Source: Arbacia lixula
Taxonomy: Eukaryota > Echinodermata > Echinoidea > Arbacioida > Arbaciidae
Length of the DNA: 64,000 nucleotides
Direction: 5' to 3'
Assembly (NCBI GenBank): GCA_963669155.1
Contig: OZ022589.1
Coordinates: 10,096,845-10,160,844 of the forward strand
Positions 1 through 64,000 of the stretch are shown here, piece by piece; within the stretch, counting starts at the first letter, position 1; each line of letters begins with the position of its first letter. Below the pieces are notes generated by a model, which was not told where the DNA came from, did not search any database, and saw only the letters and a program-made list of their open reading frames with translations. The position numbers were made by a program, and so were the translations under genes.

Positions 1-419
1 CCACTAAAACTGACTTTTCAGCTCCTTCAATTTGAGGATAAATCATCCAAACGCGATGTACATCTGTTTTCAATATGCCGTGATATTGGCACAACTTTAC
101 ATCAAATCATTCCCGTAAAAAGTCAACACCACTTTTAACCTTGCCATTACCATACCGGAAAGCAAATGTTTCATGGCATGTTGATTTTGTTTCACCATTT
201 ACAATGCATTAGCTTGCCTTTATGGATTTTATTTAAACATCGAAGCGTCAGTATACTAACGACTATATCCTTGTTGCCATACTTACAGACCTAGATACAC
301 TCCGTCTTTCCTTGGTAACGCCTTGTTTAATCTTCCCTGCAAATAACAACATTGTCTCGCACGCGACGTAATGAACACGCACGTTGAATTTATATGGCGG
401 TGCATGGGTGCTTATCATG
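1..419. other. No recognisable feature
   Basis: I see no convincing exon, repeat or RNA gene in this AT-rich stretch before the first MITE. Confidence 0.4.
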
Positions 420-823
420 TTAAAGGGGAAGTTCACCCTGATATTATTTTGGTTTCAATAAAAGAGACAAATGAAAGAAACATATTAGTGAAGGTTTGAC
501 GAAAATCGGTCAAAGGAAAAGAAAGTTATTTTATTTTAATATTTTGATTTTGTGACGTCACGTGCGAGGTGCGTATTTCTAATAATGTATCAAATGCACA
601 AGTAAAAGGATGCCTATCTTTGTGAGAAAATGCACATTTTCGAAAAAAATTGTACACAACATATGGGAGAGCACCTCGCATGTGACGTCACAAAATCAAA
701 ACTTTAAAATCAAATAACTTTCTTTTCCTTTAACCAATTTTCGTCAAACCTTCACTCATATGTTTCTTTCATTTGTCTCTTTTTATTGAAACCAAAATAT
801 ATCAGGGTGAACTTCCCCTTTAA
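420..823. mobile_element. MITE-like element with long inverted repeats and TTAA ends
   Basis: The left end reads TTAAAGGGGAAGTTCACCCT and the right end is its reverse complement, finishing in TTAA at 823. The two halves pair over well over 100 bases (the left part with 'gaaggtttgacgaaaatcgg' matches the right part with 'ccaattttcgtcaaaccttc'). There is no coding capacity. TTAA at both termini fits piggyBac-like targeting, which is an inference; the TTAA could also belong to the inverted repeat itself. Diverged ends of the same family occur at 7921-8003 and 9012-9185. Confidence 0.85.
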
Positions 824-1878
824 TAAAATACACTGTTCAACGTGTGCAGGGATTTAACAGGGGTGAACCCCCCCCCCCCTCCCCTTACCCCACCGTTCAA
901 AGATCCTCCCCCTATTTCGCGTGAGTGCGTGCAGTGTGGTCATCCTATGAACATGATGTGAATGTATTACTCCCTTACAATATTGAAGGTGGTCGAATGT
1001 GTAGGGTTTAAGGGAGGCGGAACCAGGGGCAGACGGGAGAGGGGGTGCAATAATACCCCCTCCCCTCCCTCCCAATTTCGCCAGCTCAATAACGAAAACA
1101 TGATGTGCCCTTTCTCCGTCGGAATAATGCTCTTCTTGATGTAATGAATGAGATTGGGTCGTATGAAAATGACCTTTCGAAAGTACCCCTTTTCAAACGG
1201 GAGACACGCGCTCTGCTCATATAATGATGACATCGTGCTTCCTATACCCCTATACCCTCCAGTGATCAAATGCATCCATACAATTGTAGAATCACTTGAA
1301 ACAGAGAGAAACCGTAAGTGTCTTGAGCGATGATAGCATGTGCCCCATCTCGCAATAAAAAAAAAACTGACCCCTCTTGCAAGAATACGAATATGCCCCT
1401 AATTCGGCATTATAACATGACTTTCCTATACAATGCCGTCTCTCGTCTAGTTATAATGAATAATAATGTATCGCTCCGCAAGATGATAGACTGTGCTTCG
1501 GAAACACGCCATGCAACCATAAGCCTGTAACATTGGAAGTCTGATCCTATGACGGCTGCACGGAGGTACTAATACTAACAGACAGCAAGCTAATTGCCGC
1601 CTATGGGAAATGTGAACATAAACAATGGCGCCCTCATGAGACAAAATATACAATTGTGCACAATCTCGAGCTATGGTCCATCGAGAATACGGATACCTCT
1701 CTCCCATGTATATGACAATATACCATCACTTGAGATGATCATAATCTTCTTTATCTTGACCTATCAATCTTGATTTCTTTAACTGCTCTGGCTGACAAAA
1801 GACGTCTTTTTTTTTTTTTACGTGATTCGAAAGAGTATTAAAAACAGAAACAGAGCAGATCTAACATCGCATTCAAAG
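824..1878. other. No recognisable gene
   Basis: The stretch holds a C-rich run near 870-885 and short open frames without family resemblance. I see no supported feature. Confidence 0.35.
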
Positions 1879-2036
1879 AAAAGTCGTCCATGATGCACTG
1901 CGCAGCCACAGCCATGTCCGCTCCTGCTCTAGGTTGCCATACTAGTGTTCCAGACCGGAAGTGGGCATGACTACAATTCTTTTTTTTTAAATACACAAGT
2001 CCCTGCGCTGTTCATTAAAGGACGACTCCCCCTATA
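1879..2036. mobile_element. Palindromic short element, copy 1 of 4
   Basis: The left end 'agtcgtccatgatgcactgc' is mirrored at the right by 'gcgctgttcattaaaggacg'. Towards the middle are 'gccatgtccgctcc' and the opposed 'ggaagtgggcatgac'. The same foldback design recurs at 10375-10557, 32415-32550 and 54846-54962. There is no coding content; it behaves as a non-autonomous DNA element. Confidence 0.6.
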
Positions 2037-2935
2037 TGGAGTATGGAAAATGTTTATAGAAGTGGGAGAGATTGCAGAACCCGTAACCATGGCACCCATA
2101 TGAAATTCAATAGTGACGTAGAATTAAAAAGAAGCACATCTTGAAACGAATACTTCTTTGTAGTTGTCATTTTCCCCCTTCTTCATAATCATATCGTTAC
2201 ACAGAGCTGGCGGAAATGTCGCCGATAACAGCACTGATTCATTCGATTGAGTCACCTAGATATTAAGGTGTCAGGACAAGACTCTGCATCGAACCTCACA
2301 AACACTTTATAGTTCTTCCATTATAAGTGCAGCTCTTAGGCGGTACTCTATTCTACATTCTGTTGTATTTACACACTTTTATTTCTAGGCCTACCTTTAA
2401 GAAGTACGTGCCTTTCTCTGTGAGCAGATGCAATTAGTTATCATCACATGTAATACAAATGGATTTCCATGGCAACAAGTGCGCAATAAAGAGACCCGAA
2501 CGAACGACCAAGCTTGACGCTAAAGTAGAGCAAACATTCAAAAACGTTCATTATTTTACTTTGTATATACTTCACGCGGAGTAAAGTGAAAAGCGGAGCG
2601 AGATAAATGATTCAACCATTCAAACATTGGCGGTGGACAAGCTTGGCAGCAATTATAGATAGTAAATGAGCCGTTACGAGAAGTGTTGCATGATATGACT
2701 TACAGCAGTGCTCATTTGATGTGAGAAGTTTTTGACATGTTGCGCTTTTGCTTGATATTGTGCACAATGTTTGCCTCTATCATCGAAATAGAACGTTATC
2801 ACATCAGATGGGAAGATCTATTTTCTGTATAGTTTCTGTTTTATTGTTTTGGTTTTTCTTTTTGCGAGGCGCACATTTACAATAAAACAACACTTTGGGT
2901 AAGCCCGTGTGGATGTGAACAAACATGCGATTTCT
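2037..2935. other. No recognisable feature
   Basis: AT-rich non-coding sequence; I see no exon, repeat or RNA structure that I can support. Confidence 0.35.
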
Positions 2936-3009
2936 CTTTCTCACTCTCCCTCTCTCTCTCTCCCTCTCTCTCTCTCTCTTTCACACACATACACACACAC
3001 ACTCTCTCT

Positions 3010-3076
<67 letters not shown>
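2936..3076. repeat. CT-rich microsatellite followed by (TA)n
   Basis: The block is interrupted (CT)n from about 2936, pure (CT)n up to about 3050, and then (TA)n to 3076. Open frames here are low-complexity artefacts. Confidence 0.95.
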
Positions 3077-3077
<1 letters not shown>

Positions 3078-4737
3078 CGAAATCACTAGCGACCTCGTTT
3101 CCTATAGAAGCGTTGAATATCTCTACGCTCTTTTTCTCTTACATTTATTTTGCCTATTTATATCTTTAACAAATATAAGACTTATAGAAAAAAAACCTGT
3201 TATTGTCAATATTACTTACATCATATACTGTATTTTAACATACAAAAGATACTTAAACCTATGCATATAAACAAAACAAACATTCGATACATAGTAGAAT
3301 GAACTTACTCGTAAATATCACACAATCAAATGATCAAAAATAAGTTTATTTACTCACCGTCATTTGGATACCTCAATTTGCTTTAAAACTTGAATATCGA
3401 TCTTTAACTCTTTTTGTTCTAGACGAAATACTGCTCTATGGGACGTGCGTGTATTACAGATGCAGAGACGATACCATGGTATGTAAAGAGTTAATCCGTA
3501 TAGTCTCCTTCTCCAGGGGTCGGGTTAAACTGCGATTCAAACTATCATTAATCCTTTCTTTGCCAGATGAAATGCTGTTCAATGCGATTTGTGTACATTA
3601 CTGATGACGAAATACACCTTGGCACGCAAAGAGTTAAATCATTGATCGTGTCGTAGAAACACACACGTTAAATGGCCGAAGGAGAATGTCGGGCACGGGC
3701 AGGAACAGTTAAACAGTTTAACGCTCTCACTGTCACGGCTTCATCCACTGTGTTATAAATGCGATGGTCTCTCCATGCCTTGGTGCCAAATGGGCTTACA
3801 AGAAGACAACACACAGTTATGTGGCAGTGTCACGTTGTACGACGTCGTGATATGGAATACTTTAAGTTGGCTGTCAGACGGTGATTATTGGGATATAGGC
3901 CTGTTGCATTAGTATAGGAAGTAGGAATAGACGTCGATTACTTCACAGCATAGTTACCTATTATTAACCCGACATTCTTTCTCGACGTGATAATTACAGT
4001 GTGGACGGCTTTATTTCCTTGTTTGATGTAAACAATTACTAAGACAGCTTTTCACGATGTCCAGTTACTATATTACGAGGCCATCCTAACTGGACATTCA
4101 GAGTAACGGTACCTGTATGTACGCCAACATTTGGTCCGAAATGAGGATTGTGATTAGGATCACTAACATGACTGATATCTAAATTGACAATGCGTCGTTG
4201 AAGTTTACATTTGTTCTCCGTTGGCAAGGTATTTTTGTTTTCATTGTATCAGTGTACACATAGTGTTTTAGAATCAAGGCATGAAAATGGCAGGCATCAC
4301 TTCTTACTCTCAAATGTCAACAATGGATTCTTATCACGTACATTACTACTAGAATAATTTTGTTAACTTGGTCGGACAAAACGCGAATAATTTTGTATAT
4401 TCTTTTCTAATGTTACGGGGAAATGCAACTTAAAAAATATGTGGAAGGTTTTATCACCAATGCATTGCGATAAGTGTCTTGGGAACGTTGCGCATACTAA
4501 GCCACTTTCGTAATGTATTCACAAATATCCCGGTAACTACGTAGTAACTCCTAATAACGTTCAATTCGTTTTGATGGATGGAGCGGAATCTGAATGTATC
4601 AGTCCTTCCTACTCAGCCAGATTTCGGACAAGCTTTTGGGTTACCATTATAGTCCAGTCGCATAGCTCGATATGTATAAATAAAACAAAAGAAAAGAGGA
4701 ACAAAAAATCCCTAGAAAGGTTCTGCTGAGGAGTAGG
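3077..4737. other. No recognisable feature
   Basis: About 1.7 kb of AT-rich sequence with only short open frames on both strands. I see no family resemblance and no clear repeat. Confidence 0.35.
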
Positions 4738-5310
4738 CCTATGGACCTATTATTTGATGGACTGTGCTCGGATAGACTTCCTTTAAGTTTGATCTATCAT
4801 GACCACTGCCTCATATGAATTCAAGACATTCAGGTGTTTTTAAAAAATACGCCGTATTTCTAATGAGGTAATTCCTGAACGTGATGAACAAAATCTGTTT
4901 TGAGAAATATGTGAACTGTCCAGCCTTCGCTGGGGGTTCATAACTGATCTTAATACACAAACTGTTAATTGGTTGGGGGTAGGCGAAGGGAAATTTTGAT
5001 AAAATTGTAGAAAGAATTTATTTCATTCGTTTCGGACACCTCCGGACTCGAAATCAATGTTGCTTCCATGGAATGAGAAACACTCAATAAACGATTTACA
5101 AGATATTTGTAAGGAAATATTATTGACCCATGTGCGATATGGAGACATTTACATGCATTTTCTACAGTTTCTCCATTTCATCAACAACACGAAATAACGA
5201 TATAATTTGAAATTCACAGAATTGTGTCATAAGACGTACTACTGCTGAACGTGCACTTTAGTACATGAAGTGGCTCTGAAATCTGTACGTCTAATTTATA
5301 CGTCTAATTA
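4738..5310 (+). repeat. Dispersed repeat family R1, copy 1
   Basis: It shares collinear segments with 35879-36610 and 40883-41445. Landmarks are 'gtgctcggatagacttcctt', 'attcaagacattcaggtgtt', 'ccttcgctggggg', 'aaattgtagaaagaa', 'cggacacctccgg' and 'gtgcgatatggagacattt'. All three copies lie in the same orientation. I see no coding frame and no obvious termini, so it is either an old transposon or a remnant of segmental duplication. Confidence 0.7.
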
Positions 5311-6110
5311 ATGACAGGCTACGACCGCGTTGCCTTAAATCATATACAAATGATGTCAACAATCAAACAGCAAATACAACGCTATGCAGAATGACATGAA
5401 TGATACTGTCTTAGATTACTGCATTTTTTTTTTCAAGATCACTTTATTAGACATTTAGAGACAATAAAGCAAAATAAACATACAAAGCCCAGGTCATAGC
5501 CAATTAATGCTGAATGCAGGGCGAAAAATATACATTTACAGGGGAAAACATCATCGATTCAATATACAAGGATTACAATATAGAAAACAAGTAGTTATTT
5601 GCCTTACGTTAAAAAGAAAAGGTGGGATGTAATTTGTATTAAAAAAGAGAGAGAGAAAAAAACCGGCAATGTTTATGGCTAGTGTCCTACTCCATTGAGA
5701 GGGGGGAAATGAAAACGCAATATGTGTATATGATATAATAAACATTCCTTTAAACAGTGATAAATCTGATGTATAAATATCATTCTAGAATAGACATACA
5801 TTGAGATATGGTAAATCGTATAATGTAATTTACAAACATTTGCACTCGATCAATATTGGACGTTTCTTTGAAGTTATGTATAAGTTATGTATATTTCCAT
5901 ATCTTATTCGAATAATTGATGCTTTGTAGGGAGACAAATGTACGGTCTTCGTCTTGCTGTTACGGAGAGTAACGCCAAAAGAGTAACAGCAAAACAAAGA
6001 CTAAAAAGCATTGTTATTAATGACGTGGATATTTGTTTTCCATTGAACATTTCCACCCCTATAGCATAATATTCTCAATACCCTGGAGAACGAATTGCGG
6101 GGCAGAAAAG
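5311..6110. other. No recognisable gene
   Basis: It contains a short T-run at about 5424-5433 and a small imperfect palindrome near 5955-5990 (opposed 'tgttac' and 'gtaaca' blocks). Nothing else is supported. Confidence 0.3.
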
Positions 6111-6345
6111 TGGTTACTTTTCTAAAAGGGAGTAGTCTTCCCATGCCGCTTCGTTCTTCGCACAGAAGAGAACGAAGGATGAGACTACTGCCTTTTGGCT
6201 TAGGTCATCTCGTAATTCTTTGAACTTCGCGGGCTTTGGGGTGAAAAAAGAAAGGAATGACTTAAGGCGTTGTGCATTGTCCTGTGAGATGAATCCCCTT
6301 GAACCAATCTCCACCGCTAACAGCTGGACTTCGTATCCGTTGTTT
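6111..6345 (-). pseudogene. 3' end of an RLE-type LINE (5'-truncated)
   Basis: The minus-strand frame ends with peptide motifs EIGSRGF, AQRLKSFL and SSFVLFCAKNEAAW. These align with EVGARGL, KHRIKQIL and SSFSILYARKERAW at the C-terminus of the large reverse-transcriptase ORF at 42725-45703. Only the region downstream of the restriction-like endonuclease core remains, and upstream sequence loses the similarity. This fits a 5'-truncated or decayed copy of a related but distinct family member. The stop lies close to 6114. Confidence 0.7.
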
Positions 6346-6439
6346 TGGATAAATGTATTCATATGTAGATGTAAATATGTAAATATTATGGCTCTTTTCA
6401 TGGATATATTCTCATTTAATGGATTTGTCATGTTCATGT

Positions 6440-7204
6440 TTTCATTAAATTAGTGGTAAACCTGGTAACATGCTATGATTTTTCTAAACCAGAGTGACTT
6501 AATTTTGGAGCTTTGGTTTCCAGGATAACATCATGGTGATGCGTGCACGGTTGTGAATTTTACTGGTTGTGAGTTATACTGCACGTATGTCATTTGATTG
6601 TTGTTTGTGACAAACAGAATTTAATCGTGCATGGCATGAATATTATTTTGAATAAAATACATATTGTCTTGATTTCTCCTGTGTGAGCACGTGTTGTTCC
6701 CGCATAATTTCACCCGCTTGACTGTACACGTTCCGGCTAATTATGCATGCTTTACGCTTTGTTTGAACATTGTTTAAGAATTGTCGTATGGTTTATTTAC
6801 TTCACACGCAACAACATCATGCTGACAACCCGGAGGCTGAATTGTATGTGATTTTGTACAAGATAAAAAAAATTCCGTCATTAGAGATAACGTAAATATT
6901 ATACACAAATACAGATATATTAATTTATATACAAATTATTATTTACTTAATTGAAAGTTATATAATTTACAAATACTACAAATGACAAATATTCAAGTCT
7001 TGAAAGTAAAAAGCGACAATAACCTTTTGGGTGGTTACTATGAATGCTACGTGAACACTAGCACATTGGGTAAATTGCTATTGTCTCCACATGTTAGACG
7101 AGATTTATGATGAGCCAGTGATGTTATGATGTAAAAAAGACATGACAGTTTATTTGGCCATAAAAACGGAGGACCTTATGCTACTCATAGACTACATATT
7201 GACT
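6440..7204. other. No recognisable feature
   Basis: AT-rich non-coding sequence between a LINE tail and a foldback element; I see nothing I can support. Confidence 0.3.
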
Positions 7205-7610
7205 ACTAGGTTTTGAACAAAACCTTTTTTGAAAAATGATAAAAAAAAGTTACAACTCAAGTGGAGCTGAAATGTACCCACCATAAAGTCATACTATGTC
7301 ACTGTTTTAGAAGCAAGTTTCGTGATATTTCATCAATCATTAGTCTTGTAATAATCATTAGATTATTCAAAGAGATTTTAGCTTTTGGGCAATTCGTGTG
7401 TGTATGAGATGATTGATTCAAAACACCACGATATCCATTGTGCATCATACCTGCACATCCACTAACAATTGTTATTACATGCAGTGTCATTACTAATTCA
7501 TGCTGCCTCCAGCAGACAAGATCTTGCGGGTTGATATGTGTGATGCACAATAGGCATTGTTGTGTTTAAATTAATCATCTGATACGCACAAATATTGAGG
7601 TCACAATTTG
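7205..7610. mobile_element. Foldback element related to the 16.4-kb element
   Basis: The sequence 'gctgaaatgtacccaccata' followed by a block around 'cttgtaataatcattag' resembles 16480-16585. The inner segments 'gtgtgtatgagatgattgat' (about 7397) and 'aatcatctgatacgcac' (about 7574) are mutually inverted, with 'tgtgcatcata' and 'tgtgatgcaca' further in. The core is thus an imperfect palindrome. There is no coding capacity and the outer boundaries are approximate. Confidence 0.5.
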
Positions 7611-7920
7611 TCCAAAAGTTCAAATCTCTTCATCTGTTTATTCAATTGTCGTTAAATAGTTTATTGAATACAATTCTACAAATGACCATTCTTGGAAAAA
7701 ATGAGAGTGATACTGAATATTTTTCTATCATATTTCCACAAAAAAAAATAGTGTGACACACGACAATACCCTTAATATTATACCGGTAGCACGTTTGAAA
7801 TACTTGACACAACGATAATAAACATGGGCTCTTTTAGTTTGGTATGATTTCATTTCCGTATGTACAACCAATAGACACTATACATGTACAACTAGATACA
7901 CATGATACACTGTACAGTCA

Positions 7921-8003
7921 TTAAAGGGATAGATCATCCTGAAGATAAGTTGAGTTTAATAAAAGCAGAAACATTAAACAGACATATTAGCGAAGGTTTG
8001 TCC
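7921..8003 (+). mobile_element. Left end of TTAA-type MITE
   Basis: It begins TTAAAGGGATAGATCATCCT and continues through 'acatattagcgaaggtttgt', matching the left arm of the element at 420-823. The inner part of the element does not follow here. Confidence 0.65.
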
Positions 8004-8326
8004 TCCATGGGGTTCATGACAACATGATCATTACAATTTCGACGACTTAAAACACATACAAAAAAAAGCAACAACAGGAACAACATAATTATCTCGAAGT
8101 AATAGCATGACAATTACAGCACATTAAAGCCATACGTTCGTGTACGAAATAAACTGATACTCTATAAGAGATTAAGAGTCATAGTGAAATATTCCGCAAG
8201 TGATATGTTGAGAGTAAATCGTTATTGGTCACACCAATCGTAGGATTAAGTTGGTGCTTCACTTCATTTTTCGATGTCAGCACGATTATGTAAATAAATG
8301 AGGGGATTAGTGAAACCGATCATTCC

Positions 8327-8760
8327 ATTGGCACACCAGTGTATACACAATGAAGAGTCCTTGAATACTTCTGTACTAAGAGCCTTACAAAATATAAAAT
8401 GATCACTAGGCTCCGAATTGCCATGGGTACACCGGTGTGTCCAAACTGAATGGTCCTTGAATGGTTCGGTACGAAGAGGTTTAACCAGATGAAGATCATT
8501 AACCCCCTAAGTGCCATGGACATATGTGTGTTCAAATTGAATGGTCCTTGAATGGTTCGGTACGAAGAGGTTTAACCAGATGAGGATCATTAATCCCCTA
8601 AGTGCCATGGACATATGTGTGTTCAAATTGAATGGTCCTTAAATGTTTTGGGACTGCGAACCTTAAACATATGAGATCACCTAACCTGCTCATCGCCATG
8701 TGCACACCACTGTGTTCAAGCTGAATGTGTCGGCACTGAGAGGATTGAAAAGATGAGAGG
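8327..8760. repeat. Minisatellite of about 92 bp, 4.7 units
   Basis: The anchor 'gccatgg' or 'gccatg' recurs at about 8327, 8421, 8514, 8605 and 8696. Shared blocks include 'aatggtccttgaatggttcg' and 'gaagaggtttaaccagatga'. The array lies directly downstream of the stop codon of gene A, so it would fall in that gene's 3' UTR if transcription continues. Open frames in it are artefacts of the repetition. Confidence 0.85.
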
Positions 8761-8761
8761 A

Positions 8762-8904
8762 TCAGTTCGAGTCTTTTCCAAGATCGCCCCGATTGCGTTT
8801 CCTGACGATAGTAGGAGGAAGAATGAGGAGAAGGGACAGGCCCTCTACGGCACAAAACAGCCAATACGATGCATTCAATGTCCCGAACCGATCAGCTATT
8901 AGTC
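8762..8904 (-). CDS. Gene A exon 4 (last coding exon)
   Basis: The acceptor is 'tttgaaacag' and the stop is TGA at 8762-8764. It encodes GLIADRFGTLNAS followed by a hydrophobic helix and LPPTIVRKR. This matches the C-terminal helix of SLC16 proteins and exon 4 of genes B and C, but is one codon longer. Confidence 0.88.
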
Positions 8905-11900
8905 CTGTTTCAAAGGGAGCAAAGACAAAATATATCAAGTGAATTCGAGTCAGGTATTGGTACGATATGGAATGTTCAAGAGCACTTCGTGGAATTAACC
9001 AGCGCATAACATAAAAAAAATTATGGGAGATCACCTCGCATGTGACCAAAATTGAAATCTTTAAAGATCATAAACGTTCTCTCATTTGACGGATTTTCGT
9101 CAAACCGTCACTAATATGTTTTTTTTTCTTCATGTTTTTGCTTTTTATAAATCTAACTTAACTTCAGGGTGAACTATCCTTTTAAATAACACAGGGTGTA
9201 AGTCTTTAGCTCTTTAATTCTCCCAGACTCCCAGTTCAAACATGACAAATAAGTGGGTGATTATTTAGATTGGCTTACCCACCTGTGATTGGACAGCCAA
9301 TGAGTGATGCGATGCCAAAACAGCTTTGTATGACAGCTTCCGACCTTGAATACCAGTCGTGTGACGCCCTCTCGCGGGCGATCATGGAGAGTAAGCTGAT
9401 CCGTGCTCCGATGCAGAACGATATCAACGAAGGCACCGCTATGAGAACGTAATACTGCGGAACAAGGATTTCCACCAGAAATGCCGCGATGTTGACTAAT
9501 GTGAGGAAAATGAAAAAGAGTGACGGGCGGCATAAGCGATGGGTTACGAATCCGGACGCGAGTCGCCCTGTTATGTCGCCACATGCGGCGAAAAGACTCA
9601 TCAAAACCGTCTGATCTAGGGAGAGACCTTGCTGTAGCGCATGTGGTATAACGAACGAATGCCAGGATTGGGCGACAAACATATGGGTGAGACAAACTGC
9701 GAACACAAAGTTGAAGAACGGGTCTTGGAAAAAATCAGATTCATAAAACAGGTGAACTAAATTTTTCATACAGCCATGTTCTTTATCTGACCTAGCTTTT
9801 CGCGAAGTTTCAGGAGTAATTTCATCCGATGGAATGCGGCGAGTAGAATTCAATGTTAGCTCGTGGTCCGTCGGTAAACAATCTGGTGGATCCTCTGCAA
9901 TCAATGGCATCGTTTCTGGGACATCACTATCGGATCCTGATGTAGTGACACTTTTGGGGAGATCCCTGATGGCGTAGGCCAATGGAATGGTGTTCGCCAC
10001 CAGCCCTCCAAGCACAAGCATGCCGCCTCTCCAGCCGTAAGCCAGGAGCAGATGAGACCCAATGAACGGGATGAGGACCATGCCGATACCACAGCCGGTC
10101 TTCCCAATGCCCAGCAGCAGGTTGAAGTTGTTGCCAGCGACTTCGTGGAGGACCACCGGGCCACACACCTGGATCACCGAGAAGCCGAGTCCTACAGTGA
10201 AACGTTTTACATAAATATTATTATCATATTCATCATATTGCTTTAACCCTATTGAGGCCACGCTTGCCCTTTTCCCACCAGTAATGTAGTCAAATTGTAT
10301 AGAGTAGCATTGATATTCTCTGGCACATAAAGGCTTTAAAAATTATTCATTATTTTAGGATTTCTTATAAAGGTGAATTCCCCGTACCGCGTATAGGGAA
10401 AGTCGACTCATAATGTACCACGCAGCAACACCTGGATTTGTGTGCAGTCATGTCCGCTTTTGGTCTTATAGAATAATACACTACACCGGAAATGGACATG
10501 ACCGCAAACAAAATCCGAATGTGGCTGCGCGGTGCATCGTGTGAGGACTATTCCTCACATGCGGAATGGAGAATTATCATTATTTTTGTTTTGTTCACGT
10601 ATTACCTGCTTAGGATGTCTTAATTCGTGTCAGAAGCATATAAATGCATGATATTTGAGAATATGAATTCGCAATTATATCTGCTCAGCGATCACAACTG
10701 ACCTGAAATCGCTAAAAACACGACAGTGTGCCAGGGTTTGGTCGAAAAAAAGCAGAGGCTGACTCCAAGGGACGCCACGGTTAGCCCAGCAACCCGCATC
10801 AGTCTAGGGTATCGTCGATGGCATTCTGCTGCAATCGGTGCTGGGAAAACGAAAAGAAGAATATTTCTTAATGACATCTTAGGCATACGCGCAGTAGTAG
10901 AAAAGATAGCGTGCACCATCCTGTAAATGAACGAAAACAAGTCAGACAAAAATCTTGGGATCAGACGGGATTTGAACCTGTGATCTCCTGCAGCGACTTA
11001 ACCGCGCAAGCTATTTCTAGTTCACGAATTGAGACACGATAACATGGAAACAAATACCTAAGATTCTCATTTAATCTAACCAATTAATATCCATAAGTAG
11101 TCCGCCATAAGGACCATTCGGTTAGATTTCTTGGGTAATTTCAATTTTGAAATTAAATTTGAGACATACACTCGGTAGTAGAAAAGATAGCGTGCTCCAT
11201 CCTCTAAATGAATGAAAAACGAGTCAAACAAAACTCATATCCAAAGAAGAATATTGTTTTTGTCCTATGCTTGATGACGTTTTGCTAAATTGAGATTTGT
11301 TTTCATTAAGCAGCTTTGATTTTGAAGATCAGCACTGGCCTTGAAAATCATGTTTCAAGCTTTGACGATAAAAAACAACTATCTCGGAAATGTCAAGAAA
11401 TGACCTTTATTAATGAACAACAAATTGGAGCCCCGTCGTACGTTGGAAATGATATTGAAAAGCGTTTGTTGGGTAATTTCAAAATTTAAGACTTGCCTCA
11501 TAGGGGAAATGTCAAAAAACATGCCGTCCATAAAAAACGGATATATGTGTACCTACTTAACTAATTATGTCAACAGCACACAGCGTTTGAGGAAAGAATT
11601 TAGCCAAGTGCTAATAGTATCGGAGGCACACCGGAAACTCTATTTTGCTTTTTCCAGGGATGGAAATGATGCACATTTATTAGTCATCGCGTATTGCATT
11701 GAGATAAACATTTAGCAAGTTATAGAAAGTGAATTAAAAATAAATTTGGAAAAACTCCTGTTCCGGTAAATACCGGCCCATGGCTAGCCAACCAGTAAAA
11801 GTCATTATTGTTTTTTTTACCGACAATGTTTTTTTTTCCGGAAAAAGTGTGCCAACAGTTCTATATAAGAAAAAATGATAATGCATTTGTCGTTGCGTGT

Positions 11901-12523
11901 GTCGGTAGTGATAGTGTACATGTGGTAAATATGAAAGCTAGTCTAAACCCACTCAGCTGCGCCACGTAGCTTAAACAATTCCCCCTTAGTTTCTATTAAC
12001 ACATTCAGACCTGTGCATCATTTCAAAACTAAGAACACAATTCGATTCATAATACAGTGTGAATGCATCGCAATGAATCGCATAGATAAGTACATCCAAA
12101 CGTGCGCAGGAACGGAAACGGTGGGTTGGGGGAGGGGGTATGTGAATGGGGGTGTGTCGGTAATGTGATTCATTTCATTTTGCTAGTGCGCATCACCGAA
12201 AAACGTACAAATTTACACGCGCAAAACATGTTTTAACACACAACATTGCAATACGTACAGAATCAAACGTATGGACAAGAACTTAGAAACAAACAATGCA
12301 ACACAAAGGAGAAATACAAAAGCATCAATACATCGTAATGTGATAGATGACGTCGTGAGGTGTAAGCCTAGATGTACGCGATCAGAGTGAGATTTAGGTG
12401 GTCTGTCGTTTATAATTTCGTAAGAATTTTCTTTCTTTATTTATTTTTATTGAATGCCCCCACCTTTTTGTGTAACCTATATGTCAGCAATGCATGCACA
12501 ATGTTTTATCAAATGTTTACCTT

Positions 12524-12608
<85 letters not shown>

Positions 12609-12984
12609 CTTGTCACATTAATATTTTCTTGGACATGGCATGACCTTGGCGTCATCAACGAGCAATTTAATGAAATCCTATTTCCTCATGTAGCTGTAGT
12701 TTTTATTCTATTTTTTAAGCAGTGCATGTATACCGCATGACTAAATCTTTGTACACTTCTCTGCCCGACTCCATACTGCCATATGTAAATGGTGTGTATG
12801 CACAGTGCAAAAAAATGCACCAATTGCGCTTAAAGAATCAACCTTCGTTTAGAGAGACCTTGTTTCAAAGTCAGACCATCAGAATCGTTCTTTAGGTGCC
12901 TCGTGTGACATTTTTAAAACATTATTTCCATAGAGCAGCAGTTTGACACACAAATGGGTATGGCTCCACTGCACAGCTATTGCT

Positions 12985-13021
<37 letters not shown>

Positions 13022-14342
13022 CTCTCTCTCCCCCTCCTTCTCTCTCTCGCTCTCTCTCTCTCTCCCCCCTCTCTCTCTTTCTCTCGCTCTCTTTCTCTCC
13101 TAAGGCCATGTAAAGCGAAAAGGTCTTCGGAGGTTTATCATTTAAACCAGGTGAGTAAACCTAAACAATTCACCGTTTCAGCATCGAAGGAACAAACAAT
13201 TTCGCACACGAAGTGTGATAATACCCTCGGTAATAGGAATATCGCTTTGCGTGACTCGCACAATACTATAGTATCAGATTGCCAAGAACATCGTACACGA
13301 GCAATTGGGAGCCGTATATTGCTGTAGGTGTACGAAACATATCAACACAGGTACCTGTTTTTGACTCGTCCCAAAGTAATGGCTCAAATATTACAACCAG
13401 TCGGCACACATTATGATCGTATCCAGAATAGAGGTTTAACGCAAATAGTGTACTAAACCTGGACTAACAACCTGGAGGCCAACAAAAATAACATGAAACA
13501 CTATCATTAATCAAATATAATTGATTTTGTCCTCTGAATCACTACGGTTTATAGAGTTTACCCACATAATAATTACAGCCAATAATTGAAATCACATGTG
13601 TTGTGATTCTGATAATTAATTTTTTTTGTGACTTTTTGTTTCGCCTCATAAAGTGAGACTACTAACATGTACCATGACAAAGACGATACAAATTGAAATC
13701 GTAGTCCATATTTGGATAAATAATAGGCCTAGAGACCGGGCAAGGTATTTTTACGCTTTGGGTTAGGGGCCCTCCAGGGACACCCATGCATTTTAATAAT
13801 GATTTAGAATCAGTGTTTCACTCAATATAATAACCGGCCTTCATAAAGCGCTTTCCTCGTTCGAAGTGCTACCTAAAGTGCTCGATTATTTCCCTGGCTT
13901 TGGCTAAGTATGTAGCGCTAGAAACTAATAGATATAACTAGATCAGGAATGCTATATTCCTACCAGGTACATACTGGACCTGGGTTGAGGGTGACAAAAC
14001 ACCTTGTTGAAGGGTGTTCGCATTGGGCTGAGCTCGAACCTTGGTATGTAACTGGAACATTTCTTCCGGAGGGTAGAGTGGAGGGGAGGGGGGGGGGGGG
14101 GGGGGAGGGGTAGGGTTGTGACGGAACGGAGAGAGGGGTGAAATCAATAACATCAATTCAAATCACATCTTACCCGGAAGGAATCCAAGAGCCAGATACA
14201 CACCGAGTGTCAACCCCGTCGAGGCCTCGGCGGCGGATGAGTCATCGTGATAGATGTCTTCCTGGAAGATTCCCATCACCTTCTGGACCCCAATGTGGAA
14301 GATCTCATGGAGCCAGATGGTCAGGACTATGTACGCAGACAT
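8762..14342 (-). CDS. Gene A: SLC16-like monocarboxylate transporter family protein (4 exons)
   Basis: The exons are 14174-14342, 10703-10840, 9283-10191 and 8762-8904, joined in phase 1 at every junction and giving about 452 residues from the ATG at 14342. Family hallmarks are the ECHRRYPRL loop after the second membrane segment, the YGWRGGMLVLGG motif of TM5-6, a polar central loop rich in Ser, Thr, Asp and Glu, then AWHSFVIPHALQ-type and GRLASG motifs of the second half, and a final membrane segment ending in LPPTIVRKR. The family carries proton-linked monocarboxylates or similar small molecules across the plasma membrane with 12 membrane helices; the substrate here is unknown. The classical N-terminal PDGGWGW signature is not in this model. 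The frame is open upstream of the ATG (…VWTIT-M) to a weak acceptor at 14359-14360, so a further 5' exon may exist. Confidence 0.85.
9012..9185 (-). mobile_element. Right end of TTAA-type MITE
   Basis: The reverse complement starts TTAAAAGGATAGTTCACCCT and continues with 'acatattagtgacggtttga' and 'cacatgcgaggtgatctccc', matching the element at 420-823. It faces the left end at 7921 across gene A exon 4. Confidence 0.7.
9283..10191 (-). CDS. Gene A exon 3 (main transporter core)
   Basis: The acceptor is 'tttcactgtag'. The donor is read as ACAG followed by gtgggt, by analogy with the two paralogues; a 'gtaagc' four bases further on is an alternative that would break the phase with exon 4. The 909 bp carry TM3-TM11, including AYGWRGGMLVLGG, the central hydrophilic loop and SLLSMIARERASHD. 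Confidence 0.9.
10375..10557. mobile_element. Palindromic short element, copy 2 of 4
   Basis: The left arm 'cacgcagcaacacctggatt' and 'gcagtcatgtccgc' are mirrored by 'atgtggctgcgcggtgcatc' and 'ggacatgaccgc'. It lies in intron 2 of gene A, about 145 bp downstream of exon 2's donor. Confidence 0.7.
10703..10840 (-). CDS. Gene A exon 2
   Basis: The acceptor is 'gttttcccag' and the donor is TTTCAG followed by gtcagt. The 138 bp encode PIAAECHRRYPRLMRVAG and a hydrophobic helix ending AISG. Length and phase equal exon 2 of genes B and C. Confidence 0.9.
10885..11232 (+). repeat. Direct duplication of about 65 bp (10885-10947 and 11165-11232)
   Basis: Both copies contain 'gtagaaaagatagcgtgc', then 'ccatcct', 'taaatgaa' and 'gaaaac' or 'gaaaaac' blocks with a few substitutions. 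The first copy overlaps the branch-point region upstream of gene A exon 2. The copies are separated by about 220 bp that include a tRNA-like segment. Confidence 0.75.
10956..11020 (-). repeat. tRNA-derived SINE-like fragment
   Basis: On the minus strand, 'tagcttgcgcggttaag' resembles an A box and 'ggttcaaatcc' is a good B box. These are followed by a CCGTCTGATCCCA-type acceptor-stem half. The 5' acceptor-stem half and a clear anticodon arm are missing, so I do not call a functional tRNA. Confidence 0.45.
11233..12526. other. Gene A intron 1, no recognisable feature
   Basis: Non-coding AT-rich sequence with a GT-rich patch near 12120-12160. A 100-codon open frame at 11413-11715 has no family resemblance. 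Confidence 0.3.
12527..12606. repeat. (TA)n-(TG)n microsatellite
   Basis: Pure (TA)n to about 12569 passes into (TG)n to 12606, inside intron 1 of gene A. Confidence 0.97.
12988..13103. repeat. CT-rich microsatellite
   Basis: (CT)n interrupted by CCCCCTC and CGCT variants. It gives low-complexity open frames on both strands that are not genes. Confidence 0.95.
13110..14080. other. Gene A intron 1, no recognisable feature
   Basis: No supported exon or repeat before the poly-G tract at 14087-14105. Confidence 0.3.
14087..14105. repeat. Poly-G tract in a G-rich block
   Basis: An uninterrupted G run lies about 70 bp downstream of exon 1's donor in gene A (C-rich on the gene's coding strand). 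Confidence 0.9.
14174..14342 (-). CDS. Gene A exon 1 (first recognised coding exon)
   Basis: ATG at 14342, donor CCGG followed by gtaaga. It encodes a membrane helix then KVMGIFQED, aligning with KAIGIFQED and KAIGIFQDD in genes B and C. It is four codons shorter than those exons after the IFQED motif. Confidence 0.85.
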
Positions 14343-14344
14343 CG

Positions 14345-15600
14345 TGATTGTCCAGACTCTCTATTCCACATCGTCGTTTCACTGACAATTTTGTCGAATG
14401 ATCACAATACACGCTCAACTTGACTGTCCTAATCTCAATCTCGTGGGTACTTCCGTGTTAAGAGCGCGTAGAGCGGTTGATTTTAGTTATTGGTCTACTC
14501 TGTTACGTGCGTGTGGCCTGCTTGTATGTCATTCTCGATGCTCTCCCTTATGCTCACAGTGTTTATCAACTTTTCAGAAATTTAAACGCGTTTCCAAAGG
14601 CCTTTACGAACGCGTTTCCAAACGCGTTTAAAAAAAATGGTGCGTTTATCAACTCCAAAGGCCTTTACAAACGCGTTTCCAAACGCGTTTCCAAACGCGT
14701 TTAAATTTCGGTGCGTTTATCAACTCGATCGCCCAAGTCGAAAACCGGCCTTGTCAACGAGAACACGTGGTTTAAACGCGTTTCAAAACAGCTTTGCATT
14801 TATCTCGCTTCTTTAAACGCGTTTAAAATTTAAACGCGTTTAGGATCGTACAAATTTGCGTGTTTCAAAACAGCTTTCCAAACCCCCTAATCAAAACACC
14901 TTTGCGTTTATCAACTCGTTTAAACGCGTTTAAAAAAATTTAAACACGTTTGGAAACCTTAATTCTACCCACAACAGAGTTGATAAACACGTCCTATGTG
15001 TTCACAGTGTTGTCACAGTGTACCAACACTGTGTTCTTTCCACATGTTCCATGAGGGCTGTTCCACTCCGGTCGTTTCAGCGACCACTTCGTCGAATGAT
15101 CGGAATGCACGCTCAACTTAATTGGCTGTCCCCATCTCAATCTCGTGGCCAGTATACCTCCCAATTAAACGGGCAGGGTTAAGAGTGCGTAGAGAGGTTG
15201 ATTTTAGTTATTGGTCTATGTGCTTGTGACCTGCTTGCTTAATATGTCTTATTCGAGGCGCTGTTCCACCATGTTCGTTTCAGCATGGATATGGTCCACG
15301 GTTTCAGGCTTTCAGCGACCACTTCTTCGACTAATCGGCATGCATGCTCAACGTGACTATCCCAATCTCAATCACTTAGGTACAGCCCAACTCCCCTAAG
15401 AAGGGTCAAGCAGCAGGGTTTAGAGCGCGTAGATGGTCGCAACGCAAAGGGAGAGAAAGAGAGGTTAAGTTTAGTTACTAGTTTGTTCCGTAGGTATTTG
15501 TGGACTGCTTGCTTAAATAGATCCATCCCGATGAGGCTCGATATACCCGCTGAAGTCGAATGATCGGAATGCACGCTCAACGTGCCGCTATTGAATGATA
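14345..15600 (+). repeat. Degenerate tandem repeat, units of roughly 230 bp
   Basis: The phrases 'gaatgatc', 'gcacgctcaac', 'cccaatctcaatc', 'gcgtagag', 'gttgattttagttattggtc' and 'cctgcttg' recur in order. They occur near 14390-14530, 15095-15240, 15325-15510 and, partly, from 15550. A foldback element at 14559-14990 interrupts the array. Confidence 0.65.
14559..14990. mobile_element. Foldback element made of AAACGCGTTT palindromes
   Basis: The ends are inverted: GTGTTTATCAACT at 14559 and AGTTGATAAACAC ending at 14990. Inside, AACGCGTTT-type 9-10-mers recur about a dozen times, often as GTTTAAACGCGTTTAAA. The phrase 'gcgtttatcaactc' recurs near 14642, 14713 and 14911. There is no coding capacity. 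I know no described family with this design, so the element label is an inference from the inverted ends and the interruption of the surrounding tandem repeat. Confidence 0.6.
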
Positions 15601-15753
15601 CGTAGGCCTACATATGCGAAAATACCCCTAACATTTAAAAATTATTAATTGGCTCAGTAGCCCGTGCAGATTCTGATTGCTAAGGTTTATTTCCCAATAC
15701 TGAACTAAAGAGGATTCCAGGACACATCAAATGCACGTTTACTCTGGCAGTGA

Positions 15754-15787
15754 CGGTACTAGTACTACTACTACAACCACTATACTT

Positions 15788-15842
<55 letters not shown>

Positions 15843-15856
15843 TTCTACTACCACTA

Positions 15857-15918
<62 letters not shown>
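15754..15918. repeat. (TAC)n microsatellite
   Basis: About 55 triplets with a few TTC and CAC interruptions; the poly-Leu, poly-Tyr and poly-Thr open frames here are artefacts. Confidence 0.97.
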
Positions 15919-16667
15919 TGAATTTGATCAATCTCTATTTAAGTGCAGAAAAAATCACAAAAGTGATCATAAACTCGCCACTACTGTTTCTACGAATTCA
16001 AACTCATAATGCTCGGGTGCCATTGTGTTATACATGTACAGGTTTCCCATACCTTTAGCGGCGTTATACTTTGTTATCTACTGATTATAGTTGACCTACA
16101 TTTATGGTGAGGACTATAAAAGAGATACTTCATGCATGCAGACATATTCTTCCATTTCCCAGTCTGAATTCCATCGAGTTTATATATAGTGACTCTTCAA
16201 TTCCACTTCGTGTGCATTCATAGTGACTCTTCGTTGAACGCACTCATGCAAATTTATTGATACCATGCATTATTGTGTTGTGTAATATGTGTATGGTAGG
16301 CCTAAAGATGACCAAACCAGAAATACATGGATTGCAATCGGCTCCAGACGAGTGCTCCCGGTAGTCGGTCCGTGCAGTCTCTGCGTGGTATCTCGTGGAG
16401 ATATATGTACTAGGTGTTAAAAAAAAAACACCTGTGGCCACTTTTGATAGATAATAATAAATACGTTACAACTTGAATCAAACTGAAATGTACACATTAT
16501 AAAGCAAAAGGATGGCAGGTTTTTTTTTTTCGTAGCAGTTTTCGTGAAATTTTAACAATTATTATGCTTGTAATAACCCTTGGAATATTTAATGAGATTT
16601 TCGGGTTTTTTGGATAAATTTGGACCTAAAAATTGTTTGTATCAGATAAGTAATTCAGAACACAGTA

Positions 16668-17332
16668 GGGACTTTTCGATTTGGACGTGCCGCCAGGCGT
16701 CACCGTGAATGACGTCACTTTTACGCACCGCGCATGCGTCAACGTCGACCCCTCGGCTCAACACCCCTCGGCTCAACGCGTTTACCGAGGTTTTCACCGA
16801 CCACCCAATTCACTCGCGCCGGGCTCATCCCGTGCTGTCTATGACGTCATACTCCTCTTGATATGGACGGTGCCGAAGGAAGATTATGCTGAGTTACAGC
16901 AAATCAGCGGGTAGTTCAACGACTTGTCCATGTATTTTTTTAAACAAAATATAAATAGCTATATTACCAGAAAGTTCATCATCTTCTCACTTAACATGAG
17001 CACCACTGATGTACCAACTACAGCCTATCAGGTACCTTTTTGCTCTGTCGTCTAGCTAGTTGCAAATGCACACTACAGTCCCACATATACATTTTAATCG
17101 CGCCCGTATACGTATTGCCACCAGTGAGGCCGCGCGGGCCACCCACTGACCTCTATCCACTGATGATGGCGCGCGCGCTTTTCACAGGGGCCATGACGTC
17201 ACTACGTTGACTAGACGTGACGCTCGAAATCGAAACGCATTTCAGGAGCGGCTCAACGTAGGGAGTAAACGCGTTGACATACGCCTGCCGCCGGGCGTCA
17301 CATCACTCTCGTTCACCCAATCGAAAAGTCCC
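16668..17332. mobile_element. TA-flanked non-autonomous DNA element (Tc1/mariner-like target)
   Basis: It begins GGGACTTTTCGATT and ends AATCGAAAAGTCCC, with a TA dinucleotide immediately outside each end. Sub-terminal CGCC-rich blocks ('gccgccaggcgtcac' and 'gccgccgggcgtcac') and 'ctcaacgcgttta'-type motifs are shared between the halves. The GC-rich interior contrasts with the AT-rich host element it splits. Confidence 0.8.
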
Positions 17333-17520
17333 TAATAATGTCCAGTGTGCATCACACAGGCCAACTCGCAACTTCTTTTCTGCCAGAAGCACCGTGCCTT
17401 ATTAATGACACTGTGATAGCAGCTGCTAGTGGATTAACAGGTGTGATACACAATGGTCACTATTATGTTCTGAATTGATTATCTCATACACACATTTTGA
17501 GGTCCAAATTTGTCAAAAAG

Positions 17521-20500
17521 TAATCATCATCATCATCATTATCATCATCATCAGGTATTGTGTAACCATTGTTGGATGAAGCCATCCTCAACCAGTTTCC
17601 ATTCACTTCTATTTGCTGTCATTCTGTCCCATGTTGCTGTGTATGTGTATGTTGATATTTCGTCTCCTCACCTTCTCTTCTCTTCTTAGCTTTCTTGTTC
17701 TTGATTGCCATTCTGTGAGTTTCTTGTTCCATCTGTTTTTTTTGTGTTCTATATAAGTGTCTTGCCCATCTCCATTCATCTCTTTAATTTTTACTATAAT
17801 AGCTTTGACCTTCGTTTTCTGCCATATGTCAGTGTGCTTCACTTTGTCAAGTAATGTTAAATTGAACATTTTTCTTTCCACAGATTTTTGTGTTGTTCTC
17901 AATTCATGTTCCATTTCTTTAGTTGTAGACCAGGTTTCTAGTCCATATGTCAATGTTGTTAAAATGCACAGATCAAACATCCTTCTCCTAATTGTAAGTG
18001 GTATTTTCATGTCGGTTTAAAGTTCCCTGTACATATTAGAACATCTGCACCCTCCTTTAATCCTTGTGAATATTTCTTCTCTTGTATTATTCCCCATTTT
18101 CAAGGTTTGCCCCAAACACTTGTAGCTGTCGACTTTCTTTAACTGGTGATGGCCTATTCTTATTTCCTCTGTTGTTTCAAAGTTAGTCATGAATTTTGTC
18201 TTTCCCATATGCATTTGCAAGCCAACCATTTTACTTTCAACGTTCAGACTGCGCAACTGTTCTTCCATATCTTGTACAGAGGTTGTAATCAGTGCCACAT
18301 CGTCTGCAAATCGTAGGTCAGTTAGTTTTTCTCCATCTATGTTGATTCCTCTTTCGTTAAGGCTGGACTTTGTAAACACGTCATGCAATGCTGCTGTGAA
18401 AATTTTGGGGTGATGATGTGTCCCCCTGTCTGACACCTCCATTTATCTTCACTTCTTTTGAAATATCATTATCGATGTGGATTCTTGCAGTAGCATCTGT
18501 GTATGTCTTCCAAGATGTGAATGTAACCTTCTTCAAGTCCTGTATTTCTTAGAGCATCAAGCATGTCCTTATGTTCTATGGAGTCGAATGCTTTCTGGAA
18601 GTCTACGAAACCTAGACAAAGCTTGAGCTGATACTCATTGGAATTTTCAATGAGCTGATTGACTGATTGTAGATGATCTGTTGCTGAAAAATCTCCTCTA
18701 AATCCTGCTTGCTCCCTAGGTTGATTCTGGTCTAATATCATCTTGAGCCGGTTTTAAATTACTTTGGTGAATAGTTTATAGCTATGAGATCCTATATGAG
18801 ATACTGATCTGTTGGTAGTTTTTTTTATGCCTGCCTTATCCCCTTTCTTGTGCAGAAGAATAATCTTTGCTTCCTTCCATTTGGTTGGGATTTTCTTTTC
18901 CTGCAGTATCTGGTTGAACAGGTTTCTCAATTGTCCCATTGTTTTGTTGAACTGTATAACTTCTGGTAAAACTCTGAACATATTTGTAGAACTTCTGATC
19001 TATCTGACGTCTTTGTACCATCTTTATGTTTGATTTTCCTTCTCCTCAACCTTTGTCGACGTTTCTTTCTTCCTGTCTTTAGTTTTCTTCTTGTATCCAG
19101 TTCCTCTATTTCTTTATCATCCTTTGATTCATGAACACTTGATTTCTTTAGCGATATTAGACATGATGCCTCCTCCAACAGTATACTAGGTAATGTAATG
19201 TATCTTGTTGTGATGTCTACATCTTCAATATTTAATGCTGTACAACGATTTTTCAGTTCAAGTTGGAATTCTTCTTTCCATTCCTTCAATTTCAGTACAT
19301 TAATTCTTCTTTTTCCTGTTGTAAAGGAATTTTAGCCTAGCAAGCTTCCTGTTGATACATAGTGTTGCTCTTACCATTTGGTGCATCACTTGCAATATCA
19401 ACATTAGTAATAACCTCACAGTTTTGAACAATTCCTCTTTGGCTGCAAAGAATGAAGTCATTTTGATTCTCGGTTGTACGATTGGGGCTTTCCCATGTCC
19501 AGTATCTTTTTCTGTCTTTCTTGAAGAAGGTGTTGTTCACTAAAAGCAAACTCGATTAGCCTATCTCCTCGTTTGTTTCTTTGTCCTATTCCAAATTTCC
19601 CTAAGATGTGTTATTCTCCCATCTCCTGCTTCCTTACTTTTGCATTGAAATCACCCATCACGATTGTATATTATCCTTTGTTGGCGTTAATGGCTTCTCT
19701 GACTATTTCATAAAACTCTTCTATATCCGAGTCCTCATAATCGCTGGTGGGTGCATACATATGCCTGGATTACACACATATGTTCTTTCTCTGCTGAATG
19801 TTTAAGGCCACCAATCTGTTTAAGTAACTGTTAAATTCTTGATATTATCCTTGAAGTCAGGATGGATAAGAAATCTCACTCCTTTAGCATTTCTGTCACC
19901 TTCTGATTTCTCTTTGTTATAGAGTCAAGAACCACCTTTTAACTCAACCAATACTTCACCATCTCTCTTTGTTTCGGCCAAAACAATTATGTCCCACTTG
20001 AAAGCTTGAAGTTCTCAAGTTTTCAAGCCTTTCGTCTTATTTTAGTGTCCTCACGTTGTATGTACATATGTGAATTTGTGTTAAGGGGCCAGCTTTCCTA
20101 CTCAAGTCAGCCTTGCAGCTTCCTTGCGGCTTTGACTGCAAAACGTCATCTGAAGATTTACCTTCCGAGTGGTTGCTGGTCAAGTTTCGACTACTAGTGT
20201 AGTTGGGCCCATTATGGCCATGGGCAATACGGCCTCTCTTGGTTGCTACTTTCATGTTGATTGAGGTGTTTTTTTTTTACACATACTGACGCGCTGGCAG
20301 GGCGAGTTGTCAGTAGAGTTTCTGTCGGGGTTAGCTCTCCCTTAGTCTCTGGCTGAAGAACCTGTCCTGGAGACGCAGGATGTTGTGGTTGCCATTGGCT
20401 TTGCCTTGGCTTTGGATGACATTTCCTCCATCCGGGGTCCCACTACCCCTCTCAGGATGCCTGAGTTGGTCGGGTTATTTACCACCGCCCTGGACTCGGT

Positions 20501-20560
20501 GTTGGTGTTTGCTGGCAGTACTGGCTCACCATAAAGATGTAACGCCACAGTAGCAGTATT
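17521..20560 (-). mobile_element. RTE-type LINE, decayed, with (TGA)n tail
   Basis: On the minus strand, an endonuclease start ICTYNVRTLK lies near 20040. It is followed by reverse-transcriptase pieces in shifting frames: QAGFR…DHLQSVNQLI and LGFVDFQKAFDSIEH (about 18690-18580), LRFADDVALI (about 18310), and a C-terminal YGLETWS piece (about 17940). The order and wording match RTE/BovB-like elements. The 3' end is a (TGATGA)n tract at 17521-17555, typical of RTE tails. Frameshifts and stops make it a pseudogene. Confidence 0.85.
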
Positions 20561-20924
20561 GGGCTTTCCTCCTGTATCATAGCAACACTAGCGAGACAAC
20601 GCCAAAAGTAAAAATCTCATGAAATATTATCAGGATTATTATATGTAAAGTAGTCAATGGAATGTCACAAAACTTGTCTCTAAACAAATTGACATCCCTT
20701 GACTTTATGATGTGTCGATTTCAGCTTGATGTGAGTTGAAACTGTTTTTTTTAATCACTTTTCAAAAGTGTCAAAGGTTTTCTTTTTAACACCTAGTACG
20801 GGAGGCGAATACATTAGTCTCTGCATCAGGACAAAAAAAAAAAACGCTATTCATAAGGACCACTATTCATAACATGTGATTTAACGTATGATTCAATGCG
20901 ACATTTGCTATGTTATGATAAACA

Positions 20925-22600
20925 TTTATTTATTTATTCATTGATTAATTGAACTTTATCTATTTCCATCAACATAAAAAACATATTTACATACATAGTA
21001 AAATATGATACAAAAATGAAAAATACATTTCATAGATAGTAATAAATAAAAAAGATATATTGAAATGTATTAACAATTTGAATGTAGAATATGAATGGTT
21101 ATAATTGGGGAAAAAGGGACGCATGTAAAAGCCGTAGAGGCTTGAGAGGTTAGGCGCACCTATATGACAATAAAACAAGAAATGGCTAAATATTGATATA
21201 TTAACAGTTGAGAATGAAATCAAAGAGAATGAAATAAAAGAGTCAGGAAAATTAGCAGTAAGCTAACAATGGGTGTTTTTCAGAATATTTTTAAATGAAT
21301 TGCAGAATTGAATATTTTGAATGAAAGGTGGCAGAGAATTCCATGAAGCTGGTCCAATGTGTCGTAAAGATGATTGGATAGATGTAGAAGTAACTCTCCA
21401 TTGGTGAAATTTATTTGCAGCCCTCGTTTTGTGGTCATGGATCGAAGTATTTAAAGAGAACATGTGCATTAAGTACGGTGGCAGTGTGCCGCGGAAGAAA
21501 CGATGCATTATTGAGGAAATTTGCATTTTGTTAATGTCGTTCATATGCAAAGTACGAAACTTTTTAAAAATAGGTAATGAGTGGGCTCGAAAATCGGAAT
21601 TAGAGCAGATACGTAACGCTCTTTTCTGGAGGCAATGCAATTTGTCCAGTTTAGAAGGATATTTCGTGGATCAGAGAGTGTTACTGTATATGATATGAGG
21701 CAAGACAAAAGCATTGTATAACATGAATAATATCCGACATGAAAGAGTAAATTTCAAACGACTGATAACGTCTATCTTTCTCGAAATTTTGTTAGCTATG
21801 TAGGCAATGTGGGAATTCCAAGCGAGATTTTCATCTAACAGAACGCCCAGATAAGAAAATACATTACATTGTTGAATACGTGTATCATTAATGAAGAATC
21901 TATTAAATATAAGACGCTCTAAAATCTTAGAAAATGCAGTCAAAAAGGATATAGGGCGATAGTTATCACACTTGTGAGAGTCCCCCTTGAATAATTGAAT
22001 AATGGGATTACCCGAGCAATTTTCATATAAGATGGAAAAACTCCTGTTTCTATAGAGAGATTAAATATGTGACACAACTGCCTGACTAGGAAGTTGATGA
22101 CAGATTTAACAATATACATATTTAAGCCGTCATGACCGGAACTTTTACCTTTGGGAATTTTCCGCACTATTGCCCAAATTTCTACTTCAGTTACGGGTTT
22201 TAAGAAAAAAAAAACATGAGCAAAATTGCCTCGTAGATAGCCTGTATAACGACAAGGTGAAGCAGAAATTGATTGTGATAGAGCAGTACCGGTTTTAACA
22301 AAATAATTGTTGAAAATGCTGGCAATATCTTTATCATCTTGAAACTCCTCCCCGTTATGGTTTAGCATATCAGGCACTGATGATTTCTTTTTACCCAATA
22401 CGACATTTACAAGATTCCACGTTTTTCTTAAATCAGACCTTACAGCATTGAATTGATTGAAATAGTATTTCCTTCTGGAACATCGTATAACTCTATGTGA
22501 AATTAATCTCAATAAAAATTGGTGTTGTCTGCGTCGGGTTTCGCAGAAGTGCGCGTTTTTTTTTTCCGGCACGACGCGCTCAAGGAAACGCATAACTAAC
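20925..22600 (-). mobile_element. CR1/jockey-type LINE with the catalytic core deleted
   Basis: On the minus strand, the frame at 22593-21940 carries the linker and start of the reverse transcriptase (KGKSSGHDGLN, YMKIARVIPLF). A second frame goes directly from FSKILERLIFNRF to VFSYLGVLLDENLAWNSHI (21943-21671). The whole palm with its catalytic Asp residues is therefore missing. The C-terminal tail LQKRALRICSNSDF … PASWNSLPPFIQN follows at 21640-21263. The 3' end is an (AATA)n-like tract at about 20925-20942. No endonuclease domain is left. Confidence 0.85.
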
Positions 22601-23396
22601 CATAACCTCTAAGTTCAATTATATTAAAAACTTGGATATTTGCTACGTCAATCGGATGAAAATGTCAATATGATGTGCATATTTATATTATGTAATCAGT
22701 AGTACCATTCTAAAATAAATCATGCGCCCACAGACGATTTACATGTATCATCATGTTGTAGATTTCGATATCGGAGTTCGAAAATGGTAATATAATCAAA
22801 TTGACCACCAAATTGACCACAAATAGCACGTTCAAGCTGGAATACAAAGAAAGGTTTCGTCTCTGCCCCCCTACTATCACCACGATTACCAAGGAACATA
22901 TCGACGGTCATGAGAGCCATCCGTGCTCAACACACAGCAAGTATCATCCTACGACTCTACAACGACATTTCGTTTACGTCATGGTTACAACCGGCCGTGC
23001 ACCGACCTCTCTGTAGTATGCGTCGGATTTATTACAAAATCCGTGCGTCTGACGCAGGGAGGTGTACATGTTTAGAGGTACTCAATAGGCTATTCAACAT
23101 GTCCACTAGATTGCAATTGATGGATGCAGATAAAACGTGCATCCTGCAAAGTGGTCGTCTTTTTATATTACCAAGGACGCCTGCGACCAGGCTGAATTCC
23201 ATTGCTCTAAAATGCCGTCACTACGTGAAGTCGACAAAATGGTCCATTCAACTGAAATTAGAAATGATCGAGTCTTGTTGACGTCTGCGGATCACTGATC
23301 CAAAGGAAAGTCGCGTTTCACGTTCATTAACCCTCTCAGTACAAAAAAGCTTATTTTAACACCGTTCATCATCAGGTCTATGCGGGATCGTGAGGC
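22600..23396. other. 3' flank of gene B, unrecognised
   Basis: A plus-strand open frame of 123 codons (22910-23281) and a shorter one at 22801-23016 show no family I recognise. They lie antisense to the 3' flank of gene B. They could be remnants or chance frames. Confidence 0.25.
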
Positions 23397-23536
23397 TTAA
23401 ACGTCTTTTTCAAGATCGCCGCTTTTCCGTTTCGTAACGAGGGTGGGAGGAAGCATGAAAAGAAGGCAGAGGCCCTCTACGGCAGCGAGCAGTAAGAACG
23501 ATGCATTGAACGTACCAGCCCGATCACCCACATATC
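23397..23536 (-). CDS. Gene B exon 4 (last coding exon)
   Basis: The acceptor is 'ctcaaaacag' and the stop is TAA at 23397-23399. It encodes GYVGDRAGTFNASFLL and a helix ending LPPTLVTKR. The length (140 bp) is the same as in gene C. Confidence 0.9.
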
Positions 23537-26500
23537 CTGTTTTGAGACAGAGAACAGTTGAAAATAAAAGGAGCTTGTCATATCGATCTATTCATACCGG
23601 TATGGCATAGATTTTCTTTGCACATTCAGTTTGAAGTACCGATAAATGTTCTTAAACCTGTGCATAATAAAGTTGTTCGAAATCATAGCGTCATCAAATT
23701 TCAATTGCAGCATTAAATAAACGTTCTGATTCTGAAAATATGAGTCCTCAGCCAAATATTTTGTTTTTCCTAAGTTTCACTTCAGTAAGAAATAATTGTA
23801 GTTTGCATGGGGGCTAAGGCTTGTGTTTGTGTACTTGCCAAAATGCATCATAATCATTTTGAGGATTAATTATAACAACCCAAAGAGATCATATGATGCT
23901 CTTCATTTGCACGAAAAGACTTTTTAAAGGTACTGTACACCTATATCAAATTTCGTTAACTGTTTGATTTAAAAAAAGACAAATCTAAAAAGTACAACTA
24001 CACTTTTCCCGAATATATACAAAAGTACATATGAATACATACATACATTTCGTTATCAGGCGGACAAACCCTTGGTGATTATAGATCATTCTGTTATATA
24101 TATATATATATATATCATGTAACAGTACATTTGATTTTCTCGAAACGAAGGAGTTCAGGTTCAGGTCTCCTTCGATGCAAATAGGGAATGCAGGCGAAAT
24201 GATGAGGTCTTACATGCATTTGCATGTCCAGCGAAAGTGTGTCCGATCAACAATAAATGGTGACTCTCGGCGACCTTCAAGAGTTTGAATTTAGGCTACG
24301 CCTACGTAAGCTTACCTGTAATTGGACAACCAATGAGCGTTCCGATGCCAAAGCTCAGTTGGATGACGACCTCAGAACTTGCGAAGCGGTCGAGTGACGC
24401 CCTCTCGCGCGCGATCATGGACAGCAAAATGACCTTTGCTCCAATGCAGAACGCACACATACAAGGCACAGAGATGAGAACGTAGTACCAAGGAACGAGG
24501 ACATCCACGAGTAGTGAAGCGATGTTTACCAGGGTAAGGATGATGAAGAAGAGTGACGGGCTGCATAGGTTATGGGTTACGAGTCCCGCCGCCAATCGGC
24601 CGCAGCAGCTTCCGCACGCGGCGATAAGGGTCATCAAAACTGTTTGATCGATGGAGAGACCTCGCTGTAGCGCATGTGGTATCACGAAAGAGTGCCAGGC
24701 AGAGGAGATAATCATGGTTGTTATGCAATTCACGAATAGAAAGTTGAAGAATGGGTCTTGGTAAAAATCTGAATCCCAAAAGCAGCGTAGTAGTTTTCTC
24801 ACAAAACCGTGTTCTATCTCTGGCTGAGCTGTGCTCGATTGTTGAGAGATGGCTTCATTCAATATATGGCGAGTAGAAAATGGCGTTACATTATGATCCG
24901 TGGACGAAGAACCCGACGAATCCTGTTCAATTAGAGGCAAATTTTCCTCTTCCATCACATTGTTCCGTGATCCTGTTGTAGCCGCAATAGCCTTTCCATC
25001 ACTCTTTATGGCGAACGCAAAAGGAACTGTGTTGGCCATAAACCCACCAAGAACGAGCATGCCGCCTCGCCAGCCGTACGCTGGCAGCAGGCGAGAGGCC
25101 AAGTACGGGACCAAGGCCATGGCGACACCGGTACCGGTCTTCCCGAGGCCCAATATCATGTTGAAGTTTTTCCCAGCGACTTCATCAATAACAACCGCTG
25201 CACACGTCTGGATCACAGAGTGGCCGAGGCCTGCAAAGAGTAATTAATTAGGTAGAGAATAATGATGCATATTTGTTGTACCGCACCGGTTTCTGCATGG
25301 ACGAGTGCACTAGCTGCCCATCATAATATTATTTGGTCGACAAAATGGCTACCAGCACATAATATGATTTAACACCTTCTCTACCAGATTCCATACTATC
25401 CTATGGGGAAAATTTGTATTACAACGAGTGCAAAAATACTGCAATGTTGCATAAAGTTGAATTGAGTGAGAAGTCGGCAATAAGATTCAGAAGATGACTG
25501 TTCCTCGATGTTCCTGGATTCGATGTTTGGGGATTTCATGTTTCGTTAACAAATACTCGCTCGTATTCTGTATGTTTAAATATGTGCACTAGCACATGGC
25601 TCAAAATCAAACTCTCAATAAATGCTAACTATACATGTATAGTTAGCATTTATTGAGAGTTTGATTTTGAGCCATGTGCTGGTGCACATATTTAAACATA
25701 CATATGCTCCTTTTAACGAAATATTGCATTAATTTTCCATTGTTGCATCATTATTCTGTTATTACACATTCCTTCTGATATTGCATAGTCATTGTGATCT
25801 TCCTTAATAGTAACATTAACCACCTTAACTTCACTTGGCATACTCTCTTATTTTTAAGCATATCATCTTCTTCATGTAGTAATGTCATCCTCCGACACAC
25901 ACAGATCACGAAGCTTATGTTATGGAGACGATCACAGTGTATAACAGTATCACAATTAATCTACACTTAAAACCAATTAAGCTACTCCTTTATAAGCCAC
26001 ATCTCATGATTATACTCTATTTGATATGTCCGATGTTTTCTATTGTTAAGCATTGCAACGTATCATGACTGTTGTGCCATGTTTGCCGTGGACCGTATAC
26101 TACTGTATATCGAAAGTGCTCAAATCCACATTCGAATGTCGCTTCCTAACGTTACCTCTCGTTTAACTGTATAATGAGCAACGTTTGAATATCTGGATCC
26201 TCTTTTAAAGATTGTCCGTCCCTTTTGCAAGCTTAAAATTTCAAATCGTCTATCAGGATCGTAAATTGAAGAAAGTATGATTCAAGACCATTCCTAAGAA
26301 TATAGCATGTTGAAGCTTTCTGTATATGTAAAAAATTTCAGCCGTTAAATTTCAAACCGACTTTTTTCGTACTACGAAAAAGTATTAGTCTTTGTTACAG
26401 TATCTATGTAGTTATTATGCGTGTGTGAAATCCTAATTTTATGAGTAACTACCAAACTTTGGACACGATTCCTTCCATAGAACAATTTTTTTTCATAATG

Positions 26501-29500
26501 CGTTTTATGATTTAATAAACAGATTAATCAATAAAGCAGATATTTCAACACAAACTGCTAAGAGCCTGAGTTAAAGACTATAAATCAGACGTTGTTTACG
26601 TGCATTATTTGAATTTTACACTGCGTATCAGTTTCAAATGGTGAATATAGAGCTTGCGAACACTTCTCTATATGTTTTGCCAATGTTTCGATGGTTTTGT
26701 GGTGATCTGAAAAAGGGACTGGCTGTCTTGAACATTATCATGAGAGAGGCTTCGTACGTATGCTATCGTTACGATACTGTACTCCTTCTTTCTTCACATA
26801 AATCACATAATTACATGTTGTAGTAATATGGTGTATCTTATCAACAATGCGGCACATCGATCATGAACTAAATGTCACGCTTGTCGTGAATAATAGCTTG
26901 TATCTATTGAATGATATTCCTCTATCAAAGCGGAAACGAGAGTCTGATCCTGGTGCACGACTCGTCGTTCTAGATATTCCCGAGCCATTTATTGTACGAG
27001 GATTGTACATTTCTTGGGGGAAATGAATCAATTGTACATTGAATTGATTGTACATTTCTTGGGGGAAATGAATCGTCAAATGAATGCAAAAGCGAAAGAA
27101 TCATCCGTATTAAATACACCCACAGAATTTTGATAGCGCAAAGCTGCCTTGGCAATGCGCTCCGTCCATACAATCCTCGTACAATAACAGTGCAGTCAAA
27201 CCCATCTATGTATTCTCCACATAAACTCTATATTCTCTATATGATACATGTAATATAAAGTGCATCGAACACCACGATCTTGATCTTAATCTCACTGTAC
27301 GAAGAGCTCCACTGATATGCCCATAAAGCCATGTACAAATGTACTTCGTATGAACGGACCATAGAGATATAGCTCTATGGAACGGACCTACATTAATCTA
27401 CCAGTAAACAAATCATTGACGAGCATAACATTTGCTACCTTAACTACTCTAGCTTTACGCATTTGCAAGTGTCAAATGTTTCCTCAATGCTTCATTCGAA
27501 TAGGAAAGGTTTGATTGTACATCAAAGTGTAACACGCCTTAATGCACTGCGTTCTACTGTAAAGCGTAATAAAGCCTTGAAATATTACTTTGGCTTTCTC
27601 ACAGCAGTTCGTCTGTATACAGCTCTGAACTTTTAAACACTAACTAGTTGTTTACCGTAGAATGCATGGAGGAAAAAATCTATTACCCCATTAATTGCTT
27701 TTACTATCCCTCAGCACATGTCAAGTGGATATTACATTATATCACCCATATTCTAATATATTACTTATTCCAATTCTGTGCTGACAATTCATCTAAAAAC
27801 TGTATGTACCTGCTTGTAACAAGGCAGTCCGTGATTACGTTGATATAAACACTACTTAGCGTCAGTGTTAGCATAAACAACAACGAAATAAGTCTCAGTC
27901 TCTTTACTAATCGTGAGGTCGTTTTGTTGACCTACTCAGGAAATTCTTTTCCTTACACATAGAAGACTATTCTTCCGAATCGCACTTGTGTAATAGATTG
28001 CCACGACAAGAAACCACTGCATATTTCACACAAAATAATGAAACCAGAAAAGCGGCAAAATGTCAATTGTCTGTTATGCAATCACGGACAGTCTTTCAAC
28101 AAACCAGGTTGAATTAACGCGAAGAGCGCTCATTCAACATGTCAAGGTGAAATGATCCGAAATACATTGTTATCGACTGTTGTTGAATTTTCACTTGGAA
28201 TGCATACTCACTTGTTCATGTTCTACTGAAAATTTGTCTCGCATTTCGCATATCAGCTTGTCACACTTAAGTAAAAAAAACATCATCTTTTGAATGATTC
28301 TTGTTACCCAAGTAATAATATGTTGATATTGTCAATGTTTGACTATAGCCATATTATGTGTCTACATGAATATCATGTACCTCGTAGATAAATATCAGTA
28401 CCAACTTCCCTTTTATTCGAAATTATCACTAATTCAATATACTTTCTTTAGACAACCTCTTAAAAAAAAATACTTACTTCGACCTTAGCGCAAACATCTT
28501 ATTAAACGTTATCAATTCTTGTCTTCCTTTCCCTTTTTTTTGTTTTTATTTACTCTCACTTACGGGCATTACTTAACAACCACGTAGCGTGTCTTATCTC
28601 ATGAATATCCGTCGTGAATCAAAGTTGCCTTTCCTCACGCTCAACACGCGCGACTTTGCGTCAGCAGTTTTAACGGATGACACAGTTCACTGCTCTGAAA
28701 ATGAGCCGAATGTAGAAAACAGTCAATGTGTAACCCGATCATTTAATACCCACCAACCTCAATTCACTTATAACTTTGACGGGAACGATGACATTCCAGA
28801 CACGAACATACAATATTTCACACAAACACAACTTGCTGGCATACTGAATACCAACCCCTCCAACTTCTCTTTAATGCATTTTAACATCAGAAGTCTTAAC
28901 AAGAACTTTGAAGCACTTCGAATTATAATGGAAAATATAAACTATAACATATCCGTAGTAGGACTAACAGAAACGTGGCTTACTGACAACGAATATTCTG
29001 TCTTATTTCGCTACCAGGCTTCGCATTAGTTACAAACAATCGCCCAGCGAGAGGCGGTGGCGTTGCTGCCTATATATCTACACAACACAGCTACACACTA
29101 CATAATAATCTTAACATTACAAAACCCCACATTGAAACTCTCTTCATTAAAATCCTAAATCCCGGGAATAAAGGAATGCTAATTGGTATAATTTATAGAC
29201 CCCCCAGCAGCAATATCAATGAATTCCTCAGTGAATTTGAAAGTCTTCTGTAAAAAGTGAATTTGTGCAATAAAACCTGCTTTCTAACAGGTGATTTTAA
29301 CATAGATCTCCTCAAAACTGACGAGAGCCCATCAAATGATTACATAGATATTGTTCTTTCTCACTCTCTTGCCCATATAGCCAGGCCAACACGGATCACT
29401 GAACACTCGGCAACGCTAATAGATCATATTCTTACAAATGTTCACCCGTTTCCCCAGTCTACATGGTCTAGAATTTTAGTATCTGATATAAGCGATCATT

Positions 29501-32500
29501 TCCCAGTATTCACAACTGTCTCGAATCTCTTGGTGTTGCACTTTGTTATTCGTTATCAAATTAAAATCATCCGCATACGGCGTTGTTATGATTCTGGTAC
29601 CATTCAAGTCATATCCTAGACTATCTTTCAATTGGCCGAGATATTCAATGAGAGGGTTAAAACAAGTCAAGAAAATGATGGGTGAGAGGGGATCCCCCTG
29701 AAACACTCCTTTTTTAAACATGAATGGTTCGGACGACCATTTGTTACCTTTTACACTACCTTGTAATCTACTGTACAAGTTTTCAATATACACAGTCAGA
29801 TTGTTGGGCACATGAAATCGGCGTAGGGAATGGGAGATTAACTCATGATAAAAGCCTTCTGCACACTACGATCAATGAAATTATTTGTAGTCAAGTAGTC
29901 AACTAGGCGATTTGCAAGTACTTGATGGAAAACTTTACTTACACAAGAAGTTAACGAAATCATTCTGAAATTTTCTGGTGCATTTGTATCCCCGCCCTTG
30001 TGTATGAGCGTTACTTGGCAACGGGACCAGCTCTCAGGGGGGTCATGTGTTTCGAGAAGGAGTAAATAACTCCTGCCCAATTACGCAGAAAACCTAATTA
30101 CAGGAAAGTACCAAGATCACCGTGGATAAGCAAAACCCTCCTAAGATCAATCAACCGAAAAAAACAACTTATACTACAGATATAAGCACAACTTTAATCC
30201 CACAACGCGAGCCAAATATACTATACGTACAAAAATATACTCACAGCTATGCTGCGAAGTGCCAAAAGAGACTATTTTGCAAACAAATTTCACAACAACA
30301 AACACAACACAAATGGCACGTGGAAGACTCTGAACAGCATTCTTAACAAAAAAAAAACTGCAAGATAACTTTTACCAAATAATATTAGGGAACGAAACAA
30401 TAAGAGAACCGACATTAATTGCACAACATTTTAACAATTACTTTGTAAATGTTGGTCCAAACTTGGCAAATAAATTACCACGCACAAGCATTGACTTCAA
30501 GAACTTTATACAGGACCCCAATCCTAACACACTTCCCCTGTATCCAACAGATGCGGCAGAAATATCAAACATTGTTACACAGTTCAAAAACGACAAAAGT
30601 CCAGGCTTCGATAATATCAACAACACTGAAAAGGATTCTACCCGACCTACTTATCCCACTAAATCATATCTTCAATTCATCCTTGACAACAAATGAAAAT
30701 TGCGAAAGTTGTACCAATATTCAAAAAAGGAAACACAGCTCTTCTTACCAACTACCGTCCAATCTCGCTTCTAACAACCTTTTCTAAGATCCTAGAAAAA
30801 AATCTTTATAAGCGACTTGTCTATTTTGTAACACGAAACAACATACTTAATGACACACAATTTGGCTTCCGCGAAAACCACAACACATCACATGCCCTAC
30901 TGACACTATAATACACAAAATAAGTAAATCACTGGATGATAGGCTACATACTATTGGTGTGTTCCTGGACTTCTCCAAGGCCTTTGAGACAGTTGAATAC
31001 AGCATATTGTTAAATAAATTGTCGCATTACGGTGTCCGAGGTAAGGCCTTGGAGTGGTTCAGGAGTTACCTAGACAACAGGAAACAATATGTAGTAACAA
31101 AACACTGTGAATCTGAAATGAGGAATGCTTCATGCGGCATTCCCCAGGGCTCAATTCTAGGTCCCTCACTATTCATTTTGTACATAAACGACATAATTTT
31201 TTATGCAAATCTTCCAAATTGTTATCATTGTTATCAACAGCTGGATACATGCAAATAGACTTTCTCTAAACCTTGACAAAACGAATTACATGCTTTTCAG
31301 CAAAACTCTCTCACTCCTCCCAAACCCCATTCTATTCAACACTACTACTTTACAAAGAGTACAATCCACTAAATTCCTGGAGGTATACGTCGACGATGCC
31401 CTCACTTGGAAACTCCATGTTAATGAGTTATGGAAGAAAGTCTCACGTAACATCGGAATTATCAACAAACTCAAACACTTTCTCCCTCAACACGCACTTC
31501 TATGCCTCTATTCCGCTTTCGTGCTTTCACACTTGAATTTTTGTATTCTGGAATGGGGCAATTGGTTCACGTCACAAGCAAATAAGATAGTATTACTACA
31601 AAAAAGAGCAATGAGAATAATAAGTGGTACAAGCTACCGAGAACATACCAATAATTTATTTTACCAAAGCCGAGTCCTAAAATATCACGATCTCTACAAT
31701 TTAAGTCTAAGTTCCTTCATGTACCAGCTACACAATAAACATAACCTCAAAACATCCTTGATTTATTCTGTAGAAACCGAGACGTGCATAACTATCCCAC
31801 AAGGCAAACAAGCCTTTATCATCTCCCACTGACCCGGACATTATGTCGCCAAAGAACATTTTTATATCAAGGACCGCAACTGTGGAACTCACTGAGCAGT
31901 GAACTGCAGTCATCCGTAACCATCTATAGATTCAAGCGCAGGCTAAAGCGCAGCCTAATCGACGCATATCGCACACCCCCGATGCTTAGTTTATTTTCTC
32001 CTACGTATGCCCTTCACCTTTAACTCCCCCCCCCCCTCCTTTACGGCACTTTGATTTGATAAATGTATACATCTTTATGTATGTAATCTCATATATTGTA
32101 ACGGGGAGCCTATAACCATACAAGCTTCGCTTTTTTATAGGCTCCCCCCACATTGGTATATGTAATCAATTTTATGTTATTGAAGTGTACAAGCAGTCAT
32201 TTAATATTGTTTTCGATATGCATTCTATTTACCTTGTTAATGTCCCTCTTTATTTATCTGTATATGCATGTGAACGTATCATTCCATGTACTTGTACGTT
32301 GTATGTTTATGTTTATATGTTTGTATGTGGAAATAAATGCAATTCAACACATCTAAATGATTTAGTGCCTCCTCAATATCCCTAATTTTAGGCCTATAGG
32401 CCTATAAGGAAGAGTCATCACATGTTGCATCACGCTGGTCACATTCGGATTTTGCTTGCAGTCATGTCCGCTAATCCCGGTCGTGTGGACATGACTACAA

Positions 32501-33069
32501 AAAAAATCTGAAGGTCGATGCGCGGTGCATTTTGGGACGACTATCCCTTAAATGCACATGGAGAATTACAAAACAAGACGCACGCTTGCTCCGCAAAATA
32601 CAATAAACAGAACCTGGCGAGTGAAGGAACGGAGAGATATCCTGCGATCACTGACCTGATATTGCGAGAAACACGACTAAGTGCCACGGTTTGGTCGCAA
32701 ATACGCAAAAGATGATTCCCATGGACGCCAAGGATGGACCAGTGGTCCGCACGAGGCGAGGATAACGTCGGTGGCATTCGGCTACAATCGGTACTGTCAT
32801 ACAGAACAAAAGGGAGAAAACAATTTTCATTGTTCTTTTTATTTCATATATTAATTTAACCATTATAAAAACGAAACAACAAAAATACAACATATTTACC
32901 AACATGAAATACTGGTGTGGACCTTTAAGAAGCAAATCTGCTAATGGGCGGGGCCCTTTACATAACAATATACATATATAATGATGAACAACGATAATCA
33001 TATATATTTATATGAAATCATTGAATATAAAGGTAACCTACATATTCAAACACAACAAGTACACACACA

Positions 33070-33154
<85 letters not shown>

Positions 33155-36100
33155 ATTCATGCGACAAGACGGAAGGGGAATAAGAAGAGAGAGAGAGAGA
33201 AAACTATGAAAATATGTACATTCTAACCAGACTATTCAAGAATACATGTAGATGACATAATAAATAATATTTAGAAAATTGTAAAATTTTCGGTAACACC
33301 ATGCGGTTGTATTCTTTCGGATAACTGACCCACTTATGGGTTGAGGAAAGGAAAAAAAGAAGTGAAAAGGAGAAGAAGTGATTTTTTTTAAAATCTTATA
33401 ACATTAACACAAGACTGTTTTAAGCTTTAGTTTACGGTGTTTTAAAGCGAAAATAAATGGGATGAAATAGAGGTAGAAGAAGAGGATGGGTGGTGACTGA
33501 GAGTTGTGAACTAGTAACAAAGAAGTTATAAAGACAAAAAAAGGGGGGAGGAGAAAAAATGTGGAGAAGTTATAATAAGTTTTACAACGAACTGTAGTTT
33601 TCTTTCAAAATCTGAAAGAGAGAGAGTATCAGTCTCGACTTTTCGGGCAGTGTGCTCTGTCAATCAAATGAGCGCGCCGAATATTTATGAGATCCGAAGG
33701 AATCCGAAATAACCCGAGAGTGTCCGAAACCGGCGAATAAGATGACATGTTTTCAAATAGATGTCATGTTTTCAAATACATTTTATTTCCATCTCTGTAA
33801 GCGCCATATTGATCATATTGATGCATGTTTGCATAATTAATATACACCTGTAGCTCGTAGAGCAGCGGCTAATTTGGCGCACAAATGGTTAATGCCTGAT
33901 GCAATTCAATTCAATTCATCGTCGCAGCCATGCAGCTGAATTACGAAAATTTACAATGTAAAAACAGATATACATACAACATACGAAATAATACAATCAT
34001 CCTTTGCAAGTATAAATATTAAAAAAGGTTCTTATTAATAAAGTGAAAACTAACAAAGATGAATATACATTAAAAAGATTGTGGGTTTCTTTAAAATGCA
34101 TTGTAAATTCACTGTACGACAATAAGATGATAACCGCAACTACTCTATGTCAGCATTTGAATCTGTCAAAACATAAGATAAGGATATATTGCAAAACGTA
34201 TGTAAAGTACGTTAGTTTAGGTAAAGATAACATTCTCATCAATAATATGATCCCCACCAATAATCAAAATAGTCAATGTAATGATCGTCTTTAAAACGAA
34301 TAATAAAAATTATTGGACGACGAGGTTGATGGGAGCACCCTGATGGGGGCAGCATTCCTTGTATGTGTCTTGTGATGGGAGCAGCATCATATCTGCCTCA
34401 CAATGTGTTTAACCAAGCAACCATAGAGCCAAAAACCTGAGGTATGCTCAAGAGCAAAACTTGGCTTACCCTTACAAATATTAAATACTACTGGTGTTTT
34501 TTTTCCCCAGTCGTTCTTCGTTCCAGTCGTTCTTGGTTCATTTAAAGGATGGTCCACGTCATCCTCACCACTGGGTGTATACCTACCAATTAAGAGAAGG
34601 CCTACCCCAGAAACCCAATTCACGAACATCTTGCCGAATAATTGTGTCGGTGGCGCGTGGAACGAAGTTGCAAGACTTACCCAATGCTATAACATCCTAT
34701 AATTTTCTTGTCTGTAAAGGGGTGGGGGTTACTGTAGGCTGAGTAGTTTGATATAATTTTGTTTGTGATTTTGTTGGGGGGGGGGGGGGTGCATACATGT
34801 GTTTATTCGTGCCTTTAGATATGGGGGTGTTTATGTGTGATTATGTGCTTTATATTTTGGTATTGTATTAATTGTGTTTTTTTTTAATGAAGCTAAGAAA
34901 GATATCAAAAATAATTAGTATGGTGACGAATGTTTGACTGTAACTACGTTAAACACGGCAATTCGTCAGGATAAACGTACGATCATCCCGGCCTCAAATG
35001 TAATCATAATACCTGATTAATGAGCAAAACAAAAAAAATGTCAGTATTAGTAAACAACTTTGCAATAAAACGATGAAAAATAAAACCCAACCATTGAAAA
35101 CAACATATGTATGATATACATTCATAAACATAAACAGTCACATAAATCTGAAGGAATAACATCAAATTTCTCGGATAGGCATTGTCGTGGTAGTGAGGCT
35201 ACGCCTCTTTAAGTGGATCTTGTCATTTTTTACCTCATGAAATATTCTGTCTATTTCACTCAAAAACATTCATTATTTGTATATTATTATCCATTCAGAT
35301 GTTTGAATATATTATGCTCGAGTTGTTTCTCCTTCCTTACACATCCCTGATTTGCCTTTACCTCTGACACGGTGCGCCGGTGCACGTGAATCAACAAAGT
35401 CACGTAAACATGGCGTTTGTTTTGATCTACTGTAGGTGTCATATAAAACAAATCATGAATGTTTTTTATTTCGTGCAATTGACAGAATCTTTCAGCTCAT
35501 GAAATATTCTGTCCACTGCACTCATAAACATTCATTAGTTGTACACTGAGCATGTACGCAACCACGTTTTGAACTAAACGCATATCAAAACGCTCATTTT
35601 GGGCCCCCATAAACGCATCCTTAGATACTCAAGCTCGTAGTGAATATGAATACTTCAGTGGTTCTTTTAGCAAAAACAGTTTTATGACAGGCAACTCCTC
35701 AGCTTCAAATGGGAACTGAAGTTTTATGTGCATGACTCTGGGTGACAGGTTTATGCATCATTTTTCTTTTGAATGGAGATAACTCAATCAAAACGCACAC
35801 GTACACAAAAGAACAGTTAGACCTCAAGAGCACGTCTCCAAAAATGCTTTTATGTGAGAGCTGAAGTTGTGCATGGTACGCTGTATTTTTGATGTGGCAA
35901 TGCCTTCATCTGAATCACAAAAGAACATATGTTTTGGGAAGTATGCCAACCGTTCAGCCTTCGCTGGGAGTTCAATACTGCCAAATTATTTTGCCCAAAA
36001 CCTCTGCGACAACGATTTATGGTATTTTGCATGGGGGGGGGGGGGGGGGGAAAGCTTTTTTGTTGTGTTTAGTTTGCGGGTGAGCAAAGGGAAAATTTGA

Positions 36101-37861
36101 TGAAATTGTAGAAAGAAGAGACCATTTTCGTTATGGCTATGCAAAGTTTATTCACGTCGTTGAAACAATAAGTTACTTTACGTAACCCAAAGCTTGTCCA
36201 AGGTTTGTCTGAGTAGCAACAACTTATAGATTCGGAGTGCGTTCCATCCATGCAAACCGATTCATGAAATACAGGTGAATGTAATAACGCGTCACCAGGC
36301 AGTTAGAGGGAAACTTGTGAATGCATTAAAAAAATGGCTTATTGGTCCGTAACTTTGTCGGACACCTCCGGACACGAGGTTGATTTTTTTTTTCCGTGAA
36401 AGGTGTAACACTCAGTGAACGATTTACGATACATTTGTAAGGAAATATTGAAATAATGATTGACCGATGTGCGATATGGAGGCATTACCATGACATGGTT
36501 ACTATAATGTTCTCCATTTATCAACGAAACAAAAACATGATTTGAAAATCACAGAATCGTATCATTATAACACGTATACTACTACTGCTTATATACTTTA
36601 GTACCCTTTGTTATCCTACGTCACTTTAAAGTGTCATGTTTCACAATCCTATCCTCATCATCATCAAGTGCCGTCCCTTAGAAAGGGGTTGGTGGCTATG
36701 CACCTCCATCTACTTCTGTCCCAAACATTTGTTTGTCATCATAAGTAAGTCCTGCCCATTTATTGATATAATTCAAACCAGGTGGTTCGCTGTCTACCGC
36801 TTCCCCGTTTCCTTCTACCATTCCTTCAAGCAACATCTTCTATAGACCTCCTCCTCTCATCACATGACCAACATACACAAGTTTCCTGTTCTGAATTGTC
36901 TTGATAAGATCTCTTCCTTTTCCTGCTCTATTCAATACATTTGTATTTCTAATTTTCATAGCCCAGCTGATTCTTAGCAATCTCCGGAAGCGCCACATTT
37001 CAAATGGTTCTAACTTTCGTTATTTTTTTTTTTTTTGCATAGAGTCCATGTTTCAACTCCCTACAAAACATTACTGCATTTCCAGATTCTGCATCTCAGT
37101 TCAAACTTCAGCTTCCTACGACACAATTGGCGTAGGCCTACTACACATCTTCATGCCAATGGTAACGAAAGATTTAACCCTTACATTACCAGGCCTTGAT
37201 AACCCTATTGGCTTATTATACATCTTCATGAAAATAGTAAAAGACGGAGTTACAGTCCTTAATATTGATAACCCCATTGGCGTACTGCTTATCTTCATGC
37301 CAATGGTAACGAGAGAGTTAACCCTTACATTACCAGGGCTTGATAACACCATTGGCTTATTAGACATCTTCATGAAAATGGTAAAAGAGAGTGTTAACCC
37401 TTTCACTATCAGGCCTTGGTAATCCCATTGGCTTACTACATGTACTTCCCTTTCATGCCAATGGTAAAGAAGGACTTAACCCTACTTTACCAGGTCTAGA
37501 TGACCCTATTGGCTTTTTACACATCTTCATGAAAATGGTAAAAGTGAGAGTTAATCCTTTCATTACCAGGCCTTGATAGCAACATTGGCGTACTACATAT
37601 CTTCAGATTGATTTGTAATTGTATTGTTTAACCTTGTTATCAGTGATGGAATATCTGATTATATTTACTTAGAAACTTACCGGGAAAGTAACTAAAAGCC
37701 CAGTATAAGCCAAGTGCAATTCCAATATCGGTTCCCAAGGTGGCAGAGTTATCCTGGTAAATGTTACGCGACATGTCCTCCTGGAAAATCCCGATAGCCT
37801 TATACAAGCCCATGGGCGAGATCTCGTGGAAGAAGATGGACATGACAATAGCCACAGACAT
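23397..37861 (-). CDS. Gene B: SLC16-like monocarboxylate transporter family protein (4 exons)
   Basis: The exons are 37681-37861, 32656-32793, 24316-25230 and 23397-23536, all joined in phase 1, giving about 457 residues from the ATG at 37861. Motifs are KAIGIFQED, ECHRRYPRLVR, YGWRGGMLVLGG, AWHSFVIPHALQRG, GRLAAG and LPPTLVTKR, which are features of SLC16 MFS carriers; transport of small monocarboxylates is the family role and the substrate here is not deducible. Intron 2 (7.4 kb) holds a CR1-type LINE. Intron 1 (4.9 kb) holds a PLE fragment, an RTE tail and a minisatellite. Upstream of the ATG the frame is open (EWVVN-M) to a good acceptor at 37878-37879. EWVV resembles part of the family's WGWVV signature, so an unseen upstream exon probably supplies the true start. 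Confidence 0.88.
24316..25230 (-). CDS. Gene B exon 3 (main transporter core)
   Basis: The acceptor is 'ctctttgcag' and the donor is ACAG followed by gtaagc. The 915 bp encode GLGHSVIQTC, a central run of membrane segments with GWRGGMLVLGG, the polar loop, AWHSFVIPHALQRG and LLSMIARERAS. Confidence 0.92.
25569..25702. repeat. 134-bp near-perfect palindrome
   Basis: Two 67-bp arms meet at 'atacatgtat' (centre 25635/25636) with only one visible mismatch. The ends read 'tgtatgtttaaatatgtgca' and its complement. It lies in intron 2 of gene B, about 340 bp upstream of exon 3. It may be a very small foldback transposon. Confidence 0.92.
26205..26729. repeat. 525-bp duplicated segment, copy 1
   Basis: It matches 60968-61492 in the same orientation with only scattered substitutions and two compensating 1-bp indels. 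Both copies begin 'ttaaagattgtccgtccc' and end at 'ctgtctt'. It contains a short hairpin 'acttttttcgta'/'tacgaaaaagt'. On the minus strand, an open tail with the peptide motifs SPQNHRNIGKTYREV and SSIFTI plus a stop is kept in both copies. Confidence 0.9.
26989..27187. mobile_element. 199-bp element with perfect 19-bp inverted ends
   Basis: TTATTGTACGAGGATTGTA at 26989-27007 is repeated exactly, inverted, at 27169-27187. Inside are two direct copies of 'attgtacatttcttggggga' 46 bp apart. I see no clear target-site duplication. Confidence 0.55.
27188..28499. other. Gene B intron 2, no recognisable feature
   Basis: AT-rich intronic sequence without a repeat or exon that I can support. Confidence 0.3.
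29522..30066 (-). mobile_element. Antisense fragment of the RLE-type LINE
   Basis: The minus strand matches about 43543-44205 of the element at 42.7-46.3 kb almost base for base (LETHDPPESWSRCQ, FRMISLTSCVSKV, GVFQGDPLSPIIF, PYADDFNLI). About 127 bp corresponding to 43761-43887 are missing; these would encode the FFDLADAFGS motif. The fragment sits inside the endonuclease/linker part of the CR1-type LINE. Confidence 0.92.
32103..32147 (+). other. Stem-loop in LINE 3' UTR
   Basis: GGGGAGCCTATAA and TTATAGGCTCCCC form a perfect 13-bp stem with a loop of about 19 nt, between the coding part and the 3' end of the CR1-type LINE. In several LINE clades such structures bind the reverse transcriptase; that role here is inference. 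Confidence 0.75.
32415..32550. mobile_element. Palindromic short element, copy 3 of 4
   Basis: The left arm 'cacattcggattttgcttgc' with 'agtcatgtccgc' is mirrored by 'gtggacatgactac' and 'gatgcgcggtgcattttggg'. It lies about 105 bp downstream of the exon 2 donor of gene B. Confidence 0.7.
32656..32793 (-). CDS. Gene B exon 2
   Basis: The acceptor is 'tctgtatgacag' and the donor is ATCAG followed by gtcagt. The 138 bp encode PIVAECHRRYPRLVRTTG and a helix ending LAISG. Confidence 0.9.
33061..33152. repeat. (AC)n microsatellite
   Basis: Nearly pure (AC)n in intron 1 of gene B. Confidence 0.97.
33259..33739 (-). mobile_element. 5'-truncated Penelope-like element (3' UTR only)
   Basis: The minus strand aligns with the outer about 480 bp of each arm of the palindrome at 50096-52793 ('cggtaacaccatg', 'cccacttatgggg'-type, 'ctttcaaaatctgaaagag', 'cgggcagtgtgctctgtc', 'ccgagagtgtccgaaa'). 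It is flanked by AGATGACAT at 33250-33258 and again at 33740-33748, a 9-bp target-site duplication. The hammerhead-like region is damaged here: the CGGATGA part is deleted. Confidence 0.85.
33749..35878. other. Gene B intron 1, mostly unrecognised
   Basis: It contains a duplicated 'tgtcatgttttcaaata' next to the PLE insertion, a G-run at about 34776-34789 and 'tgatgggagcagcat' twice near 34330-34390. I cannot support any gene; an 83-codon plus frame at 34043 and an 80-codon minus frame at 34387 have no recognised relatives. Confidence 0.3.
35879..36610 (+). repeat. Dispersed repeat family R1, copy 2
   Basis: It shares 'ttcagccttcgctgggag', 'gaaattgtagaaagaa', 'cggacacctccggac', 'acgatttacgatacatttgt' and 'gtgcgatatggaggcatt' in order with 4738-5310 and 40883-41445. 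Extra sequence of about 230 bp (36115-36345) and a G-run (36033-36049) are unique to this copy. Confidence 0.7.
36640..37110 (-). mobile_element. RTE-type LINE, 3' fragment
   Basis: On the minus strand, translated pieces FEMWRFRRLLRISW, NRKLVYVGHVMRGGG and EPPGLNYINKWAGLT follow the order of the C-terminal region of RTE/BovB-like reverse transcriptases. The copy ends in a short (TGA)n tract at about 36656-36667. It has a T-run/A-run disruption at about 37022-37036 and stops. It is 5'-truncated and non-coding. Confidence 0.75.
37120..37610. repeat. Minisatellite of about 75 bp with two alternating unit types
   Basis: 'cttcatg' recurs at about 37149, 37224, 37293, 37368, 37451 and 37526. It is followed alternately by 'ccaatggtaa' and 'aaaatggtaa' (or 'aaaatagtaa'), so the real period is a dimer of about 150 bp. 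Because most steps are multiples of three, long open frames arise on both strands; I do not regard them as genes. The array ends about 70 bp from exon 1 of gene B. Confidence 0.85.
37681..37861 (-). CDS. Gene B exon 1 (first recognised coding exon)
   Basis: ATG at 37861, donor CCCG followed by gtaagt. It encodes a first helix, then KAIGIFQEDM and a second helix ending YFPG. The exon probably extends to 37877 (acceptor 'ctcttctgtag'), adding EWVVN before this Met; I chose the ATG only as a conservative start. Confidence 0.85.
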
Positions 37862-37877
37862 GTTTACTACCCATTCC

Positions 37878-38912
37878 CTACAGAAGAGAGCGCATGAACA
37901 ACATTAATGGATTCTTCGTCGGGTTGTACACGTCGGTGCGGCAGCGCGACGTCCGCCTCAGCATTTCACTCCGCATAGCCCGTGTCTGACACTCTTCCTC
38001 CTCATCAATACAGACGGGTAGATCCAACAACCGAAGTTGATCCCGCTTAGAAAAGAACGTACTATTCAAACGTCTATTTCACGAAGATTGTTTGTGTTTT
38101 TTTCGTTATTCCCCCCGGCCTACATTCTATACAAATTATTGTACATCTGTGTTGAACTTCCCTGAACCAGCGTCAACATTGCTATACACTCATTTTCATT
38201 TCGTAATCGCAGTATGATGAGAAAAAAAAACTATTCTGAGCCTATTCTTATGAGCTATTAAGATATATACTGTACAATCAACTGATCGTCCTCGTAGAAT
38301 ACGCTTGAATGGATACACCCCAGCAATCTGCAATTATAGTTATTCTGTACCGTGAAACCCATGGTTAAAGTGTGGTGGAATAAAGAGCGGGTTGGGTGAT
38401 GTAGTACATATTCCCTCTGACTGTCTGACTCCAGATCAGGGAACCGTGTCATGAAAGTTGTCAGCACTAACAAATTGTTTTTCTCCGACAGTTACCATGG
38501 TAACAGTCAGAAGCTAGTGCCTCTCAGCCAATCAAAACCGAGGATTTCACTAAAATGGTTGGCACTGACTATTTAGTGAGTGCTGACAACTTTCATGGAA
38601 CGCCCCCCAGGAGGGTAAAGATTGGCAACCACCAGGGTCACTTGCGTTTTTTCAGCAAAACATCTTAATCCACATAGCTGCTCCGTACCTAGGCGAAATA
38701 TAAGGACCTGGTAAGATCCTTTGATCTACAGTTACTGGAATGATGATAATGCAAGGCCCTCATGAAAAGCAGTACTCGCACTGATGAGGCTACTCTGGGC
38801 GTAAATAAGACCATATCATTGTTATCATTATTATGAAGGATATTCCAAGTAATACCTATCACATTCCGCAGCCTAACCCCCAAGGGTATAGCGTATCATT
38901 AATGGCGTGTAG
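37878..38912. other. Upstream of gene B, no recognised exon
   Basis: The missing 5' exon of gene B may lie here or further away. I find no open segment with the PDGG signature. A 63-codon minus frame at 37878-38069 is intronic by the splice model. Confidence 0.3.
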
Positions 38913-39009
38913 CAACCCAGATAGCAAAATATCTGGGCCCATATGGGCTACATATGGGTTGATCTGGGCCTGGATATGGCCCCATATGGGCCCCATTTGG
39001 ACCATATGA
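38913..39009. repeat. CCATATGGG-rich dispersed repeat, copy 1
   Basis: It opens with a hairpin CCCAGATA-gcaaaa-TATCTGGG and continues with repeated CCATATGGGC-type palindromes. The same opening and order occur at 42231-42425. Confidence 0.8.
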
Positions 39010-39014
39010 GAGAG

Positions 39015-39063
<49 letters not shown>

Positions 39064-39118
39064 AATAGAGAAAGATAGAGAAACAGATGCATAGACATAC
39101 ATAGAGAGAAATACAAAG

Positions 39119-39150
<32 letters not shown>

Positions 39151-39151
39151 C
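39006..39151. repeat. (GA)n microsatellite
   Basis: Two purine-rich (GA)n tracts separated by an imperfect segment containing 'aaacagatgcatagacat'. Confidence 0.95.
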
Positions 39152-40105
39152 GAGCAAGAAAGAACATGAGACTCGACAGCCCAAAATGGGTGATGCGTCG
39201 CGATTGCTCGAATCGAGAAAATTGACAATTACCTCATAAAACGTGAAAAATCCAAATTTCGTGTTTTTATCTAATGAGATCCTCTATAGTTTTTTTTTTC
39301 TATCATGTGTCATAATTTCAGACCAAAAGACTGAATTTGAATATGAAATGTTATCGTTTTTCGGAAGTCATGTTTATGTAAGTATTTCGTTTTTCGTTCG
39401 CCTCCCGAGCGAGCGATACGAAGACCTGCATGGATAGTGGTCTAAGCTCCGCCCCTTAAGTTACCATTCTCCGTTCATTGTGTAATTTTTCGCGGTTTGT
39501 ACATACGACTGATGTACGGCACGGTGGCGCGACGTAGATGCATTGCATTGCTTTATGATTGTGTGGGTTGTGTTCGGTTAATCAATGAACGAGTGACCCG
39601 GAACCATTTGAAATTGTAGCTCTTTCTACTACGCACTGGTCAGAGCTCAACACAGATTTATTTTTCGCTACCTACGGTTAAAAATTCGACAGCAAAATGT
39701 TGCTTATTAGAACATGTTGGTTACGTTGTTTAATAACAATCATGATCATTATCATTGTTATAGGGTAAGGCAAGTGATCGGTACCGTAAGCAAATCACCT
39801 CCCACGTCTTTCATGGGTATTCAAATCCGCCCACAATCTATTATGATTATAATCTTTATCATCACCGTGACCATCGTAATAATCGCCATGATCATAACTG
39901 TGACGATGATCATCATCACCGTGATCATCGTAATAATCGATCGTCATGTCATGGTCATGGGCAGAGACCGAGAACGTGGTCGAGCCAGGGGAGGACGTGG
40001 TAGCGGGAGGGGCGGCCCCCGTGGTGGTGGTGGTGGCGATGGTAGTGGAAGGAGATAAAGGAACCTTGTTACCCCTGCTGGCTGGAACGTTCATTTTGTA
40101 TTATA
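39152..40105. other. Low-complexity region, possible His/Asp-rich frame
   Basis: From about 39715 to 40000 the sequence is cryptically repetitive (ATC/GTGATC-rich). A minus frame at 39795-40094 would encode a Thr/Pro-rich start and a His/Asp/Tyr-rich tail. Similar cryptic sequence at 47810-47980 is not coding, so I doubt this frame. Confidence 0.3.
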
Positions 40106-40810
40106 CAGAGTGAGTCAGAAAAAATGTCCCACTTTTGTAAAGTTGAATTGTTTAAAATATGAATATCTAATCATTAGTTTCATGATATGTCTTGATAAAG
40201 GTATCCTCCAAGTACATTCAGGTACCTTTTTCATTTTGATCCTGTGCACGCATGAGTGAACATCGGACAATCTTTAGAAGACTGTCAGAACTCACTTGCG
40301 CCAAGTTACTGGGTGATGAATAAAACAGTGCTTTAGACAAAGACAGTCAGACAGACAGATTGGCATGCTCACACACACACACACACACACAAACACACAC
40401 AACACACATGGTAATAACTGGTTCATAATTTTCTCTTTTCTGATTAAGCATTGATTTTTAGCAAGATCGCTGAATGTTTAAGTGGCAATTCCCGACAATC
40501 TTTCCCCTTAAAACACATTCACTACCACCAGCATATCATCATCATCGTCATCCTCATTGTCATCATCTTGATATTAATCTTTATCTTCATCATCATGAAG
40601 TGCACATAAATCCAATATGCTGGTTATGTATTTTGTTGGTTAACAATGAAAAATTACAATGGGTGTCTGTGCTTTTGTTGCACTTGCCTATAAAATGGCT
40701 TGCCTGATTTGGCAGCAGTCACTTGAGCCTCTTTTTACAGTTAGCAAATGTACACGAATCATGGTTCGTCCTCAATTGTGTGTGCATGTTTGAGTGGGTC
40801 TGCCGGTGCG

Positions 40811-40827
40811 TGTGCATGTGTGTATGT

Positions 40828-40871
<44 letters not shown>
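40811..40871. repeat. (TG)n microsatellite
   Basis: Nearly pure (TG)n inside the TA-flanked long-TIR element. Confidence 0.95.
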
Positions 40872-40873
<2 letters not shown>

Positions 40874-40882
40874 CAGTCTGTC

Positions 40883-41445
40883 GGACCATGGACCTATCAT
40901 GGATGGACTGCGCTCGGATAGACTTGCTTTGATCTATGAGGTCCGCCGCCTCATAAAAATTCAAGACATTCAGGTGTTTTAAACAATTAGCTGTATTTCT
41001 AATTAGGTAGTGCCTTCTCTGAATAACAAAAGAAAATCTGTTTTGAGAAGTACGTCAACCGTTCAGCCTTCGCTGGGAGCTCGTAGCTGGCTTTTTACAT
41101 CACGCACTGTGAATTAGTTTTGGGGTGAGCGAAGGGAAATTTTGAAAAAATTGTAGAAAGAATTTGATCTGTTACTTTTTCGGACACCTCCGCACACGAA
41201 ATTGAGGTTGTTTCCATGAAAGATGAAACATTCAATAAACGATTTACAAGATATTTTTAAGGAAATATGATTCGGAAATGTGCGATATGGAGGCATTTCT
41301 CTGGTATGTTTTCTACAGTATTCTCCTTTTATCACAAAAACGAAGAAACAATACGATCTGAAATTCACACAATCGTATCTTAATAACATGTAATACTACT
41401 GCACATGCACTTCAGTTCATGAAGTGGTTCTAAAATCTTCTGCGC
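40883..41445 (+). repeat. Dispersed repeat family R1, copy 3
   Basis: It starts 'gaccatggacctatcatgga' and follows 4738-5310 almost throughout ('gctcggatagacttgctt', 'caagacattcaggtgtttta', 'ccttcgctgggag', 'acgatttacaagatattt', 'gtgcgatatggaggcattt'). It lies between the inverted arms of the 40106-41867 element. Confidence 0.75.
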
Positions 41446-42230
41446 ATACAGAATATATATTCCTCAAAATGCATCCTACAGTTTTCATGCTTGTTTGGCG
41501 GCGGATCTCCCTCGATCAAAAAGCCAAACGCGTCAAATATTCCATTGTGATATCAATGCACGCGACTGCTGTCGGAATAAATTACACTTCGTGTGCTGAC
41601 TCCATTCCTTACACCTCTCTGGTCGGACTGTCTTGGTTCAAAAGAGTGTTTTATTCCCCACCCTGTAACTTGGCGCAAGTGAGATCTGACAGTCTTCTAA
41701 AGATTGTCCGCTGTTCAGTCATGCGTGCAGGGGATCAAATGAAAAAGGTACCTGAATGTACTGGGAGGATACCTCTATCAAGACATATCATGAAACTAAT
41801 GATTAAATATTCATATTTTAAACAATTCAACTTTACAAAAGTGGGACATTTTTTCTGACTCACTCTGTATGTATTCTTTCTGTGTGACATGCCCTCTGAA
41901 AACCACTTACCAGTCTCCAGGTAGCAGTGCACCTTCTTGACTTGTGACAAGTTCTGAATCACAGGGATCATAATCATAAAGACTCCTTTCAGTCAAATAT
42001 TTAAAAGTTACATCGGCAAGCTCTTTTTGAATGCGATGCAACTTCGTTACTTTTTGGATTATGAAGATTTGTTTTGGGCAAATATGTTGTGACATGCATT
42101 GCTTCTCGGGAAGTTTTTACTGAACCTTTTAGAGAAATTTGGGCAAGTGGAAAGGAAAATGGATCCAAAGAATCTTTAATTTTGAAGTAGTTGCCGTGTT
42201 GGTGTCCTGGACATCAGGACTAATGAATAC

Positions 42231-42425
42231 AACCCAGATAGCAAAATATCTGGGGCCCATATGGGTTAGATATGGGTTAATCTGGGCCTGGATATGGGCC
42301 CCATATGAGCTGCCCATGTGGGGAGCATCTGGGCCCATATGGGCCCCGTTTGGCCCATCTGAGACCTGTATCTATATTTTGCACCGTACACCCCTTCTGG
42401 GGCCAATATGGGCCAAATGGGCCAA
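42231..42425. repeat. CCATATGGG-rich dispersed repeat, copy 2
   Basis: It has the same CCCAGATA-gcaaaa-TATCTGGG hairpin and first 70 bases as 38913-39009. The palindromic GGGCCCATATGGG pattern then extends to about 42425, so this copy is about twice as long. Confidence 0.8.
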
Positions 42426-42488
42426 AAAATGGAGGAATGATATTTCACATGACTAATCATACTTGGATAGGCCACATACGAACGATTA

Positions 42489-42542
42489 ATGCTTATCCTA
42501 TCCTCATCCTATCTTATCTTATCTTATCTTATCTTGTCTTAA
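42489..42542. repeat. (TATCT)n-like microsatellite
   Basis: 'atcct' units pass into five tandem 'tatct' units just upstream of the RLE-type LINE. Confidence 0.85.
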
Positions 42543-42724
42543 CTTGAGGTCATATTATTTTGCGCCTATCACCAGAATACTATAACGAACATAACAGATG
42601 TTCAAGGTGGTGACCCGGGGACCTGCCCCACTAGACGATCTCTGTTAGTCCGATAGCTTTCCAGCTGCTAGTATCAAAGTTGGCGCCACCTACTGACCAC
42701 GTGACCAAGCACCGCAAGCACACA

Positions 42725-45703
42725 ATGGGCCGCCGCGGTATAATGCATCTCTCCCTTTTGTTGCTTATCGTTCACCTGGCTCAATCAGAAGCTTTCACTC
42801 GCTTCGTCATTCCACATTTCGCGAGGAATGAATGGCAACAAAAGAACAATGAACTGAAAGAACCGATAGCACCCATTCAACGGGACTTAAACCATCGCAT
42901 CCTGACACCAAACATGCCAAAGGAGGCCGCCGATTCTTTCAGCCATACAGTCTTCGACTACTTCGCCTCGCAACCCGACTTCGTCCAAGAAAGAAACTCT
43001 CAGGCATATATCGAACACGAACCGAAAACTCTAGCCGATGCGAGGAAAAAGAAGAACATTCTCCGCCGAAAAGCATTCAGCAAGAAAGGCACAGAGGAAG
43101 ATAGGAGAAACTTTCGGTCAGCAGTTAAAACAGTATCCTTTCTGAAAAGGCGAACTGACAAAACAAAAGCTGAAAATACCACAACTCACCAAGAAAATAT
43201 GTACAGGAAAGACTTCTGGAACTTTTCGAAACAAGTATGTAACGGAGACTTTAACAAAGCTACGCCCACCATATCCTTCTCGAAAGAAACGGCGGATGAG
43301 TACTATCCTGGAAAATATTCTCAAGCAGAGCACATTGACTTTAATAAACTGCAATGGTTCCCTTTTATTAATGTAGATGAATCAAACCATGAATTCGATT
43401 TGACCCCAGTAAACCCTAAACAAGTGAAATGGGTATTACAGGCCAAGAAGGCCTCTTCCGCCCCCGGGCCAGATGGCCTTATGTATGGTTTGTTGAAAAA
43501 TACCCCTTGTGTTCACCATTTTTTGGCCACCCTATTCTCCCAACTCCTTCTCGAAACACATGACCCCCCTGAGAGCTGGTCCCGTTGCCAAGTAACGCTC
43601 ATACACAAGGGCGGGGATACAAATGCACCAGAAAATTTCAGAATGATTTCGTTAACTTCTTGTGTAAGTAAAGTTTTCCATCAAGTACTTGCAAATCGCC
43701 TAGTTGACTACTTGACTACAAATAATTTCATTGATCGTAGTGTGCAGAAGGCTTTTATCAACGGAATTAACGGTTGTGTTGAGCATAATCAAGTCTTACA
43801 TGAAATAATGTCACATAGTAAAGCCAAGAAACGCACTGTGCATGTAACGTTCTTTGATTTAGCTGATGCTTTTGGGAGCGTAAGCCATGAGTTAATCTCC
43901 CATTCCCTACGCCGATTTCATGTGCCCAACAATCTGACTGTGTATATTGAAAACTTGTACAGTAGATTACAAGGTAGTGTAAAAGGTAACAAATGGTCGT
44001 CCGGACCATTCATGTTTAAAAAAGGAGTGTTTCAGGGGGATCCCCTCTCACCCATCATTTTCTTGACTTGTTTTAACCCTGTCATTGAATATCTCGGCCA
44101 ATTGAAAGATAGTCTAAGATATGACTTGAATGGTACCAGAATCATAACAACGCCTTATGCGGATGATTTTAATTTGATAACGAATAACAAAGTGCAACAC
44201 CAAAAGATAATCGATCAGTTGCACTCATACACATCATCGATGGGACTCAAATTAAAGCCTTCCAAATGCTGCAGTCTTTCTATCTGCGGAGGTGTCCCGA
44301 AAGATATTAAGTATTCATTTGGTACTGACAGTATCCGTTCAATCAAAGAAAAACCTCACAAATTCTTAGGTTCGCTTATTTGCTTCAGTGGCAAACCAGC
44401 CGAAGTATGCGATTTCGTCCAAAATGAAATCTGCGTCAAGCTTCAAAGAATAGATGAATTACTTGTGCGGCCCGAGTTTAAGGTGGCCATCTACTCACGA
44501 TACCTCCTCAATTCTATCCGGTTTTTGCTTTCAGTTCATACACTACAAAAGACCCACTTAGATAAACTTGACGTAGTAACCGATAAATACCTGAAAAAAT
44601 GGTTAGGCGTCCCTTCTAACGGCGCCAACGTCGCTATGGTCCACCTACCCCAAGGTCTCAATATCCCTAGACTATCTGATATTTACCGTCAATCCCAATC
44701 TCTCGCTTTGAGCAGATCGAGGGCTAAAGGTGATAAAGTAGTTAATCAAGCGATTGACTCTGCTATTGAAAGAGAATCACAATGGTCACGTAAACAGTCA
44801 ACCGTCGTGCAATGTAACGCAACCCATTGTAAAGTTGAGAACTCGGTCAATGTTCAGACAAGTCCATGGCCCACTGTAAAGAACTCTGTTAAACATGTAA
44901 TAGAGGAAGATGCAGTTAAATATTGGTCTGAGAGAATAGCTCCTCTCTTGGTTCAGGGAAAATTTGCCTCATTACTGTTATTGGAAAACGAGAACCTAAC
45001 TTGGAAATCGATTATGTACAATCTTCCAAGACGAGTCCTAAGTTTTATCGTTAATGCGTGCATAGACTCCTTACCCTCATATAAAAACCTGCACACCTGG
45101 GGTAAACGCTTAAGTGATAAATGTAAATTCTGCCCTGGTACCACAGGCACACTCCATCATATACTCTCGCATTGCCCAGTCTTCTTAGATAGGTATGAGT
45201 GGCGACATAATAATATTCTGAGGTACATGCACAAAATATTCCTCGAAAATCTGCCTAACGGGAACATTTACACTGACTTAGAAGGGCATTCAATCGCCGG
45301 GGGCACCATACCTCCTCACATTCTCACAACAAGTCTGCGCCCAGATTTAGTCATTCTAAGGGAAGAAGAAAAGGAGGTCATAATTGTAGAGTTAACTGTT
45401 CCATTTGAAACTAACCTAGAGGCTGCACATCAAAGAAAAGTAGAAAAATATAGCTTAATACGGAGGGACATAAAGGAAAGGGGGTATACCGTATCTTTTT
45501 ACGCAATAGAAGTCGGGGCAAGGGGCTTAGTAGACCGGAACAATAAACACCGCATAAAACAAATTCTAAAAACAACAAGCTCAAAAATCCATCCAACCGA
45601 ATTCTTTAAAACTCTTTCCAAACTTGCCATACTCTCCTCATTTTCAATATTATATGCCAGAAAAGAGCGAGCCTGGGGGGAGGTACGACACTTAGACCCA
45701 TAA
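42725..45703 (+). CDS. Reverse transcriptase with C-terminal zinc knuckle and restriction-like endonuclease
   Basis: About 992 residues from the first ATG (42725); the open frame begins 15 codons earlier. Counting from that earlier point, the RT motifs are PGPDG (262-266), FFDLADAFGS (391-400), GVFQGDPLSP (449-458) and the catalytic YADD (493-496). They are followed by a thumb and linker, a CCHC knuckle C815-x2-C818-x8-H827-x4-C832, an Arg-His pair (842-843), and a PD-(D/E)xK-like nuclease RPDL (887-890), E904 in VELTVPFE and K923 in VEKYSL. This order defines RLE-type non-LTR retrotransposons, which nick a chromosomal target and prime reverse transcription there. The N-terminus lacks visible zinc-finger or Myb repeats and instead has a hydrophobic MHLSLLLLIVHL stretch at about 22-33. 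All catalytic residues are present, so this copy may have been active recently. Confidence 0.92.
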   Translation: MGRRGIMHLSLLLLIVHLAQSEAFTRFVIPHFARNEWQQKNNELKEPIAPIQRDLNHRILTPNMPKEAADSFSHTVFDYFASQPDFVQERNSQAYIEHEPKTLADARKKKNILRRKAFSKKGTEEDRRNFRSAVKTVSFLKRRTDKTKAENTTTHQENMYRKDFWNFSKQVCNGDFNKATPTISFSKETADEYYPGKYSQAEHIDFNKLQWFPFINVDESNHEFDLTPVNPKQVKWVLQAKKASSAPGPDGLMYGLLKNTPCVHHFLATLFSQLLLETHDPPESWSRCQVTLIHKGGDTNAPENFRMISLTSCVSKVFHQVLANRLVDYLTTNNFIDRSVQKAFINGINGCVEHNQVLHEIMSHSKAKKRTVHVTFFDLADAFGSVSHELISHSLRRFHVPNNLTVYIENLYSRLQGSVKGNKWSSGPFMFKKGVFQGDPLSPIIFLTCFNPVIEYLGQLKDSLRYDLNGTRIITTPYADDFNLITNNKVQHQKIIDQLHSYTSSMGLKLKPSKCCSLSICGGVPKDIKYSFGTDSIRSIKEKPHKFLGSLICFSGKPAEVCDFVQNEICVKLQRIDELLVRPEFKVAIYSRYLLNSIRFLLSVHTLQKTHLDKLDVVTDKYLKKWLGVPSNGANVAMVHLPQGLNIPRLSDIYRQSQSLALSRSRAKGDKVVNQAIDSAIERESQWSRKQSTVVQCNATHCKVENSVNVQTSPWPTVKNSVKHVIEEDAVKYWSERIAPLLVQGKFASLLLLENENLTWKSIMYNLPRRVLSFIVNACIDSLPSYKNLHTWGKRLSDKCKFCPGTTGTLHHILSHCPVFLDRYEWRHNNILRYMHKIFLENLPNGNIYTDLEGHSIAGGTIPPHILTTSLRPDLVILREEEKEVIIVELTVPFETNLEAAHQRKVEKYSLIRRDIKERGYTVSFYAIEVGARGLVDRNNKHRIKQILKTTSSKIHPTEFFKTLSKLAILSSFSILYARKERAWGEVRHLDP

Positions 45704-46250
45704 TCATCTATAAGATAATATTTACATTTAAAATCATTTAGCGATTAGTAATTTGTTAGTTCCCCTCTTCTTCTTTTTTTTTTTTTTTTTATAGATAACG
45801 ATGATAAATTGTGTAATATTTCTCGTAATTAATATAAGATGCTGAGGATCAAAGTTGATATGATTAACGTATGAACGTACACGTATTTACTCTTTAAGTT
45901 GTGATACTGCATGTTTGTAATACAGTGTAGTTTTCCTTTGTAACCGTTGTAATAATTTTGACCAGCCATATGTTTGTACGACACTTAGATCCATAATCAT
46001 CCGTCAGATAACATTTACATTTAAAGTCATTTAGCGATTAGTAACTTGTTAATTCCCCTCTCCTTTTTTTTTAATAGATAACGATGATAAATTGAGTATT
46101 ATCTCTCGTAATTAATGTAAGATACTTAGGATTATTTTGATATGATGAATGTATTTAAGTACACGTATCTATTCCTTGTGTTGTGACACTGCATGTTTGT
46201 AATAGTTTTCATTTGTGACCGTTGTAATCATTTTGACCTGCCATCTGTTT
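45683..46250 (+). repeat. Tandem duplication of the LINE 3' end (period about 293 bp)
   Basis: 'gtacgacacttaga' starts both units at 45683 and 45976. Then follow in parallel 'cataatcatc', 'tcatttagcgattagtaa', a T-run, 'atagataacgatgataaatt', 'tctcgtaattaat', 'gcatgtttgtaat' and 'ccgttgtaat'. The second unit even repeats the codons for the protein's last residues (VRHLDP) with the stop. Confidence 0.92.
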
Positions 46251-46325
46251 GGCACGAAACGGTGGACCTGGTCTATGTATGTATGTCTGCCACTCTTGAA
46301 CTTGAATAAAGTCATGATATAACAA

Positions 46326-47800
46326 ACATCCTATCCTATTAACAATGCATGTCTAATCATGTCTAATTTCAGTGCAAAGGACTCCTTTCAACAAGTTCCA
46401 TTTTTTTTCAAAAAGTGTCCTCCATGAATATGGCAACTCCAAATTTAGATTGTTCAGTAATTACAGCTTATGAATAGGAATCTCTGTCGAGTTTAAACTG
46501 TTAAAAGAAGAAGAAAAGTTCTTCAAAATCACAGACACAGAGAAGGACTACTTATCATTTGAGTGTTGCAAGTTAGTATGAACTTATGACAGCTATAAAC
46601 CGACAAAAATTCTGCAGTAACAATTTCAGTTCGTCTTCAAAGATGTGAGAAAGGTTTGAAGAAGAGGGAGACTATGGAATGCACATTGTGCATCTTTTGA
46701 TAACTGGACTTATTATTTGAGCTTTATCATTTCATTTCGTTCTTAAATTGTCGTACTACATGTCCTTAATGTAACCTTGTTAAATGTAAATATACTAGTT
46801 TGTGATAATGGAAGACATCGTATAGGTTTATATCTTTGTAATAATGAAACAATCATGAAGACAGTGATGGCTGTTTAGATGCAATGGGTGGCCTATGCTT
46901 GAATTACGACCCGGACATACAACTATCACACCTACATTTACACCGGGCTATTTAGGAGGCCTCAGACAGTCAACAAGCTAGTGTGTATCGTTATGAAAAT
47001 GTGTTTGATATTGGCAGGACATGGGTCGAAAAGTCTCATCTGTGAAATCGGTAAAAAAAAAATTGTTGTAAAAAGATGGATGCCTATAAAATTCCAGTGG
47101 ATAAGAAAAATATTTTAAGGACATTTCAGTGTATATAGAAAATGCGGAGTGTTGAATCGAATGTCAAATACGATGAAAACACTTTTCCACATAATTTTTT
47201 TATGTTGCTTTGCGAATATCCACTGTTATGAATGTTGATTCCAGAGGCCCAGTTGTAATTTTGCATCATGTAATGTGACTACCAGTGATGCAAGACTGTT
47301 CGTGCAGTATAATAGTTTAAGTATGTTCCTAACCTCCCTCTATTTTGTAATACGGTTTGTTGATAATCAAAATCATGGATGTTTTGGCAGAAAATGAAAG
47401 AAAAATGATTACATGTATAGTGATGATCATCGTAATCTTCGTCATTATCATAACCATCCGCTGAATGCCGCTGAATGCCTGCATGCAGCGCCCCTGCCCC
47501 TAAATTGCACATCACTCAAGCCTCCTTCTAATCCGCCCACTGTTATCTTTTAATTTCCTTCAAATCGACTGTGCGCGATTTAGTGTTCGTTCTTGTTCCA
47601 ATAAACCCACGCCGGAATGGAAATGATCTTGCATCCTCTTCGTTTATCAGCTCTTGAAAAGACTCGCAATTCTCAAAAAGTTGGTGCCGCGATGTGAAAG
47701 CTTTTTTTTTAAAAATCAGAGTTTGTTTTTCCAAATAGTTGTCGGAATTTGCCAGTTGACCGATAGAATAACATTCGGTCACTGATCATCGATCTAGCCA
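46326..47800. other. No recognisable gene
   Basis: AT-rich sequence with two minus-strand frames of about 78 codons (47279-47515 and 47543-47782) that I do not recognise. Confidence 0.3.
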
Positions 47801-48260
47801 ACGCCGCGTGCGGTGCCTATTATAATAATGATCCTCATTATGATCATTATCACCGGTGACCATCGTAATGATCGATCGTCATAGTCATAACTATGATGAT
47901 GAGCATCATAATCCTCATCCTCATCATCATATTAAATCATCCCCGTGATCATGGTGACCATCGTAATCATCGCCATGATCACATCCGATAAACATCAAAC
48001 CGTAATAAACAGCGGAAAGAATCTAATTTGATGATATTTCCAGCTCAATGTAATGGTTGTACCAACTATATCACATTCATTATTGTAACATTAGTCTTAA
48101 TAGAAGCAAACGCACGTTAAGAAATGGTCGTTCTACTAACCAAGATAAATATCAAATCGTAATAAACTACAGAAAACATTTAATTTAATGATATTTCCTG
48201 CTCAATGTAACGGTTATACCAACTATTGTATAACATTCATTAAATAATTTATTGGTTGGA
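47801..48260. repeat. ATC-rich cryptic repeat and a direct duplication
   Basis: 47810-47980 is cryptically repetitive ('gatcatta', 'gaccatcgtaat'). From 47984, about 105 bp ('aaacatcaaaccgtaataaa', 'gatgatatttccagctcaat') recur from about 48146 with about ten changes. Confidence 0.7.
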
Positions 48261-48539
48261 TGCTTAACTTAAGCTGGTCGTACAGACTGTTTCACCCGAA
48301 GGATCGTCAGCGACTGGTAGTATGAAGAACACAATTTAGGTGTATACAGAGCATGTGCATTAGGGTATAACATAGGGTTGACAGAGCATGAATGGGGTTA
48401 CTGAAGGGGTACCTTTTTCGACCTTGCTTGGGTGGTGCGTAGTCACATATTTTGTTGTAATTCGAGTTGCCCTCGGGGCGTGTGGAGGGGTATACATATA
48501 TGGAGGTATACATAGCCGCATTATATTTCGACATTTTGA

Positions 48540-48895
48540 TATTACATACTGTTTACTCTGTTGATTATTGTCTTAGCTGTTAAACATTAGTTTGTGTTTG
48601 TGTTTTTTTCTTTTGTTTTTTTTGCTTCGTTTGTATTTGCTTGTATTAGTCTCTCCTTGATATATGTTTTTTTTAAGTATGTATTTTTATATAATTTGTG
48701 TACTTGGGTTCATCTCACTGTATGTCATTTAAATAATGGACTTTATACTTATGTGTTTTGAACCACATGTTAAAGGTTATCACATCTCACAAGCCATCGT
48801 CTTTCTGGTGATGCCTTATACTCATTGTTCATGAAAGATGTTTATTCTTGTTTGTTAAATGAATAAAGAATTGAATAAAGAATAAAGATATTTGC
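48540..48895 (+). mobile_element. Possible LINE 3' tail
   Basis: A T-rich stretch ends in 'aatgaataaagaattgaat' with repeated GAATAAA units, as at the 3' ends of several LINE clades. No coding remnant is attached, so this is tentative. Confidence 0.3.
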
Positions 48896-50047
48896 CATCT
48901 ATCTTCAGAATCAATCGTCAAGATCAATAGCAGCCAAGTTTAAATGTGATTGATTTCAATTTAACGACTCTTTAATTCGTTCTCAATTGCCATGAGCATC
49001 TAAAAAGGAAAGGTAGAACATTTGAAAGGTAGAACGCTGGTGTGGAACGGATTTTCGGCAATAAGCAAAACAAATAAGGAAACTTGTCATGTTTGTCTGC
49101 ACAACTCAATACAAAGAGGGAACTATCATAAGGAGAGCAGTTTCTGGGAGAGTGGAAATAAGAAATGTAGGATATTGAGATGGTTCTGTAGACAGTGATG
49201 GTCACAATAAAATAACGCAATATTCCAACTAGTCTTTTCAAATATCTGACTTTCCTCATTTGATCATTTCATCTGATGTGTCTGCTTTTATTCAGATGTA
49301 AATTTGGACCGGAGTTAACCTTTAAATACGGTTAAATACCGGCCGAAATAATTACCCTTCTTGTCGACCAACTGCCTTCACCGTTACAGGGGTATACCCC
49401 CCCTCCCACAACCACCACATCACCAGCTACACCCCACCCGATCCCCCTCACCCGCATGCGCTAGATAGAGATAAACATACATAGTTAAATACCTGCATTC
49501 ATGTCGTCATATTCACTATCTACCTGGGATCAAAGTAGAGCGACCATATACTATACCGAAACGCCATGAGAGAGGAAAGATATATAAATAAGTGACAAGA
49601 ATAGAAAGAGAGATTGAGAAAGAGAAAGAAAGAGAGGAAAGACAAGACGAACAGAAGGGAAATAGAAACACGAAAGGTTAAAAAGAAACGAAAAGGAAGA
49701 GATAAAGAGAAACAGAGAAAGAGGACTATTAAGAACGAAATAGGAAAGAAGAGGGGAAAAAGAAAGTCTAAAAAAGGAAACATGACAATTCAATGCGATA
49801 ATGAATATTCCAATACATGTATATCATACATTGTACATTTTAGTCAAAGACTTGCTTGCTTTTGTCCCTATCTATGCCAGCAGCACTGCCTGACATTGGA
49901 ATTGGTAATGTTTCTGGCCTTTTTCCCCATAAACGCACCCCCACCCCCACCCCCACCCCCCTTCTGGTGATGGCACTGCGGGCTGTTCAAATTGTACCAA
50001 ACATAAAACATATATATGTGTCACATAAAAAAAAAACTGCAGCGAAC
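48896..50047. other. No gene; purine-rich tract
   Basis: 49560-49780 is an A/G-rich strand (GAAAG and GAGAA motifs) that yields low-complexity frames. A C-rich (CCCCCA)n patch lies at about 49938-49960. Nothing else is supported. Confidence 0.4.
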
Positions 50048-50461
50048 AATAACACAGTTAAATGTTCTTTGAATGTTTCCATGGTGAGAGTGTACTAATA
50101 AATACTATTTAGAAAATAGCAAAACTTTCGGTAACACCATGTGGTTGTATTCTTTCGGATAATTGGCCCACTTATGGGGTGAAGAAAGGAAAGGAAAGTG
50201 AAAAGTGAAAAGGAGAGGTGAATTTTTATATTTTATAACACTTACACAAGACTATTTTTAGCTTTAGTTTTCGGTGTTTTAAACCGAAAATAAATGGGAT
50301 GGAATGGAGGTAGAAGAAGAGGGTGGGGGTTGATGAAAGTTGTGAACTAGTCACAAAGTAGTGATAAAGAGAAAAGAAAAGAAAAGAAAATGAGAAAAGT
50401 GTAGAAAAGTTATAGTCAGTTCTGCAACTAACTATAGATTTCTTTCAAAATCTGAAAGAGG

Positions 50462-50519
50462 GAGTATCAGTCTCGACGTTTCGGGCAGTGTGCTCTGTCC
50501 GTCATCCGGAGAATAACTC
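50462..50519 (-). ncRNA. Hammerhead-ribozyme-like motif (left arm)
   Basis: Exact mirror of the motif at 52370-52427; see that entry. It lies in the 3' untranslated part of the left PLE copy. Confidence 0.4.
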
Positions 50520-50728
50520 GAAGAAACTAACGAGCGCGCCGGGTATTTATGTGATCCGAAGGGATCCGAAATAACCCGAGAGTGTCCGAAATCAGCCAAT
50601 AGGAATAGAGCGTTTCGGCGCGAATGTGCTGTGTGCACTAGAGCGTGAAACAGCTGAATAGGTGCGAAAGTGCGGTGCGAATGCGCGGTGTGCACTGGAG
50701 CGTGAAACGGCGCGAAAGTGCGGCGTAT

Positions 50729-51437
50729 TCAATTCCCCGAGCTTTCGGGTAGGTCGTCGTCCCGTGTGCGTTGTGCGTGGTGGTGCTGCCGGTGTGCGTG
50801 GTGAAGAAGTGGCATCCAGATATCGTTGATCACAAGTCCGCTCTCCTGTGGTACCGTGTCGTGTTGAAGAATCTCGATGGCTTCTCTCACGCGCCGGGTG
50901 TGCCAGTGCTTAATGGATGTGATGAGTTCTGCGTTGGACCAGTCGATGCGATGATTCTGTTGCTGAGCATGTTTGACGATAGCTGATTTCTCCCACTCGT
51001 TCCGTCTAAAGCTGGTCTGGTGTTCCTTGAGTCTGGTCCTAAGGCTTCTTCCGGTTTCTCCAACGTAGAACTGACCGCATTCACACGGTATCTTGTAGAC
51101 TCCTGGTTGAGTGTCCGGCGGCTTCCTGTCTTTGTGGGTGAAGAGCTTGGAGTGCAGCTTACCTGAAGATCGGTGCCTGACCTGGATGTTGACGTTCTTG
51201 AGAATCCGCTGAATCTTGTGAGAAGCTTGTCCTATGTAAGGGAGAAAAACTGAAGCTAAATGTGGCGGAGCAGGAGTGCGCGGACGAGGTAGAGATGTCT
51301 TCACCTTTCGAGGAGGGTATCCGTTGATGCTGGTGAGCGCTGTCTTGATGTGCTGAAGCTCTTGTTGAAGGTGTTCCTCGTCGCTGATGTCGTGTGCTCG
51401 CCGGATGAGAGTACTGGATACTGACTGTAAAACAGAA
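50729..51437 (-). CDS. PLE GIY-YIG endonuclease domain, left arm (5'-truncated)
   Basis: The stop lies at 50729-50731. This arm's frame continues across the loop into the other arm, giving 257 open codons to 51502, but the codons beyond 51437 are antisense of the right arm rather than genuine N-terminal sequence. Domain content is the same as in the right arm. The reverse-transcriptase domain of a complete PLE is absent. Confidence 0.8.
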
Positions 51438-51451
51438 GGGTGATGAAACGA

Positions 51452-52160
51452 TTCTGTTTTACAGTCAGTATCCAGTACTCTCATCCGGCGAGCACACGAC
51501 ATCAGCGACGAGGAACACCTTCAACAAGAGCTTCAGCACATCAAGACAGCGCTCACCAGCATCAACGGATACCCTCCTCGAAAGGTGAAGACATCTCTAC
51601 CTCGTCCGCGCACTCCTGCTCCGCCACATTTAGCTTCAGTTTTTCTCCCTTACATAGGACAAGCTTCTCACAAGATTCAGCGGATTCTCAAGAACGTCAA
51701 CATCCAGGTCAGGCACCGATCTTCAGGTAAGCTGCACTCCAAGCTCTTCACCCACAAAGACAGGAAGCCGCCGGACACTCAACCAGGAGTCTACAAGATA
51801 CCGTGTGAATGCGGTCAGTTCTACGTTGGAGAAACCGGAAGAAGCCTTAGGACCAGACTCAAGGAACACCAGACCAGCTTTAGACGGAACGAGTGGGAGA
51901 AATCAGCTATCGTCAAACATGCTCAGCAACAGAATCATCGCATCGACTGGTCCAACGCAGAACTCATCACATCCATTAAGCACTGGCACACCCGGCGCGT
52001 GAGAGAAGCCATCGAGATTCTTCAACACGACACGGTACCACAGGAGAGCGGACTTGTGATCAACGATATCTGGATGCCACTTCTTCACCACGCACACCGG
52101 CAGCACCACCACGCACAACGCACACGGGACGACGACCTACCCGAAAGCTCGGGGAATTGA
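51452..52160 (+). CDS. PLE GIY-YIG endonuclease domain, right arm (5'-truncated)
   Basis: The frame is open from about 51453 to the stop at 52158-52160 (about 235 codons). It shows LPYIGQASHKIQRILKN, then the GIY-YIG core GVYKIPCECGQFYVGETGRS with LRTRLKEHQ. This is the C-terminal arrangement of Penelope-like retroelements, in which the GIY-YIG nuclease nicks DNA for target-primed reverse transcription. An in-frame TGA in the loop (51444-51446) precedes it, so no natural start is left. Without the RT domain the copy is not autonomous. Confidence 0.85.
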
Positions 52161-52369
52161 ATACGCCGCACTTTCGCGCCGTTTCACGCTCCAGTGCACA
52201 CCGCGCATTCGCACCGCACTTTCGCACCTATTCAGCTGTTTCACGCTCTAGTGCACACAGCACATTCGCGCCGAAACGCTCTATTCCTATTGGCTGATTT
52301 CGGACACTCTCGGGTTATTTCGGATCCCTTCGGATCACATAAATACCCGGCGCGCTCGTTAGTTTCTTC

Positions 52370-52427
52370 GAGTTATTCTCCGGATGACGGACAGAGCACA
52401 CTGCCCGAAACGTCGAGACTGATACTC
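52370..52427 (+). ncRNA. Hammerhead-ribozyme-like motif (right arm)
   Basis: Stem I pairs GAGT with ACTC and CTC with GAG around an internal loop. The core reads CGGATGA, where the consensus is CTGATGA. Stem II pairs GG-CAG with CTG-CC around 'agcaca' with one A-C mismatch. Then follow GAAA, a two-base-pair loopless stem III (AC/GT) and the cleavage triplet GTC. PLEs are known to carry such minimal type I hammerheads. The changed core base (T to G at position 4) makes activity doubtful. Confidence 0.45.
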
Positions 52428-52804
52428 CCTCTTTCAGATTTTGAAAGAAATCTATAGTTAGTTGCAGAACTGACTATAACTTTTCTACACTTTTCTCATT
52501 TTCTTTTCTTTTCTTTTCTCTTTATCACTACTTTGTGACTAGTTCACAACTTTCATCAACCCCCACCCTCTTCTTCTACCTCCATTCCATCCCATTTATT
52601 TTCGGTTTAAAACACCGAAAACTAAAGCTAAAAATAGTCTTGTGTAAGTGTTATAAAATATAAAAATTCACCTCTCTTTTTCACTTTTCACTTTCCTTTC
52701 CTTTCTTCACCCCATAAGTGGGCCAATTATCCGAAAGAATACAACCACATGGTGTTACCGAAAGTTTTGCTATTTTCTAAATAGTATTTATTAATAACAC
52801 AGTT

Positions 52805-53304
52805 GTAAACATTTACCAATTTCATCAGTTGAGAAAGTGGTAGGTACATGGGTTATCACCATTTTGGCACAAGATATAAATGAACATGTTCATAGTCAGC
52901 AAGGAGTGAGAGAGAAGATAATAAGGAGGGGAGGACAGAAAGACGGAGATGGGAAGGGAATGAGAGAAAGAAAGAAAGAAGAGGAGATGGGGGAGATGCA
53001 GGAAGAGAAAGAGATGAGAAGAAGGAGGTATAGAAAGATGCATACTCAGGGTAGATTAAGAAAAGAGAAAACAAAAAGGAGTAGTACAGGAGTGTTAAAT
53101 AGGGACACTAAATCCCGATTGGAAGATCGCAACTTGACTTGCGACTGGTATCAATCGTAAATCTGTACATTAGAGACGGACGATCGGACTTCAGATCAAT
53201 AGCGCTCATGGCTTGACAAACGTAAGAGGTATTCATCATCCTTTTATGCAGGTTGGAAGGGGGATCAAAATGTGTCGACAACTTAACCTTTGATTAAGTA
53301 CAGC

Positions 53305-53310
<6 letters not shown>
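52805..53310. other. No gene; purine-rich tract
   Basis: 52905-53040 is A/G-rich (GGAGA and GAAAG). No supported exon. Confidence 0.35.
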
Positions 53311-53367
<57 letters not shown>

Positions 53368-53513
53368 ACACACAGACACCCCCCCCCCCTCCCCCACACA
53401 CACACATACAAAATTGTACGATCCAAATATGCCGCCAACTAACGTATGATCACAATAACCAGACATGCACGCACCGGCCACGCCCACATCCACAACATGT
53501 ACGCACACACACA

Positions 53514-53561
<48 letters not shown>
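53311..53561. repeat. Two (AC)n microsatellites with a C-run
   Basis: (AC)n at 53311-53373, C-run at about 53378-53386, and (AC)n at 53503-53561. Poly-Cys/Val frames on the minus strand are artefacts. Confidence 0.95.
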
Positions 53562-53562
<1 letters not shown>

Positions 53563-53849
53563 GTGCACACATACACACATTGAATCATCCGTTTAAATCC
53601 AATCAGGGATGGTGGAATCACATATAAGACAAACAGGTTGATCTGTGCACCCCTTCGACATCCCTACTTTGGTGTCCCCAAATCATTAAAAGGAGAAACA
53701 TTCTTAGCTTCCGGGCACTAACGCTGCCGATTTCGTACCCAAATCTACATGACTAATAACAACATCATAATAATAAATACAATGATACCGTATGAAAATA
53801 CACAATGTATGAATATACATCCCGTTATGTAATTCCTTTAAAGAGAGAA

Positions 53850-54110
53850 AATACGTATTATTTACAATAGAATGAATACAACATGAAAAGTTCAAGGCGG
53901 GGAAAATGGACAAACACGATAAATATTTGGATTTAAATGACATTTTATATCGTTTGTTAACTATTGTACTGTTAATAACTTGTACTATGGTACCGTCTGT
54001 GAGTTGTTTCGGTAACTTATTCCACATTGTACAGCAACTCAACGTTGAATTTTTATTTGAGGATTGCTGCTTTGGCAATTTTAATTTGTGAAGGGAATTT
54101 CGCAGGCCGC
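53850..54110 (-). pseudogene. Possible LINE C-terminal remnant
   Basis: The minus-strand frame contains MWNKLPKQLTD and MSFKSKYLS, which echo the WN-LP and FK-L pattern ending many CR1/jockey-type reverse transcriptases. The rest is too diverged to place. Confidence 0.35.
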
Positions 54111-54317
54111 ATGTCCCATTGAAAAAACAACGAATCTACAATTGCGATTTGGATATCGGTATATGGCTTTTTTGTTGGGGTGATGCATTGACTTTGTATG
54201 ATTGCAATGAGAGAAATGTAGTTAACTTTGAGAACAGTGCGTTAAACCTGGTTTTAGCTTTTGTAGTTGAGTTTGTTGTCCAATTCTGCAATTTCCCACG
54301 TACAAGATCTGGTTTCT

Positions 54318-54457
54318 CTATAAGTCTCTTTCAAGATCGCCCCGATTCCTTCTCTTAATGAGGGTTGGTGGAAGCATCAAGAGAAGGCCAAGTCCCTCTA
54401 TAGCAGTGAGCAGTAAGAACGATGCGTCGAACGTTCCAGCGCGATCACCCACAAAAC
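54318..54457 (-). CDS. Gene C exon 4 (last coding exon)
   Basis: The acceptor is 'ctacaaaacag' and the stop is TAG at 54318-54320. It encodes GFVGDRAGTFDASFLL and a helix ending LPPTLIKRR. Confidence 0.9.
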
Positions 54458-57400
54458 CTGTTTTGTAGGGAAAGAGGAATGAGCAGAAAAGGACGATAAG
54501 AAGATAGATATCGCTCTAGCCTATATGCAGGACCAATTAAGGTCTTCAGTTTGTGAGCACATTTAGTATAACAAAGATATAGGTCGTACACGAAGATTTA
54601 CACGAATCAAAGAGACTGGGGAAAACTTATGCGTAATGAACTAAATTCTTCTTCAATGTCAATTTTAAGCATTTATTTCCTTCATGTCCTTCTGTAGGCC
54701 TACAGTTGTGCAAAAACAATGAACTTAGTCCGATAGTGAAAATAATGACACAGATTTCATAGCAGTATCAAAATACTTGTCTTTACCGTTAGAATTAACA
54801 TGTAGAAGAATGAACGGAATATATTCTTTGCGGTTCCTAGAGAATATTTCCATGTCCACTTCCGGTTCTGTGTACTGCATCATGAGATTGTAAGCGGAAG
54901 TAGGCCTACATGACTAAAAAATCGGGATGCCGCAGAGCATTGCATGATGGGATGACTTTCTCCAATATTCCCAATATTCCGTATGGGAATAGGCTTACCT
55001 GTAATCGGACAACCGATCAGAGCGCCAACACCAAAGCAGATCTGTAAAACGGCTTCAGAACTCGGGTATCGGTCGTGTGACGCCCTCTCGCGTGCGATCA
55101 TGGACAGCAAAATTGTCCTTGATCCGATGCAGAACGATATCACACACGGCGACGCAACAAGAACGTAGTACCACGGAACGAGGACTTCTACGAGAAGGGA
55201 AGCGATATTTACCAGGGTAAGGACAATGAGGAAGATTGACGGGTTGCATAGGCGATGGGTCACGAGTCCGGCCGCTAATCTACCGGAGAAGTTACCGCAT
55301 GCGGCGAAAAGGGCCATCAAAACCGTTTGATCGATGGAGAGACCTCGCTGTAGCGCATGCGGTATCACGAAAGAGTGCCAGGCAGAGGAAATAAACACGA
55401 CCGTTATGCAATTCACGAATAGAAAGTTGAAGAATGGGTCTTGGTAAAAATCTGAATCACGAAAGCAGCGTAGTAGTTTTCTTATGAAACCGTGTTCTAT
55501 CTCTGGCTGATCCGAAATCGATTCGTCAAAGGTGAATTCATCCGATGAAATATGGAGAGTGGAAGATGGCGTTAAATTGCGGGCTGCTTGCGAAGTATTC
55601 GGCAAATTCCGCCTAATCAAAGCGAGCGTTTCCTCTTCCTTGACACTTCTTTGTGACACTCGTGTAGCGATTACCCTTCTCCGATTCTTGATGGCGAACG
55701 CAAAGGGAACTGTGTTGGCCATAAACCCACCAAGTACGAGCATACCTCCTCGCCAGCCGTACGCTGGTAGCAGGCGAGAGGCCAAGTACGGGATCAGGAC
55801 CATGCCGACACCGGAACCGGTCTTCCCGATGCCCAACAGCACGTTGAAGTTATTCCCAGCGACTTCATCAAGAACAACCGCTCCACACGTCTGGATCACA
55901 GAGTGGCCAAGCCCTGTAGGGACACGTGTGAAATGATAATAAGCAAACGTGCTTTTTTTTACATGGCTACTTAGTAGTGACTGACAGAATCTGTCAGTGT
56001 ACCTTTCATTAGCGGCATGACGTGTTCGGGCATATTCGATACCACAGTGAAACATCCTCTGTATAGAAAGACCATTTACCTATTACAAGTCACATATTTC
56101 GTTTTCTTGAGCAATTTCCCTCACTGGGACCTATCTTAAAATTGCCAATTCATACAGACCACCTGTTTATAAAGACCGCATTTATTGTATCCCTTTAATA
56201 AGCGGTCTCCACGTACAGCTTTAAAGCAGTAAATGTTAAAAACATGTCCCATTCTTAATACATCGTGGGTAAAAACTGTATTATTATTTTTTTCGAGAAC
56301 TGAATGGCAAGGCACCTTAAGATGTACTACATTGTATTATTAACATCAATACTTTTGCAGCATTTGGTAAAGCTATTAGAACGATCACGTCTCCACGCGC
56401 TCAGACAAGGAGACACAGATGTATTAAAAATTAAGTACATAAGTCATTACATCTTGCATGCAGTGTAAGGCATTTCCTTGTTTAATGACACGGTTCTGGC
56501 GTTTAATTTCGGCCAGTGAGTTATCACCTAACCTACTTTCACACACACATATACATACATACGCACACACAAACACACACACACATAAACACACAAACAC
56601 AAACACAAACACAAACACACACACATACACACACACACACAAGTACAGAGACACACACTTAGAATACAAATGTTTGTCGATGACTGACCAGATATTGCGA
56701 GAAACGCAACCAAGTGCCACTTTTTGATCGAGAACACACAGAGGGCGACTCCCATAGCCGCCAATGTGGTCCCGGCAACCCGTGTCAATTGAGGGTATCG
56801 TCGATGACATTCTATTATGAAAAGTGCTGCGAAACAACACAAGATGGTGAAAGAACAAAAATCGCTGCATTAGATGTAAGAAGAATGAAAACATGTATTT
56901 TCAAATCAATTTGCCCGAACTACAATAATCAATTATCAATCAATCAATTATCAATCAATCAATATTAAATTGCTATTAACCATGATAACCTTTGTTATTA
57001 CGTTCATACTCACTGAACCAAACAGTGTATATCTAATTACTTTATTCTTTAGTCGATTATAAGCTGAGGTGATGGAATTGAGTTCATGAAAATATGTGGA
57101 TTACTGGAATTGCCTGATACCAGTAACTGGTATACTGATATCTGTCTGATAGCACCATTTAGTATAATGGTATCTGTCTAATACCACTGTATATTATACT
57201 GGTATCTGTACCACTTTCTGGTATACTGGTCTCTATCTGCGATACCACTGTCTAATATTTGCTTACTTAGCTAAGGTAATCGAAAAGTATACTATTCCAT
57301 TAAACATAATTTCCATTTGAAATCATCGATTGAATGAACATGTTAAAATACAAGAATAAATATAAACAGCTGTCATACAATTTACTTTCCTGGATATGAA

Positions 57401-59283
57401 AGGCACTCAGTAGGTAATTTTTAAATAAGTGAAAAAAAATACATATTACATAGACACGGTCGCATGACAAGACATGGTTTCATAACATGTTTATACAGTT
57501 CATGGGACGTCCAAAAGAGATGGTCAACCTTTTTCCTGATATTCAAATATTATATTTACTTATGTAAATTCAAAAATAACATTCCTTCATTGCAGGGTTT
57601 TAAAGTCTATTTGAAAACTTGTAAGGAAACAGAATATCGCATTGCCAAAAAGAAAGGTACTCTTACACTCCACTTTAGGAAGTGGAAATATGTGTTCTGA
57701 TGTACAGTGTACTTGTGTAAGAAACTGCCTGAATATTAGATGTACTTGTTTACTAGCTGAGCTCCTTTATTCCATGTAATACTGCTTTGTTCTGATTCGT
57801 TATGATTATGTTATTGTTTTTTTTTTATTATTGTGTTTGTTTTCGATTGTATTTTGATATTTGTGTAATTATTTTATCGATCAATAAAAACTCAATGAAA
57901 AACAAAAGAGATGGTCAACCTCAAAGCACAGAAGACCCCATTACTCGCTACACATAATATTCCCATGGAAATGAAAGGGTTAGGTGACTGTCCGCTAGGC
58001 AGCTGGATGACAGGTTCGAAATCATTTAAATCATAAATTGTTTCTAATTTCTCTAAAAGAAAAACTTATTTACCAGATCATATCGGTAATATGCATGACT
58101 AGGGTGCCGTAAGCCCAACATTATTTTTTTCTAAATCAAAGGTTTTGCTTTAACGCCTCCTGTACCAGACAACATACTTGATCTGCATGCATTATTGGTG
58201 ATATAATACACACCTGGCTCCCAACCTTCTGGTAACTGGTTTCGAACTGGTTTTCCAACTGGAACCGATAAAGATCAATTGAGATCAACTAGCTCCAGTT
58301 GAAACTAATTGAAACCAATGGAAACCAATAAGCCAATTCCTAATCGCAATTTGCGTATGAGCATATTATTGCTGGTAGAAAATGACCTCGGGTTAATTTT
58401 ACTACTCACAGAGTAAAATGGGAATTTATTAGATAGTCCACGACATTTCAATTTATTATCATGCAAATATGGCAACAGCTATTCAGCTCTTAAAAGTTAA
58501 TAATAATAATAATAATATTCAATTCTTAGAGACGCATAATACCATTCAAATAGTCTCTATGCGTGTGAAAGTAAAAATTGATAATGTGAGAATTTGAAAA
58601 TAACTAATAATTATCAAACAGATGCGTCTTTAGTCTTGACTTAAATTGATCGAAGTCTGTCAGTGATCTAATGCCCTGGGGGAGGTTATTCCATAATTTG
58701 GGTGCCGTATTTGCAAAGGCTCTATCACCGAATGTCTTAGATTTTACACGAATATCAGAGAGAAGATTTTTTGATTGAGAACGAAGATTACGAGTAGGCT
58801 GGTATGGTTTGATGAGTAAGATCGACAGGTGTATGTCCACATAAGCATTTGAATACAAAGTTAGTGAAAGAACATTCCACCATGTGCTTCTATTGTTGTT
58901 CCGGGCAAACTGTAAAATGTATTTACATCCATCATCCAACACAGCTTCATGAAAAAATCCCAGTCAACAGCTTAGTGTTTATTCAATGGAATGTTCGAGT
59001 AATGGTCTATTGGAATAAGATAACACCAATTTCACTTGGATCTCGGTCATGAGAAAGATTTAAAAAGAAAGTATTTTTTTTATGATGAGAATATATTATT
59101 ACCAGGAAAGAAGCTGAAGGCCCAGAATAAGCCAAGGGCGACTCCGATGTCCGCTCCCACGGTAGACGAGTTATCCTGATAAATGTTACGCGACATGTCA
59201 TCCTGGAAGATGCCGATGGCCTTATACACGCCCATGTGCGAGAGCTCGTGAAAGAAGATGGCAAGGACAATGGCGATAGACAT
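54318..59283 (-). CDS. Gene C: SLC16-like monocarboxylate transporter family protein (4 exons)
   Basis: The exons are 59103-59283, 56689-56826, 54999-55913 and 54318-54457, phase 1 at each junction, giving about 457 residues. Motifs are KAIGIFQDD, ECHRRYPQL, YGWRGGMLVLGG, AWHSFVIPHALQRG, GRLAAG and LPPTLIKRR. All exon lengths equal gene B's, and exon 3 and 4 wording is closer to B than to A, so B and C are probably the younger pair. It is compact compared with A and B (5 kb). Upstream of the ATG the residues (VRSTS) do not resemble the WVV signature and no good acceptor is present, so this gene may start at the ATG or have lost its 5' exon. A small-solute carrier in the plasma membrane is the family role; the substrate is unknown. 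Confidence 0.88.
54846..54962. mobile_element. Palindromic short element, copy 4 of 4 (diverged)
   Basis: 'ccatgtccacttccgg' is opposed by 'gcggaagtaggcctacatga', followed by 'gccgcagagcattgcatgat'. It ends about 40 bp downstream of the exon 3 donor of gene C. Confidence 0.5.
54999..55913 (-). CDS. Gene C exon 3 (main transporter core)
   Basis: The acceptor is 'gtccctacag' and the donor is ACAG followed by gtaagc. The 915 bp have the same motif order as gene B exon 3; the central cytoplasmic loop is the most diverged part. Confidence 0.92.
56541..56643. repeat. (AC)n microsatellite
   Basis: (AC)n with ATAC and AAAC interruptions, about 50 bp downstream of the exon 2 donor of gene C. Confidence 0.95.
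56689..56826 (-). CDS. Gene C exon 2
   Basis: The acceptor is 'tgtttcgcag' and the donor is ATCTG followed by gtcagt. The 138 bp encode LFIIECHRRYPQLTRVAG and a helix ending LAISG. Confidence 0.9.
57080..57255. repeat. Imperfect short tandem repeat (GGTATCTGTCTAATACCACT type)
   Basis: About four irregular units combining 'tggtatctgtct', 'ataccact' and 'tatactgg', in intron 1 of gene C. Confidence 0.7.
57512..57921 (+). mobile_element. Retroposed sequence of 372 bp with 19-bp target-site duplication
   Basis: CAAAAGAGATGGTCAACCT occurs at 57512-57530 and exactly again at 57903-57921. The insert ends with AATAAA near 57887 and an A-rich stretch, as expected of a reverse-transcribed polyadenylated RNA. 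It includes an acceptor-like 'ccttcattgcag' followed by an open segment encoding FKVYLKTCKETEYRIAKKKG. The source gene is not recognised. Confidence 0.75.
58498..58840 (-). mobile_element. 5'-truncated CR1/L2-type LINE tail
   Basis: The minus frame reads TRNLRSQSKNLL, FGDRAFANTAPKLWNNLP and FKSRLKTHLFD, the typical C-terminus of these reverse transcriptases. It ends in a (TAA)n tract at 58498-58517. The 5' part is missing. Confidence 0.8.
59103..59283 (-). CDS. Gene C exon 1 (first recognised coding exon)
   Basis: ATG at 59283, donor CCTG followed by gtaata. It encodes the first helix, KAIGIFQDDM and a second helix ending FFPG. Confidence 0.85.
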
Positions 59284-59322
59284 GCTGGTACTCCGCACCT
59301 TTCTCGGAGGGGTCGTACAGAT

Positions 59323-59775
59323 TGTCGTGATATTCGTTATTCCGAAGGCTCGTTATTCCGAAGGCTCGTTATTCTGAACGTTATTATTTCAAACATTAAC
59401 ATTTTGCAAACCTAGAGGCTTGTTAATCCAAAAGTGAAATAGGGCTCGTTTATGCGAACATTGTCTTGATGCTGGCATTTATCCGAAGGTTGATGAGCGT
59501 TCTAACTCCGACAGTTCTTTATTTCTAAGTCTATTTCATGAAAAAGAAAATGAAATAGGGTTCTTTGATTCGAAAATTATATAAACCGCTTTAAGGAAAA
59601 AAAGTGGTGTATCTAGTAATAATTTTCGGATATCAAACATTATTTCAATTTCGGATTAGGGAAACTTCTTTCAATTTCGGGAAATCGAAACGTAAGAACT
59701 ACAAGCCTTCGGAATCCTTTTGGGTAGTCGTACCTTCAAAATAATAAATCTTCGGAATAACGAGTTGTAATCGTA
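59323..59775. repeat. 'TTCGTTATTCCGAAGG' repeat element
   Basis: Direct 'cgttattccgaaggct' units at 59334-59375 are mirrored by 'cttcggaataacga' at about 59749-59762. Scattered degenerate units ('gaaataggg', 'tccgaagg', 'cttcggaatc') lie between them. It lies 40 bp upstream of gene C's ATG, so it would occupy the promoter or 5' UTR region. Confidence 0.7.
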
Positions 59776-60967
59776 TAGTCGGTATGCGTTGGTGTCGACG
59801 GCGCTGCTGTGTGTACGTCCTCGGTACTTTAAGGCCCAACTGTCTTGCGGTTGGACTGCGCACAGATGGTTTCCGATAAGCGGGCTCGATCTAGAATCTG
59901 ACTCTATACTCTCTTTAAAGCCCGGTTTCTTTAATAGTTTCTTAGAGCCATGGAGAATTTGCTTGAAACTCTTTTAAAAAACTAAATGTTTCAGTTGTGT
60001 GGTACGAACTGGATGATGAATGTGCTGGTGCTAGTACGGCAGATGTTACTGCGGGCCCCGCTGCGCGGGAGCAGTCCCGGGGCTAGGCAGATGCAGATAC
60101 CGACCTAAAAGATAGGTACTTTGCATAGTCATAATTATTTGCGTATTTAAAGCCATCATGGGGATTTTAATTAAGTCAACAAGGGAAAGAAATTCAATCT
60201 CATTGTTCTTTTCAATTCGCATAATGGAAGACATATGCGCTTTCTCATTCCGCATATTATAATGAATGTTTGTTCTTATGTTAACTAATAGGGGATCGTA
60301 TGATGTAGGAAATGATGATTATAGTAAACGGGTGGTGTGATTATATTCACGTGAATTACACCAGAGATGATTGTGCGTTGCTTATAAGAAATAGGATTCT
60401 GATAAGTAGGATAATAGTACCAAGGATGTTTAAAAAGAGGCATATCCATCGCTTTTAAAGCATGTTTGATTCTGCCACTCGTTATTCGTGACCGGCAGCT
60501 GGTCTTATCAATACGATTCATACGCGGTTGCCCCATATGTCGACTTGAATGTAACAGTAAAACAGGCAAGTTTCAAAATATGGAAATTTGAAAATTTTCG
60601 CTAATGAGTTGACAGTTCCAGCATGCACTGCTTGTAATGGGTACGTCTGGGGGAAGTGATTACACATGTTTTTTTTTTAGTCCTTTTATAGACAAAAACT
60701 ACATACTATGTGAGACTTCGCGTATTACACTTTACCTATCCGAAAGGAAAATGTTTCATAGTACCGATTCGATGTATGTTGTAATGGTGAATGATGAGGC
60801 AATGTGGGAAATTGTACTTTTCTACTGCAACATTAAATCAGATTTTCGAACCGACATGACCCATTGGGAAAAATATCTTTAAATAAAAGTACCATGAATG
60901 TATTTTATGTAGGCCTATTAGATCAGACATGTATATATTTAATGTAACTTTCTACTTTATTTTTGCC
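59776..60967. other. No recognisable gene
   Basis: Non-coding sequence upstream of gene C; I find no exon with the PDGG signature. Confidence 0.3.
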
Positions 60968-61492
60968 TTAAAGATTGTCCGTCCCTTTTGCAAGCTTAGA
61001 ATTTGAAATCGTGTATCACGATCGTAAATTGAAGAAAGTGTGATTCAAGACCATTTCTAAGAATATAGCATGTTGAAGCTTTCTGTATATGTAAAAAATT
61101 TCAGCCGTTAAATTTCCAACCGACTTTTTTCGTACTACGAAAAAAGTATTAGTCTTTGTTACAGTATCTATGTTGTTATTATGCGTGTGTGAAATCCTAA
61201 TTTTATGAGTAACTACGAAACGTTGGAGATGATTCCTTCCATAGAACATTTTTTTTCATAATGCGTTTTATAATTTAATAAACAGATTAATCAATAGAGC
61301 AGATATTTCAACACAAACTGCTAAGAGCCTGAGGTAAAGACTATTCATCAGACGTTGTTTACGTGCATTATTTGAATTTTACACTACGTATCAGTTTCAA
61401 ATTGTGAATATAGAGCTTGCTAACACTTCTCTATATGTTTTGCCAATGTTTCGATGGTTTTGTGGTGATCTGAAAAAGGGATTGACTGTCTT
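60968..61492. repeat. 525-bp duplicated segment, copy 2
   Basis: Same length and orientation as 26205-26729, with only scattered substitutions and two compensating 1-bp indels. Similarity stops abruptly at both ends. The hairpin stem inside is one base pair longer and perfect here (12 bp). Confidence 0.9.
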
Positions 61493-61606
61493 TAAGTCCT
61501 CGTCAAAATTATCTATCAGTTCCGCGGAAACAAACACGGGATCAAAGAGAAAATCTGTGTCAAGGGTGCAACTGCGTGGGAAGTACAATAAACGTGCATC
61601 AATCAC
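61397..61606 (-). CDS. Hypothetical open frame, partly in the duplicated segment
   Basis: The 69 codons contain FDPVFVSAELIDNFDEDLKT and SPQNHRNIGKTYREV; the frame is open further upstream. The last 31 codons lie in the duplicated segment and stay open in the other copy (26637-26729). Unrecognised; it could be a chance frame. Confidence 0.2.
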   Translation of the reverse strand: MIDARLLYFPRSCTLDTDFLFDPVFVSAELIDNFDEDLKTVNPFFRSPQNHRNIGKTYREVLASSIFTI

Positions 61607-61968
61607 TCCGTGTACTCCGTGGTATAGTGTATGTAAAGAGTAATGTACTGTACATATCCGTTCGTGCGCAGAATACGCGCACTGTTCGTAATAACTTTAC
61701 GTAAAACATGAGTTACTGTTTCAAATTATGAGGTTATCTGTTTGAAATCAGGGGCGGATCGGGGGGCAGGGGGGGGGGGGGGGAGGGGGCGAATCGGCCG
61801 CGGCTGCCCCATTCCCTTTTTCATGCTTTAATAAAAAAAAATATTATATCAATTCATAAAGCTCCAAGGGCCGGTGTGACGGCATATCTCGTACCAGCGC
61901 TATATCTGGTTCTCGGAACAATATATGCCAGCAGCTATCGTTCTCGTTATCACATATCGTTCCAGGAG

Positions 61969-62007
61969 GAACCGAATATGCCGTGATTTACACGGCATAT
62001 TTGGTTC
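61969..62007. repeat. 17-bp stem hairpin
   Basis: GAACCGAATATGCCGTG and CACGGCATATTTGGTTC pair with one wobble around 'attta'. Related 'ggcatat' and 'tggttc' motifs are scattered at 61870-62035. Confidence 0.75.
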
Positions 62008-62449
62008 ATTGTTATATGCGGTTCCCTTCCGTATTATTAGCCTACTTCCCTAGACCATGTTTGCAAATTGCTCTCATCGCTTTGTAGACGCGATGGTTTT
62101 GACGGCGGTAGGGGTCCACGCAACCAATAATTTAAGAAAATACAAATATATACAAAAAATAAGGTCATCTGGCATGCTAATGCATGATTTATTGTATGCA
62201 GCTATACGCAAATTAGTCTAGTTAGTTGCTTAGATCCCCTGTTGCACATTGCCTTATGGCCTTTCGTTTGATAGCTTTCATTTGTTTGGGCCCTGCTGGC
62301 AGTTGCTGGAGATACCTCTTAATGACAGCTATCTCCTCTCCAAATGTGCTTATTTCTTCTACTGCCAAAAATGACTGGCGTATGGCTAGGCTATGACACG
62401 TGTGTACTGTATGGTGGGGTGGATAAAGTGAAAAAATGTGCACTTTTGC

Positions 62450-63600
62450 CTACAAGCACCAAATTTGGCACACATGCATGAAATTATATTTGGAACAATA
62501 CATGTATTACCTATAGAGGCATCTCAAAATATTTTCAGGGGCACCCGGGAGCAGCCTCTAAAGTGCCCCAGGGGCCCTAATATATTAATTTTCGTTCTTT
62601 ACGAAAACGTGCCGCTGGACTTGAAAAAAAAAACCTTGATAGGAATCATCCTTCGGTAATAGGGACTTTACCTTGTTCAAATGTGTGGTCATAAGTGGCA
62701 AGGGGGCAGGGGTAGCCCCCAAGCGCCCCTGGGGCATTATCTCATATTTTTGGACATTTTCTCAAGAATAAATAATTGGATTTTAACCAAACTAGAAAGG
62801 AATCATCCTGAGGAAACAGGGACCATTAGTTCTTAAACTTGTGGTGTACAAGGGGCTAGGGGCTGGGGAAGGGGGTAGCCCCCAAAACACCCCAGGGGGA
62901 AACTTTCTCTTACTTTTTAAATACTTTTTGTCAAGAATAAATAACTGGAACCATCCTCAGGTATTAGGGACATGGAGGACAGAAATGGCAAGGAGCTGGG
63001 ATTAGGTAGCCCCCCCCCCCCCCAAAAAAAAAAAAAAAAAAAAAAAAAATGTCCCCATGCATGGGACAGCTTCCTCTTATTTGTGACTTTTTCAGAAGAA
63101 TAAATAACTGGATTTTAACCAAACTTTATAGGAATTATCTTTAGGTAATAGAGACTATCAGTTGGTAAACTTGGGGTACACAAGGAGCAAGGTGTTGGGA
63201 AGGGGGTGGGGTTAGCCCCAGGGGAAACTTTCCTTTTCTTTAAATACCTTTTCTTAAGAGTGAATAACTGGAACCATCCTTAGGTATTAGGAACCTTAAG
63301 TTGTTAGAATTTAGAATGGGGAATCACCAATGGCAAGGGGTCATGGGGGGGGGGGGGTAGCCCCCCCCCCCCAAAAAAAAAAAAAAAATCCCCCATGCAA
63401 CTTTCTCTTATTTTTACTTTTTCCGAAGAATAAATAACTGGATTTTAACCAAACTTGATCGGAATGATCCATGGGCAATAGGGACCTTACGTTCTTAAAA
63501 TGCTGGTACTCAAGTGGCAAGGGTCGGGATGTGGAATTAGCGCCCCAAATGGCCCCAGGGGGCAAATTCCATTCATTAATTTCTTGAAAGTAGACCTAAG
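62450..63600 (+). repeat. Tandem array, monomer about 165 bp, alternating two types
   Basis: 'agaataaataactgga' or close variants occur at about 62762, 62932, 63094, 63254 and 63424. They are followed alternately by 'ttttaaccaaact' and directly by 'accatcct'. Each unit also has 'tattagggacct'-type, 'ggggtagcccc' and 'aactttctctta' blocks, with runs of G, C and A. The array is degenerate at its left end. Confidence 0.8.
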
Positions 63601-64000
63601 GTTTTAAGAATGGGATACAAATCTAAAAAAATAATGTTAGATTTCATTAAAACTCGACAGATTATTCTCAGGCGATACATGTATAATGGGAAATATAAAC
63701 AAAATAAATGTAGTCAATCAGTTTTCAAAATGGCCACCAAAATTTGAATAAACAAAACACAAATTGTCACATCACTAAATGATGTATAATAGTTTTGATT
63801 CTGAAAAGGCTAGATAGAATAGAAATTCGTAAACAAAATCCGTGCTAACGGGAAGATATGCGCTAATTACTTAACTTTGAACCATTATATATATTGAATT
63901 ATGTGATACAAATAAATGCTGTTATTTCTTTGATAGATTCTTGGTGATATACTTTTCATACAATGCAAAGTCATGTTCCTCTTCAGGAGCTGCCCAGTTC
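63601..64000. other. No recognisable feature
   Basis: AT-rich sequence after the tandem array; nothing supported. Confidence 0.3.

Follow-up and report, generated by a model that had tools for sequence, protein, structure and literature searches.

The palindrome described here raises the question of how two copies of one retroelement come to lie head to head, almost identical to each other, as a single insert. The route by which Penelope-like elements (PLEs) are inserted, with their inverted pairs and optional tails, is an open question, and differences between the ends of their inserts help to settle it. The locus lies on contig C14 of the Arbacia lixula assembly (607 Mb searched), within a window of 64,000 nucleotides, by which we mean the whole stretch of DNA that was analysed. 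In window coordinates the parts of the insert and its target-site duplication (TSD) are the following.

50048 to 50059, forward strand: left copy of the TSD, AATAACACAGTT, with GAAC just before it; present as a single copy, with 1-2 base differences, in the empty paralogous sites L063-L065.
50060 to 50096, reverse strand: tail of 37 nt, antisense of the start of the element's own ORF (ACCATGGAAACATTCAAAGAACATTT); it corresponds to unit positions 1-39, and in tandem arrays it runs on into the ORF without a break.
50060 to 51453, reverse strand: left copy, tailed and 5'-truncated, including the 14-nt loop; unit positions 3115 to 1720.
51438 to 51451, reverse strand: the 14-nt loop, native left-copy sequence (codons SFHHP in frame with the ORF; native DRYLNFKSFHHPSVLQ in the tandem copy L029) and not filler.
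51452 to 51453, no strand: junction of the two copies, a 2-nt (TT) overlap, unique in the genome.
51452 to 52792, forward strand: right copy, untailed and 5'-truncated, unit positions 1736 to about 3076; it contains the pseudo-LTR and the C-terminal part of the coding sequence (putative endonuclease), with an ORF at 51447-52160.
52793 to 52804, forward strand: right copy of the TSD, AATAACACAGTT, then GTA.

The palindrome is real, as described, in the assembly sequence. Its arms (50096-51437 and 51452-52793) measure 1342 nt each and differ at one position (50212 against 52677) on either side of the loop, in agreement with the preliminary description of this DNA, which had also recognised the 12-bp direct repeat that brackets the entire insert. 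Local alignment of the arms extends six bases further outward into tail and TSD with one gap and one extra mismatch, and the match at the outermost arm base is due to chance. The left tail reported earlier is present, its length being 37 nt and not 36 bp. At each outer end lies the 3' terminus of the family unit, and both arms consist of this same unit with the termini outward, which bears out the reading as head-to-head PLE copies. The terminus was further said to be common to a copy at 33259-33739; indeed, 33258-33742 on the reverse strand matches it at 80.5%. This relative, about 80% identical, is an older copy, single-ended, untailed and 5'-truncated, which lies between AGATGACAT repeats; its own terminus has a single match in the genome at up to 1 mismatch, which gave no basis for a test in this relative.

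The element appears, on the evidence of its sequence, to be a recently active PLE. The tandem copy L029, in which the unit is repeated, defines a unit of 3080 bp with an ORF beginning METFKEH, and three termini on C4 are spaced 3069 bp apart, as expected of tandem units with pseudo-LTRs (pLTRs). The copies in the window are truncated and lack the reverse transcriptase domain, which is matched by Pfam RVT_1 (E 2.6e-11) in the ORF of L047. After this domain we noticed by eye a GVY...YVGET motif, which we take to be GIY-YIG-like; the putative C-terminal endonuclease had no Pfam match and no relevant PDB match, and a single-sequence model of it was poor (pLDDT 38). Similarly, the letters at unit positions 2664-2710 resemble a hammerhead motif by eye; a hammerhead ribozyme had no Rfam match, and the fold of the window was no better than those of shuffles. 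Rfam microRNA matches, all below gathering scores, were rejected as chance matches of the models to the palindrome centre. A tail of 30-40 bp, already known as a feature of PLEs, is found in this family too and probably marks an internal start of reverse transcription.

Three other repeats were seen in the window. A fold-back repeat at 420-823, beginning near AAAGGGGAAGTTCACCC and with arms about 84% alike by self-match, looks like a miniature inverted-repeat element. A near-perfect palindrome of 134 bp (98.5%) at 25569-25702 lies outside the Penelope family. Finally, dispersed repeats at 29513-30063 and 43543-44221 form an inverted pair, 97-100% identical, suggesting another recently active element.

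In the genome, a 42-base pattern of the 3' terminus was found at 615 + 680 places, about 1,295 in all, and a pattern of the tail at 263 + 308 = 571 places, tandem joints included (both at up to 3 mismatches; no match for the reversed control of the terminus nor for the control of the tail). We read 62 loci of the element out of the approximately 1,295 termini. Neighbours were analysed among 100 listed exact places of the terminus pattern on C1-C5, 49 of which carry an exact tail. Among these listed termini, 21 of the 26 neighbour pairs within 6 kb are head-to-head, five have the same orientation and none is tail-to-tail. The junction of the palindrome occurs only once in the genome at up to 3 mismatches. 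The palindrome had been presented as unusual; however, head-to-head is the commonest close arrangement among the listed termini and is described for a rotifer Penelope in the available portion of PMC3846280. The palindrome is an ordinary product of a known kind of element, not an exceptional one. Of 40 groups of termini examined, which comprise the 38 listed on C1-C2 together with two from C3, 25 proved to be head-to-head inserts with both termini; the other 15 were not scored as head-to-head pairs, and dual priming would therefore be frequent but not obligatory.

The tails follow a strict rule: exactly one end is tailed in each of the 39 head-to-head inserts with two readable ends. The scoring covered 38 head-to-head rows, namely three initial ones, 25 from the 40 groups, eight pairs on C3-C5, and L057 and L058, which were picked as apparent exceptions. 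In the first 36 complete inserts the single tail was on the right in 21 and on the left in 15 (36/36). L057 and L058 run leftward into a further tandem unit, and their true left end (L060, L061) is untailed; together with L062, a complex insert that is also single-tailed, they bring the count to 39. Under an independent choice of tail at each end, and with inserts treated as independent, the probability of 39/39 is about 1e-12. With the exact lists only, 19/21 adjacent pairs carry a single exact tail; the other two show none, and no pair shows a double tail. The two without an exact tail were rejected as exceptions, L043 being closed by a further tailed terminus and L055 having a tail outside the exact list. 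The apparent double-tail cases on C8 were discarded likewise, since they are followed by a tandem unit whose end has no tail. The only pair encountered with two tails is L059 (C13:1711600-1715650), whose palindrome extends into host DNA by at least 344 bp on either side, with 343/344 positions identical; it is either an inverted duplication of host sequence or a fold-back of the assembly, and no dimer insertion. L059 was left out of the count. The same applies to L002, L005 and L008, which lack a complete pair within the locus, to L003 and L004 (far end beyond the locus; taken as untailed and used for arm lengths), to L029 (left arm without terminus) and to 14 single-ended or unscored groups, among them L012, whose second arm consists of 28 bp of tail only and which fits the rule. 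Single-ended copies with a TSD are either tailed (L019, L030) or untailed (L009, L017, L032), and therefore either start site works alone.

The complex insert L062 (C10:22999350-23005600) is made of four parts in alternating orientations; its outer ends keep the one-tail rule and share 12 bp, AATCTCAAAACT.

The flanks of the inserts were compared for signs of the target. A TSD of 8-15 bp is found in 32/36 inserts and measures 12 bp in 16 of them; those of L028 (13 bp) and L033 (14 bp) were added from separate inspection, and no clear TSD was seen in two of the 36 (L024, L034). As a control, flanks taken from different inserts share 8 bp or more in 14/1,190 comparisons. With the tail oriented to the left, the bases before the TSD are C at -1 and A at -2 (24/32 each), and those after it are G at +1 (21/32) and T at +2 (27/32). 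Such a target, AAC-N12-GTT, would be close to a palindrome, which is what one expects if two symmetric cuts leave 3' overhangs.

Divergence between arms was compared in 27 inserts whose arms overlap by 100 bp or more, leaving out L028, L057, L058 and eight with under 100 bp. It is lower than the between-insert mean in 22 of the 27, and lower than every between-insert comparison in 10. At the palindrome the arms differ at 1/1339 positions against a between-insert mean of 0.46%; the corresponding values are 0/1339 against 0.57% for L055 and 0/704 against 3.2% for L031. In the remaining five (L020, L034, L038, L040, L045) the arms are less alike than the between-insert mean; these inserts are probably older, because they are among the copies most different from all others. 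For short young arms the comparison has little power, and likeness of arms could also arise via later gene conversion. The shared variants suggest one source RNA for both arms.

Arm lengths were taken from 35 inserts whose ends were compiled by hand, complex inserts (L043, L047, L053, L054 and others) being left out. The longer arm is the tailed one in 19 and the untailed one in 13, with three pairs equal, and in 12 of the 35 the untailed arm exceeds the other by more than 5 nt. Ten of the 70 arms end at unit 2650-2660, about 30 nt past the ATAAATAC box, and this recurrent end near unit 2654 may be a start of transcription or of the RNA. Near-equal arms are in excess when all 35 pairs are used (p 0.0003-0.006), with no excess (p about 0.1-0.3) once pairs having both arms at the two recurrent stops are dropped; the two arms of an insert show a modest correlation in length (Spearman 0.40, p 0.018), also without the recurrent-stop pairs (0.38, p 0.034). 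Equal arm length was consequently rejected as a sign of one broken RNA, the excess vanishing without those pairs while the modest correlation stays, and the near-equal arms at the palindrome may be due to chance or to a shared RNA end. The 30 simple junctions comprise 12 with 1-8 nt of overlap (microhomology), two blunt ones, 13 with 1-36 nt of filler and three with more.

Several arms also end near TTCTGTTTTACAG, at unit positions 1712-1757 (for example window 51452), with L001 and L055 at 1736 and L059 at 1729; a reverse-transcription stop or an RNA end is possible there.

A query in which the two host flanks were joined at one 12-bp site aligned through the junction with three further copies of a dispersed repeat, on C3, C15 and C11 (78-83%). 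The evidence is paralogous and not allelic; each of these copies is without insert and carries the 12-bp site once. The palindrome thus reads as one insertion, because the target is found in three paralogous copies with a single site, and the preliminary description is supported in treating it as a single unit. A history of two insertions, of which the later went into the earlier or next to it, would gain some credit from the high copy number of the family; however, a single 12-bp TSD encloses the whole insert, the site occurs once in the empty paralogous sites, the arms are more alike than other copies, and the close pairs among the listed termini are head-to-head in 21 of 26 cases and never tail-to-tail, all of which leaves this possibility scarcely credible. 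A fold-back artefact of assembly or sequencing has a precedent in L059, the host-spanning palindrome of the same element in the same assembly. At the present locus, by contrast, the host flanks differ: no inverted repeat was detected between them (local score 11, below the 12 that marks the 95% point for 200 random pairs), and therefore the palindrome is no simple fold-back artefact. Since, in addition, the tail occurs at a single end and the insert has a TSD, we regard an artefact as very improbable.

We propose, with a probability of roughly 0.8, that the insert is one retrotransposition event of a recently active PLE in which reverse transcription was primed from both target strands. The TSDs and the flank motif suggest that an endonuclease, probably a symmetric pair, would cut both strands about 12 nt apart at an AT-rich AAC-N12-GTT-like site, leaving two 3' OH ends. 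In keeping with the observed pattern of ends, each 3' OH would prime cDNA internally on the element RNA near the pLTR-ORF boundary, one start site lying inside the ORF and giving the tail, and the second at the end of the pLTR, about 37 nt upstream. Each cDNA would run toward the 5' end of the RNA and stop, sometimes near unit position 2654, and the two cDNA 3' ends would then be joined with a few bases of microhomology or a short filler, the gaps being filled. Less certainly, both cDNAs may derive from one RNA held in a dimeric enzyme, with each protomer at one start site, as the strict one-tail rule and the often shared arm variants suggest. In its fullest form this would be a paired reaction: one RNA would be bound by two reverse transcriptases at fixed start sites separated by 37 nt, and the two strands of a symmetric cut, staggered by 12 nt, would supply one primer to each enzyme, with the tail as the footprint of the pairing, so that two-ended inserts would always be single-tailed. 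We advance this form tentatively, at slightly less than even odds, and its one-RNA version goes a step beyond the data. The mechanism is drawn from one family in one genome, and its endonuclease domain is putative. Against strand-specific starts, the available portion of PMC11167929 finds no difference in start site between top and bottom strand in bulk, and the dimer of the anole PLE protein given there is a predicted model only.

The alternatives to this dual priming differ in what they require of the two ends. Template switching and twin priming had both been offered before as ways of making an inverted dimer. In a fold-back, or self-priming, the 3' end of a tailed cDNA folds onto its own strand and is extended with that strand as template; for the rotifer Penelope, self-priming with an antisense template is proposed in the available portion of PMC3846280. 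At the palindrome, arms nearly equal with one base different, a tailed arm longer by 16 nt and a 2-nt overlap at the junction are what such copying could leave, and for this locus alone the near-equal arms would also fit. It should, however, copy the tail and then the target flank, yet the tail is absent from one end in 39/39 inserts, and at the palindrome itself an unexplained stop at the tail would be needed. Furthermore, in the 12/35 inserts whose untailed arm reaches more than 5 nt further 5' that arm is no copy of the tailed one, and fold-back of a tailed cDNA therefore cannot explain those 12. We consider fold-back improbable here, and as a general route of the family neither fold-back nor template switching is supported.

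In L1-type twin priming both target 3' ends are likewise used on one RNA, the second 3' OH priming internally, upstream of the first cDNA, so that the 5' part becomes inverted. In such a reaction the inverted and the direct segment derive from separate parts of the RNA and lack a common 3' end, whereas here both arms hold the same 3' terminus and overlap over 1.3 kb (unit 1736-3076); this explanation is accordingly very unlikely. Within dual priming itself, the two cDNAs could also have been copied from separate RNA molecules, both transcribed from a single source copy. The shared variants are equally compatible with several RNAs of one locus and with one RNA, and the arm ends are mostly unequal; yet this version by itself leaves it unexplained that both ends are never found to start at the same site, and the modest correlation between the lengths of paired arms gives a hint of a common RNA end. 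We hold it to be a possible version of our proposal, though a doubtful one.

Penelope of Drosophila virilis, likened here by description and without sequence comparison, has direct and inverted terminal repeats. Its tail, as cited in PMC11167929, is optional and of 30-40 bp. The anole PLE protein cuts and extends both strands, and two internal start sites bound the tail (PMC11167929, available portion). This element, Poseidon of Anolis carolinensis, resembles the present family also in its internal start of reverse transcription near the ORF start and in its tandem units; in contrast, its main start lies 111-118 bp into the ORF, against about 25 nt here, and the study is an in vitro one whose available portion does not state different sites for the two strands of one insertion. 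The endonuclease-containing Penelope of Adineta vaga shares head-to-head inverted pLTRs with junction palindromes, a 31-bp tail on one inverted pLTR, and an ORF start inside pLTR and tail (PMC3846280, available portion). It differs in its TSDs, 8-10 bp in the quoted cases against mostly 12 bp here, and in that the tail is called optional and self-priming is favoured there, whereas the one-tail result in 39/39 inserts argues against self-priming. In the literature examined (PMC11167929, PMC3846280 and PMC12910113), available in part and with older literature outside its scope, we found no statement of a strict one-tail rule. The present study adds, for one family in one genome, that this rule is strict, that arm lengths can serve as a test against fold-back, that the arms have variants in common, and that the target is symmetric.

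For annotators, PLE palindromes are normal products in this genome, and palindromes that run into host DNA, such as L059, are not. The many recent copies within one genome provide ends sharp enough to argue against self-priming as a general route of insertion, and the one-tail pattern predicts a paired two-strand reaction with mutually exclusive start sites.
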